The position numbers and the translations under genes were made by a program. From Hygrocybe punicea (Eukaryota; Basidiomycota; Agaricomycetes; Agaricales; Hygrophoraceae), in assembly GCA_963556145.1 (NCBI GenBank), contig OY744461.1, forward strand, positions 8,938,891 through 9,002,890: a stretch of 64,000 nt of DNA. The letters are read 5' to 3'. Shown here one piece after another: positions 1-64,000 of this stretch. Every line of letters starts with the position of its first letter. Within the stretch, counting starts at the first letter, position 1. The notes under the pieces were generated by a model that saw nothing but the letters and a program-made list of their open reading frames with translations, was not told the DNA's origin and did no database searches.

Positions 1-1
1 A

Positions 2-660
2 CACAGGCAGAATTGAAGTGAAGTGGACAGACGCTGGAGGAAGCATTGGATGTTTTCACGCAGGGGACGCATCATGCACTTTTGGCGGTGGGGAAGACGC
101 CTGTTGTGTGGGAAGGTCGGTTAGTGCTGACACGATGTCCTGTTTGCTCACAACATTGTTGTTAGAAATTGTTTTAAATCACAAAGTGACTTTGGATAAG
201 AACACTGTCATGTTCGTGTTGCCAAATTTTCGGGACCAAAATTCCACGCTGGACGCTTTGGGTTTGGATCTCATCCAACAGTGCCGCTGCCGTGGTCGCA
301 AAGAACTTCCGGATTATTCTTGCGCCCTCCAACTATTTCTGCTTGGTTCACGAACACATGAACTTTTGAAATGCGGTAGTCCGGTTTAGACGTGTATCAA
401 TAGGACTGCGGAGGTGGCTGGGAAATAGCCCAACCAGGTAAATTATTTACTGACTAACGAGATGTCATGACTTACCTCTGATACTAATAATAGCTGTGAT
501 CCATTCAAAACTTGGTCAGAGGTATGGTTTTTTTCTCCTGTTTCTATTTTCCGCAGCAATATATGCAGAGTTCCATTTGGTAACAGGAGGCGAAGAGCTT
601 TTCCTTGAAAGTGGTTTGTTAGCCACCGTAAAGGCAGAAGACCTGTGCGAATCTGGTGCA
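2..660 (+). pseudogene. GH20 beta-N-acetylhexosaminidase, C-terminal exons, decayed
   Basis: The reading frames give the C-terminal part of a secreted chitobiose/GlcNAc-releasing GH20 hexosaminidase. TLEEALDVFTQGTHHALL and KTPVVWE (frame 2) join across a GT-AG intron (about 117-170) to IVLNHKVTLDKNTVMF. Further on come WISSNSAAAV and KNFRIILAPSNYF (about 262-343), then across an intron (about 348-406) a Asp-Cys-Gly-Gly-Gly stretch, WLGNSPT (about 420-436), and after another intron NSCDPFKTW (about 489-520). These are landmarks of the catalytic barrel's last strands. Lesions: the acceptor expected before WISS (about 261) reads TTTGG rather than AG, and the DCGG to WLGN step needs a one-base shift near 413. 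The N-terminal part lies outside the window. The end near 660 is uncertain. The family call is sound; the pseudogene call is likely but partly rests on indels. Confidence 0.68.
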
Positions 661-1834
661 TTGATCCCTCCTGATGGCGATGCCGGTGGACCTGGTTCCC
701 CGTCTTTCTCCTTCACCCCCATCCCCAGGATTTTCTTCCGGCGACTTCAAGTTCGAGAGTCCTTCGCACCCTCCCTTGCAGCCATGCAGTGCTATCTTCG
801 ATTCATATTCCACAGCACCATTCTCTATCGAATCACCTCACCGCCACTCACCCTTACCTTCAAACAACGAAATCGGGAGCGTGGTGCTCTCGTCATCGCC
901 TGTATCACGCAGCTCGCCCTCATCAACCTTTACTTTCGAACACCGAGATGTCCAACACAGCTTCTACATCTGCTGTGACGTTTTTCAACATGGAATGTGA
1001 AGCCAATTCCTATCCGCCAGTGAGTCGCGGTGCATCTTCTGGGTCATCGCAGGTCGCAAAACTGGAAACTCCCGTGAACCGAGCACGTTTCTTCAATCAG
1101 GCTCCTTCCACAAGGCGAAGTAGTGTTTTTCCGTCACCTACATCCCCAACAACAAACAAAATATCCAGCCTGTGCCTTTGGGCTGAGGGAATGTCATCAT
1201 ACAACTTGTCATTCGACGCCTTGAGAGCCACATCTCTCCATTCACTCTCACCGATCACCATTCAAATTAAACTATCCCTCCCATCAATTGACGATATTCA
1301 TAGCCTGCCCACACTCCATGGTTTTCATGGTTCTGTCACTTTCAATGCCCCATGGCCTTCTTCCGCCAAGTGCATTACCGGGTCTATGTTGGAAAGGCTC
1401 GCATCTCCGGGGAGGCCGAAACTCTTCAACTAGTCGCGTCTAGTATATCTATGGCGATATGGCAAAGGTTCCTTCACACAGAATCGTCTCTCAGCAGGAG
1501 TCGATGGCTTGATGAAAGTATGCATACACCACAGATGTTTTCCACATGCTCGCCGTATACTGATCCACGTGTCTATTAATTAGCTTTGCAGACCACTATA
1601 ACACAGGAATTCATCATTGACGGCCATCTTCTGGCCCTCGTCTTCTACGACCTGGAACGGAGAGCCAGCAGTTCTTCACCGGCCGCCCAACTCACAGGAT
1701 TCACTCCATACCGGACTGACGATACCACTGCCGTACATGTCCCCAAATATTGCCTTTCCCTTAATCCATTTCCCTCCCACGAACTCATTTTAGCCGATTT
1801 TGGTGGATATCAACTTCCAGTCATACACCTTTGA
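660..1834 (+). pseudogene. TEA/ATTS-type transcription factor, C-terminal region only
   Basis: This stretch resembles the conserved C-terminal half of basidiomycete TEA-domain (AbaA/TEC1-like) regulators, recalled as a pattern and not searched. A Ser/Pro-rich segment (about 690-1150) is followed by LHGFHGSVTFNAPWPS and KCIT (about 1315-1380), then VYVGKARISGEAETL, ESSLSRSRWLDE (about 1481-1517), a 66-nt intron (1518-1583), and ITQEFIIDGHLLALVFYDLE (about 1592-1660). The intron choice at 1583 keeps the frame open into TLQTTITQE. Between KCIT and VYVGK one base is missing at about 1378-1381, which breaks the frame. I find no DNA-binding TEA helices upstream, so the protein would lack its DNA-binding part. 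It converges on the CAND1 fragment. It could instead be another C-terminal domain that I match incorrectly. Confidence 0.5.
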
Positions 1835-1848
1835 TCCTCTCGTAAACA

Positions 1849-2244
1849 TCATCTCATCACAGACGCAACTTGTTCTTGGCGGTAAGACCGTGTTTCGTCT
1901 GCTGAAAAATTTGTCACATAATTAAAAATCTCGCCTTGTCGATGCAGGCGAACAATGGCTTTGGACCGAATAATCTTCTCCAGAGAACCTCGATTCGATC
2001 GTCTGGCCTCGTGCCACCAGCTCCGCTGAGGTTTTCTGGACGGGGCGACGCTCCCCAGTGGTCGCGTGCGTAACATTGCTAGCGCGCTTCCGCGGTTGCA
2101 CGACTTACGGTACCGGATGGTGTGCCGGGACATCAAGGCTATCTCATTGCAGCCGTATTGGTGTGTGTTGAGGCCTGGAACTTGTGATGTTGGCGCTTGG
2201 AGTGAAACTCCGACTGGACATGCGTTTAATAAGACGTCTATGGG
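1849..2244 (-). other. Unassigned open stretch downstream of the CAND1 fragment
   Basis: The minus-strand frame of the CAND1 fragment stays open to a stop near 1849, but after about 2245 it no longer reads like a HEAT-repeat protein. I see no motif in it on either strand. It may be badly decayed CAND1 sequence or unrelated DNA at the fragment's breakpoint. Confidence 0.3.
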
Positions 2245-3537
2245 TCTAACTTTTTTTTCTACAGACTTGAATTGACTGAGAAGTGCCTTGGATAGTGAAG
2301 GCACCTGGCTCCGCAAAAGTGTGTAAGGAGACTCTTCAACATCCATAGTCTCATTATCACGTTTCCTCTTTCTGCGGATATTGGAATCGGCATCCTTGGC
2401 TTGAGGATGGCCGCTATAGACGGCTGTCTGGTTGAGAAGCACGACATAGGTTGCCCAAACTTCAAGGCGGACTGTCTCTTCGCGATCACCAAAGCGGGAG
2501 ATGAGGACAGGTGACACTTCCTTGTATATCGACACAAGAAGTTCTGGGCGCGTGCTCACAATGGCCGCCAGCAATTTGGTGGCTGACCGGCGTATTTTGT
2601 AAGAAGTGTCTTCGTCGTCAGAGTACCTGATCCAAGACCATGTTTCAGAGGCAAAATGTAATTGAGATATATATTACACTCACCCATCGAGCCCTGCGTC
2701 GTCGTCGTCATCATCGCCTTCGGCGTCAGCCATGTCTTCGTCTTCGTCTCCCTCATCACCAGCATAATTCTGTTGTTACGATGGTCAACAGGAATGAAAA
2801 CATCGATTGTCGTGCCAAGAACTTACCGGATCATGTTTAATGAACTGATTCCCAACCAGCACGATTGAGTTGAGGAAGAGAGTGATCTCGGCAGGGCACC
2901 GAAGTACGAGTGCTTCCAGAGCCTGCCATATCTTCACGTCAGTATGATGACTTGCCTTGATGAACACAAATTTGCCTGAAGTCCACTCTCTCGGAGCTCG
3001 TCATCTTTTTGAACTGCTTTCAAAATCCCCGGAACGATATCTCCCAGTACAGGCGCAATTTGCAACACTGAATGTCTCGCCACAGCCGCCACGAGCTGCG
3101 AAGTTGTGCGTTGCTTTTCTACACTTGCCGAAGTGGTAAGAAAGGGGTACACAAAGGATTTCAGAAGTCCCTCAAATAGCTCGGGTTGAGATGTTGGGAT
3201 GAACTGCGCGAGGGTGATGATGGCGCGTTTTCGAACAACCGGACATTGGTGGGCCAACAAAGGAGCTAGAACGGTTAGTGGTTGTGGGTTTAAAGTGGTG
3301 CTGGATAGGTTGGAGGGGAATCGGCTGATTAGGATGGACAGAATAGAGAGGGTTTCAATCAGTGTTTCAGGTGGGGTATCTGGCTGTAATGGTGTTATAT
3401 TAGTTGAGGACTGCCGAACGTGGTGGAAACAATACATACATTGGATACTTGTGCAAGAAGTTTGGGTGTTAACTTGGCACACGCCGTCGCGGCAATCTTC
3501 CCATCTGGCGGTAGCTCGGCAGTGATGGTCTTCAACG
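2245..3537 (-). pseudogene. CAND1/TIP120 (cullin exchange factor) internal fragment
   Basis: CAND1 is a HEAT-repeat protein that wraps cullin-Rbx1 and exchanges SCF substrate receptors. Five exons read in order: 3537-3440 (LKTITAELPPDGKIAA), 3383-2976 (long HEAT segment with VVRKRAIITLAQFIP), 2922-2827 (ALEALVLRCPAEITLFLNSI), 2769-2684 (acidic DEGDEDEDMADAEGDDDDDD insert), and 2626 to about 2245 (YSDDEDTSYKIRRSATKLL, STRPELLVSIYKEVSPVLIS). Introns are 3439-3384, 2975-2923, 2826-2770 and 2683-2627; the second is GC-AG. All phases match and no stop interrupts the exons. The first ~150-200 residues are absent upstream of 3537, and the C-terminal two thirds (~800 residues) is absent below 2245. 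It is therefore a well-preserved internal slice, not a complete gene. Its neighbours are also remnants. Confidence 0.85.
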
Positions 3538-3929
3538 CTATGGTATGACTCAACTAAGGAAATTTGCTTTCGGCCGTGGCAAGCTGGAAGCGCTTCAAGC
3601 TCAAGCCCAAGCTCTAGATCTAGCTCAAGGCCTTGGCCTCAAGCTTCATCATGATGAAGCCAAGTTCACTGTTTCAACGTCGCGCAGGATAGAGCGTACT
3701 CTTTGGATTGCCGTGGATGATCGTCGAGGGGTCGGGTAGTGTCCGAAGAGGCACGAGCGAGTGAGTTTTGTGAGTTTGTTGTCAGTCGCACTATTACTGA
3801 TTTAAAGTAAACTCCGATTTTTTCTTTCTTTTCCCCCATCAGACTAAGACATTACTACCTTCGTCAGATCCGCGCTGTTTCTAGTAGTTTCTCGCCTACT
3901 CAGTATTCCAACCATTTCTATCTTGTCCT
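3538..3929. other. Intergenic segment replacing the CAND1 5' end
   Basis: No CAND1 upstream exon is recognisable on the minus strand here. The segment contains a perfect 18-bp palindrome, GCTTCATCATGATGAAGC (3643-3660), inside an AGCT/CAAG-rich tract. A TTTAAAG stretch (3802-3808) lies ahead of the small plus-strand gene and could belong to its promoter; that is only a guess. Confidence 0.3.
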
Positions 3930-4218
3930 ATGTCATTCAACCGCGCTCAACATATCCAGATGAACGCCTGCACCCTGAATGACTTCAGAGGTGATCAATT
4001 TAATATCAGTAAGTCCGAGTCCCATTACCCCGGAATGAAACCATACTGACGGATTCATAGCGATCGGCCGGCTACCAGACGACCAGTCCGAGGCGGGGCA
4101 AGAGAAACAGTGGCGAAAGGCTGCGGAAAGGCGCGAAGCACATTTGAAACGGGAAATCTACCGTTTGAAACGGGAAATTAAGCTGTATGTTCTCATGTCC
4201 GTTTCTCTAAACGGATAG
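3930..4218 (+). CDS. Small two-exon coiled-coil protein (78 aa)
   Basis: Exon 1 (3930-4008) starts MSFNRAQHIQMNACTLNDFR and ends in GDQFNI. A 52-nt intron (4009-4060, GTAAGT...CATAG with the branch site CTGAC) leads to exon 2 (4061-4218), ending in TAG. The protein is 78 residues. The N-terminal pattern (Asn-Ala-His-x-Ile..Thr-Leu-Asn-Asp-Phe-x-Gly-Asp-Gln-Phe-Asn) resembles the short leader seen ahead of many Agaricomycete signalling or NLR-like proteins. The second exon is highly charged, with a repeated LKREIYRLKREIKL heptad-like stretch, suggesting a short coiled coil. I cannot name a function. Canonical splice sites and an unbroken joined frame argue for a real gene; it may also be the truncated head of a longer family member. 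Confidence 0.6.
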
Positions 4219-4505
4219 TTGACCCTCCCTGACAGTGTCTTATTTTTTTTCTATTCTCTCTTCATCCTGCTCTTGCTTCTTATTTCAAGGTTGTGGAAGA
4301 TGTTTTGAGGTACAATAAATGATCCCTTGGCTTAATTTCTGCATGTCAACTCACTTCAGCATTTGCTGAAGTTACTGTGAGTACAATGTATTTTAATTCA
4401 CCAGCAGGGAAGTAACTGATCCAAAGGGATGGGCCAACATTTAAATTGACCAGGCGTCATTGGCCTAAACGCTGCCGCATTTAGATTAAAACTAAATCTG
4501 CACTC

Positions 4506-6223
4506 CCCATCCCCTGTGCCCATTCCGGCTCCCCATTCCGGCTCCCCTGCTCTCCGGTTGCCACCTGTTCTGTCTCGCCACCCCCTCCCCAGCACTAGCA
4601 CAGATGGCCACTCATACTCTCCCCACACAATCCGCCTCCTCTCTGCCCACCCACCCTTCCCCTCCATCATCTCCCCCTCTGCTCTTTGCGCCTCACTATA
4701 CCCATATCCCTGCCGCCCCAACGAACCTGGCTCCCCACGGATCCCCGTTCCTTCACCTGCATCTGCGTCTACACCATCCCCAAATGGCAATCGCCGTACA
4801 CAAACTGCGAACAGCACGACGCCACATGCCCAAGCGTCCGTTGCATGTGCATCATATCCGCGGCCAGCTGTGACGAGCTCTGGAGTGGTGTAGGCCTCGC
4901 TGCCACAGCGGGTGCGTAGGTGAGGCGCACGGGGATCCACGAAACGCGCCAGTCCAAAATTGCCTAGCTGCGTCAATATGCGTGAGGATGGGGGCAGCGG
5001 GTCTAGGGGGGCAACGAGGAGGATATCTGCATGTGCAGAGAAAAAATATTAAGAGGGTGAATGTGATGGTGGAAACAAGATATGCTCACTTTCAAGCTTG
5101 ATGTCGCGGTGCACGAGCCCAACGCTGTGCATCCATGCAACGGCACTACAGAGCTCGCACCACATATGCTGGAGCGTGCTCTCGCTCAGGGCACCCCACG
5201 CACCATCGTTGTTGACGAGAGTGAGGAGGTCTCCACCAACGAGGTGGGGGAGCACGAGGACGTGGTGGGTCGACGTCGAGAATGCACCAAGGAGTGCCGG
5301 ATGTGCGATGTGCTGCAGCGCTGTTAGCCATTAGTAATCCCATTGGATATAACACGAGTATTAAAAAATTCAAAGAAAAAAGGTGCGCACCCGGAGGACC
5401 TCCACCTCCCTGACAAACCCGATGCGCATGCGGTCGCTGTTGCGGTCACGATCTTGCTCGCGTGCCCTAGGCATTGTCTTGACCGCGACAAGCCATGAGC
5501 CCACCCCTACATCCACCCTGCGAAGATCCGAACCGGATTCGGCGGACTTGGTGATGCCAAGTCCTCGGAGGGCCTCCACGACTGGAGTCGTGCCAGCAAT
5601 GTGAGCACCTTTTGGATATGCCCCTACACGCGTTGTCGGCAAGCCAGACACTGCTGAACGTGCCCTGGCCAAGAGTACGCACGAGTATGAGAGTGATGTG
5701 GGGCGGGCCGACTGCCGGGGGTGTGAGAGGAAAGAATAGATTCAGGGACGAGAGCAGAGTCCGGGTTCTCTGGATAATATACAGGGTCTATGGGTGGTGG
5801 AGGTGGTAGGGAGGTGGAGGTGGAAGTGGAAGACGGAGAAGACGAAAGAGAGGGGACCAGGGATGGTGGGCAGGGGGGGGACTCTGCGTCAAACGAGATA
5901 GGGGACGAGATGAGGAGGTGTTCAGTGTCAAGGTTGAGGAAGTCACGTTTATGTTGATGGAGATCGGTGGGGACGTCGATGGCGAGATCGGTGAGGTAGC
6001 GCGAGGGGAAAAGGCGAGAGAGAGCTGGGAGACGTGTTGGGATTGTGAGAGACGCAGGATCTTGGTGGATGGGTACAGAGTCGAGGGAGGAGGATTTGTA
6101 GTGATGATGATTGGGTGGGGGCGCTGGCGAAGGGGGGCGGGTACTAAAGGGGCTTCCAAAAAATGCAGACGTCTTGCTTGAGGGCATGCTCGGGATGCTG
6201 GAGGAGGGCCGAGCGATATGCAT
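4506..6223 (-). pseudogene. Ser/Thr protein kinase, NFG variant, C-lobe truncated
   Basis: A Pro/Ser-rich N-terminal segment starts at Met 6223 (MHIARPSSSIPSMPSSKT) and runs to about 5780. The kinase domain follows in pieces separated by introns: the glycine loop LGQGTFSSVWLA (about 5685-5630), VAVKTMPR with the ATP-binding Lys and VREVEVLR (about 5490-5395), ALQHIAHPALLGAF to HRDIKLE (about 5322-5091), a 63-nt intron 5089-5027, NILL...LGNFGLARFVDP, CGSEAYTTPELV and DAWACGVVLFAV (5026 to about 4750). The catalytic-loop HRD and Asn are intact, but the metal-binding DFG Asp is AAT (Asn). After GEYEWP (about 4640) the remaining C-lobe helices are missing and the frame drifts into unrelated sequence by about 4500. 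Exon phases around the glycine loop could not all be reconciled. The exact family is uncertain (fungal CAMK-like). Confidence 0.72.
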
Positions 6224-6751
6224 GGTGAGGGGATAGAGGGGAGAGACAATACGGAGATGTCAGAGAAGGTGGAGGAGACAGACGGGGAGGTACCGAGGAG
6301 GGACAGGGCCTGGGAGAGTTGAGGGAGGGCGCTAGGGAGGATGGTGAGCGGGGGTGACATCCTCGACGACAGGCCTGTTGAGGGTGCTGTGCTCGGTTAG
6401 TGGTAGTCGTCATAATGGTGATAGTGGTGGTGGTAGAGGAGGGAAGTGGCAAGGACGGAACGAACGAAAAAATGTTAAGTCCCATGACATCATAGGCATA
6501 CAGTGCGGTTCTCGTATTTATTCTCGTATTGGATACATCTTGTCTTAGTTACACAAAAAAAGAGTTTTTGTGAGTACGAGTCTACAAGAACATAAGTCTC
6601 TATTTTTGGTTAGTTTATTCATTTTTAATCGTTGTCTTTTCTCTCGAAACGATTTTATTATTTGCAACCCAATTTAAAAGGACTTATCATATCTAAATCT
6701 TTTTAAAACTTGCGACTTTTCACTGGGATTTGTCGTCTACCGATGTAATAA

Positions 6752-6980
6752 TAGATATTTATTTGCCAGAAATGAATTCACATTAAAATAATTCCAGTCC
6801 ATGGTAACCCCATCCATGCACTGCCAGGAATGCTGGCACTATGATAAGGACATACTAAGGCCATATCATTATGCCAGTAAATGATAAAATGTTGCCGTTC
6901 CGCCACTGAAATGGTAATACCAGATATTTATTTACCAGCATGATATTACATGAGCTAAGCCTAAAATAATTCTGCGCCAA
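6752..6980. repeat. Diverged direct repeats in AT-rich spacer
   Basis: The 6400-7330 interval is AT-rich with no gene I can support. It contains two diverged copies of a module beginning AGATATTTATTTRCCAG (6753 and 6922) and ending TAAAATAATTCYG, about 170 bp apart. They may be termini of an unclassified small element. Nothing else is recognisable here. Confidence 0.35.
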
Positions 6981-7371
6981 GGTAAGAAGAGGTAATATTA
7001 GATCAGTGGCTGGGCGGCTGATTAGCAATTGTCAACTCCGCCATGCCTTACCGGGGTCTCCACGTTTTCCTGATGGGAACACACCTGTTTTCCAGATTCT
7101 GCACGGAACGCTGGATCTTGTGGTTTGCTCTTGACGCTCATGCCATTCGTATTTCAGTATTCGTCCCACTCCGAGACCTTGGGTAATCTGTCCCTAGACT
7201 CCTACCCATACCCAATCGTGCCTTCATGGAGTTCATAGTGTGGCTGGGCTGTGTGGGCGTCTATACGTTCTATGGAAAGCTCACTCAACCTTGACGCACA
7301 GGAACATACACCTTAATAAAGAGCTCTGTTCCCAGCCTCTGGCTGTTTGTGAATTCCGTTCGAGAGCGACG

Positions 7372-10300
7372 ATGGCCGCCAGCACGTTCAAATCTTATGT
7401 ATTACAGGGCAAGTTTTACTCTCTTCTCGAACACTTGTCCATTTATGCTTGCCCTCCCCAAGTCAACAGCATCGACCGGCTCACATGGCCCAAGAAATGT
7501 AACAAATGTTTTCAAAGAAATCTTCTCCAGGTAAAGCTGGAGAAATCGGTTCAGCGTACGACAGTGGTCAACCGAAGTTTGACGCCAACCTGGGATGAAA
7601 AGCTTATCCTGTTAATTTGATTCCAGTGAAGTATGGTCGAATCTCTTGACTGACAATATGCGTCACTTGACAGGTTGGGACATGACACTTCGATTCTTTC
7701 TTTGTTAGTTAAGCACCGCACTTCCAAGCCTCTTTTTAGAGATCCATGTGTGGGCGGCATGGACATCGAAATGAGCCGACTCTTGAATCTGTGCGAGAAT
7801 AGCCAAGGTATGTTGAACGATCTTCCCCTTTAAGTTGTAGTTTTCCCAAACTGTGCAGTTGCCACCTTGGAATTACGATCAAAGGAAGGCAAAGCATGGG
7901 GTGCTCCCCAGGGCTCCATCATAGTTTGGCTCAGTACTAGTGACCCCGTCGAGGCGAGCGCGATTACCGTTTCCAACGCTTCAAGAGACATCAAACGCGG
8001 TGGAATCGTGAAATCTCTCACTGTTGCTGATTCAAATGCCTTTCAAGCTACGAACACTGCCGAGAAGGCGTTGAAGAGCGTCATTTCAAAACTCAGTATA
8101 TTCGTTGCAATAATAAATAAGACATCGGAGGTGACTTGACGGATGGAAGTCGTATTCACGAAGATATTTCTGATGATGCGGCTGCAGGTTCATCCGTATG
8201 CAAACTTTGCTTAGCAGGTGACTTCTTCATTGTACAACGTAACTTACCATCATTTGTTCATGTCATGGATTGCTCACGAACCAACTTAGGCCATCAACGA
8301 ACAGATCAGGAACTCATTTGGCTCTTAACAACCATGGACGACGTCTGCTCGTTCGTGGATACTGTCCAGTCAATCTCGGACAAACTACAGCGTTTCGAAA
8401 ATGTTATTGCCGACATACTCAAGCAAACTGTGGAGTGTGCGATATTCATTCGGGAATACACTAGTCATGGCTTCGGAGGTTGGTAACGTGTCGCTGTCAA
8501 TGCGTCTGCGCTGACGGGGTTCATCAGCCAGAGTTGTCAGACATACATTGGCGAACGCCGACCAGGTCATTAAAAATATGACACGACATTTGATTGCGCT
8601 GAAGCAATCCTTCGACTCTGGCGTTGCCTTTCAAACTGTTTTTGTCTCTACCCGAACACTGGAAGATGTGGAAAAGCTAGGTTCGTGAGAGGGGCCACCT
8701 CATTATGGTTTGTTCAATTACTCATACCAAACATTGATCCTAGTCAACATCGAGATCTTGAAGCGTTTGAACTCCGTTGAAATGAATGCTACTTCGCGCC
8801 CGGAGTGTTTGCCTGATACGCGGCAAGATCTCCTCAAGTCTATCACTGATTGGTTAACCACTCCATCCTCCGGCCAGAACCTATTCTGGCTGCATGGTCT
8901 CGCAGGATCAGGCAAGAGCACCATCTCAACGACAATCGCCGAATACTTTCGCGAGCTGAGAAGACTAGGCGCCTTCATCTTTTTTGACCGCAAACATCCG
9001 TTGAGTAGTGAGCCGACAATTGTCATCCCTACTCTTTGCGAGCAACTCGCGACGTTCGATCCTGACATTAGGACAGCTGTCTGTGCGCAGATTGACCGTG
9101 ATCCAAGCATCACCAAAGCCTCCATGCGTGTTCAATTTGCTAAATTGCTCCGGGAGCCCCTTTAGTTCTCTGGCCGCGTTACATTCTCATGGTCCCATCG
9201 TGATTGTGATCGACGCTTTTGATGAATGCGGCAACTCAGAATCCCGAAAGCCTCTCCTGGCACTATTAGCCAATGATTTTGCTAAGTTTCCTCCGATGTT
9301 TCGATTTCTGATCACTAGCCGCAGAGAATTCGACATCGAAGCCGCTTTCTGCCGCTCTGCCCATGTCGTGGCCAGAGAACTGGACATCATGAATCAAGCC
9401 AACACTGCGGATATATCCTCTTACCTTCATCATCACTTGACATCTTTTCGGGAGAATCCAGTGTTTCAGTTGGCATCTGACTGGCCTGGAAGCGAGAAGA
9501 TTCAGGCTTTGACAAAATCCTCTGCTGGACTATTCATTTGGGCATCCACAGCTGTCAAATTTATTGCAGGGGGTTACCATCCAGATCGACAACTTGGAGT
9601 TCTTGTACGGCCACATCCTAGGGAAGCTGAGTCCGCGCTCGACGACCTTTACGCTACAGCACTTGGTGCAGCCGGCAAGTGGGATAGCGATGAGTTGGCC
9701 CTAGACTTTCGTGCAGTCCTAGGAGCCATTGTCACCGGCAGGGAGCCATTGTCAGATATAAGTTTAGATCACATTCTAGACTTGGATGGATTCCGAGCTT
9801 CCCGGTTCATCTTGTCCCGTTTGCTTTGCCTTTTCCAGTGGCAAACTACCAAGACCCTACATTCGTCATTCGCAGATTATATAACGGATGCGCGACGATG
9901 TGGCAATCAACCTTGGTTTATTGACGTATCAGCTCATCATCAACGTCTTGCTCTTGGATGCTTTCGAATCATGAAGAGGGAGTTAAAATTTAATATATGC
10001 ATCGTATATCTTTAACGACGAGGTCCCCGATATTGGAGGTCGCATCAAAAATAACATCTCTGGGCGCCTGTCATATGCATGTCGTTTTTGGACGGATCAC
10101 GTTCGAGAAAGCGAATTTACGCCAATAACTCGTTCAGATGTCAACGATTTTCTCTCTTACCGGTTTCTGTTCTGGCTGGAAGTGTTAAGCTTGGTGAAAG
10201 AAGTTCGGGTCGCGCCACCGGCACTCTTGTCTACTCAGAATGGGCTATTGTAAGTGCATCTGCTGAATCATTATTATTTTGCATGCACTATGCAATATTA

Positions 10301-11798
10301 ACGAGTAATATGCCAGCATCACGAGGATGAAGAGCTCGCTAGATATGCGGCGGATGCTCGCATCTTTGTGTTAACATTCCGGTACCCGATCTCAGAGAGT
10401 GTTCCGCATATTTATATATCCGCTGTACCGTTTTCGCCGACAAATTCAAGGATTTCGAGACAATTTAAACCAGATAGCTCACGGTGTCTTTCCATCACTG
10501 TGGGAAGTGTGTCTGATTGGCCCAGTGTTTTGTATGTTTTGGAGGGGCACAATGATGAAGTCTCGTCGGTGGCCTTCTCTCCCCATGGCCTGCAAATTGC
10601 CTCAGGCTCATGGGACCAGACCATACGTGTGTGGGACGCCAAGACAGGCGAGATTGTAGCAGGGCCATTCGAAGGACACACTGGTCTAGTCTGGGCTGTC
10701 GGTTTCTCGCCTGACGGCCAGCAAATCGTTTCAGGCTCGGAAGACCTTACGGTGCGAGTCTGGGACACCAAGACGGGTGAGGTTGTGGCAGGGCCATTCG
10801 AAGGACACACGGGTCCGGTATGGACCATTGCTTTCTCTCCTGATGGCCAGACAATTGTTTCAGGCTCGTCGGACTTCACGGTGCGCGTGTGGGATGCTAA
10901 AACGGGTGAAGTTGTGGCAGGGCCGTTCGAAGGGCACACGGATCGCGTCTTGTCCGTCGCCTTCTCTCCCAATGGCAAGCACATTGTTTCAGCCTCAGAT
11001 GACCATACGGTTCGAATGTGGGATGCGAAGACAGGCAATATTTTGGCGGGACCGTTCGAAGGGCACATGGGCCGTGTCTGGTCTGTTGCGTTTTCCCCTG
11101 ATGGCCAGCAAATTGTTTCAGGCTCGTCAGACCAGACTGTGCGTGTATGGGATGCGAGAACTGGCGAGCTTGTGACAGGGCCATTCGAAGGGCACACAGA
11201 TCGTGTCTCGTCTGTCGTCTTTTCTCCCGACGGCAGGCAAATTGTTTCAGGCTCGTCAGATCAGACAGTGCGCGTGTGGGACGCCAAAACGGGTGATATA
11301 ATGGCAGGGCCATTCGAAGGGCACACGGCTCGTGTCTTGTCCGTCGGTTTCTCACCTGATGGCAACAAAATCGTTTCAGGCTCGCAGGACCTGACGGTGC
11401 GCGTGTGGGATGCGAAGACAGGCAATATTTTGGCGGGGCCGTTCGAAGGGCACACGGGTCGAGTCTGGTCCGTCGCCTTTTCTCCCGATGGCCGACAGAT
11501 TGCATCAGGCTCCTCAGACCAGACATTGCGAGTGTGGGACGTGAAGATGGGCGAGGACACCTCACAGTGGAACGCAGATTTGTCCTATATTTATAAATGC
11601 TCAAGATTAGTGAATGGATGGTTGCGGGGCAGGAACTCTGAGCTGTTGTTCTGGATACCTCCTTATTGCCGACTAGGATTATGGGGGCCGCAGACCGCTG
11701 CTATTATGGGCAGAAAGACTACAAAATTAGATCTCAGTCAATTTGCACATGGGACATCATGGCACGCTTTCCACGATACTATTCAACCTAGCCACTAG
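7372..11798 (+). pseudogene. C2-NACHT-WD40 STAND (NLR-like) receptor, multiply broken
   Basis: The architecture is that of fungal STAND receptors of the HET-E type, implicated in non-self recognition. N-terminal C2-like domain: from MAASTFKSYVLQG, LTPTWDEKLIL, a 63-nt intron (7611-7673), GHDTSILSLLVKHRTSKPLF, intron 7808-7858, VATLELRSKEGKAW. A helical linker with ILKQTVECAIFIREYT follows, then a NACHT NTPase with Walker A GLAGSGKST (about 8905-8931) and Walker B IVIVIDAFDE (about 9201-9230). Then come eight WD40 repeats (10542 to about 11565) and the family's C-terminal signature SELLFWIPP. Lesions: TAG at 8212-8214 where related proteins, as I recall them, have Trp (HPYANFA-W-QV); one extra base near 9161-9163; frame jumps near 9998-10010 and at the intron near 10250. 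The WD40 block alone is still open (10368-11798). Several independent lesions make a functional full-length product unlikely. Confidence 0.82.
10542..11565 (+). repeat. 129-bp WD40 minisatellite, 8 units
   Basis: Eight tandem units of 43 residues (129 bp) each run from EGH through FSPDG and VRVWD to AGPF. Seven are full and the eighth diverges after VWD. Units are very similar in DNA, with variation concentrated at a few codons (after EGHT; after QIVSGS). Highly identical WD40 units of this type are known in basidiomycete and Podospora NLRs, where repeat shuffling changes specificity. No stop interrupts the array although the upstream domains are broken. Confidence 0.9.
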
Positions 11799-11870
11799 CT
11801 TTTGTGTACACAGGGTGCATGGTAGCATACTACATATTGAAGTATGTTGAATTTATTGGAAAAGTATACT

Positions 11871-12071
11871 ACACTGTATTCAAAGGGTATTCAAAAGAAT
11901 GATTTGATATTTTGAAATGAAGTACATTACCAGTATTTTACAATACTGCTTCAATAACAAGACAGCTACTGAAATTATTGAAGCAATATTGTAAATCACC
12001 ATTCAATACTGGTAATGTACTTCATTTCAAAATATCAAATCATTCTTTTGAATACTCTTTGAATACAGTGT
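11871..12071. mobile_element. Short inverted-repeat (MITE-like) element
   Basis: The arms ACACTGTATTCAAAG...(11871 onward) and ...CTTTGAATACAGTGT (ending 12071) are near-perfect inverted repeats of about 75-80 bp around a short centre. The termini CACTG/CAGTG suggest a CACTA-like origin. I see no convincing target-site duplication, so the class is unproven. Confidence 0.6.
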
Positions 12072-12329
12072 GCCCTGAGGTCAGACCGAGACGTTGGGGC
12101 AGAATGTCAAATTTTCTTGCAGTGCTCCTCCTGGTGTACTTCAATACAGCAGGTGTAGATAAGGATTATGTAACAAGATAACGTGCAAAATGGCACTGTC
12201 ATATCCCCAAATGCACTTTTTATTTTTTCTGCCCCTTCCTTCATGGATTTGGAGGGTGGGACACATTCCATCCTTGAAACAGAATGTTCTGCCACCTTTC
12301 TTACCCAAAAATACAACTCGGAAGTGACA

Positions 12330-13553
12330 CACAATGCCATCAACAACAAATCAGGCAAGCTTGCCCTGGAAAAATTCCTCATGAATGGCAGATAGACATT
12401 ACCAAAGCAATTTTACTTGGACTTGACTGTATTGTGATTGCAGGGACAGGTGCTGGCAAAATTATGCCATTCATCATGCCCTTGCTTTTGGACAAGACCA
12501 AACCAAAAATGTCTTAATTTTTTCCCCTTTAAATGAGCTGGAGGTGGAACAAGTAAGTTTCCCAATCCTCCCCAGTGTGTTAGCATGTAACAATTGTACC
12601 CAGGCCCAAAGGTTCTGGGAAATAGGCCTTACTGTAACAGCTGGCAATGCTGACAATGATAACACTCAACTTCACAAAGTGCATCCTGATCAGGTGTTTT
12701 TTTCCTAGTACTGACATTCAACCCTTCAGGACATCCAGAACAACCAATTTCAAGTCATTATAATGTCTCTGGAGATGTGTCTCGAACATCCAAAATTCCC
12801 TTCACTGTTCTGATCACCTGACTTCACCAAAATGTTTGTCAGTGCAGTCTTCAATGAATCCCATTGCATTTCCAACTGGGGTGACAAGTTCCATAAGAAA
12901 TTCTCTGAGCTCAGCAAGCTATGATTTTTTTTTCCTGTCTCGGTCCCTTTGCTAGCTGTGTCAGTAATGTTACCACCTCATATTCTTTCTGACATGCAGT
13001 CTCTCCGTTTTGACATGAAGAGGAAGTACATGGTCATCATACCAATTGTTTGTCAGATGCATGGTGCTGCAACTGACCTCAATGCAATCAATTTCACAAT
13101 CATCTTTTTCAATAGCAATCATCTCACATACAAAACCTCAATACACCTCAAAAGTTTGTTGCCTCCCAAGTCCATGTCCAAGTTCAATTTTATGCATGTA
13201 GGGCATCCAACTTGTGAAATGCAAGGTGATGGGAGGCTTTAGACACCAATTTTATGTGCAACTGAGGCTGCTGGCATGGTATGTGTCATATCTGATGCTT
13301 TACAGCTGTTTTCATCAACATGCAGAAACTGAGAAAAAAGTCAAGTGTGGCACAAGCCTGCTGCTGCACAGCATTTGACTCTGAGTTTCAAATCTTTGCA
13401 GCATGGATTTTTGACATATTAGGAAAATATAAGGACTTGACAGAATTTTATGTGTTATCTCATGACATACCAAATAGATTTGGATGGTTGTTGAAGGAAA
13501 ACCTATCTATTCAATCAGAGCTAGCTGCTCCTGTAATTATATCCAAAAAATAA
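12330..13553 (+). pseudogene. RecQ-like ATP-dependent DNA helicase, degenerate
   Basis: Fragments appear in helicase order but in shifting frames: IPHEWQIDITKAILLGLDCI and IAGTGAGKI (motif I, about 12376-12465; the usual GKT/GKS ends in Ile), LIFSPLNELEVEQ (motif Ia), IIMSLEMCLEHPKF, NESHCISNWGDKF (the DEAH-type motif II with Asp replaced by Asn, about 12850-12890), and later MHGAATDLNAINF. RecQ enzymes unwind DNA 3'-5'; copies like this are common and often repeat-associated in Agaricomycete genomes. Multiple stops and frame changes, plus substitutions in both ATP-binding motifs, show it is dead. Its 3' end is captured in a large inverted duplication. Confidence 0.72.
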
Positions 13554-14003
13554 TTATTGCTGAGACAGTTACAGATGAAATACCAATATTTATTCAGCCA
13601 AACCCATATGGTGAATAATGACACAACAAGAGCTCAGATTAACATGATTGTGGAAAGTAAATTGGTCTGATTTTTAAGAGTTCAAAATACTTGGGATTGT
13701 TCTTGTTAATTTTTTGATAGTAGACACAAACCTAATACACACCTAAGAATTCCACAAAAAGTTAACATGAACAAAATGCCAAGTATTTTGAACTCTTAAA
13801 AATCAGACCAATTTAATTTCCACAATCATGTTAATCTGAGCTCTTGTTGTGTCATTATTCACCATATGGGTTTGGCTGAATAAATATTGGTATTTCATCT
13901 GCAACTGTCTTAGCAATAATTATTTTTAGGATATAATTACAGGAGCAGCTAGCTCTGATTGAATAGATAGGTTCTCCTTCTACAACCATCCAAACCTATT
14001 TAG
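13470..14003. repeat. Large inverted duplication (~230-bp arms)
   Basis: The left arm (about 13470-13715) reappears inverted at about 13760-14003, with a few mismatches and a short centre near 13715-13760. The left arm contains the last codons of the RecQ remnant (NRFGWLLKENLSIQSEL), so helicase coding sequence has been duplicated head-to-head. No terminal signature or target duplication is visible, so this may be a local rearrangement and not a transposon. Confidence 0.65.
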
Positions 14004-14599
14004 TGTAGGGGCTCTGGATTGTGTGGGTCCGTATCCCCTTCATATCTGACACTGTTCCCATCCATTCCCATTCCCGTATCATCGATTCCACTCGATTCCG
14101 CTCCTTCCTATCGATTCCGCTCCAGATTCTGCCTCCAGAATTGTTCCTACTCACGATACAATGTCCCTAATGACCCGGAATCAGTATGTATATAATTGTA
14201 TATCATGTATCTTCGTTTCCTGTCTCCTTGTACATAGCACCACTCCACCTATCCTCCACTCCACTCCACCCCTATCATTTACAGCCTTCGCTTGGAGTAC
14301 ATGGTTACTACAGCACAGGATCCCTCTCAGTAGTATAAAAGTAGCACATTTATACTACAAATATATATAGAAACACCGACTCCCAGACAAAAAACCTATT
14401 ATTGTCCCGCTTCAGTCCACTCTTCGTCCTTTCCCATACTCTCCCTCTGAGTCTGGAACCCCTGGATTCGGGTTGGATTGACTAGACCTTTCCAAAAAAA
14501 ACTAAATTCCTCTGATCACTTCTCAGCTGATCACCCCTTTCCATAGATTCCCATTCCGGGTCTACAACAGAACTAGCCGTCACACCGTTCGTCAGTAAT
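14004..14599 (+). promoter_or_regulatory. Leader/LTR-like sequence upstream of Ty3/Gypsy gag
   Basis: This 600-bp stretch has no gene. It contains ATTCCGCTCC-like repeats (about 14075-14125) and a TATA-like AGTATAAAAGTAGC (about 14332-14345) about 260 bp before gag. That fits a retroelement promoter. However, it does not match the sequence that follows the polypurine tract at 21260, so I cannot confirm it as the matching 5' LTR. Confidence 0.35.
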
Positions 14600-15235
14600 A
14601 TGGGAGGCAGGGGGAATCTGTTTGCAGGCCAGGGACTAGCCCCGTGTCCCCACAGAGGGGGACCGGAACCCATGAACATGGCCAGACAACCTGGTCCACC
14701 TCCACCCGGACCCAGCACCAGGGGCTGTCCCATCGCCACTCGATACCAAGACCTACAGAACCTTGCCATACAACAACATCCCGACACAGATGCGGGACAT
14801 GCCGCTTACAGAACCCAAGTCGATGAGTGGCACTGCATCAACAGTAACATACAACCAGATGAACTACACCCCTACCTGCTGAATCCCGGTACCGCACCAC
14901 TCGGATCCCACGAGTGCTGGGATTGCAGCCAGGCCGGCCACTGTGCGACAGCCCTGGTTTGCAGGGGGGTCACACTTTCCAAACATGAGTGCACCTGGCG
15001 CAGGATAGTGTCCCACATCGCCCGCGAATTGTGGAAGGAATGCCAAACACAAAACGTGAATTACATGTCCCACGGACACCAAGGCTATGATGGGTTCGAC
15101 AACCACGCACATGAGTATGGTGGATACTTCTACTCAAACAACTTTGACAACATCCAGGGAAATGGGAGGGGCCGTCTGCGTAAGCAGAAGTCGGACGGCC
15201 CAGACAAATCAACGAGCGGATATGCCGGTCCCTGA
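14600..15235 (+). CDS. Ty3/Gypsy gag-like protein with zinc-knuckle-like motif
   Basis: A 211-residue open frame. Gly/Pro-rich start, then a central Cys/His cluster HECWDCSQAGHCATALVC (about 14910-14963) that resembles but does not exactly match the CCHC nucleic-acid-binding knuckle of Gag, and a Gly/Asn/Tyr-rich end. It precedes the protease frame and overlaps it by about 150 nt in a different frame, so Gag-Pol would need a frameshift (the offset corresponds to +1/-2) or the overlap is decay. The start at 14600 is the first Met in frame. The rest of the element is broken, so this is probably not expressed as a functional unit. Confidence 0.6.
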   Translation: MGGRGNLFAGQGLAPCPHRGGPEPMNMARQPGPPPPGPSTRGCPIATRYQDLQNLAIQQHPDTDAGHAAYRTQVDEWHCINSNIQPDELHPYLLNPGTAPLGSHECWDCSQAGHCATALVCRGVTLSKHECTWRRIVSHIARELWKECQTQNVNYMSHGHQGYDGFDNHAHEYGGYFYSNNFDNIQGNGRGRLRKQKSDGPDKSTSGYAGP

Positions 15236-15842
15236 CCACTGCACAGGATGGGTCGGGGACACACCGGTACACCCCCCTGAAATCATATTGCATACAGATG
15301 ACACTCGGGACTCTTTAGTTAGTACAGTTACTCCATGTCATGGTCACACGACGTTCAAACACGAAATCATTGACCTGTATGTGGTGGGAAGGGACACACC
15401 AGCTGTGACAGACACAGCAAGACAATTTATCCAAACCATACTCCTTCAAGGCCCAAATGGGTTTGACCAATGCGCCTGTGGCCTCACAGACGATGGCACG
15501 ATGGTGAATGCAATATGTACATCTACATACAACAGACTACGCTACCAGCTTGGCCACCTGCAACCATCCTACAAAACCCTGCGCATGGCGGACGGTACCA
15601 GAGTGCCATCACATGGCTGCAGGGTCGGAAGCGTCCAGCTCGGAAATGCCCACAAGATGGTGTCATTCGAAGTATTCCCCAGCGGGGGTTGTTGGTCCGT
15701 CTTGTTGGGGAAACCCATCCTCCAACAATACGGAGCCACCCATGACTACAACGATGATACCCTGCACATTCCGCACGATGGCAGGTGGGAGATTCTGCAG
15801 AACGAAAATGGAACCCCGCTCCACATGACTCCGGAACCCTGA
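15087..15842 (+). CDS. Ty3/Gypsy pol N-terminus: retropepsin-like protease
   Basis: The frame contains a retropepsin-type active-site region reading LTDDGTMVNAIC (about 15486-15520; the usual D-S/T-G is D-D-G here), followed by YKTLRMADGTRVPSHG, VSFEVFPSGG and SVLLGKPILQQYGATHDYN, the fold order of fungal Ty3/Gypsy proteases. The upstream part overlaps gag. It stops at 15842; the pol frame resumes further down after gaps and stops. The Asp in place of Ser/Thr at the active site is either a family variant or decay; I cannot tell without relatives. Confidence 0.65.
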   Translation: MMGSTTTHMSMVDTSTQTTLTTSREMGGAVCVSRSRTAQTNQRADMPVPDHCTGWVGDTPVHPPEIILHTDDTRDSLVSTVTPCHGHTTFKHEIIDLYVVGRDTPAVTDTARQFIQTILLQGPNGFDQCACGLTDDGTMVNAICTSTYNRLRYQLGHLQPSYKTLRMADGTRVPSHGCRVGSVQLGNAHKMVSFEVFPSGGCWSVLLGKPILQQYGATHDYNDDTLHIPHDGRWEILQNENGTPLHMTPEP

Positions 15843-16279
15843 GAGGCAAACAACACCATGCCCAGTCAGACAAAACTGACACCGTCCTTTGACACCCTGA
15901 ACCTGTTCGCCAGGCTCGCAGACCTCCCGGACACAACACTCTGCAACACTTTGGGTACTGACAACCCAGAAGAACATAGCTCGACAGAAACCCCACCCGA
16001 CGCCAACATAACCCCACCTAGACACCACAAGCCCTGCCAGAAAGGAAGACACACACGGTGAAGCCCCCACCAGCAGCGCACGATGGACATCAGTCCCGGA
16101 CTGACAGTGAACAACCGCACATACATGCCATGCCCATATGGACTGTGCATGACGATGCCACGTGGACAATGAGGATGTTGGAGATGCCCAACCAGAGGTC
16201 GACGTTGATGCAGACCATTCTATTTTCACCTGGAAAATGGACCCGTTTAAGCCAGCGAGGGTAGCCGAGATACTGGCCC

Positions 16280-18474
16280 AGGTTACAATAGGACTGGACT
16301 TGATCAGACCGCAAAGTTGTGTGCCCTAATTACCGAATATGCTGACTGTTTCGCCCTGTCCGTAGGTGAAGTCAATGCCATGCCGGGGGCAGAGCATCGC
16401 ATACACATACCGGATGACACGTCGTTCCCCAAACATATACCAAAACAGTGACCCCTCACCCCACCACAGCGCGGGTTCCTGCACAAAACCATTGACATGC
16501 TACTCGAAGGCGACATCATAGAGCCTATACGCCCTGAGGACATAAAGTGCGTGACACCCATCGCGCTGGGTCAGAAAGTTCACAATAACCCTGGCCTCCT
16601 CCTGGACGAGCTCTGCCACAGAGTCAATGAAGAATGGTGCGCTCATGGCTACCCCCCTGCACACGATCTCGGCCCTCGACCCCTGCAGCCAGACACCCCG
16701 GTTGAATCACCAAAGCCCCAAACCTGGTGCTTTTGCCAGAACTACAATGCCCTGAACAATGTGACCCGTGTATTCCCCATGCCGCAAGGTGACGTCCGGT
16801 CAAAGCAACTAGTGTTGCCACAGCTATAGCCGATGTTTTTTGAAAAATTGCCTTTTTAGGCTAGTAAAATTAGGCAAAATTATGAAAATATTTGAGGAGA
16901 TGGGCAAAGCCAAAAGCTGGGGGGTCACTTAAGGGTGCTAAGAATTTGGTGCCCAATCTTCAGAGTTATTCAACCATAGCTGTTGAGCCTAGCCAGCTAC
17001 CATCCAACAGCTATCCCTGAAGAACCCTGAGAATTGAGCCCCAAATCCTTAGCACCCTTAAGTGACCCCTCAGCTTTTGGCTTCGCCCATCTCCTCAAAT
17101 ATTTTCATAATTTTGCCTAATTTTACTAGCCTAAAAAGGCAATTTTTCAAAAAACATCGGCTATAGCCGTGGCAACACTAAAAGCAATGGCAACTGAGCG
17201 GACATAGATGGGTCCACGGTTTCAACTTCGCATCCGGCTTCTACACCGTGGTCATTCCAGAGGAGAGCAGGCCATATTTGGCCTTTTACATCGAGGGCCA
17301 TGGGTTCTTCACACAGAAGCGTATGCCCTTTGGCCTCACGGGCGCACCATCAACCTTCGCACATGTAACCGCCAAGAAGTTAGGCGACATACTCTTGGTG
17401 CTTCAGCTCGAGCTCTTCGTGGACGACAGCGGCATGGCAGGCGATGAATTTGATGACACGATGGACTGCACCAGACGCTTCTTCCAATGTGTCCACGAAA
17501 CGGGCCTGTCGCTCTCAGCGAAAAAGTTGAAGTTCTTCATGACAGAGATGGTCTTTACAGGGTCCAAGGTGGGGCCCAATGGGGTCCAAGCTGACGATGC
17601 CAAACTGACCATGGTGGTCAACTGGCGACCACCCCCCGACCTGCTCACACTGTCCAGCTTCCTCAGGCTGACCAGATATTTCCGAGACCTCATCCGTGGC
17701 TACGCCACGTTGGCCCAACTGTTATCAGACTTGCTGCAATCCGTGGATGTCCCAAAGAACACCGGGAAATCTGCCTACCGCACAGCATTACGCAACATCA
17801 AACTGGCCGACGTGTGGACCGAGAGACACCAAAAGTGCTTCCTTGACCTGAAAGCGGTCCTGACGTCCTCACCCATCCTTGTTGCCCGGTGGTTCGATGG
17901 GACCCCATTCATCGTCACGTCTGATGGTTGCAAGGAAGGATTTGGGGCCGTCCTGGCCCAGTGCATCGCCATAACAAGACCAGGCAGCAAAGTTGTCATG
18001 GAACTACACCCCATAGCATATGCCTCCAAGCGCACTTCCGCAGCCGAAGAGCATTACAAACCCTTCCTGCTGGGGTTCACAGCCCTCAAGTTCAGCCTCA
18101 ACAAGTTCGACGACATCATATGGGGCTTTCCGGTTGAGTTGGAGACAGACTGCCAGGCCCTCCACGATGTCCTGCTTAGCACTGACCTCAACACCACTCA
18201 CATGCATTTGCGTGACGGTGTGCTTGCTCATCAGATTGTTAGCATCTGGCACATCGTGGGAAAGATAAACTTTGTAGGCGATGCACTCAGTCGAAAGGAC
18301 GAAGACCTGCCCCGGGTACCAGTGGACAGCAGCGACTGGACAGTCCTCCCTGACTGGGAGGCATCACGAGGACTGACCTTCGACCTGTTCGTGGTGGGCA
18401 AGTCCTTGGATGGCCTGCACTCATCCCTGCGCTGTTATGTGAATGTTTGTTTCACCAAGAATTACCGGAGTTGA
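16280..18474 (+). pseudogene. Ty3/Gypsy reverse transcriptase-RNase H, interrupted
   Basis: The RT begins with VGEVNAMPGAEHRIHIPDD (about 16363-16420) and has a TGA just before PLTPPQRGFLHK (about 16450). Then come MLLEGDIIEPIRPEDIKCV and NYNALNNVTRVFPMPQGDVR, interrupted by a 371-bp hAT MITE (16810-17180). Coding resumes with WQLSGHRWVHGFNFASGFY, KRMPFGLTGAPSTFAH and the catalytic FVDDSG (about 17417-17434). An RNase H-like region follows with VTSDGCKEGFGAVL and AYASKRTSAAEEHY. All three pol pieces (15087, 16497, 17248) fall in one frame once the MITE and one 8-bp duplication are subtracted. The frame ends at 18474, where another insertion begins. RT copies the retroelement RNA into DNA; this copy is inactive. 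Confidence 0.8.
16810..17180. mobile_element. hAT-type MITE (TAGTGTTGCCA family), 371 bp
   Basis: The terminal inverted repeat TAGTGTTGCCACRGCTATAG extends to roughly 110 bp of near-perfect inverted repeat. It is flanked by an 8-bp duplication with one mismatch (AAAGCAAC 16802-16809; AAAGCAAT 17181-17188), as expected for hAT transposition. It has no coding capacity. Removing it plus one duplication reconnects the RT reading frame at a conserved position. Confidence 0.88.
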
Positions 18475-19790
18475 CTTTGTTCAGGTACCTTCTTGTTGTT
18501 CGTGGGTTTCTAATATCCAAATAACCTATCAGGAAGGGGTTTGTGGGTATATGTACCATATGAATCAATAGAATGTAATAGTGAGGTCTCTTCAATTAAG
18601 AATTGAGACTTTGAGTAGGTATGAATAGTAATTGGGTGTGTGATGTACTGAAAATACTAATATTCACTACTGGAATATAAAAATATGAACTAATGAATAC
18701 TGATAACAATATTCACCAGTTGAATATGGATGGTTTTGGCTACAGGGCCTATTCAATCAAGAGTATCTCTGGGTATTATAATATCTGACTTAAATCCGAA
18801 GCTTCAAACGCACATTGGCTACTAGTTCAGGGATATCTTTAATACCTTTTGAATACTCTGTTTTGTTTAGGATGAAACCTTAACCTTAGAAGTGTATCTA
18901 GCTGACTAATGCTGACTAATGAATTGATTGGACTGAGTGAACTGGGTGAATTCTCCTTGATGACAAGGGGAACTCAGAGAATGATAGAATAAGAGTGAAC
19001 TAGACTGGATTGCAAGCACTAGCTACTACAATGAGTAACTACTAGTACTAAGAGAATGAGGGATCACACTGTGTGAACCCAACTAAGAGTGACTACTGAG
19101 TGGTGAGGGGGGAAATCCTACTGACTACTGGAATTTGGGGGCCCTATTTATACTGTTGGAGAACAATGGGGGACTGAGAACAATGGGAAAGTGAGAACAA
19201 TAGGACTGAGTCATGAGAACAATGGATGGCATCAAAGAGGCTGTGAACAATGGGCTCTATCTCCATTTGGACTGTTTAGAACAAAGGACTGCTCAGAACA
19301 ATAGACCTCCATTGTCTTTATGTAAGCAGACTATCACAATCACTCTCTGATGCATCCTATCTTATCATTATCTTATCATCCTCTTGTTCACATCTTATCT
19401 AATCATTTCCCATTATCTAGCTGAGCCGCTTTTGATCAATACAAGTAAACAAGATTTGTAATCAATCCATTACTGCTAATATAGGTAAGAACACTAGTTG
19501 GGCTTGTCTCCTTGCACGCGCAATACAGAGAAATATATAATAAATACTAATGAGTGGGGGATGTGCCTCTGTGCACCATACATAAACGGCTAGGTCTGGG
19601 CATTGTTAGTGCAGCCATAATAAATGATATAAAGGTAAGCATATATGCTATTTGTGTATGTTCACTAGCATGCGTAATGTGGAAAGGCATAGAATGGGTA
19701 CTAATGAGTGTAGGTGTGCATCCATAGTGTTGCAATTAAATATCTAAGTCCGTGGTCCGATGGTAAACCCATGACATTACACCCAAAACC
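18475..19790. mobile_element. Insertion between RNase H and integrase, possible minus-strand solo LTR
   Basis: This AT-rich block splits Ty3/Gypsy pol and has no coding region. On the minus strand it carries a strong TATA-like box (TATAAATAGGGCC, about 19136-19160), consistent with an LTR promoter in reverse orientation. A diverged short duplication is seen around ACTAATGAGTG (19548 and 19700). The ends are not clear and I could not define a target-site duplication. Confidence 0.4.
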
Positions 19791-19799
19791 ATTTGGGGT

Positions 19800-21201
19800 C
19801 ATGACAGCGCACCTGCTTTCAGGCTGAGCGCGTGTTCCTGGACATGATAGACGTGCTGCTTGGAATTCCACAGGACACAACTGAACGAGACCACAGACGC
19901 ACAGCCCACCAGGTGCTTCCTGATCGATGATGGCCGTCTGTGGAGGATCGGAGGTGCCACTATCACACGAGCTGTCTCCCGCCGGGAATGCGTGGAAGCC
20001 ACAGAACTGGCCAGGGTGGAACATGCCAAGATGCACATGGGCTGTGACATCATCAAGATGCAGCTGCTAGACTGGATCTTCAGCCTGTTCCTCGACACTT
20101 CCATGACTGTGGCCATCCGCAAACGCGGCCGGTGCAAGAACTTTGGCAACACTCATCTGCATGCCCTACTACAGCCCATCGTATGCTGTAGGCCCTTCGA
20201 ACTCCTTGTAGGGGACTACACATCCATGCCCCTCGGGAAAGGTGGGTTCTCAAAGATCGGACTATATGCTGATGTCTTTTCCAGGAAGCCGTTCACCTCT
20301 AAGGCCAAGTCGGCCTCTGGGAAGACAACGGTTGACAGCCTCAATCACATCACCAACACATTCATGGCCCCAGAAGTCTTCATGTCCGACGGCGGCTCTC
20401 ACTTTGACTGCGACACTGTGTGCAACTGCTGCGCTGACATGGGTACTAAACATCACGTTGTAGCCGCATACTCCCCAAGGATCAACGGCCTCATCGAAGG
20501 CTACAACAAGATTCTATTGAGCACCCTCAAATGCCTATGTGCCCCTGGCCTCGGCGAGGACGACTACGACCAGATGGCGACAAAGGACATTCCAAAGAAC
20601 TGGCCTGACCATCTCAACGCGGCCATGAAGGTGCTATCCAATCGTCAATCAAGTTCTCTCCCAATGAACTGCTCTTCGCACTCCCCATAGGCACACCAAC
20701 CACTGAAGACCCTACAACAATTCCCCTAGCTTCTGAGACTGATGTCGCGATTCACATGGCATACACTGACCAACAATGGCTGGATGGCTGGTCCTGCATG
20801 GTAGACCATGCGGTTCGCCGGAAGGCTATCTTTGACGCGAAAGTCCTTAGTTGGGCCCCAAGAGAAGTCATATTTAAAACTGGCCAACTTGTTCAGGTGT
20901 ACCGCAGTGATCTGATCAATATCTTTGCTAGTGAATGCAAGCTTGTGCCATTTTGGTCCCCCCTCACCACGTCGTGACACGCATCCACAACTCGTATACC
21001 TTAGAAACCCTTGACGGTACCCCCCTTAGTGGCAGCTTCAATGCCAGACGACTCAGGCCATTTGAGCCCAAAGATGGCACCAAGATGGCACAGGATGAAG
21101 TCACAAGGCTGGAATGGACAGCTCACGGAGGGGACGAGGAGCTGACGGAGTTGGAGACCGGTGATGCTGAGGACCTCCTGTCGGACGACTCCACAGGGTG
21201 A
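19800..21201 (+). pseudogene. Ty3/Gypsy integrase and C-terminal tail
   Basis: The frame from about 19860 contains a degraded zinc-binding HHCC region (EHAKMHMGCD) and the integrase core with catalytic Asp in ELLVGDYTSMP (about 20200), second Asp in EVFMSDGGSHF (about 20385), and Glu in INGLIEGYNK (about 20490). After a frame break near 20660 the tail continues with FSPNELLFALPIG, WAPREVIFKTGQLVQVY and LETLDGTPLSGSFNARRLRP, typical of the post-core region, ending at 21201. The core triad is intact, but frame breaks and the separation from RT make it non-functional. It would insert retroelement cDNA into the genome. Confidence 0.75.
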
Positions 21202-21242
21202 CTGTGGAGCCTTGTTTTGCTGGTAGCGACAAGGGCATCGCT

Positions 21243-21425
21243 AAAGAAGGGGGGGCACTTGTAGTAGATGTGCCTAGACAGTCACGTGACTAGGATTCCC
21301 ACGGTTCAGTCCCTTTAGTAGCACAGACCTCGTGTTGTAGCGATTATCATCACTATCACCACTTGATCTCTTCTTGAATCCTTGAGCAGCCTCAATCCCT
21401 CCACACCAGTTGGGAGGAAGAGCAA
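21243..21425 (+). other. Polypurine tract and start of a 3' LTR
   Basis: The run AAAGAAGGGGGGGCACT (21243-21259) directly after the pol stop is a typical plus-strand primer, followed by TGTAGTAGATGTGCC, which would be the first bases of a 3' LTR (TG...). The far end of the LTR is not defined because no second copy is present in the window. Confidence 0.5.
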
Positions 21426-21530
21426 ATGAATGATGAGCCACTACAGCCTCAAGGGGAGGCCCAGCAGAGTGAGGGGGAGCCACAACCGGTGCAAGGGCAG
21501 ATCAGCAGGGGTGGGGGGATGAACCACAGC

Positions 21531-21968
21531 CAGGGGTGGAGGGTGGAGAGTGTGATGAACCACCACCGGCTTTGGAGGGCGATGGACCACAACCAGGGGT
21601 GGAGGGCGATGGACCACCACCAGCGGTGGAGGGCGATAGACCACCACCAGCAGCAGAGGGGGGTGGACCACTGCCAGCTGTGGAGGGGGATGGACCACCA
21701 CTGGCTGTGGAGGGTGGTGAACCACCACCACCGGTGGAGGGTGATGGACCACTGCCGGCTGTGGAGGGTGATGGACCACCGCCGGCTGTGGAGGGCAATG
21801 GGCCACCACTGGCAGTGGAGAGTGGTGAACAACCACCAGCTGTGGAGGGCGATGGACCACAAGCAGTGGTACAGAGCGATGGCCCACTGCCAGTGGTGGA
21901 GAGCGATGGACCACCACCAGTGGTGGAGGGTGGTGGACCACTGCCAGTGGCAGAGGGGGGTGGAGGGG
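21531..21968 (+). repeat. 30-bp coding-type tandem repeat, about 14 units
   Basis: A 30-bp unit (consensus around GTGGAGGGCGATGGACCACC) repeats with substitutions but almost no indels, so all three frames stay open. In one frame it gives a decapeptide VEGDGPPPAV; in another WRAMDHHQLW. The acidic/Pro-rich version is the more natural protein, and continues into an acidic Glu/Gly tail and KGPPAGYQTYFTASKKWRAP (to about 22180). This could be the N-terminal part of the following JmjC gene, but the link is not proven. Confidence 0.6.
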
Positions 21969-22387
21969 GAAAAGGGTGAAGGTACTGGACCACAACCTGA
22001 GGGGGAAGGTGAAGAGGAGGGGAAGGGGGAGGAATCAGAAGAAAGTGAAACTGAGCTAGGCACCCAATTGCACCCGGTAACGTGCTCACAAACCAATGCT
22101 CTCAAAGGGAAGATCACAGAAAAGGGACCTCCTGCTGGGTACCAGACCTACTTCACTGCAAGCAAGAAATGGCGTGCACCAGCTTCGAAATGGAACAGCC
22201 GCAAAAAAGGAAGCTTATGGACAGAAGTCAGATGATTTCATCAGAACTGCATGGTGAAGTGAGTATATCTTTGTGACCAATCTTTCAATGCACATGAGTT
22301 AATGATGGAAATTAGTCATTCAATGGCACTCCGGTCAAAAACCTCGAACTTCCTGAAGTCAGTTCATCTCTGAATGCCTGAGATATC

Positions 22388-25276
22388 AACTAACCAGAGG
22401 AACAGATGTCTGATGATCATGTGCCTCTCAGGGTTTTTGGAGCCGACCAAAATGCAGAAGCATCTCATTTCACATTTCAATGTAATGTGGGCTTCGTTAG
22501 TCCTATTTCTAGTTGTTGGTTTGATTTATTTACATGGACAACACAGGATGAATGTGAATATTGGTGTTTACAAACCATCGAAGAGGAGGTGGAGGCCTTA
22601 TATGAAGATGGAAGACCTCTTCATCACCTACCATCTGCTAGTGACCCAGAATTTGATGCTGATGGTTCGAGTATTTTTGTAGTGGCATATGATCAGTACC
22701 TCCAAATGGATACCTCAACGATCCAGGACATCTTTGAACAAAGACATATCCTGGTCCATGTAGTCCTGCAGCAGGAACATCTCCAGTTTGACCTGGAAGG
22801 TCTCTCCAGACTTGGGAGTCTCAAACATGAGCATAACGTGCAGGGTTTGTCTTGTTCTTTTACTGATCCTTGCTATTACTCACCAAATGACAAAGTTGGT
22901 TCTTTTCGCACCCAGAAAAGTCATGGAAAGATGCTGCATGTCAGGACTCTATAAGATTTGTATAATGCATCTCTTTTAGAAGGATGAAGACACATCTGGA
23001 ACATGCTGGACTTTCCCATGGGTCACCCCATGGTTCATCCACTGCCCATGTACCAGTATGATGTGAAATCATCTAATGTCAGTTTTCATTTGACCAAGAT
23101 GCTCTCCTCTAGCTCCTTGGCATCCAATGAGCATGCCATGTCAGAAACCCAGGGACAACCAGGTTATATTCCAGGCAAAACATTCATGGACGAACTCTCC
23201 TGGGGGACTGTGGCATTGTGGGGTGCAACTTCTTGGCCGCATGCTGATGATGATGGTTTTGCCATGGTTGTAAGGGTAATGACAGGCAGCAAGTATTGGG
23301 TTGTCATGTGCCGCAACAGAGAGACACCTCCCTGGAATAGCAATGGAGACATGACGACTCATCGTGCGTTTGGAAAGGGCTGGGGTCCCCTCAGTCCATC
23401 CAAAGGCATCTGGGAAAAAGAGGGGGTGCTATTGATGCCAAATGATGTCTTGTGAGGGTTATTCATTCTGTCACAGACTTATCTAACAAATGATGCCAGT
23501 TTCCAAAGGCCAAACACAGTCCATTATGTAGTCACCCTGCAGGACTCCATCATATATGGAAATCACTTCTATGCCACATCGTCAATCAAGGACACCTGTT
23601 TTGGAATCATCCACACCTTTGTCATGTCCTACTCCATCACAAATACTCAACATAATACCACCCAGACCATTCTGAGAAGAATGATGGGTATGTGGCATGA
23701 ACACTTGTGTGTCAATGGGGCTTCATCTGTCGGTATGTCATTGATGTTCAACTTTCATTTTCTCTACCTACATCATGATCCTTGACAGGTATAGATCGCG
23801 AACACCACGTCCCTGATGTGTCAACCCCTGCTGGCCTCTTAGATGTGGTGATGGTGGGCAATCTTTTGGAGATGGCAGAGGTAGGGTGTAGCATGGGTGA
23901 CCTGTGGGTCCCTAAGCCTGACACCATACCCATACCCGCAGACACCGTACCCATCACGGGTATGGGTCTGCATTACCCACTATCGGATGCGGGTATAGCG
24001 GTTACCTGGGTCACCGTGCGGGTACCATGAACCCAAGCACTACTGTGAGCGTGTTACTGGGCAAGCCGTGGTCCCAACACCTCGCTTGGGCCAGACACAC
24101 GTCAATTGACGTGTCTGTCACCCTAGCGAGGTATGGGGTGGGGACTCAGATGAGTCATCCGCCGTTCCCGGTGCCCTTGGTGCTGGATACCTCACAAAAA
24201 ATGCCTACGCGTCAGGCCGTGTTCATGAGGTGGCTGGTGGCAAGGTCATTGTTGTCAGTGCCGGATACTTCACAAATGACATCTACGTTTCAGTCGACGT
24301 GTCAGTGCTCATTCGCGAAGTGATATGGCCAGTGGCGGGATGTGGGCTACACCCACGTTCCCTTTGTCGTCGTTGGGCCTTTCATGTTTGCGAGGGGATG
24401 GCTAAGTTAGTAGACGCGATGGTTTAGATATGGGGCACGTACCTGGGGCTGGTAGGTGGGTGCACCACCCTCCCGGCCTCGCTCTCCATTGTTGTTCTTA
24501 CCAGTGCTGTGTGAGTGGTGATGTGGGAGTGGTTGTTTGTGGTCCTTGAAGATGTGTTGGTACATTGCCTAAGTCAATAAATGTTGAATAGTTGAATAAA
24601 AACATACCGAAAGGGTCTCTTGAAGACCCGTCGAAACCCATCAACCCGTGGTGCGGGTTCACGGTGGCACACGGGTTGCCTAATTTGGACACCGTACCTG
24701 TACCCAAGCAACCCGCAGCCCGAAAACCGCGGGTTTACCCAAACCCGTGCTATACCCTAGGCAGAGGTCATCAATCACAACCATTACAGTGGTGAGATTG
24801 ATGACTTGGAAGAGACCTTCACCTGATTGCAAAACCACTGATTCTGCACCTGGTTTGCAGGAGAATTTGTGACGATTTTGGGTGGGATATGGGTGCATCC
24901 TTCCTACATCTTCAAATGTGCTCTGCTTCAGTTTTGCCTGTGCCTCATATTTTACAAATGCGAGAGGCAGGCACAATTGGTGAACGTGCCCTTGATAACT
25001 GGTTGCACCTCCCTCAAACTAGAAAGGTTGATCCTGGCGCATTTCGAGACTCAGTGGCCCGAATTGATGCCCTTGATGGAAACCCTGCTGGATGATGATG
25101 CTCCAATAACAGGTGACACTTGGAGTTTCAATTGGAGTGGTCCAATGTTCACAATTGTGTGTAGGAATTCTGACATGGCAAAGGCTTTGGCTTTAACATC
25201 CACAGAAAAGAGGGATTTCGCCAGGGAGCCGATTTACAGCCCTGAAGGCGATATGGAGGTTGCCACTGAGTCCTGA
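22388..25276 (+). pseudogene. JmjC-domain (2-oxoglutarate/Fe) protein of the mushroom-expanded family
   Basis: Segments in order: LRVFGADQNAEASHFTFQCN (about 22427), FEQRHILVHVVLQQEHLQFD, NMLDFPMGHPM (23001), WGTVALWGATSWPHADDDGF with the Fe-binding His-x-Asp (CAT 23240, GAT 23246), VRVMTGSKYWVVM, MPNDVL, a 48-nt intron (23452-23499), then FFQRPNTVHYVV with the distal His (23522) and GNHFYA, and PAGLLDVVMVGNLLEMAEV. Lesions: TAA (22952-22954) and TGA (22985-22987) in the otherwise continuous frame (inferred CAA and CGA originally), and an 878-bp hAT-like element splitting MAEV|INHNHYSG. The C-terminal part (about 24880-25276) includes TWSFNWSGPMFTIV. JmjC enzymes hydroxylate or demethylate protein substrates; this copy cannot encode a full protein. 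Confidence 0.75.
23882..24759. mobile_element. hAT-like element, GGGTACCC-rich ends, 878 bp
   Basis: Terminal inverted repeats TAGGGTGTAGCATGGGT (left) and the complement of ACCCGTGCTATACCCTA (right), with a perfect 8-bp duplication GGCAGAGG (23874-23881 and 24760-24767). Subterminal regions are full of ACCCGTACCC/GGGTACGGGT motifs. No transposase. It carries one copy of the ACGTCAATTGACGT dyad (24099-24112). It sits inside a JmjC exon, and the excised site reads in frame. Confidence 0.87.
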
Positions 25277-25888
25277 AACACGTAGGTGTTCTGCTGTCCT
25301 TGATGTGGAATATTGGCTCATGCCTGATCAATCATTCACCAGTCACATTGACTTCTCAATATTTGTCATTAGATTGTCTGCCATAGTTTTCCATCTGCAA
25401 ATCTCATCTTTTTTTTTTTTTTCCAATTTATGTCCATTGGGGTGGACCCTATGTAGGACATTACAAAGTGGGCAAAGAAGCTATTCTAAATAGGGGCCTC
25501 CCCTTTCTGCGTCTCTGATTTGCAAGTGCAACTCCGACAAGCTAATCCCCCTGGAGCCCCAATGCGTCCTCGCATTATTTTACTTGCCTCATCTAACTGT
25601 GTGAGAAAGCCCATATATGCTGGTGGTGTGGGTGTGCGGGTGGTCGAATGACAAGTGCTTGGCTGCATGGCGGGTGTGCACAATGGGCTAGTGCAGACAG
25701 AAATGTAGGTAGGTTAGTAAGGATGAGAGTAAGGTGTCTAGGCTGTGTCGATAGGGTAATTGAAGTTGGTGAATTGTTAACGTGAGGAGCGCATGTTGGT
25801 TGGTGTGTGATCGAGGTCTCGTGTCTAAATAGGGGGATGGTCAGGTAGTATGAACAGAGATTGTGGGGTCACCGAAAGTTTCTTTGAG
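25277..25888 (-). other. 3' region of the LINE-like element, no gene
   Basis: No coding region is supported between the JmjC remnant and the LINE stop codon. A T12-13 run lies near 25410. On the minus strand this would be the LINE 3' untranslated region; its exact end is unclear. Confidence 0.35.
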
Positions 25889-26112
25889 TCAGCCTGTTCG
25901 TCCTATGTATTTCAGCAGCTCCCTAATGCCATCTTCAGTGTTTAGCAGGTATCTGAGTGCGTGTGCATTGTGGTGGAGCTCGACATGTAACAGATGTCTT
26001 GGGTGGTCGTATGCCGGGCATTCAAAGAGGTAGTGGTGGATGCTTTCATTGATGGCGTCGCAGTTGGGACAGGATGGGGATGGAGACTTGTTGATTTTGT
26101 GGAGGTAGGCAT

Positions 26113-26273
26113 TGCAGCAGGTGCTGCTAGCCCTAGGACCCCGAGGACCCTTAGATAGTCTTTCCCTTACCTGTTAGTAGCTTAGTCATCATCTAGGGTT
26201 TTCCTCAGCTTCCCCTTCCCAGCCACGACTCCTCTTGAGTCTTCTCCCCCGAGCACAGGAGATTCCCTCTCCA
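26113..26273 (+). repeat. 5' LTR (161 bp)
   Basis: Starts TGCAGCAGGTGCTGCTAG and ends ATTCCCTCTCCA; matches 28204-28364. Confidence 0.85.
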
Positions 26274-26580
26274 ACATGGTGATGAGAGCGATTCGAGCCA
26301 CGCTTCCGTAGGACCAGATCTCGAAAAGATCACAACAAGCAATTTCGAACACTGAAGGAACTTAACCAGGAAATCAACAGGATGTGCAAATGAAGCGTGA
26401 AAACACATCAGAATCAACACTATCTCCCCGTCCGTCTCATTTATACTGGGTCTCATCTATTTCTCATTGTTCTGTCTCAATTTCTCGTCTTCAAATTTGG
26501 TCCAACTTCATTTTCACGCGCTCGATTTTTGTTTTTAATTTTACTCCCTTTTATCCATTTGAACATCGGACTTCTACATT

Positions 26581-27450
26581 ATGGCACCCAAAGTGTGAAA
26601 CCCCAAGGTTATCAAGACGGAAAAAGAGCTCCACACCAAACGTGATGCCTGGATCCTCGAGCTACAAAGGAGGTTAGCAGAGGAACACGAAACGACAGAG
26701 AAAAATGCGGAGAAAAAGATGAAGGAAAAGATGAGACAGAAAGAAAAACAAGCACGATGGGTACTCCATCGTACAATGGAAGGTACGCACCTCGAGACAA
26801 CAGCCCAGGACTCACCACAAGCAGAGAACACGTGACCAACGACAAACGCGAAGTCGTTCACGTCCGCCAAGCTGCCAACCGCGTCCCAAGTCCCTGCAAC
26901 ATCCACGGCACCCCCGTCTGCCACGTCTCAAGCCCCAACGCCATCCGCATGCACATCTAACACACCGCCATCGTCCAACACGACTGCCACGTCACCACTC
27001 GCCCAAAAGCCACCGCCATCGCCTGCATTAGCCCCACCGCCCCAAAACGCGTCGCCACCACCCAGACTTCAACACCAACGCCCAGACCTGTCCTTATTGA
27101 CCCAGAAACCACAGATGCCAACGCCTGCGTGCCCAAATGTGCCCCAGCCAAACCCATCCGCAACCGCCACGTCACCACCAACGCCGATGCGTCAATACAT
27201 GCCCCACACCCTGTTACCACCCCAGAACATGTCAATAAAGCCCATACCACGCCCCCGAAGTCCAACGGCACCGCAAGATGCGTCAACCACGCCCCAAAAC
27301 ACGTCGATAAGGCCCCCACCGCGTCCCCAATGCCTGGCCCCATCTCTGTCGACCCAGGAACAGCCGACGCGAGCGCCTGTATGCCCAAATGAACCCCGGC
27401 TGAGCCTAACCGCAACCGACACGTCGACAACGCCCCAGAACGCGCCGTGA
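26581..27450 (+). CDS. Gag-like charged coiled-coil plus Pro/Thr-rich frame of the LTR element
   Basis: The frame beginning near 26606 reads a highly charged coiled-coil (KTEKELHTKRDAWILELQRR, EKKMKEKMRQKEKQ). It has one TGA at about 26833-26835, then a long Ala/Pro/Thr/Asn-rich segment in the same frame to 27450. The composition (charged helix followed by a disordered Pro-rich tail) is compatible with a structural Gag-type protein, but no zinc knuckle is present and I recognise no family. A second short frame (27837-28025, MMEEEPPPQHYKP...) precedes the 3' LTR. Confidence 0.4.
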
Positions 27451-28203
27451 ATGGCCCCAGAGACGCCCCAAGCCCCCTACATGCCCCAAAATGCGCCGCG
27501 AGCGCCCCCACACACGCCCCGTACTCCATATAAGCCCCAAAATGCATCGCAAACGCACCCCGGCACCTCTCAACGTGATATACCACCCCCCAAGCGCTAC
27601 CATCGGCCCCTGTTTTTCTATCTCAGCTTAGTATATATAAACGCGATTTTTCAGATCTATGTACAGGTGCTCAACCGTGGAGCAGCACCTGTCGCCGCAA
27701 CCGTCATCTTTTACCCCAACGCCATGCCCGTTGCCCCTTCACTAGCCCAGCCACACAGCCCCCCTGCCAACCAGCCCCCACCGAAGTTACCCCACCAGTC
27801 CCACCACCCCCATGACTTGTAAACGCTGGTACCCAAATGATGGAAGAGGAACCACCACCCCAGCACTACAAACCAGTTCGAACCAGCTTCACATATGCCC
27901 TTAACAAAGCTCTCCCAGAGGATATCTCCTGTACTTGCCAGATTGCTGAACTTGCCTGGGGATCGGAAGAAGACCCACGATTTTACAGTCTCCTCGACCT
28001 CTCCCTGAACCACAAGACCTTTTAGGGGTGCTCACTGAGATGATGCATCCTTTGTGTGGTGACCCCGATCCGATTTTTGGGCCTGCGCTAGCCCCGGTGA
28101 TAGTGAGGATAGTAGATGATTGGGTAGAGTTTTGTGGAGGATATGGATGAGTCAGAGGCAGGAGATGTGTGCGAGGGCGCACAACATTTCGGAGGGGGGT
28201 ACC

Positions 28204-28364
28204 TGCAGCAGGTGCTGCTAGCCCTAGGACCCCGAGGACCATTAGATAGTCTTTCCCTTTCCTGTTAGTAGCTTAGTCATCATCTAGGGTTTTCCTCAGC
28301 TTCCCCTTCCCAACCGTGACTCCTCTTGAGTCTTCTCCCCCGAGCACAGGAGATTCCCTCTCCA
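28204..28364 (+). repeat. 3' LTR (161 bp)
   Basis: Same length and termini as the 5' LTR with about five or six substitutions, implying an insertion that is not brand new but recent compared with the surrounding decay. Confidence 0.85.
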
Positions 28365-28959
28365 GCATTTAGCAGGACATGGCCCACATGGAGTTGTGTT
28401 ATTAGGCTACTCTGAGATCTTTTAAGGGGATGTGTCAGTTTTAGGTAGTTATGTAGTGGGAAGGAAGGGTCAATGTGAGTAAAACGGGCGTAGCATGGGG
28501 AGGATTTCCACTCTTTTTTCCATTGTGCTTCCAGAGATTTCTTGAATATCATCTTAAAGGCTGCGATACCTCATGGTAGGGGGGTGTCGTGTAGCCATGT
28601 TGGGAGGCGCGCCGCTGTACTGGAGTATCCTTGGGCCGCTTTTTTCGCCTCTTGATCAGCTATTTTATTACCTGGGATGTCACTGTGAGCCGAGATCCAT
28701 TTGATAGTTAGTCTTAGCTGTGGGTGTTGCTCAACGAGGAGCATTCTCATATTGTGGAGTTCCTTGGTGATGTACTGGCCTGCATTCGACTTGACAGTGG
28801 GTCGGCAAAGAGGATTTGATCAGGATATCAGTGGTTATTACATTATTGGCTGTGCATACAATGGCTGACTTGGATGCAGATGCAGAGGAGAGATCTAATT
28901 TTCAATCTATGTTAAGGTTAGAGTGCTTCTTGAGGAAAGTGGACTTGGGCTTAAAGTAA

Positions 28960-29192
28960 GGGGACATCCCTCTCAGCTTCTGGGATATCCCTGTGAGCTT
29001 GTAGGATGTCCCACAGCCTTCTCTTGGACATTGCTGTCAGCTTGTGGGACGTCCCACAGTCGGGATGGGATGTCCCACAGCCTCGTCTGGGACATCCCTC
29101 TCAGCCTGTGGGACATCCCACAGCTTATCTGGGACATCCCTGTCAGTTTGTGGGACATCCCACAGCCTTTTCTGGGATGTCTCACCCTGCTC
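28960..29192. repeat. ~50-bp tandem repeat built on GGGACATCCC palindromes
   Basis: About four or five diverged units each contain two near-palindromic decamers (GGGAYRTCCC) separated by TCTCAGCCTGT or CACAGCCTTTTCT spacers. Ten or more decamers occur in 230 bp. The run-up and the following AT-rich 29200-29335 contain no gene. Confidence 0.65.
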
Positions 29193-29335
29193 AGCATCTG
29201 CTAAGTAATCATACCAATAAATCATTATATCATATGTTATAACATAATTTTAAATAATTTACATTTAGCAACTTACTTAAAATAGACATTGCAAATCACA
29301 TAATTATTTTGCTCAATTATATACATATCTACATT

Positions 29336-30200
29336 ATCAGGGGATGAGGGTAGGAGGTGGTGGTGGTGGTGGTGGAGAAAAGAGGAAATGACCAGGGGGA
29401 ATGGAGGGGGTGGGCAAGGGGAGAAGGGCAGGAGGTGGATGGGTGGGGGTGGCAGGGGGCAGGAGATAGGCAGGGGGAGAAGGGGCAGAGGAGAGGGAAA
29501 TGGGGGGGACCTAAAAAATTACATACCAGGGTTACCCACATGTCCACGCCCCTCCACGTCACCCTTGTCGCCCCTGTCATCGTCATTGTTCCCGTCTGGC
29601 CCCATGTTGCCATAGCCATCCCGTCCTCGCCGTTTCTGTCCTCATTGTCCCTGTTGCTGTTGTCCTCATTGTCCCGGTCTCGTCCTTGTCATCCCGTTCC
29701 CTCATTGTTTCCATTGCCCATTGTCCATTGCCCCTGTCCCTGTCCCCGTCCCTGTGCTCGCTGTGCTTGTCGTCATCCTCGTCATCATCCCCGTTGCCAT
29801 CGTCCTTGTTGTCTCGGGCTCTGTGGTCCTCATGGTCCCGTTCCCCCATCCCTGTCATCCTCGTTTCCATCGTCCATTGTCCCCATCCCTGTCCCCGTCC
29901 CCATGCCCACTGCCCATGCCCGCTGTCCTCGTCTTCGTTGCCCCTGCCCATTGTCATCTTCCCATTATCGTGGTTCCCGGTTCCCGTTGTCGTATTCCCC
30001 TTTCGCACCGTCATCGTGTTCGTTCGTTCACCCCATCGTCGTCATTCCCTTCATCCTCATTCTTGCTGTCATGGTTGTCCTGGGTTGCTCCCGTTCATGG
30101 GTGCGTCCTCCGTCTCCTTGTTGCCCGCACCACATCTACTTGTTGTTGCTGTTGCATTCACGTTCGTTTGGTACAGCAAAGAAAACCTAAAATGGTTTAT
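29336..30200. repeat. Low-complexity purine/pyrimidine tract (GGTGGT, CCCATTGTCC)
   Basis: A (GGT)n run near 29355-29380 and G-rich sequence to 29510 are followed by about 550 bp of CATTGTCC/CCGTCCC-type degenerate short repeats. Long open frames on both strands are a by-product of biased composition. It shares short modules with the hAT-like GGGTACCC elements. I assign no gene. Confidence 0.5.
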
Positions 30201-30452
30201 TAATAATTAGTTAGTAGAATAAATGAAAAGGATAAATGGAAGACTTACCTGGGGTGCTCTGGCATCCGCACCCATTGTCATGTCGTTGTTGAAAACGACA
30301 AGTGTTGTTGAACTCGCGTGTGAGAATTTCAACCAGAATTTGCCGATATGCAAAACGGGGTCGAGTTGCCATATAGGGAAGGGTGGCTGGATTTTCTTAT
30401 GATTATTATATATACTACAACACCTCAATGGCCAGGGCAAGACCCTGAAGAG

Positions 30453-31011
30453 ATGTAGGTATGATATACCTACCCCGAGAGGAGTTTTTGTATTTTATTT
30501 CATTTTATATTGGGAGATATTCACAATGCATTTTATGCCTCTGCCAAAATTGGACCCTTAAACAGCTAACTTTGCAAGTACACGTCTGAAAAATCCAAAA
30601 TTAATTCTAGGAGTACTAAGGAAGGTGTACATTGTGTTCCAGACAAGTACCTGGTAGTTGGTGTGGCAGGGAATGTGTTGGAGCCAAATGTGATGAACTT
30701 GTCACTCACCTTCCATTCATGATTGGGTCTGCTTATACGGACTTTTGATTGTCTGCAAAGCTCCAAATCAATTTTGGCTACAAGCCTACAACACATTCCT
30801 TGCCACACCAACTACCAGGCACTTGTCTGGAACACAATGTACACCTTCCTTAGTACTCCTAGAATTAATTTTGGATTTTTCAGACATGTACTCGCAAAGT
30901 TAGCTGTTTAAGGGTCCAATTTTGGCAGAGGCATAAAATGCATTGTGAATATCTCCCAATATAAAATGAAATAAAATACAAAAACTCCTCTCGGGGTAGG
31001 TATATCATACC
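30453..31011. repeat. Large palindrome (~245-bp arms) abutting the assembly gap
   Basis: The left arm (30453 to about 30705) and right arm (about 30766-31011) are inverted copies with very few mismatches and a ~60-bp centre. The palindrome stops exactly at the N run. It is either a fold-back element or an assembly/inverted-duplication artefact at a contig join. Confidence 0.75.
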
Positions 31012-31111
31012 NNNNNNNNNNNNNNNNNNNNNNNNNNNNNNNNNNNNNNNNNNNNNNNNNNNNNNNNNNNNNNNNNNNNNNNNNNNNNNNNNNNNNNNNN
31101 NNNNNNNNNNN
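31012..31111. other. Assembly gap (100 N)
   Basis: Exactly 100 unknown bases, the usual placeholder for a gap of unknown size. It removes the 5' part of the EXO84 gene. Confidence 0.99.
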
Positions 31112-32432
31112 GTGACGAGCTGACGGTTGCGGTCGCACTGAGGGAGTGGGCAAAGGCGGTTGTGCTTGTTGAACAAGGTTCGTTCGTACCCGTTTTCCCC
31201 CTTGTGTTTCCGGTGCCCACATATTTCATAGGAAAAGCAAAACTCTCCACAACCCCTCCACTTGCATCCAAACTCCCCACTCTCACCACACTGTTGACCA
31301 CCTCCCTTTTGCAATCACTTTCTTCCCTTACGAATCGTAAATCAGACGTTGTTAGTCTCATATCTTGGTGGGTGCGGCTGCAAGCGGGTCCTGCGGCTCG
31401 AAATACCTTCCTCAACGCCCGTTCGAAGGCCATTCATAAACATATACGCGCGATCAGGTTTGATGGCCATATTGGCATGTACATCGGTGATTTAGCGATT
31501 GTGGTGTTCACAGGGATAAAGCATATGGCGGATTGGTTTTTGGCGAGCTTCAAGGAGAATGAAGTGGCCAGTTGTGCGTTGGCTCATCTTGAATCCGGTG
31601 GCAAGCTTTTGACTTACTCAAAAACTTTCCCGGCTAGCGTTTATTAAACGGACAAAAAAGCAGCTAGAAGATCACGCCAAGATGTTCAGGAAACAAGTGT
31701 ATAGCTCGGGTGTGGACACAAATACTGTGGATGAAGCTCTCAAGATTACTCATAGGCAGAGTAAAAAGGTCTGTAACTGTTTTAAATAATTACCTCATCT
31801 CATTCTCCGTCACGCAGCTCTTGCAAGAATATGGGCCCGACTTCCGCTTCTTCTTGGATGACCTCCTCACCGAGAAACCGAAAGAAACTGTGGCACCACC
31901 GCCAGCATTTAGCCTTCGCGCGTATCAGAATCCCGAGCCTATACTTCTTCAAACTCCATCAACGGAATCATTTATGTCGCCGGTCCCCAATTCCGCTCGT
32001 CCCAATGTACCCAATGTCCGTCTTCTCTTCTCCCCGGCTGCGGCCACGCCCAGACCCTTTACCTCACGCTTCCGATCTGCACTTCCCACCCTCACCACGC
32101 CCGCCACTGGCGACTCGGACATTCCTTCCGCCTTCGCACTTCCTTCCGTGCTGCGCACCCCAATGTCAGCATTCCCGCCGCCGTCACCACCCACATCGCC
32201 CATTTCCCAAGTCGTATCACCCATCCCGAGGCGCATGCGGTCGCCGCCGCCCAGTGCCTATGCACTGCGCAGTGTGACACAGGGCTCGATAAGTCGCCCT
32301 CCCAGACCTCTGTCAGGTAGTCCGGCTCCGCGCGCCAGCAGCCCTGCACCCCCTCCACGGTCTACCAATAGACCTGGGAGCGCGCATCGACCACCCCCAG
32401 TTGCCGTGCCCAAGAGAGACGGCATGTTCTGA
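31112..32432 (+). CDS. Exocyst subunit EXO84, C-terminal part (5' end lost in gap)
   Basis: EXO84 is a subunit of the octameric exocyst that tethers secretory vesicles at the plasma membrane. Four exons read without lesion: 31112-31177 (DELTVAVALREWAKAVVLVE), 31232-31597 (KAKLSTTPPLASKLP, LQAGPAARNTFLNARSKAI, GHIGMYIGDLAIVVFTGIKH, DWFLASFKENEVAS), 31638-31768 (KKQLEDHAKMFRKQVY, DEALKITHRQSKK), and 31818-32432 (LLQEYGPDFRFFLDDLL, then a Pro/Ser-rich tail). Introns are 54, 40 and 49 nt. The second could use GT at 31598 or GC at 31601 with the same frame. The disordered tail, about 185 residues, is basidiomycete-like. Its stop lies 81 bp from the MCC-alpha stop (convergent). The N-terminal half is unseen. 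Confidence 0.85.
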
Positions 32433-34109
32433 ACAATGTCTTCAGGACCACTCCGTTTGGCACGTGGAGGCCCGATAGCGCATTTAAATAACTCTGTAAA
32501 TAGACAAGTGATCCTACGATTCTGCATTTTCCTTGACGTTGACAAGCTCCCTGCCTTCCTCTACCATATCTCCCTTCGTGCAGCCAACAGCCATCACCAC
32601 GCCAACCACATCAGTCCTCAACACGGTCTCTCTTCATGCTCTCCAATACCACAACGGCTTGACCCTTCTCGACCCTGTCACCGACCTTCACCCGTACGTC
32701 CACGATTAGACTTGGCATAGGGGCTTTGAGCACACCTTTACCTGCGGCGAGCACGTCCCTGCCTATAGAGAGCAGCCATTTAGGGGATGGCAATAGGAAG
32801 GTCGTCTTCACACCACCAGTAAACACATGGAGACGCTCCATAGTGCTGGGAGATGAAGAGGGTATGCTATGTTGTGGCAGTTGCCAAATGATGGTAGTCC
32901 GCCGATGCTCGCTATTGAGGGTTACTGCCACAGTTGTCGGGGAGGTGAGCTGCGCGAGTACACATGGAAACGAAGTATTTGATGTTGGCGTGCGCACTGT
33001 GACGTCAAAAGTATGAGATGTGGTAGATTTAATGAGGACAGTGATAAGTTCTCCAGAGGCTTCGTCTTGTAGAGTGATGACTCGTTTGTGTATGTCTCCA
33101 CCAAAGCGACGGGAAAGGGGGGGAAGACCATGGTGAGGGAGATGTCGTCGTTTGGTCCCGGAGGACTACGAATATTGCAGCTTGTGCGAGAACTTCAGGG
33201 GACGCCTCAGAGATAGCTGGGAATAGGTCAGCAGTGTGATTCTGCGCATATATACGTATGAGTTGAAAGATGGAGACTGTATAGAGAATGGATGACGTAC
33301 CGTAATAAACCCTGTCTCGACCTCCCCATCAATGAACGCCTGATTACCCGCCAAGGTCCTCAGGAATTCCACGTTGGTAGCAACACCCACAACTCTATAC
33401 TCATCTAATGCCTTGCGCAGCATTCGCAATGCTTCGGTGCGATCCCTGGCATGCACAACGAGCTTTGCAATCATAGGGTCATAAAATACGCCGCTTTCCA
33501 TGAAGCCTTGTTCGAGCCGCAAAGAAGGTGATATTGTCAGGGTGGTGTCGTGGGAGGGTCTGAGGTCTGACTGAGGGATGAGTGAAGAGGCTGACGGGGG
33601 TGAAGGAAAGGAGGGAGCGAATATTTGCTTGGGGGTGGGCGTGGAGAGGTAGAGAAGCGGCCCAGAGTCGGGGAGGAAGTTGTTGCGAGGGTTCTCGGCA
33701 TAGATACGGGCTTCAAAGGCATGACCGACAAGTGGAATAGCTGATTGCGCCAAAGGCAGAGCATTGCCTGCTGCGACCTGTGGAGGTGGCGACAGCTTGT
33801 ATGCATGGAATCAAACAAAGGACCGCACCTCCAATTGCCATTCAACAAGATCCAACCCGGTGACCATTTCCGTAACAGGATGTTCGACTTGAAGCCTCGT
33901 ATTCCTGATCGTGCAAGAAAAAGGTGAGAATAGACAAGGAAGACTTTCTGGATATGGCCTTACATTTCCATAAAATAGAATCCCTGCGTATCATTGTCGA
34001 AGATGAACTCGACAGTCCCAGCACTGACATAATTTACTGCTCTGGCAGCAGCAATTGCCTTAGCACTAAGATCTGCTCTCAAATCTGCCGAGAGCCCAGG
34101 GGCAGGTGC

Positions 34110-35176
34110 CTAATCACCCGAATGCGTACATCAGGAAAACGTGGAGACACAGGGATTTCCAGACAGATCTTATCAACAGATAGCTGACCGATATCATGTG
34201 ATCTAGTGATATATAAGCTTATCACAATTTAAAACTCTGATAACAATATTGTCATACTATTCCTGTAGCTATCACATTGATATTTTAAGATCAAGTCATG
34301 TAATTCTGATAACAATATTGTCACACTATTCCTGTAGCTATCACATTGATATTTTAAGATAAAGTCATGTAATTCTGATAACAATATTGTCACACTATTC
34401 ATGTAGCTATCACATTGATATTCTAAGATCATGTCATGAAATTCTGATGTTAAGATGGTGAATTCTTCTCAGAGGTATTGCAAGACTGGAATTATTTTGT
34501 ATGTGGTGATATATTAAAATCTATGCATGGTCACACTGTTAAGATTTGGCATTCCATTGGCAAGTAACTATCTTTCTTGTACCTGGAGTCTGTATAAATA
34601 TGTACACATATGTTGGCACTATTTGGCTGCACACCTGTGGGTTGAACAAAATACAAAATCTTGTTCATGTCTCAATTTTTCATCCTTACACTTATATTAA
34701 GCATTCAAATTGGACAATAAGACAATAAGTGAGATAAGATAAACTTCCAAGACCTTGAGATAAGATTAGATAAAATTAATTCTAAGACCTTGAGATAACA
34801 TCAGATAAATTCCAAGAAGATTTAACATGAGACCATTATAAGATAAGTGAATAAGAAAGACAATGGTTAAAAGGCAGAATTTTTTCCCCTCCTATTACTC
34901 AATAACAGATATTCTAATATCATTGGTTACCAATGAATACCAGAGTTAGTAGTCAAGACATTGTTGGCAACTAATGCTACATTGACATCAATATGCTTGA
35001 TGTGATGTATTTTCATCTAGGTAACCATAAATTATCTGAGTTGACCTGGCTGTCATCATAGTGATACTGGATGTTACTTATGATGTATCAGATCAGGTCT
35101 TATAAGACTTTCTCATTTCATGTTCAATTTCCTGATGTATTTAACAACAACCTACGATGTAATTGAGGGCACACAC
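34110..35176 (-). other. 1067-nt expanded intron in the MCC-alpha gene
   Basis: Donor GTGTGT at 35176 and acceptor ATTAG at 34110 join IIEE to APAPGLSAD in frame. Neighbouring introns in this gene are 49-67 nt, so about 1 kb of AT-rich DNA has been inserted. The intron contains a 69-bp tandem repeat and no coding sequence. Confidence 0.75.
34236..34445. repeat. 69-bp tandem repeat, 3 units
   Basis: Three near-identical 69-bp units start at 34235, 34304 and 34373 with TCTGATAACAATATTGTCA and end in AAGTCATGTAAT; a partial fourth begins at 34442. The period is a multiple of three, which is why the minus-strand frame stays open; there is no protein here. Confidence 0.85.
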
Positions 35177-35761
35177 CTCTTCAATGATCTTTTGATTTCT
35201 TCTTTGCACCGAACAATCTCTCTCCCACAAGCTTACCACCGCACCGAACTTGTCGGCAAATATCTGTACCTCGACATGCTGTGGTTGTTCGATGTATTTT
35301 TCCACCAGAACCATTGCATTTCCGAAGGCCTTTTGTGATTCTCGCTGGGCGGATAATAGTGTTGCCACGGCTCGGTCCGGAACCGTTAGCCGTTGGAGCC
35401 GGACCGATAATTAGCCGAGCCGAGCCATTCACTCAGCTAACGGTTAAACCTCGGCTTAGCCACGGCTAGCCGTTATTAGCCGTTACCAAATATCCAAATT
35501 AGGAAATTTAGGTTTCCAGCCTTTTTGCTGGCTTCAACTTCACTTGGATAACCCTCTGCTGCCTCCCATACCTCACGAACATGTACAGCCACAGTTCACA
35601 AGGTTTTCAGGTGTTTCTTTTTCTTTTTGCGTATCTCCACATAGCCTACCTATGTACATGTACATGTATATGAAAAATATGAAAAATACCTATTTCATTG
35701 TCTTCCTGAATAGATCCATATTAAGCCTCAAACTTGGCCTGTGTAAGAATTTCCGAAAAGT

Positions 35762-35976
35762 CATTGCCATCCTTGAACGACTCGATTTCGATCCTTGTCG
35801 ACTGCTGACAACATCCGCTTAGCCTTCTCGACCTCGCGCTTGAGCTTGCCCATTGCGCTCAAGTTCAGCGACACATCAGTACCTGTCTTCTTCTTGTATG
35901 CCTTGACAAGATGGTCGATAACGCGGTTGTAAAATTCCTCGCCTCCAAGATGAGCAAAGGAGGGAGAAGCCGCCAT
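35762..35976 (-). pseudogene. Captured Hsp70 fragment
   Basis: On the minus strand [40 protein letters not shown] and VEKAKRML match the conserved lobe-II region of cytosolic/ER Hsp70 (usually HLGGEDFDNR...KKTGTDVS...[13 protein letters not shown]). After KRML the frame shifts and continues as [16 protein letters not shown], also Hsp70. The piece covers about 75 residues, is flanked on both sides by unrelated sequence, and lies wholly inside the hAT-like element. Confidence 0.85.
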
Positions 35977-36099
35977 GCGCCGGGGTCGGATGCGCAGACG
36001 TCAAGGGAGGCAAGACATGGTAGTAAATTTGCAGAACGATTGTCGTCATGGTCGTTGTCGTCATGACAGCAGTTGTCGGTGTCGGTGTTGTCATATGAG

Positions 36100-37960
36100 G
36101 TGTGGGGGGTTGGATCATGTCGTGGGTGGTCGAAATCAGCGGCTGGAAGGTGCAGGAACCACCGAAAAAACTTGGGGGGGGGGGGTGGGGGGACAAATTG
36201 ATGGCACGGGCGATTGGGAAGCGCCAGCCTGTCGTTTGTGGGCTAAACGAGGTGCGCAGGGTTGTACCATGCCATGGGTGGTCGAAATCGGCAGGTGGAA
36301 GGTGCAGGAACTGCAGGAAAAACTTAGCAGGGGGGTGGGGGGACAAATTGATGGTGCACGCGATTGGGAAGCCCCAGCCTGTCATTTTCGGGCCATATGA
36401 GGTGCGGGTGATTGTACCATGCCGTGGCTGGTCAAAATCGGTGGGTGGAAGGTGCAGGAACCGCCCAAAAAAAACTTGGGGGGGTGAGGGGGACAATATG
36501 ATGGCGTGGGTGATTGGGTAGCCCCAGCCTGTCGTTTGCGGGCTAAACGAGGTGCGGGGGATTGTGCCATGCCATGGGTGGTCGAAATTGGCAGGTGGAA
36601 CTGCCGAAAAAACTTGGGAGGGGGGTGGGGGACAAATTAATGGTGCAGGCGATTGGGAAGCCCCAACCTGTCGTTTGTGGGCTAAACGAGGTGCGCAGGG
36701 TTGTACCATGTTGTGGGTGGTCGAAATCAGCGGGTGGAAGGTGCAGGAACCACTGAAAAAACTTGGGGGGGGGGTGGGGGACAAATTGATGGCGTGGGTG
36801 ATTGGGAAGCTCCAACCTGTCATTTTCGGGCTAAACGAGGTGCGGGGGGTTGGATCATGTCGTGGGTGGTCGAAATCGGCAGGTGGAAGCACCAGGAACC
36901 GCCAAAGAAAACTTGGAGGGGTGGATGGGCAAAGTGATGGTGTGGGTGGCTGGGCAGCCCCGGGCTGTCGTTTTCACGCCGAACGAGGTGCAGGGGCCTG
37001 TGCCATGCCATGGGTGGTCGAAATTGGCGGGTGGAAGCAGCAGGAACGAATGCAAAAAAGGTGGTTGAGGTTGGGGGGCAAAGTGACGGCGCGAGTGATT
37101 GGGCAGCCCCGGGCTGTCATTTTCAGGCTGAAGGAGGAGTGGGGGGTTGTACCATGCAGTGGGTGGTCGAAATCGGTGGGTGGAAACAGCAGGAACCGCT
37201 GAAAGAAATTTGGGGGTGGGTGGGGTGGACAACGTGATGGCGTGGGCGATTGGGTAGCCCCAGCCTGTCGATTTCCGGCCGAACGAGGTGCGGGGGGTTG
37301 TGCCATGTCGTGGGTGGTCGAAATCGGCCAGTGGAAGGAGCAGGAACCACCGAAAACAACTGGGGGCTGCTGTGGGGGACAATGTGATGACACGGGCGAT
37401 TTGGAAGCCCCAGCCAGTCGATTTCCGGCCAAACGAGGTGCGGGGCATTGTGCCATCTCGTGGGTGGTAGAAATCGTCGGGTGGAAGGTGCAGGAACCGC
37501 CGAAAACAACTTGGGGGTGCTGGGGGGGGACAATGTGATGGCATGGGCGATTGGGCAGCCCCAGCCTGTCGTTTTCGAGCCAAACGAGGTGCGGGGGATT
37601 AAGAGGTGCTATGGGCAGTCGAAATTGCTAGGGGGAAGCAGCAGGAACCGCCCAAAAAAACTTGGAGGAGGTGGGGGGGGCAAAGTGATGGCACGCGCGA
37701 TTGGCTGGCACCGGCCTATCATTTTGATGTGAAACGAGGTGCGGGGGGTTCAAAGATGCCTTGTGTGCTCGATATCAGTGGGAGGCAGCAGCAGGAACCG
37801 CCGAACAAAGCTTGGAGGAGGTGGGGGGGTGCAAAGTGAAGGGACGCGCGATTGGGCAGCCCCGGCCAGAAGTTATCAGTCCAAATGAGGTGCGGCATGC
37901 AGTGGGCAGTCGAAAGCGATGGGTGGAGACAACAGAAGCCGCCCGATGAACTGGGGAAGT
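36100..37960. repeat. ~150-bp tandem array, 13 units, inside the hAT-like element
   Basis: Thirteen units recur every 139-152 bp, with GTGGTCGAAATCGG near 36129, 36281, 36431, 36581, 36720, 36869, 37018, 37167, 37318, 37468, 37619, 37768 and 37908. Each unit also carries AACGAGGTGCGGGGG and a G-run after AACTTGG. The usual period is a multiple of three, so long frames are open on both strands. They are repeat by-products, not genes. Confidence 0.9.
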
Positions 37961-38330
37961 AAATCACAACAAAATGACAGTCACCTCATTTGATGTAGTG
38001 CTGTTGCCGTCGTTGCCACTGCTGCTGTTTGCCGTCGCCGTGGTCATTGGTCATTGCTGCTGCTGTCCGGGCGGCTGTTGCCTCGAGATAATTTGTGCTG
38101 TAATCAGAAATAAGTTGGTATTATTAAAAAAACAAAGATTCAAGAAAAGACATAGCGGGAGTGGGCACGTTGCCGCTTCATTCCTCGCCCCTCTGCTGGT
38201 CGCCGTTGGCCTTTGTTTTGGGTTGGCCTGCGTTGTCGCGAGCTGGTGTGGCTGTGGCTGTTGGCGTGGTGTCACTGGTGTGCTCCGCATGTTTGTGTGG
38301 TGAGATTGGTGACCTTGGTGGTTGTCCGCT
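37961..38330 (+). other. Non-coding inner right part of the hAT-like element
   Basis: Short GCTGCTG/GTTGCC-rich stretches and an A-rich patch, with an open frame of 109 codons (37974-38303) without any recognisable motif. I assign no function. Confidence 0.3.
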
Positions 38331-39898
38331 ATTAATTTCCTTTTTTGGACGGCTAACCGTGGTTTAGCCGTTCCACAACGGTCCGGTCCGGCTAACAACC
38401 CATATATGGGTTAGCCGTTGTTAGCCATAGCCGAGCCAAGCCGGACCGAGCCGTGGCAACACTAGCGGATAACAGCGCCTCCTCAAAAACAGCAGCAGAG
38501 GGAGGTGATGAGACTGTACGCATGCCTTTCCCACCTCCTCCGTGGATTGCTTTAATTAGCACTGAGAAGCCTGTTTGTCCACATTCAGAGTTGAGGAGAG
38601 AAAGGCGCGAGAGGGTGGGATAAGTGGGGTTACCTATTTTCTTGGCTTGTTCGTAAAGATAATTTGGGTCTTGGTTTTCTCCGTGATATCCTGGCACACA
38701 AGGGACTCCAGCAGCTTATTACCAAGTAAGTATAGGAAGACTCGTCTTATCAAAGGAAGATCAGGAAACATACCTAACATGATATTCTTCGATTCACTAA
38801 TGTTAGATAAGTAGTATATTGGTAGAATGACATTTGGACAGAGATTCCTACATACCTCTTTGATCCCATGCTCAGCACTGGCAGGCAGACCAATGAACAC
38901 GATCCCTTCCTGAGCCAGGCGTTCCGAAAACAGCGCATTTTCGCTCAAAAATCCATAGCTGGTCGAATAAGACGTCAGTACAGAACTGGATGTCACAGTC
39001 GTACCGTTTCAAGACGTAGACTTACCCAGGATGGACTGCCTGTGATTTCGAAGGGAAAATGTAGGTGGTGCTGCAAAAATCAAGGGAAAGACGCACCTGG
39101 GCACCACTTCGATGACAAACATCAATAATTTTGTCCATCCGAAGCTGACAGAAAGTTGAATGTGGTCCTCGATACCGATATTAAATGTACGACTGACATA
39201 GCTCTCAGAAGAAGGTGGTGGGCCAATGCAATACGCCTCGTCTGCCTGTAATATCCATATTATCTTTCCTGGTCTGAGAAATTAGGAAAATGCCAGACAA
39301 ACCATCTGGACATGTCACGGTAATGCATCCTTGTCCGCTTCGCTATACACCGCCACTGTCCTAACACCCAGCTTCTTGGCAGTTCTGATGACGCGACAGG
39401 CGATTTCTCCTCTACAAGTGGGTCAGCTATTACGAGCCGAAGGAAAAAGAGGGATTTGACCTATTCGCTATGAGGATCTTGTCAAAGTGAGGTCGCCTGG
39501 TTTGAGAGGGTGTGAGGTGACTGAGGTCTGTGCAGCGGATGATGCCACGATTGCCAGTGTTCATACAAATATGTTTCTACCACAAACTGCTAATATTGTT
39601 TTGGAAAAAGAATGGTGCAAAGGTGGACTTGTTAAAATTGTTCTACTTGTACTGGGATTGAAGGAATGGGGAATTCAAATTCATGGGAAGGCAGCACATG
39701 AAAAATGGATAAAAGTTCAGCTAGAGGTAAAGTCAGTGTTTCAGAAAATTCTATCTCCTGAAAAATTGTAAGTGATTATTGGTGGATATGGTCAATAAAA
39801 ACACTGATATCAGAAATTAGAAAGGAGTCTAAAATGCGTATGGATTAAGAAGAGGCAAATGAGGAGGGCCATCAAAAAAGAAATGATAAGGCATACAT

Positions 39899-40270
39899 AT
39901 TTATTGCTATTTGCAGGTATTTTGGCACATGTGAAATAATCACAAGATTTTGATGTTGAAAACATCAAAATTTAACTCCTTCAGTTTTCAGCAGAATCAG
40001 ATGATTAGATTGGCTCACTTGTAGAGCAATAACAAATGCATAAAAGTCCACATGTTGAATATAGTCATTTATAAGCCAAACTGAGTATATATCAAACAAA
40101 TTATTGCATTTGTATTACTAGCAGCTAGGAATCAGAATGTACTGCAATTTTGCCTATCTAATCACCTGATCCTGCCCGAACCTGAAGGAGTTAAAATTGA
40201 AATGTTGAAAACATCATAAATTTGTGATTATATTACATGTGCCAAAATGACTGCAAACAGCAATGATTTC
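39899..40270. mobile_element. Inverted-repeat element, ~370 bp
   Basis: The left arm TTGCTATTTGCAGGTATTTTGGCACATG... and its complement ...CATGTGCCAAAATGACTGCAAACAGCAA form arms of ~70-90 bp with indels. AACATCAAAATTTTAACTCC occurs in both arms. No clean TSD is visible; unclassified. Confidence 0.55.
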
Positions 40271-40539
40271 TCTACAAGTGATGAGCAGAAATACGGGTTC
40301 TATCATTCTGTGAATGTAATGAGAATAGAAACATGAAATATGGAACTTATAAATTGTATGTTGAAGTATATGATACTTTGTGAAGAATACACAGTGGTAT
40401 TATCTTTTTTGATGAATATAAATCTGTAAATAGCAGAAAATAAATAGTAAATTAATTAGATAAACCAAATGATAATCTTCACCAGAAATTTTGCATTGGT
40501 GGAGGTGCATCAGCCTAGAAAACAGTGGGTGCATGATAA

Positions 40540-40915
40540 CATCAGCCTAGGCCATTCCAGTGGGGCCTGAAGTTATCCTGGGAAATCAGCCTAGATCATC
40601 CCAGTTGGGTCAGGATATATCCTGAAAAAATCAGCATAGATCAAATCAGCCTGAACCATGTCAGTTGGGCCAGGATATATCCTGAGAAAATCAGCCTAGA
40701 CCATGTCAGTTGGGCCAGGATATATCCTGAGAAAATCAGCCTGAACCATGTCAGTTGGGCCAGGATATATCCTGAGAAATTCAGCCTAGACCACGTCAGT
40801 TGGGCCAGGATATATCCTGAGAAATTCAGCCTGAACCATGTCAGTTGGACCAGGATATATCCTGAGAACCTCAGCCTAGACCATGTCAGTTGGGCCAGGA
40901 TATATCTCAGCCTGA
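40540..40915. repeat. ~46-bp tandem repeat, 8-9 units
   Basis: Units of TCAGCCTAGACCATGTCAGT TGGGCCAGGA TATATCCTGAGAAAA recur with alternating CTAGACC/CTGAACC variants, suggesting expansion as a dimer (~92 bp). The interval 39600-40540 around the inverted repeat otherwise contains no gene. Confidence 0.85.
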
Positions 40916-41078
40916 TTCAGCTATCCCCAAGTCAGTTGGGTGATCTCATTTTCAGGCATCCCATCTCAGTTGGTAATATCTTGCTGAATGCCCTGGAGAT
41001 GTCAACATCACCGTGACTCGGACCTGTGGCGAATTTGGCACTATCAGGTTCCAGGAAGGGGCCGACATCACTGGCAAT

Positions 41079-41279
41079 TCACCGCTTCTTTTCATTTGCC
41101 CGTCGATACTCTAACTTGAGAGCCTGTGCTGTTTTGTACAGAGAGCACTCATTCTGGTGTCGATGAAGTCCTCGTCGTTGTGTGAAAGTACGGTCGCAAG
41201 GATCACAGCAGGCAAACATCATGCCAGTGGCAATAACCGTGGTAATGAGGGTGGTAATTGATAACCACAATCGCGTCAT
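41079..41279 (-). pseudogene. N-terminal C2H2 finger of a transposon-type protein
   Basis: A 66-codon minus-strand frame contains CDPCDRTFTQRRGLHRHQNE with C, followed by KTAQALKLEYRRANEKK. A single C2H2 finger followed by a basic helix opens the transposase-like proteins of Plavaka-type elements in Agaricomycetes (pattern recalled, not searched). Nothing further of such a protein is visible in either direction, so it is a stub. The upstream hydrophobic MTRLWLSITTLITTVIATGM may be chance. Confidence 0.42.
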
Positions 41280-41732
41280 CTAGACTGAAAGCCCTGGGCC
41301 AGGCCTGCCAGTGAGTTCAGTGTGAAACTGCCTGGGCTTCTTTGAATCTGTCACGGTGATTGGATAGACTCTGAGTCGGAAGACTTTCAAGTTTGGAATG
41401 AGCTTGATAGCCTGAGGGTGAGGAAAGTTGTACCTACTATCGGGTAGATGTCTCCCGTGTGTATGCCAGAATGTCCAGAAGTCACGGTGTCATGAGGATT
41501 CCGGGTCGGGCCACACAAGCACCCATCTGCAATCTGCTGCCATGCGGCTGCTATACCTCCTCCGCAATCCTCTGCAACTAGGACTTCAGGTTCCGGTTTA
41601 TCAGATAAGCTTACTGATGATCACAGTGTCTGGGCCATGAGATGACTTGTCACGGTACTACTCAGGCTAGTATGGTCTGTCAACCGTGACTTACGGTATG
41701 ATTGACTCCACTCAAAGTGACCGCCTCATTCC

Positions 41733-44700
41733 ATGACCGTTCTCAGACTCACAGACATGGATTACCATGTAACCCCAACAGATCCTGCACATCCAACAGA
41801 CACTGGAAATAACTTGGAAGCTGATGATGGACCCCCAGCGTCCGAGTATATGGGACCATACTATAATCTGCCAAACATACTCAGGCCAGTGTTATCTCAC
41901 CCCGGTGACCTGTTCTACAATTTATCCACTCCAAGTGACATTGGTGCTCCCCAGTACAACCAAGCTGCTCCACACCAGAGCTTCCCATTGTACCACCCGC
42001 CATATCATGATGGGCCACCATTTCTTGCTCAAGATCAATCCACGCAAGGCTCGGCAGCCTTATATGCTCACCATGCTCTTCCTCCTCACTTACTTTCGCA
42101 AGGATCACCCACCCCTGAGCTTCATCAACAATCCTGGTCTGGTCCATCATCATCCACGTCGTTTTTCGTCCTACTCACCGATTTCAGGATCTCATGAAGC
42201 ATCACCTGCTCCACCCACTCCGCTTGAACCTATGGAACATATTCAGAGTAGCAGTGGCCCTACCCGTCATGTCTGGAGGTCTAGACAGAAGGCAGGAGGG
42301 GGGGGTCGCAGCATTCGCTTCTATCCTGATGATGTACAAGCGCTTCTGGTTCAAGCCAAGGGTATTTTCGCTAGCTCTCTGTGTTCTAAAGGCCCCACAT
42401 TCAGACACAAGAAAACTATGGCACATTTTGATGCCCTTGCCCATGAAGCCTACTCCCATGCATGTGCCAATGGGAAAATTCCATGTAAGTCCAACTTAAA
42501 TACAACGCCGGTTTGGGTCACTGTTACATTTTTCAACTCCGCAACTCCGATTCCGACTCCGAATAGTCTCCTTGCCGATGGACATCATCACTATTGTCTT
42601 TTCCCTCGCCCTGACATATTGTTGACTTCATCCCATGACAAACCGATTCACAATGGCTGTACTCCTGACACAGCTAATTACCGTAATCATCATTGGCAGC
42701 ATCGCCATCACCTTCCTTATCGGTTTCTACTTTGTTATGATCTGTCTTTGGCATTGGCACTGAAACCCTTCTGCCATTGATACTTCTGACTTCCACCTCA
42801 ACAATATTTCAACACGTAATTGACAATTGCCATTCCTGGATATATGGTTTCCACTTTTGTATTCTGTGCCTACCATTATCCTCCCTGATTATCTGACGAC
42901 ATTCCTCACCTGCACGCATGCCCTGAACAATCCTCGATCACAGGACATTTCACTGTTCTCTCTAATCCAACCATCGCCAAAGCACATTCTTTTGGACTTC
43001 GACCACAGACCATACGACTTCCCAAACAGTGAACCAACCCCTATCACATATTGTTCACACGACATCACTTCATTGCAGTACCCGACATCTTATTCCCACA
43101 GCTTGTCACTCGTGCCATGACTCGAAACCTGGACCCACATTTATTTATCCTTTTCCATCAGTAACCTTGATACCGCCCACACTCATTTACAACAATACCC
43201 TTTCTTGGACGAATACCGACATCAGGTGGACCACGTTGTTCTGCATACAGGACAAGACATCACCCCTCGATACATCATCAACACACACATCGTCATCCGG
43301 TACAGCTGATGCTGTTCACATGTCTGACCTCGACTATCCCACCATCCTAGTTGGTTTTCCCTCCATACATTCCTTTGTTTTCCTTTATACCAACCTTGTC
43401 GCTATATCCCCGCTACCTCAAGACACTCTCATCACCAATCCCACACTGGATGATACCCATCTTTGACCTGACTGTGCAATGCACTTGCCAGATTGTGCAC
43501 TTGCCGGTTACAGCAAGTGTAGACCCCGAATAGGCAATTCTGCACATCACATGATCCGATGACAAATCATCCGAGTCATCCGGACCTCTTCTATCCTCAG
43601 TGACACCCAGGCCTCCAGTTGGATCACGAGAACATTGACATGAGGACGCCTCATGTCTGTCTCATGGTGAACACATGGTGTAGTTGGACATGTTGTAGCT
43701 TCATGGTTGGATTCCCATTTACCTCCCCTCAAGTCCATTCACTATATCTACTGTCCTTGTTGTTGGTTCGGACTTTTTCTTCTTTCTTTTCCTTACGTTT
43801 AGTCTGGTTCTTGGGGCAGACTCATCTTGTTTTGGGTAACCCCCACAGCTCGCAATGACATTAGACCTTGACCCCCCCTCTTAGCAGTGTTGTCTTAGCT
43901 GTAAGCAACAATGAAAACTGCTCTTCCCTCCTCTGGAAACTGCCTCCTAGTTAAGTTGATTGTTGCCGGAGCCCGCTGCAGAAGTGATCCGTAACAGTCA
44001 CGCTGATGTTAACTGATAGTTGCAGGCTTTAACAACGATATGTGTTACATTGTAGGAGATATTCACCTATACTGAATGCATGCTCACCTCCTTTCAGATC
44101 ACTCACACCGCTTCTGCTGTTCGTGAAAAGATCAAGATCCTCACAGAACGTTCCATCGGAACTCAATATTCCCACCTGCTAACGCAGGAATTGTGAACGC
44201 TTTTAAAGAATGCATTAACTATGTTTCAGGTGCTATCGCGGCACTGTTGGACAAAAAGGCCACATATCCATTCATGAATCATGTAACTGTTCACCTCCTT
44301 ATTGAAAGATATATTGTATTGACATGATCCTGCCAGTACTTTGCTAAAGATCTCTTCCAATTCACCAATCTTGCAATCTACAAACTATTGATTGAGTTTC
44401 TATGGGGCAGTGATGAAGCTCTTGGAGTACTTCATCCTGAACTATTTTCTGATATGGTGCATCTCCCACTGATTGCTTTGATTTGTACCGTGGCGAGTTT
44501 TTTCACGTCTCTAAATTTTATGCTTGATATCTGATTACTCTTCAGCAAAAATGGGCTCTTGATCGGTTCAGAACAGGCACGAAGGTCAATATTGACCTGA
44601 GCGGCAAATTATATGAAAATTCTTATCTTGACTGTCTTCACACTCTTCATGTGATGGATAATGACCCTGTGAGAAGACCTAAATACCGTGAATACCGCAG

Positions 44701-44925
44701 GAACTGGTGTCAGGAAGGAATGTTAGTGCCAAAACTTTCAGTTATATTGATACTCATCTTGTTGCAGCAAGAGGTTCCAGACATTGTCGTCTCAAACCCG
44801 CAAAGTTTTCCACCTGGACCCCCCCACAGCAGCACAACCTGTGCCATCTGCTGTCCCTCCTAACATGCAAGCGTCATCCTCAACAATGGATCCAGGTGCC
44901 AATTAGCGTTCACATTTTTTTCTAA
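41733..44925 (+). pseudogene. Possible DUF6532-like gene split by a 1.6-kb insertion
   Basis: Plus-strand pieces read like one protein: a Pro/His/Ser-rich N-terminal segment (MTVLRLTDMDYHVTPTDPAH, to about 42190), a frame change, GGGGRSIRFYPDDVQALLVQ and DALAHEAYSHACANGKIP (about 42296-42482), then after a GTAAGT donor near 42485 and an acceptor near 44098, ITHTASAVREKIKILTERSI. Further down come LFQFTNLAIYKLLIEFLWGS, DMVHLPLIALICTV and RTGTKVNIDLSGKLYENSYL. The order and composition resemble the Agaricomycete DUF6532 family of unknown function, but the match is from memory. The interval 42490-44095 has no recognisable domain and reads like inserted sequence. Stops and frame changes occur on both sides. 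Confidence 0.38.
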
Positions 44926-45117
44926 CTTCCCCCTCCCCCAAGTCGGAATTGAACTACCCTGCTGTAATCGTGTATGCAAACCTCATTCCTGAATGTGACT
45001 GATTTCTCAGAGACCTCAATTTCTAGTAAATTGTACCAGTACTTTGTATTTGACTGGTTTCAACGCAGCATCAGGGAAAACCCTATTGCTAATCACAATG
45101 TAAAATAATATATTATG

Positions 45118-45262
45118 CTGTTCCGCTGCCCATTCCGCTGCCCATTCTGCTGCCCGTTCCGCTGCACATTCTGCTGCCCGTTCCACTGCATGTTCTGCTG
45201 CCCATTCTGCTGCCCATTCTGCTGCCCGTTCTGCTGCTCATTCCACTGCTTGTTCCGGTGCC
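45118..45262. repeat. 12-bp tandem repeat (CTGCCCATTCYG), ~12 units
   Basis: Units of CTGCCC(A/G)TTC(T/C)G repeat without indels, giving Cys-Pro-Phe-rich frames on the plus strand and Gln-Asn-Gly on the minus strand. These frames are repeat by-products. Confidence 0.88.
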
Positions 45263-45399
45263 CCGCCCCTTGCCCCGCTATCCCCACTGTCTATGCTGGA
45301 TGTCCACACCTAGGTCATCCCAACCGCCGCCTTTGCCTGTAAGTAAGGCAATCATCAGCGTTTGGAAATTAACATATAACATACAACACAACGTACCAT

Positions 45400-46640
45400 C
45401 ATCATGGATTCATTACCCAATTCCCATGCCATCTGACTGTCCTTGGCAGCAGACAAACATATCTACGGAGACAATGAAATCAGCCTTTGAAAGTCTTCTA
45501 GCAATCGTAAAAGCCTCACCACATGCGCCTTGCCCTCAACAACGGGCCAGGTATCTCTACACCAACCATCACAAAAACGTGCCACGGGAGAGTCGAATTG
45601 CAGTATAGGTGACAACGGTGGGTCATTCACATCAATTTCCAAATTCTTCAAAGAAGCGGTACTCTTCGCCGATGGTCTCCAGGAACTAGATGTCGATTCT
45701 CCTGATCGCTTTCTAGTGTATGGCTTGGAACAGCCTTCAAGTTACGAAGAAGTCAGACACAAAAAAAAGGACGAATAAAACAAGTCCTGACACCTACATA
45801 TGTCACGGCGTCAAACCGAATTAAAAGTCCAGTATGTAAGGAGTTTGTTCAACAACACACCACGAAATGGAGAAAGACCACACCAACAGGGTTCCACCTT
45901 GGATCTGGACTGCGGATCCCTTTATTTTCCCAGGGTACCAAAACACGGTTACAACAGCGATGGTCAAGATCTAGAAAATACAATTGACGCAACACATCGG
46001 TTCAGATACCTAGAAGGCATAAACACCAGACATACCAAGTAACGACCCAGAGTGGCAGGTATCAAATATCGCCTGTCAGAAGGTTGGAGAGTGTATTTGG
46101 AAGAAGAAAAAGAAAGAAGTAAACTCACCACAAGACTGCTTCCCACTGGCAAGGTATCAACAAGATGTCACTTGAGTTCCTATAGAATCACAAAAGACAT
46201 TGGCAAAGATAGTGAGAAGACAAAAAAACAAAGTAACATACATCGTCAATACTAATAAGCTTCTCGTCGATTGGTATGAGTGCTGAGGCTAGAATTAGAC
46301 CAAACAAATGTCATCAACATCTCTACACACCTTCATCTATCCTGGTGCCGCTCCTGTTGATGACCTGCATAGAATGTCCCGAGACTGGGTAATTGAAGTC
46401 CGACTCATTGAATATCAATGGTACAAAAAAGTAATGTCCCACCGCAGTACCGGGGACAGTCGCAGAAGTACTTTTCACTCATCTAACAAACAACAAATAA
46501 GTAAGTTTTTCCTCGCAAACTTGAACTTACTTGAGAAAGACGACGACATGAGTGAGTTGAGAGTTTGTTACGCTTGTTACAATCAATGTTCAACTTACGA
46601 TCGATTGTGGTACCTTATTGTATCTTATTGTTTGTAAACG
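45400..46640 (+). other. Unassigned short frames, probable repeat remnants
   Basis: Several short plus-strand frames (for example the one ending at 45778 with FADGLQELDVDSPDRFLVYG, and 46308-46637) have no recognisable domain. They are not joined by clear splice sites. I assign no gene; they may be exons of one decayed transposon ORF. Confidence 0.3.
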
Positions 46641-48250
46641 GATATAAAAAGAATTATTGTATATACTAGTAATTTTTTTTTAAATACGGGGTTTTCACTG
46701 GGGATGACATGTCGATGACACCCCATCGAGAATGCCGCACACGTCAATTGACGTGCCCTTCACTGCCCCAGAAATACATTTAGCAGCGAAATTTTGACTA
46801 AGTGAGTCCATCCTTTCAAGTTGGCTTCAAAGTGCTGCCAGTGCTGACTCCGAGTCAGAACACTCAGCGAATCATTGAATTCAAGTTCCACTACACGGTG
46901 ACACACACATTGGTCCCTCGCCTCCCTTCACACCCACCCCTCCTTCGCAGTCCCTCCCTACCTGCCAACTTCCTCCTTCACACCCAATCCCTCCTTCGTG
47001 CCTAGTCCCTGCCACACAGTGGCCCTTGCTCCCTGGACAGCCTTGCTCCCTGGCCCAGGAGTCCTGGACCGCATCAGTAAGTACCACATCTATTGTTTTC
47101 TACTGAGTACTCGACAAACACACAGATGAATATTGCAGTGCGACAACAGCATTGGCACCACCACCAGCAACAAGAGTGGTGCCAGCAATAAGGGCAGTAA
47201 CAGCGACAGCAATGGCAAAAGCAACAGCAGAGATAACAACAACTGCAACAAACTGGTGCCAGCACCAGCACCAGTGCTGCATGATGATGGCGTTAACCAC
47301 ACGAGGGCCAGCACTATATCCCTAGTAAGTACATCACTGTTTTCTACCACCCCGATATCCTCCTGAGCCCCGAATGCACCTAGCACTACTGTGTCCCCAG
47401 CAAGTACATTGACTTGTACCCCCGACTTGTGTGGCACCAGCATAATCACCAGCACAGGCATGGGCACACCTCAGCGGCCAGCACAGGCATGGGCACCACC
47501 GCACCGGAGACGGCGATGGTGCCAGCACCAGCACTTGTGCCAGGACATGCCAGCAACAGCAACCAGCACCCATGCCTGAACCAGCGCAGCACCAGCACCA
47601 GCGACAGCCCATCAGTACCACACCAGTATCAGCACCTACCTGACACAATCATGTTGAACAGCCCTGACGTCAAAAAACTCAAAAAAGACCTCTTAAAAGA
47701 GAGCAAACAGGACAAAAAGTTCATCAATTGTGCCCTCAAGGAACTCCACAGTGCCGAAAAAGAGGAAGCAAAGATGAAAAAGGTGACATGCCCTTAGCCT
47801 GAACCTCTCCTAACCTCTCTGGACCTGTATTCGGGCCACAGATAAGGCCACCTGCATCCTCCAGAAGGATGAACAAAGGAGATCAGTGCTAGCAAGGCCC
47901 TGAACAAGCCAGAGTGCCAGCATGACGTCACTGTGGCAAACATCAAGTCCACCGAGGCAGACAAGGGTATGTCTGAGTCCAGACATGGTTCTCAGCGGTT
48001 TCAACCTAACATACCAATTGCGTCGTGTGCAGACAATGAATGTTCAGGATGTGAGGCTTGCAGCGGGAGCTCAACGAGAAGAGGGTACAGGTGGAAGTGG
48101 CTACACAACACAAAGCCACCAAGGACATGAGTTTAGCCACGGCACGTAGTCTTCTACTAACATCATGATCTACATGCCTTGATGTCCGCGTAAATCCACC
48201 ATAGAAAGAGTGTGAGGACAAGCTCAGGAATATTATATCTGAGCGTTCCA
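46641..48250. other. Low-complexity region, CAN-rich, no supported gene
   Basis: 46680-46800 holds a C/G-rich element fragment with one ACGTCAATTGACGT dyad (46741-46754). 47100-47640 is rich in ACC/AGC/CAG triplets (Ser/Asn/Thr/Pro-rich in one frame, Val/Leu-rich in the complement). 47650-47790 encodes a short Lys/Glu-rich helix (LKKDLLKESKQDKKF) that could be part of a decayed protein. Confidence 0.35.
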
Positions 48251-48529
48251 TGCCGTCTTGACTGAAACCGGTATAATACTTTTTTTCGCTATTTTATCTC
48301 TTATGTACTTTATCATAATATATGATTTTTCATATAATTCAGCAAAGTGTACTGGCCATAATGATCATGAGTTAATGAGTTCATTACATGTGATAACCGA
48401 TTCAAATGAGGGGACAGAAAAACCCAGGATCTGGCCCTCCCGTCTTGCCCTGTGTGGCAGCATTACGAGCACCATGACAATATGCTATGTTCAAGTGGTA
48501 GCAGTGAGATTTACAAAGCCACTCAAGAT

Positions 48530-48901
48530 TTATCCATGTATTGTAAATCTAGCACAATTAAGCTGGTTGCTTTGCACTCCAATATATGGTGTTTCAATCC
48601 CTTGCCAGGCGCCAGCAGTGATTTCTGATTTGTATAAGGAGTTGAAGTCCTGTATCAATACACCCAATATATCTGAATTTACCCTAAATCCGACATAATT
48701 CTTTGACATCCAATGGATGGTGTCCCAACCACTTGTCATGCGCACACAGACCGATTTAGTGATTACAAATAGGGTAAGGTTATGGCAGAATCTCCTGGTT
48801 TTGCTGATGAATGGTTCATGTGTAATGAGCGGCCAGCGAAGATATTTCTGTGAGGCATCACACCTGATTCCGTGTTCCAAGGAGATGAGGTGCAGTATCA
48901 C
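48530..48901 (-). other. Unassigned minus-strand frame
   Basis: An open frame of 123 codons with natural-looking composition (MILHLISLEHGIRCDASQKY, later QGIETPYIGVQSNQLN). No family recognised. Surrounded by repeat sequence, so probably a piece of a mobile-element protein. Confidence 0.3.
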
Positions 48902-49518
48902 CTGTTTCTTTCGTATCTACTCCCTCAACCTCTGTGCACTCAGTGCATGCAGCATCTTACTGAGCTCAGACACAAGAGGGATGGAGATATTATTGAGGAC
49001 AAAAGTGACTGTAGAAATGGCCTGCTCACCTAAGGCAGGACTTCTACGAAGCTTCTTGATGTCTGCAAGATGGGGTAATTATGTCACGAGAAACCCGTCT
49101 TGCAGATTAGCCTCATGCGATCAATCTAAAAATAGAATCACCTTCTCCCCATACCCTCTCGTGTCCCTCTTGCGTTCCTCCTCGTATACAAATGAACCTC
49201 ACCAATTTCTGTGTGCGGTTTCCCCCCCCCCAACGGTTTCTTCTACTGTGTACCACACTACCACCACCGCCATGACTTCTGCCGCCTTCTGCCTCCTCTG
49301 TCATTCCACCCCACATACCAGCCCAGGTACGTTCCCCAACGCAGCGCAGATGCAGGCGATGACAACGACAACGACAACGACAACGATGATGATGACGATG
49401 AGTGACGATGGTGAGGACAGAATGGCACGAGCAACAGGGAGGGCAACGCCGAGGACGAGAAGTCCCGTGCCCTCTCCCTGTGGGCCAGTCCTCCCCTGCA
49501 GCCCAGCCTCCCCAACCA

Positions 49519-49896
49519 CACCTCGCAAACACGTATGGCCACGTCAATTGACGTGTGTGCATGTGGTGTTCGCAAGGTGTTCTGTTGGACACTGGTATGT
49601 CTCTGCATATGTATATGTATGTGAAAAAATGAAAAGAAAAAAAACTTACTTGTAAGACATATAAAGTTGACCTGTGGAGGAGCGGATGTTCTGAACACCT
49701 TGCGAAAGCTGTGTATGCATCAATTGATGCGGCCATACATGTTCTTTACATGTACATAGGCCCGAAAAAAAGAAAGAGAAAATAAAAATCCTGCTGAATT
49801 GAGGAATCAGTGGGAGTCGCATGTACACATCTGTCCTCAACACCTCACGAACACCGTGCATGCGTCAATTGACACAGACGTACATATTCGTGAGGG
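49519..49896. repeat. Cluster of three ~60-bp dyads around ACGTCAATTGACGT-type cores
   Basis: Copy A 49519-49579, copy B 49694-49745 and copy C 49841-49896 each have an outer arm CACCTYGCRAACAC-like, a palindromic core (ACGTCAATTGACGT 49541-49554; GCATCAATTGATGC 49717-49730; GCGTCAATTGAC 49863-49874) and an inverted outer arm (GTGTTCGCAAGGTG-like). Spacing is about 150-175 bp. Between them lie A/G-rich GAAAAGAAAAAAAA tracts. The surrounding 49100-50240 has no supported gene; its right part resembles 24430-24530 inside the hAT-like element. Confidence 0.65.
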
Positions 49897-50240
49897 GGTT
49901 GGCTCAGGTGGCAGCAGGGAAGGCGGGGAGACTTCTCGTCAACGTCGTCATTGCCCTCCCTGTTTCTCATGCCTCCTGTCCCCATCCTCGTCATCTTTGT
50001 TGCTTGCATCTATGCCATGTCATCATCGTCACGCCCTCTTGTCGTCCAAGGTTATAGTGGTGGTCACAGAAAATTAGTGGTGAGGGACTGGGGACTTACC
50101 TGGGCCAGTATGTGGGCGCACCACCCCCTGGCCTTGCCCTCCCTCATTGTATTCAATGCTGTGGGTGACGGTGATGTGGAAGTTGGCGGTGGCTGCTGGA
50201 GAAGGACAATGGTGGTGAATGAAGTCGAAAGAGGCAATTA

Positions 50241-50583
50241 GTCACAATGTATATATTACTACAAGTAGTCCGACACTTTTCCCTTGACCATGGGTTTCTC
50301 TACACAACTAGCTATAATTTCATCACCAACCTGAAGGGGCATATCTCAGTTATGTCCTTGTATTTTTTCAGTATTTTATTTGCTCTCATTCACTGCACAA
50401 TATGAGATTTACATTCAGTAACAGATTTATTCATGCTCTGATTGGCTGCTAGGAAATTATGTAACTGCAAACCTCCTGCAAACCTCCCACGAACCTCCCA
50501 TGAACCTCCTAACCCATGAACCTCCTGACCTGCCACAAACCGCCTGCCCCTTGCCTTGAGCTTACCCTTCATCACATCCCCTT
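50241..50583. other. No gene seen
   Basis: Contains short GAACCTCC/AAACCTCC repeats (50465-50530) and otherwise unremarkable AT-rich sequence. Confidence 0.3.
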
Positions 50584-50591
50584 GAACTTCC

Positions 50592-50783
50592 TAGTGTTGC
50601 CATGGCTCAGCTAACACTAACTAGCCATTTTTTAGCCGTTGTGAATTAAAAATCCAGTAAAATGGCAGAAACTCTGAAAATATTTGAGCATGTGCACCAA
50701 TGTGATTTACATCCATGACAATTTATTTGTGATTATACCAATTTTACTGGATTTTTTAATTTACAACAACTAAAAAATGGCTA
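50592..50783. mobile_element. hAT MITE of the TAGTGTTGCCA family with an asymmetric right end, 192 bp
   Basis: The left terminus is TAGTGTTGCCATGGCTCAGC; about 30 bp in begins TAGCCATTTTTTAG. The right terminus is the complement of that inner motif (CTAAAAAATGGCTA), not of the outer one. A perfect 8-bp duplication GAACTTCC (50584-50591; 50784-50791) flanks these ends, so the right boundary looks genuine. Confidence 0.8.
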
Positions 50784-51237
50784 GAACTTCCCCCCTCAAG
50801 CTGTCATGTCCTGTCAGCAGATCTTGTACAGAATGAACTAGAGTGGTGGATGCAGACAAAGCTGGCAGAATGATTTGAACCCCATTGACTAACCATTCCG
50901 AGAGCCTCATATGCATCCCGAGAGCCTCATATGCATCCCAAGAGCCTCTTATTGGTTTTTTTGATAATTTCCCCTGGTGACTGCTTGTATATAATTGTCA
51001 CAGTACTGTGGCAATCTTGATTTAACATTTTCTACAGCACAAAAATAATAGACAAAAAACATGAGAACCTTGAAAAAAACACATTTCAAGAAAAAAAAAA
51101 CATCAGAACTTGACAAAAAACATATCAGAACTTGACAAGAACATCTCAGTCAGAAGGTTTTACAACCCTCCTGAAGGAGGGTAGTCTGCAAGACTACTTT
51201 CCCATTACATAAATACCTGGTCTTGTTGACCTGAGAA

Positions 51238-52265
51238 GTGCTGCCAAGGGTGGGCCTGCTACTGTCGAAGCTCTATCATCTCATGCTTGTCCATGGCGAT
51301 ATTGCATTCCTCAAGGTAAATCATCTGTATACATCCCTTAAGCCATTCATTCTCATTCTCTTCGTTCTCTCCGGTTCAAATTTTGTGTTAGACATAGCGG
51401 ATGTTCCTCCCTCGTTCTGGCCTGTGTCAGGTCCTTCAGGACGACTCACCCTGTATTCTTTCGATGAAGCTGATGAGTTCATGCTTAATTTTGCCCAAAA
51501 TGACCAAGACGGCCGCCGTCCAAAAGACCTGACGCTTTGGCCTCCTTCAATCTAGGGCAGGTCAAGGGTATGCAATACCCCCAGGGGTTAAGAGTACGGG
51601 TACCACGGGTTAAGGGTACGAGTCCAGCCTCAGAATACCCGCAGTACCCACGCGGGTATGGGCTGTATTTTTTTTGGGAGAAGAAACATCAAAAACTCAA
51701 TTTTTGGGGTATTTTTCGCTATTTTTGAGGGATATAATGAGAATCATTGCTTGTAAAAATATGTAAAAATGCTCTCAACACTCCCCACAGTATTCTGAAC
51801 ATTGTGCTCCTTTACACTAAAGGGATCCGACCAGTATTCCGTCCACAATAACCATAAAAACCACCAAAAACAGGTAAAAATGGGGTATTTTGCATGTTTT
51901 TGAGGGATATAATGAGAATCATTGCTTGTAAAAATATGTAAAAATGCTCTAAACACTCCCCACAGTATTCTAAACATTGTGTTCCTTTACACTAAAGGGA
52001 TCCGGCCAGTATTCTGTCCACAATAACCATAAAAACCACCAAAAACAGGTAAAAATGGGGTATTTTGCATGTTTCTTCCTGTACCCCTGCAAAACCCGTG
52101 CCATACCCGTACTTTTGGCCTCGGGTACGTACCCGTGACGGGTACGGGTCCGAGTACAGCCCCAGAGCACTGCGGGTGTACCCCTGACTGGCCATACTTC
52201 AATCATCACAGATTTCATTTATGGATGTGTTGCATTGTGCAAGAGGGCTCAGACAATGGTAGGAA
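51238..52265 (+). pseudogene. Unidentified ORF interrupted by a hAT-like element
   Basis: A frame from 51238 ends with SFDEADEFMLNFAQND and GRRPKDLTLWPPSI (51541-51552), where a 644-bp element begins. Past the element and one duplication, coding continues as ITDFIYGCVALCKRAQTM (from about 52205) and KFHIN to a stop near 52300. The joined protein segment is unbroken across the excised site, which supports a real former gene. I recognise no domain; an intron or start upstream is possible. Confidence 0.4.
51553..52196. mobile_element. hAT-like element, GGGTACCC-rich ends, 644 bp
   Basis: Termini TAGGGCAGGTCAAGGGTATG and the complement of GGTGTACCCCTGACTGGCCA align with one or two gaps. The flanking 8-bp duplication CTTCAATC is perfect (51545-51552; 52197-52204). 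Subterminal GGGTACGGGTACC/ACCCGTACCCG motifs match the style of the 23882 element. The interior is a ~177-bp direct duplication (about 51719-51895 and 51896-52070, each with GAGGGATATAATGAGAATCA). No coding. Confidence 0.85.
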
Positions 52266-52968
52266 CACTCTTGGCCAGTAGACACAAGTTCCATATTAAC
52301 TGAACCGCCTGACAAAGCCTCGATTAGCAAAATTATTCAACAACAACAACAACAACAACCAGGTCGAGTGCATCGAGCAGCAAGACGCAATAAACTGCGG
52401 TCTGGAGCACAAGGGGGTCATGGAGATGGGGCGGAGTGCGGGGACCATGCATCAGCATCCCAAATGGAGGAGGTTATGGATTGGCTCTTCCTTTCCCCGT
52501 TTCAAAATGCAAACCCAACCCCACAGCCGGAATAGCAGCAGCTTTGTGAAGATGTCAGGGTAGAGCGGCTTCAAGAAATGGATACAGATGCAAGGTCTTT
52601 GCATTTAAGGTTTCTTCGCAGTCATTGGAGGTATGACTCAATAGCTCATGCTCCGCGCTCTAGTGAAACTCGAGCCCTTTGTGGTGACTTATATATTTGC
52701 TTACTAGTTTACAGGAATGATACTAAGAGTTCCGTGAACCCGAAATATCACTCATCACTATCTCGCCTCTGCCACGTCTTCAATAAATGATTACTAACTT
52801 AGAGCCAGTTCGGCTACTGGGTCACTAGTTAACATGAGACGTTAGATACAGCTATGGCAATGCGGCACATGGCGGAGCTGGAAATATCCTTATCATACCA
52901 TGGACAGCAAAGCACACTTCCAAGCTAGCCATAGACAATGAGTTCATACTGTGCTCATCACGCTTGTG

Positions 52969-54092
52969 GCTCTCCTTCATTATTTCTCAGAAGTCTTCTC
53001 AATGTCAAAAGCTAAGGGCAAAGATAGAGAGCAGAAGGATCCAACTCGAGCCCAGTGGAATGAAGCAGAATCTATAGCCCTTCTTGATTATTTGATCGAA
53101 CACAAGGCAGAAGCAGGCGATGGAATGAATTTCAAGCCCACCACATTCCAGGCTGCTGTTCCCAGTGTTGGATTACACTATGTCAAAGGTCCTAAGAAGA
53201 CGGCCAAGATGCTCAAAGGAAGATATGGCGTAGTACGTTGTCTTGAACATTATTGGGGAAAAATATACAATTGACTTGATTTATTGGATTAAATCAACCT
53301 ACAACCTCATCTGCACCTGGAAAACATTATCAGGAGTGCACTGGAATGATGTAACCAGTGCAAGCATCACCACAGAAGCTGAGTGTAAGGTTTGGGATGA
53401 GTTCACTGCAGTCAAGGTTAGTGAACCAATAATACATCTTCAATACTACATTTTAACATAATACAGAGTCACCATGCTCTCATACCATTCCAAAATCATG
53501 GCTGGCCCCTTCTTGAAAGGGTCGAAACACTTATACCGCCCATTGCCAAAGGGCTTGAAGTCCACCAGCCAGAATTAGCCCTACCTTTTGGATCTGGTGA
53601 CGATGAAGTACTATCAGCTGACGAGGATGATAACTCACTTATCCAATCCATCAATACGGACATTGTACTTCAGACAACAATGTGAGGGGAGGCAAGGAAG
53701 CAGAGAGCATCTTATCCATTCAATCATCCCTATCTGTCTCATCAATTTCAAACAAACACAAGCATTCACATTCTACTCCTGCAGATGACAGTGATCGCAA
53801 ACCATTGAAGTCTATCCACTCCACATGGTCCTCCACTTCCAAATCAAATCTCAAGGCGAAATCATCCGAGGCCCCAAGCACTGAAGCATCAGTGGCTATT
53901 GGGAGGCTTGCCGATGCCTTTGAGCTGAGCCTCTCACCAAATATTTCCAATCCTGCAGCTCACAACCGGATGGAAGCAGCAAATGCAGTTATGGATGATG
54001 AAAATGGACTCAACGTGATGCAGAAAGCAAGGTTGATCAAATTATTCGCCAAGGAAGAAGCCTTGGCAGAGATGTGTCTTGTTGTCAGATGA
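52969..54092 (+). pseudogene. Myb/SANT-like partner protein of the Harbinger element
   Basis: From 52969-52971 (ATG; an upstream in-frame Met lies at 52951) the first exon reads MSKAKGKDREQKDPTRAQWN and ESIALLDYLIEHKAEAGDGM to KMLKGRYG (about 53230), a helix-turn-helix-like Myb/SANT start. YNLICTWKTLSGVHWNDVT resumes at about 53301, then after a GT-AG intron (about 53417-53466) SHHALIPFQNHGWPLLE, and a Ser-rich tail ending at 54092 (RLIKLFAKEEALAEMCLVVR). No AG acceptor is visible in the gap before YNLICTW, and the frame changes near 53680. These two points suggest damage. In this superfamily the Myb-like protein helps the transposase bind DNA and enter the nucleus. Confidence 0.6.
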
Positions 54093-54331
54093 AATAAGCT
54101 GGTGATGACTTCTTTCCTTGCCGATGTTCTAAGCACTCCAGTCCCTTCCACGTTGTGATTATTTTTCACTGTAGCTTGTTGTATGCCCCCCCTTTCCTAC
54201 ATGTTTGTATCCCCCCCTTTCCCTATATGTTTGTAATTCAATTCCTGTGCCCCTTGGATTTAACAATTGAGAGATCACGAAAGAAATGATATAACAAAGC
54301 ATGTATGTATGACATGAACTGCACGACATAT

Positions 54332-55789
54332 TTATTCCTCTTCTGAACTGCTGCCTTCCTTGTAGTACTCGTAATCATCCATAACCTCGTCTTCATCAAC
54401 ATCCATTGCATCGTAGTCAGCCCGCTCCTGAAGAACTCGCTGGTAATCGACCCACATTGCTTCCGCGATTCCATCTCGCCACACCTTAGCACCATCATTG
54501 TCATCAAAGTTAATTGCTATCTCGTTGTTGTAATTGAACGCTTCGTTGTCATCTCCACTGTCCTCCATTTCATCTTCATCTCTGCCCTCATTTGGAATAG
54601 ATTGTTGCATGGAATGGATTTGGATGAAGTTGTGCAATGTGCACAATGCAGCAGGGATCCGAGCCTGAATTTTGAGACTGTAACGTGGTGCCATTAAGAG
54701 TATGCAAAATCGTTTCTTGAGAACTCCGAAGATGCGTTCGATTATGTTTCTTGCTGATGCGTGACGCAAATTGAATAGTTCTTCTTTATTCCTAGGCCTA
54801 GAGACATTGGGTTAATATAGATAGCAAGTGAAATGACTTGCTAACAGACCGTAGACCAGCGTGACCCCATTCCTTTAGGTGGTATCGAATGCCGCGGTAT
54901 GGTGTCAATAAATACTTGCATAAAGGGTAACCGGCATTGGCAAGAAAATATTTCCCTGGTGGAGGAAGAAACCCATGCCTGTGTGCATCCTCATAGACCC
55001 GGGCGTCACTTGCCGACCCTTCCCAACCCATGAGAGAGAATGAGAACAGCATGGAGAAGGTGCATGCGAAGAGGCAGTTTTGAGAGACACTTCCTTTCTG
55101 ATTCCTGTAATATGAACGAGTCGATGACGGCAGGGAACAATGTATATGGCTTCCATCGATAGCGCCAACTGTGTCCTTAAAAAATGGGAAAAACTTCAAG
55201 TTGTCACAGATTTCGGGGGGGCATGGGTCTTCGGCTGTTGGAAGCTTGACGTATTTGGTATAGAACGGAGGGGAAGAAAGGAATCTTAACAGACGCCGAA
55301 AGTGCCTAAAATAAGTTATGATCAGTTCATTCTACTTGATGGTCAGGCTGAAATTGATGGTACTTACCTTGAAATTGTATCGTTGGATCGTTGAAACCAC
55401 TCTGCAAGATGACGGATGGTCAAACCTGTGACAGAAGCATGTAAAAATATGGCGAGTTGCTCTTCAAGGGTAACCCAACGAGAATCTTCCAATCCAAGAA
55501 ATCGCATGGTTGAAATTATCTCAAGAAAAACTTCCTTTTGAACCCCAAGAGAATGATGGATCCAATCTGGATGTCCCAACAGAAGCTCGTCTACCCAGCC
55601 CTGACCAGAGAGGATTGACGTGTGGAGAGGCCATGGCAGAGCCCTGCGGTGGGGAAGGATGTAGTCGAAGAGAACGGTAATGAGTACCAGCACATAGCGC
55701 ATTAGACGGGAACACTGAATGGCAAGCATAACCACTGGCATGTCTGCAGCAGGATCGGACTCGGGGCTGTAGATTACTAGATAACCCAA
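54332..55789 (-). CDS. Harbinger-type DDE transposase
   Basis: Three exons: 55789-55368 (start could be the inner Met at 55742, MPVVMLAIQCSRLMRYVLVL), 55305-54850 and 54797-54332, with introns of 62 and 52 nt and matching phases. Exon 1 has the N-terminal helices GHPDWIHHSLGVQKEVFLEI and GLTIRHLAEWFQRSNDTIS. The catalytic triad is visible: first Asp in VGAIDGSHIH, second Asp in GSASDARVYEDA, Glu in RNIIERIFGVLKKRF. The C-terminus is strongly acidic (DEDEVMDDYEYYKEG). No stop or frameshift is found. It would cut and paste elements at TWA targets. Length is about 445 residues, normal for HARBI1-like enzymes. Confidence 0.85.
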
Positions 55790-56066
55790 TTCTAACTCCG
55801 AAGCCGTATCTAGTGAATGTAACGTTATCTAACATGTGATATTATCTAATAACCTGGTAGCCGAACTGGCTCTAAGTTACAGTATTAATTTTGTGGACTA
55901 CTGGTAGTAGTGATCCAGAATAATGCTTCACTATGGACCAGGGATCGCTGCGTGCCCCGCGCGTACATCTGAAAATTTTGGCATACCAAATCAGGCAGGG
56001 CTCACTCCAAAGTATTGAGGAACCGGTCTTACCAACTCGGACACCCAAAAATGTTTCGGGTTCCAT

Positions 56067-56752
56067 CTATCGTTCCCGTCTAGTTCCAGAGTCAAGGATT
56101 TCGCATGGCCCCCTGTGTTCAATTGGAATCAGTTGTTTCTTCACCCCAACCTGGCTGAATGTACTACCAAGCTGCACAACGGCACGCAGTACCTTCATCA
56201 TCTTGTGCATTTTGTTCTTGAGCGGCACCGCAACAAACGATATCTGTGTCTCCGCAATATCGCCAACTCGAAACAACTGTGGCATCGCTGGAACAAAGCT
56301 GGTGCGATGAACGCTGACACCCTTTGCATATATTCAAGTTTGTGAACTCACTTTATGATACCTTGCTCATCCAACTGGCACTTATAATAATGAACTTCGT
56401 CATCTTCTCCATCATGATGTGTGCAGTTTGTGTTAGCCATTTCCTCTAGCAGATGGGCTTCTGTGAAAGGTATATGGGTCGCGCCTGGTGCGTCCCTCAT
56501 AGGCGTAAAATCGATGCTATGGTACCCATACGTCGAGGCGCACCAAGGCCGAGGCTCCACTTGGTTCGTGGTGAATTGTTGCTGGAATAGTTGGAATATT
56601 TCGTGTCCGGCCTTGATGGCGGAGTGCGGTATCATTGGCGGAGAGCTCCATATGATTCGCTGCCTTCGTGGATAACACCTATGGATGTCGTGCCGTAGCC
56701 TGTGCCTATTGTCTGCAGACTTCACTATCCACTGGCAGGAGTAATTTCTCAT
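56067..56752 (-). other. Unidentified two-exon minus-strand remnant
   Basis: Exon 56752-56348 (HSAIKAGHEIFQLFQQQF, HLLEEMANTNCTHHDGEDDE, HYYKCQLDEQG) appears to be followed across an intron by FRVGDIAETQISFVAVPLKN and KMMKVLRAVVQLGSTFSQ (to about 56140). Similar FRVGDI-VE-QVSF blocks recur in transposon-linked proteins of mushrooms, but I cannot name the family. No start is evident upstream. Confidence 0.35.
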
Positions 56753-57049
56753 TTTCCGAACGTTCAGGCCAACATAACAGCAACAAGCCTGACGTACCTT
56801 TCATTCACGAGGATATTGTGACACGGGAGCTTTGTCCCATCCTGCAGAATCATGCTTTAAATGATTATGCCGCTCGGCACCAGGGTCATCACGCATCTGG
56901 ACAGCTGGAGGAGACTAGCAAAGATACACACTGAATTTTTTTCAGAATCAGTCAAATTTTGCCTGTGACAGTCAAGTCTGGCATGCTTTCGAGACTGGGA
57001 TAACTTGCAATTGGTAGAAAACATCGGAGTTACATGTGTCATCGGTCTT

Positions 57050-57270
57050 TGGTCTGGAGGCGATCACCAAGTATCAGTTGGAAAAGGGAACTGAAGCACG
57101 TTTGCAAACCAGTAGTACCGGCAAGACACCACTGTCGTCTGCAGCTGCGAATGGGCATAAAGTTAGTTGTAGAACGGGATAAGGTCGACGTGAATTCGAA
57201 GGACCTGTGTGCTATAACACGGCTCTGGTTTGCGGCTCAAAACGGACATGACGCGGTTCATATATCATCA
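57050..57270 (+). pseudogene. Ankyrin-repeat remnant
   Basis: In shifting frames TGKTPLSSAAANGHK (about 57118-57160), KLVVERDKVDVNSKD (about 57160-57205) and AAQNGHDAV (about 57233-57260) match one and a half ankyrin repeats (GxTPLxxAAxxGHxxVVKLLLxxxxVDVNSKD). Frame changes occur between and after them. Such repeats form the C-terminal part of many fungal STAND proteins. Nothing else of the gene is recognisable within 57270-58050. Confidence 0.55.
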
Positions 57271-58061
57271 CCAAAAACATATTCTATTCGGGGCAATTCT
57301 TCTGATAAGCTCTCGGCAAAATCTCTATGCGGCGGGCGACAACTTGTGTGCGGAATAATACAGACGTTAACTCGGAGGACCGTGAGGTCGAACACCTCTG
57401 GATCATTTAGATTCGACTCAATGGTTCTACTCTACTCGAGTCCCCTTGCCCCTAGTCACCGCATGCTACAGCTAGTGGTTTGTTACTGCAGGTGTGATGA
57501 TCAACTTGAACACAACAATGCTGATATTCGCTCAGCTCAGCAAGACCGTGGCACTGTCACAACTCGTATTCAGTCGCCAATTACATATATACATGTATGT
57601 GAGAAAACTCACATTTCCATCGATAGTATCCCACCGCCCCGAAAGCAACCCGCAGCACCCTGAGCTTTCAAATGTCTGGGGAGCGCCGTCGAGGTCAATG
57701 CAGTGACAAGCTATGAACGCAAGGACTCTTGTTATAGCCATGAGAGGAGAGAAAGAACTTGAAGGAAGAATGAAAGTGAAGCGTACATTTTTCCAAAGAG
57801 AAGCGGAACAAAGGCAGGGAGAAGTAAGAAACGCATGATATGGATCGGAGCTGAGCGCTGAGCGCCGGAGAAAACGAACTTGTTTAAATACTCAGCACTC
57901 TTGAATGGGCCGCAACTTGATTCTTGACCGGTGACCAGTAACCGAACCAGTCATCCAATATTCAAATTACATTTGCTTGCAAGGTTGCTGACCCCTGGAA
58001 AAGAAGCGCATCGGGGTTGGATATCGTAAATAAACGTCAATAGCGGACAATGTCCGATCGT

Positions 58062-58636
58062 AGGACCCCCGATTATCTCTACTAAGGCCAGATCAAAATC
58101 CGGACAAATTTTGAGGTTTTAGCACAAAATGCCAGGGTAAAGTCCGGACAAAACCGCTCCAGATGGCAAAAATGCCAGTTCCAAAGTCCGGACAGGGAGA
58201 CCCCCAGCTACCTGAGGCCAGTTAGAAATCCGGACAAGGGGACATTGCAAGAAATTTTAATTGATTAATAATTAATTTCGAGCCATCCCGGAGGTCACAG
58301 CTCGCATGCAAACGAAGCATTATGCTTTGTTACCCTCAATCTCAATCCTCTGTCTACTGAATCTCCAATCTGGTGTGAAATCTTTATCTAAAGGTAACAT
58401 TTCGCTTTCGGTGGAGAACACCAAGATGTTCATGAATCTACACCAAGGATCCAAGAAGTATGAAATTCCGCCTTCCTAGTAGGCTAGATCGCTAATCCGG
58501 ACAAAATTTACTGAAATTGGCAGGCCAGATCAAAGTCCGGACAAAATTGGCCAAAATTGGCCATTTTTTATCCGGACATGAAAATCAAAATTCGAGTTTT
58601 TGTGATCTGGCCTTGGTAGAGATAATCGGGGGTCCT
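58062..58636. mobile_element. 575-bp TIR element with TCCGGACAA arrays
   Basis: Termini AGGACCCCCGATTATCTCTA and its complement are perfect over 20 bp and continue to ~33 bp, with a perfect 8-bp duplication CCGATCGT (58054-58061; 58637-58644). The interior has seven or more TCCGGACA motifs near both ends, suggesting transposase-binding sites. No coding. Confidence 0.88.
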
Positions 58637-58747
58637 CCGATCGTTCCGTATCACACTAGCTGTACTTCAGTCGACCGCAAGTACACACTGCTTCGTCTAT
58701 CCAACCTCTTACAAACAGTGTACCTGGTCCACCTGAAGTCTACATGA

Positions 58748-59122
58748 CACTGGATGCAAGCCATAATATTTCTAATAAAAATATAATAAAATTGTTTTGA
58801 AATTAATCCATATTATTTTAACATGTCATTTGCAGAAAACATTTAGATATATAGTGCATTTTTTTTTGCATATTTTACAAAAAGGTATGATAAAGATATG
58901 ATAAAAATTATAAGAAAAGAAAAGATGGTCAAAGACTGTGAAATTGTGTTTCTTTCAAGATAGCACTCAGGATATTTTTATGATAGCTTCCTGTCAAATG
59001 AACAGAAATTATTCAAAATGTTTTTAAACTTTTTCTTACAATGATGTGTTAAAGTAACATGGATTAATTTCAAGATAACTTGAAGATATTTTGAGTAGAA
59101 ATACTATGGCTTGCATCCAGTG
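58748..59122. mobile_element. 375-bp CACTA-like MITE
   Basis: Ends CACTGGATGCAAGCCATA / TATGGCTTGCATCCAGTG, with a 3-bp duplication TGA (58745-58747; 59123-59125). CACTG ends plus a 3-bp TSD are characteristic of the CACTA/CMC superfamily. Very AT-rich interior, no coding. Confidence 0.8.
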
Positions 59123-59125
59123 TGA

Positions 59126-60131
59126 CACCGTGCTGATCTCTCAATGTCAACACCTCCCACTCCAGACCAAAGTCTTCACCAAGGATGTCATTAGCAGTAT
59201 TGCCATTTCTTCATGTATGAGCCGCTCACTTGTGTCCTTATTCGCACCAGACCAAAGTCTTTTGACAACATTGTCCATGACCGTCCACGCGAGATCGGCC
59301 TATCTCGAGACTCGAGACGGTCTGGATTGCTATGGTGCTGCTGCCCCTTCTCCTTGACACATAGAGAGATGGCCTGTTTGCCACCCCTTACCGTCACACT
59401 CGGTCTTGTAAGCCTTCATATTTGCTCTATTTGTGGCTAATAATCTCCTCATATGCCGGTGTCCAGATGAACTCTTTTTTAAATTCCAGTTTGACATCAT
59501 ACATCGTTATTAAGGAAAATTTCACATCTCTTCAGCCCTCCAGTGTCTTCCCATATTGCATCATCACATCTCCCTAATCGCTGAAGTCATTGACACCAAA
59601 ACACAAAAAAAAGGAACGAAATCTTTGAAGAAGAAAGAGAGAATTATGCATCCCTTTGCCTGTATTTTAAGTACTGCTTGCCTGTATTTTTAAGTACATG
59701 TCACTCGTCCTTCAAGTCCAAATCCTATCAGACTCTAAGAAAGGAGCAAGGTTGCGCCACTGAAGGTGGCCCTTCCCTCTAGTGAATGGTTGTACTGATC
59801 AAATGAAATGAAACAATGTGCACCAATTCCCATATCACACCAACATGCATCAACCCACACCCTTTTGCCATAGTTCACTGAGTCACCACCTCAATGCACT
59901 CTACTACCCTAACTCACCCTCGTGACGGCATCCCAACGTGAAGTCAACCATTGGTACATGAGTCAAACAGGGGTATAATATGACGTTTGGAAGTACTTCC
60001 CACTCCGCGATTGTCACTGGCAGAATGTGACATTTGCCTTTTATGGAAGTCGGCCCGCCAAAACCTCATCTTAGAATTGACTTGGTGCTTAACTACTGCA
60101 TAGCACTACAAAGCTTAAGGTTGGAGGTCTC
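59126..60131. other. No supported gene
   Basis: The longest frame (to 59357) has no recognisable motif, and the rest is unremarkable. The TGTATTTTTAAGTACTGCTTGCC-like phrase near 59660-59700 is duplicated. Confidence 0.3.
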
Positions 60132-60850
60132 TTGTGCCTTGACCACATGGTACCCCTTTGGGACCCCATAATAAGGAGCTCTTCTATAGCAGCTATAGGC
60201 CCTCAATTATGCACTATTACACACAATACCTCCTACAATACAATTCTCAGATCAACAAAACCCAACAAGTTCAACAACCAGCTGACAATGTGCCAGTCCA
60301 CACTCACCAGTAGCAAAAATGGTTCCAAATTGGCAAATCAGGACCCTGTGACCACCAAATCTCAGACTGGAACGTGCAAAAAGAAAGACATCAGACAAGA
60401 AGATGCTGGGAATGAAGACATAGATACTCTGGAAGAAGCCACAGAATACCTATCTGCTAAGTTCTCCTCTCTCAATCACAAAAACTACAATGCTTCCATA
60501 CTCTCCAGATTGCTTTTCCACCTAGCTACAGAGAACAACCTTGCTGTGAAGTATGACATGATAAATACCATAAGATCAATCACCCTCATCCTCCTCAACC
60601 TGGACCTGGATCTCAAAGGAACAGCATTATCCAAGCAGTTAGCCAATGGCTAAGTATCAATCAACCTGCCCCTACCATGCAGAGCCTCAAACCAGCCATT
60701 GATACAATTGTGGACAGAGTTACCAAGAAAGTCAAGAGCAACCTAGAAAACACCAAGACACAGTTACAACAACTTGCCAATGACCTCCAAAACTCCTCAC
60801 ATGCCTTAGAAGCCACCATAACTATACAAGGATTAGGGTACCGTGAGTAA
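60132..60850 (+). pseudogene. Coiled-coil ORF1/gag-like protein
   Basis: A 173-codon frame to 60653 has a Lys/Ser/Thr-rich start (probable initiator MCQSTLTSSKNGSKLA near 60291) and helical EDIDTLEEATEYLSAKFSSL and LLFHLATENNLAVKYDMINT. After a frame change it continues with NQPAPTMQSLKPAIDTIVDR, TKKVKSNLENTKTQLQQLAN and DLQNSSHALEATI, a long amphipathic helix. Such helical proteins often precede reverse transcriptase genes of non-LTR or LTR elements in mushrooms, but no RT follows here. Functional assignment is weak. Confidence 0.4.
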
Positions 60851-61059
60851 TGCCCTAAGGCATCACCATTCGGCGAGTTCTGTTTGTGTACATTGTTAAT
60901 GTTCTGCACCTACACTGTCCAGGGGCTGGGCCGGGCCAGGACCAGCCTGTTTTTGACTGACCCTGACCCTGACCCTGACCCAAGACTCTACATAGCTTCC
61001 CACAAGTTGAAAAATTCTATATTATAATAGTATAAATTAATCTATGTAATCTTCATCAT

Positions 61060-63986
61060 TAAACTCAAAATCACCAATATATTTCTCCATGATATCTCCT
61101 TCCACATTAAGCCTTCCATGCATATATGCAGCCTGCAACTTCTAAAGGTCTCCAAACTTTGTTTTCTTCATTTGTTGTTACTGGGAATCATCTGTATGGG
61201 CTGAGAGTGAAAATGATCGCTCTGCAATACAGGTGGTTGCTGGTATAGCAAGGTAGTCATGAACCATTGCACGAAGAACTGGATATTTGAATTGATACTA
61301 TAAAACAAATGTATTAGTAGATTCCATGGCAATCAGGAAGCACACTTACTCCCCACCAGGGGATTGGGTTTGGGCAGTCTTCTCGTCATAACTGGGGGTG
61401 CTTAAGATAGCAGTCAAGCTCCTCAAAAGGATCCATATTCCCACAAGAGGACTTGGCACTGAGGGTCTGGGATTGGCCCTTTTTCTTCTGCTTTTTCTTG
61501 ATCAAGGACTCCATCCACAAGTCCATGGGGGAAAGGGCTATAGCCATGTTAACAATGACATTGATACAAATATAGAAGCATACCTAGTGTGAGCATTGAT
61601 GAAATGGGCACAGATTTCTTATGTGTCGCTTCATGCTTTGCCTTATCAGCAAGAAACTAACTGGTATAAATATCAGATCTATGAGTAGAGAGCACACACT
61701 TACCTGTGCCTTGAGCTGCACCATACCTATATCCAAATATTGATGGTCCCAAGCAGCCTCCAGATATTCGAGTTTAACAACTGGATCCAAGACTAATATT
61801 ACAGAAATATTAGTTGCATTAACCAAAGTGACAGTGGGACTTACTGTGGGCCATAAAGTAAACATCTGTGTCATCAGCATGGCGGTAGTATTTCTTGAGC
61901 AAGGTGATGCTGGCCCTGAGTACATGGTGTACTGGTCCATACTCTAATTCCTCCAACAAGTCCTCCCATTCTGACATTAATAGTTCAAGCATGAGTAGGA
62001 CTCTCATGCAAGTAGTGTTTAAAGGTGCGGTCCTGGTTGCTGTAATGGTCTTTTGTCATTAGAATTGGAGTTTTGCTTGTTTAAAGGTGAAATTTGAGAT
62101 TTTTGCACTGAATTCTTTTTTGTGGACTGTTATGATAGTGCCAATGAGGGTGGGCAATTGTATCTTGCACATTTCATTGCCTCTGGTTTATATAAATTGA
62201 AGGAATCTACCAACAAATTCAAAAAGTATACAAATGGTGAAAAACGCGGAGTTTGTACACCTTTTGAATTTGTTGGTGGATTCTTTGAATTTATATGAAT
62301 CAGAGGCATTAAAATATGCAAGACACAATTGCTCCCCCTCATTGGCACTATTATAACAGTCCACAAAAAGAAATTCAGTGCAAAAATCTCAAATTTCACC
62401 TTTAAACAAGCAAAATTCCAATTCTAATGACAAAAGACTGTTACAGCAACCAGGACCGGACCTTTAAACACTACATGCAAGTTGTGAGCTGCTTATTTGA
62501 GAGCTCATTATGCTGAGCAGCAACCACCTAAACCAGATTAGTTGACCACACTAACATGACAGGAACATAACTAACCTTTAAGCAATGGTGTGCGAGCTTA
62601 ATGAGCTTCCATTCTGAAGTACTGATATGGTAGTCCACCCATGACTTGTTCTTGAGAGGGGGAGATCTTCATTACTGTTGGCCATCATACAAAAATAGTC
62701 AACTGGCTTGTGTATTAAACCAGTACATGTCTAGCTATGGAAACAGGCTGTAGACATACCTTTTGACCTGCTCAAACTGATTCAAGACAGTGGGAAAGAC
62801 TTCCCCACCATGAATGGACCCATAGATGAAGCTCCAAGGCTTTGACAGTATACGTGAGGTACTTATGGACCCCTTCACTTGACATCTGGACTTAATTTAC
62901 CAATGCTAATACCTTGCCAAGGGTGTCACCCACATCAAAATCAACAACCACAGTGGCTGCCATAGCCTCGGCATCATCGGGTGACATATCAATATCCAGT
63001 GAGACATTGATGTCTGCCTCATGGTCTTCAATTTCCTTGTCATTGTCACTTTCCTTGGCTGACTTTGACTTTGTTTTGGTGAGAGATGGAATGGTGAGTG
63101 CCTTGATGAAATGGTACACAGCACAATGCATTTAAATAAGTTGGATCAGCATTAACGCTACTTGAAGATGGTGTGACTTACAGGATTCAAACTTGCTTTG
63201 GCTTGAGGTGCCATTGTTTTGGAACTAGTTCTGCACAAAACTCTAATGGCAACATTGTTCAAGCTAACCCCATCCCTGACCATCCAACCCAACTATGAGA
63301 GTGTTCAGAAATGTTTAGAAGTGCAAGTGACAACACATTAGCAAGATATATATACCATTGATTTGAGCTGAAATTTTCAAGTGGTGGCAGCTAGATCCTG
63401 GCCAATCAATTTGCTGGTGTGTCGTCCAATGGGTGAGCTGAATTTGAGTAGATGTTTGTGGAGTTCCCATTTCGTGTCATTATCAGGGGGAGAATAAACG
63501 AAGGAGATGCTGAATGATGTGAAAGGTCATCATTTCCAAGTTGACCACCCATCCCAGACTATGGACACCTTTGAAGAGATACGCTACGACTCAGTTAGTA
63601 GAGCATGTACTAAGAAAAACCTCATACTCACGTCAATGAGTTCCAATGTCACCTCTTCGAGTTTTGCAACCTTTTCATTGACAGCACCAGCAATATATGA
63701 CTTGTGGGGAATGTTGTCATCTTGGATCTTGTGATTGAGATAGGTGATAAACCCATGAATGGCAAGTCGTTCGACAAAGCAAAATGGCTACAAGCTGTTG
63801 TGAGCAGCAACTAAAATGTAAAATGGTACTTCTGCTTACTAGATCACATGTTGCAACAATGGTGAGCATGTGCTCCTGGATACCTTTTTTTGTGACCAGA
63901 GGGGTGGGTGGCAGATTTGATGTGGTGTACAGTGTGTACTTTGTAACTGACTGCTGATGCGACTGAGATCCACTACAAAATGACAT
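61060..63986 (-). pseudogene. hAT-family transposase, decayed
   Basis: Minus-strand segments in hAT order: VTKKGIQEHMLTIVATCDL (63900), CFVERLAIHGFITYLN and NIPHKSYIAGAVNEK, VSIVWDGWSTW (first catalytic Asp region), FVYSPPDNDTKWELHKHLLK and FSSPIGRHTSKLIGQDL (63470-63390), an acidic linker, GDTLGKVLALVN, LELHLWVHSWWGSLSHCLES (normally with Arg-Trp), EYGPVHHVLRASITLLKKYY, LDPVVKLEYLEAAWDHQYLD, and the C-terminal dimerisation domain YPVLRAMVHDYLAIPATTCI with ERSFS (about 61300-61200). Stops occur inside (for example after WSTWK and in the acidic linker-to-RW region), and a 461-bp fold-back element splits it at 62013-62473. It could once have mobilised hAT elements, but this copy is dead. Confidence 0.75.
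62013..62473. mobile_element. 461-bp fold-back hAT-like MITE inside a hAT transposase
   Basis: Almost the whole element is one inverted repeat (arms about 62013-62235 and 62245-62473). Ends are TAGTGTTTAAAGG / CCTTTAAACACTA, with a perfect 8-bp duplication CATGCAAG (62005-62012; 62474-62481). No coding. It would fold into a long hairpin as RNA. Confidence 0.87.
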
Positions 63987-64000
63987 CAGAACACTCAGTA

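Follow-up and report, generated by a model that had tools for sequence, protein, structure and literature searches.

The window, a 64,000-nucleotide stretch of Hygrocybe punicea contig OY744461.1, contains a transposable element inserted in a gene for the alpha subunit of methylcrotonoyl-CoA carboxylase (MCC-alpha), whose ATP-grasp exon it splits. Specifically, the element proper occupies positions 35357 to 38464 (3,108 bp) and is flanked by identical, unstranded 8-bp target site duplications (TSDs), GCGGATAA, at 35349 to 35356 and 38465 to 38472. MCC-alpha lies on the reverse strand, with the portion 5′ of the insertion, including the 5′ part of the split exon, at 38473 to 38715 (CPSase_L_D2, E = 9.4e-5) and the 3′ part of the exon at 35144 to 35348 (CPSase_L_D2, E = 2.6e-18 for 35144 to 35356). 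The preliminary description had placed a 3.1-kb hAT-like element with a perfect 8-bp TSD in this exon, and the ends, the GCGGATAA pair, and the split exon were all seen. Its limits, 35349 to 38472, gave the right site but include both TSD copies, and the termini, described as identical over 19 bp, are identical over 24 bp.

When the MCC-alpha flanks are joined with a single TSD copy, the translation stays in frame, and an uninterrupted paralogous exon at C3:1513180-1513500 aligns across the join with 309 of 321 positions identical, in agreement with the in-frame empty site proposed earlier. Like both flank pieces, the paralogous exon matches the CPSase_L_D2 ATP-grasp domain. Among solved structures, the joined exon translations were closest to MCC-alpha (1.7e-94), followed by propionyl-CoA carboxylase (3.4e-72). 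MCC-alpha-like exons with 66 to 95% identity are present on C1, C3, C8, C12, C13, C16, C33, C36, and C39; some lie close to the end of a contig or on a short one, and an uninterrupted exon is contained in C3:1512366-1514365. With several MCC-alpha copies in the genome, the fungus may have kept its MCC activity despite the insertion. Window positions 31112 to 39564, with MCC-alpha and the element, recur at C33:6465701-6474149 as an 8.45-kb copy that is 99.94% identical, differing by one substitution and four single-base length differences. Since this copy begins, in the window, at a 100-N gap, an assembly error is possible. Being a near-identical copy of the whole locus, the C33 copy with its identical TSD was rejected as a second independent insertion.

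The ends of the element are formed by 24-bp terminal inverted repeats (35357 to 35380, forward strand; 38441 to 38464, reverse strand). The left arm (35357 to 35693, forward strand) is common to two members of the family that lack BiP sequence (L042 and L043), and the right arm (37999 to 38464, forward strand) is common to the subfamilies. Between the arms lie two reverse-strand blocks captured from a resident BiP/Kar2 gene: block B at 35694 to 35954, corresponding to positions 1198 to 1465 of the resident gene (91.8% identity; numbering in the coding orientation of L051), and block A at 35952 to 36046, corresponding to positions 32 to 126 (90.6%). Block A comprises approximately 70 bp of 5′ flank, the start codon, and the first codons of BiP. 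An internal deletion joins the two blocks, which together span 353 bp (35694 to 36046). The frame at 35764 to 36000 matches PF00012 (E = 1.9e-12), so that the Hsp70 fragment noted in the preliminary description was recovered at both the protein and the DNA level. The blocks are followed by a remnant (36039 to 36092, unstranded) that matches positions 305 to 358 of a transcription-factor-like locus, L059, with 90.7% identity and shares 8 bp with block A at their junction. The interior typical of the window subfamily, a minisatellite of about 150 bp × 12, extends from 36097 to 37895 (unstranded). A transposase is absent from the ORF list, and none of 150 hAT-domain places checked, among the matches listed (at least 152), falls inside the element, as expected from the earlier statement that it lacks one. 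Scans of the window for tRNAs and Rfam families gave no matches.

The terminal 19-mer, with up to two mismatches allowed, has 468 matches in the genome (247 + 221), whereas the reversed pattern used as a control has none (0 + 0); at least 64 DNA matches to the window element were found with 40 of 400 candidate regions scored. These numbers indicate a family and not a chance similarity. The assembly search for copies with the same termini, which had been suggested at the outset, also revealed differing interiors. Fifty loci were scanned for ends: 35 had one pair, one (L004) had several and was left out, and 14, including three flank stretches, had none. The TSDs of the 35 one-pair loci were perfect 8-bp repeats in 32 cases and carried one or two mismatches in 3, with none reaching 9 bp; not all of these loci are independent insertions, as L001 and L002 are one duplicated locus and L034, L038, and L039 share a TSD. 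The TSDs of L011 and L012 are reverse-complementary, perhaps by chance. For the fetched BiP-bearing copies, TSDs differ between insertions. Membership in the hAT superfamily is indicated by the 8-bp TSD, the short terminal inverted repeats, and a transposase, encoded by a relative with matching ends, that has a C-terminal hAT dimerisation domain. The hallmarks of Pack-hAT, or transduplicating, elements were likewise found, namely, a host gene fragment between the ends, a resident donor, no transposase seen, and several cargo-bearing insertions. Pack-MULEs have TSDs of 9 to 11 bp and were rejected, as 0 of the 35 loci has a TSD over 8 bp; Helitrons have neither terminal inverted repeats nor a TSD and were rejected, as the window element has both.

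Nine elements of 9.3 kb (L031 to L039) have the same ends, and all nine, as fetched, possess a perfect 8-bp TSD. They are 95.6 to 99.98% identical over the alignments listed, and their right-end 132 bp are 88 to 98% identical to those of four non-autonomous members; with the gene-carrying members compared, they have terminal sequence only in common. The hAT dimerisation domain (Dimer_Tnp_hAT, PF05699) was detected in the one 9.3-kb element scanned (E = 3.4e-13), and at least eight of the nine contain a hAT domain match among the matches listed. An in-frame TGA is present in three of those eight, which represent one duplicated insertion with a shared TSD. The N-terminal frame of the transposase had no Pfam match. 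Based on the common ends and the dimerisation domain, the 9.3-kb element is the likely source of transposase for the window element, on which it would act in trans. The insertion with the shared TSD is located at C8:6076167, C14:7524, and C29:14668. One of these contigs is long and the other two are short, a pattern suggestive of contig redundancy or duplication. A 780-aa ORF of the 9.3-kb element (L033:944-3286), antisense to the transposase, has 10 homologs at E ≤ 1e-3, two of them named as Mycena metata, and no Pfam match.

Alignment of the captured blocks to the resident Hsp70 genes, another check proposed in the preliminary description, identified the gene at C8:2504000-2506700 as the best donor. 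Its product ends in HDEL, and its named close relatives among the best 120 are mostly agaricomycete Hsp70s, with some annotated as ER ATPase or heat shock protein 5; for these reasons, we refer to the donor as BiP/Kar2. The three top-scoring matches of the donor protein are double-length plant proteins with about 60% identity. Seven element sequences are 87 to 95% identical to the C8 donor over two main blocks, with lower values (73 to 88%) for the paralog at C33:2410300. The assignment to the Hsp70 family thus stood, and it can be narrowed to BiP/Kar2, of which the window-type copies have two pieces in common by descent. Besides the two resident genes, BiP pieces are present at 54 or more places (38 scored, from 40 of 68 candidates, plus 16 in fetched loci), two of which are one duplicated locus. 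One of these places, C1:5516845, lies 9.8 kb from a hAT domain among the domain matches listed.

Together, the captured blocks reach from donor position 32 to 1861 (1.83 kb), with positions 872 to 893 seen in no copy; the full segment was not found in any single copy. By subfamily, the blocks cover 32-126 plus 1198-1465, 447-661 plus 1009-1466, 32-871, 32-716, 32-616 plus 1563-1861, and 1283-1682. As the subfamilies hold other parts of the same BiP segment, the window cargo appears to be what remained after internal deletions. The start codon (position 102) lies about 70 bp into the segment, whose other end falls within intron 8, the intron limits of the donor being a reading of frames. Introns are kept in the captured pieces: in L050, 526 of 543 exon bases and 226 of 239 intron bases are identical to the donor, and the corresponding values for the first block of L057 are 336 of 356 and 196 of 217. 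The presence of introns and 5′ flank indicates that genomic DNA, and not a spliced transcript, was captured.

Both capture junctions are preserved in L057 (C34:1621350-1623110), which follows the BiP-free element L042 to position 738, continues with BiP 1861 to 1563 and BiP 616 to 32, and returns to L042 at position 895. This switch from 738 to 895 implies that BiP replaced 156 bp. The 5′ capture junction is located at the same place in all four copies compared (the window element, L050, L057, and, with base changes, L055). The junction at BiP 1861 was read directly in L057 and deduced from coordinates in C39:5749026. The heptamer TCGTCGT occurs in both parents at most one base from the 5′ junction, a coincidence to which a simple simulation with two breakpoints gives a chance probability of about 0.003. 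Since this match misses the exact junction by one base and lies in GTC-rich surroundings, and since the BiP 1861 junction shows no microhomology, the repair mechanism is unproven.

L041, L042, and L043 contain no BiP match. With 40 of 441 candidates scored, there are at least four full-length BiP-free copies (97 to 100% identity, L042 itself included) and one partial copy covering positions 1 to 1880 (99%). More diverged BiP-free copies at C2:5218663, C8:682979, and C39:5113848 (81 to 85%) run through the replaced 156 bp, which argues for the BiP-free state being the older one; BiP-free copies thus are the probable pre-capture form. One BiP-free element harbors a nested Tc5/pogo-like DDE transposon (L041:1288-3539; HTH_Tnp_Tc5, DDE_1). 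Positions 808 to 1599 of L042 match L059 (C1:7331500-7333400) with 90 to 97% identity. L059 is the sole full-length place of its sequence among 40 scored of 105 candidates and contains no terminal repeat. Its 282-aa frame resembles Fungal_trans with 20.9 bits, and a frame of L041 does so with 19.2 bits, both below the Pfam cut-off of 23; Pfam searches with L059:1-738, L059:582-1169, L041:5413-5970, one L049 frame, and the L040 frame 385-984 gave no match. The 5′ junction of BiP falls inside the piece that matches L059, and the BiP capture looks partly nested in an earlier captured transcription-factor-like piece, an assignment that is sub-threshold.

From the ends, TSDs, family, donor, introns, common 5′ junction, BiP-free form, and differing blocks, all of them directly read, we infer a history that we consider highly probable as a whole. 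The ancestor of this non-autonomous hAT lineage would first have acquired a fragment of a host gene resembling a transcription factor. A single contiguous 1.83-kb piece of genomic BiP DNA, with about 70 bp of 5′ flank at one end and part of intron 8 at the other, would then have replaced 156 bp of the interior, a likely route being that a break in the element was repaired by copying from the BiP locus, with template switches in the process. In the descendant lineages, internal deletions would subsequently have removed differing portions of the cargo, and these lineages would have been amplified. The window element would finally have moved into its MCC-alpha copy, most likely by cut-and-paste, with transposase supplied by a 9.3-kb member. 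The gene-capturing, non-autonomous hAT family postulated in the preliminary description does exist as a family with host gene pieces, but the capture most likely occurred once in an ancestor and not in the window element.

That BiP blocks differ between subfamilies could also mean that each subfamily took its own piece in an independent capture. We regard this as unlikely because the window, E, F, and G types have a common 5′ limit (position 32 or within about 10 bp), the element junction is shared by the four copies mentioned above, and the blocks fit together as overlapping portions of a single segment. In place of break repair, neighbouring elements might have been fused, or inserted in tandem, and re-mobilised jointly, a route suggested for Pack-TYPE elements of plants, hAT among them (PMC8903248); yet BiP sits between the halves of one BiP-free element with 156 bp replaced, and the sole terminal match in L057 (1,761 bp, lacking the right end) is its own left end, which makes this route quite improbable. 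A transcript origin, as for histone H3 in Dothideomycete hATs, is reported for Pseudocercospora fijiensis and stated of the Pyrenophora tritici-repentis case in PMC6710886. Here, it conflicts with the kept introns and with the limits of the segment, which takes in about 70 bp of 5′ flank and stops within intron 8. Capture of a spliced transcript was rejected on account of the introns, and as a transcript would fit only if it had been copied into DNA without being spliced, we assign this origin a very low probability.

Retention of the captured piece for a protein function, e.g., through the 71-codon chimeric frame of window-type copies, is likewise highly improbable. All 14 window-type rows that were translated, among them L002, the duplicate of the window locus, keep open a frame that starts at the BiP start codon and runs for 64 to 91 codons; four further window-type loci lacked a clean end pair and were left out. 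However, 67% of null runs with 11 copies and 64 codons are likewise expected to be free of stops. For the same copies and codons, synonymous changes are at chance level, with 10 observed and 9.9 expected (P = 0.57); lacking a synonymous excess, purifying selection on the chimeric frame was rejected. In six of the seven blocks with at least 20 intron bases, exons and introns differ by 0 to 4 points in their identity to the donor, and the difference is slightly reversed in the seventh; in contrast, the two resident BiP genes are 86.7% identical in exons and 74.6% in introns. Protein-level selection on the BiP piece showed no sign in the tests made.

Several published systems come close to this family. 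Maize Pack-hAT elements are likewise non-autonomous, with terminal repeats, an 8-bp TSD, and host gene pieces inside, and for plant Pack-TYPE elements, acquisition by element fusion or tandem insertion was proposed (PMC8903248). In contrast to these, the host is a fungus here, the BiP-free form and the capture junctions are readable in one genome, and BiP took the place of interior sequence rather than arriving by element fusion. Of 370 animal Pack-TIRs, 208 are hAT elements, for which gap filling was proposed, and they similarly have host DNA copied into the interior and short matches at a breakpoint (PMC8277862); however, the animal cases described there are mostly single-copy, whereas the present family has at least 54 BiP-bearing places and one capture inside another. 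Histone H3 was transduplicated by hATs of Pyrenophora tritici-repentis (PMC3538342) and of Pseudocercospora fijiensis (PMC6710886), fungal elements with an amplified housekeeping gene, an 8-bp TSD in the latter species, and long and short forms in the former. Histone H3 was reported as a transcript or retrocopy capture (PMC3538342, PMC6710886), whereas the BiP DNA is intron-bearing and entered a lineage already holding another host gene piece. The preliminary notion that gene capture is less well described for fungal hATs needs correcting in view of these two reports, and with plants, animals, and Dothideomycetes in print, the kind of event is not new. Capture of BiP or Hsp70 by a hAT element was not found in the searched literature on hAT gene capture, the coverage of which is limited. 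What is unusual is that one genome keeps the donor, a probable pre-capture form, a nested second capture, and deletion derivatives. The capture mode of cut-and-paste elements is usually inferred from end products; the donor, the probable pre-capture element, the copy with both junctions, and the deletion series together make order and mechanism directly testable. Intron-bearing genomic DNA is thereby added to the capture routes of fungal hATs, beside the published transcript captures.

Further cargo was found in L040 (C33:153782-158677), a 4.9-kb element with the same ends whose cargo consists of fatty acid synthase domains (PF22235, 2.9e-29; PF18314, 1.1e-53; PF18325, 6.2e-34; PF00698, 2.5e-9); its TSD, AGCAGCAG, is a simple repeat and hence weak evidence. 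The likely donor is C34:4815126-4819383, which is 95 to 96% identical and contains a 922-aa frame, and the FAS_I_H domain is present at five loci. With a transcription-factor-like piece, a nested BiP piece, and separate fatty acid synthase cargo, the family might constitute a general gene-capture system of this agaricomycete, many of its other members, among several hundred ends in total, carrying further captured genes, a tentative suggestion to which we give slightly less than even chances. A 1.88-kb subfamily contains a 296-bp filler (L025:2350-2645), for which no donor was clear among 23 matches, at places including C7:4175604, C7:1874921, and C2:1471115.
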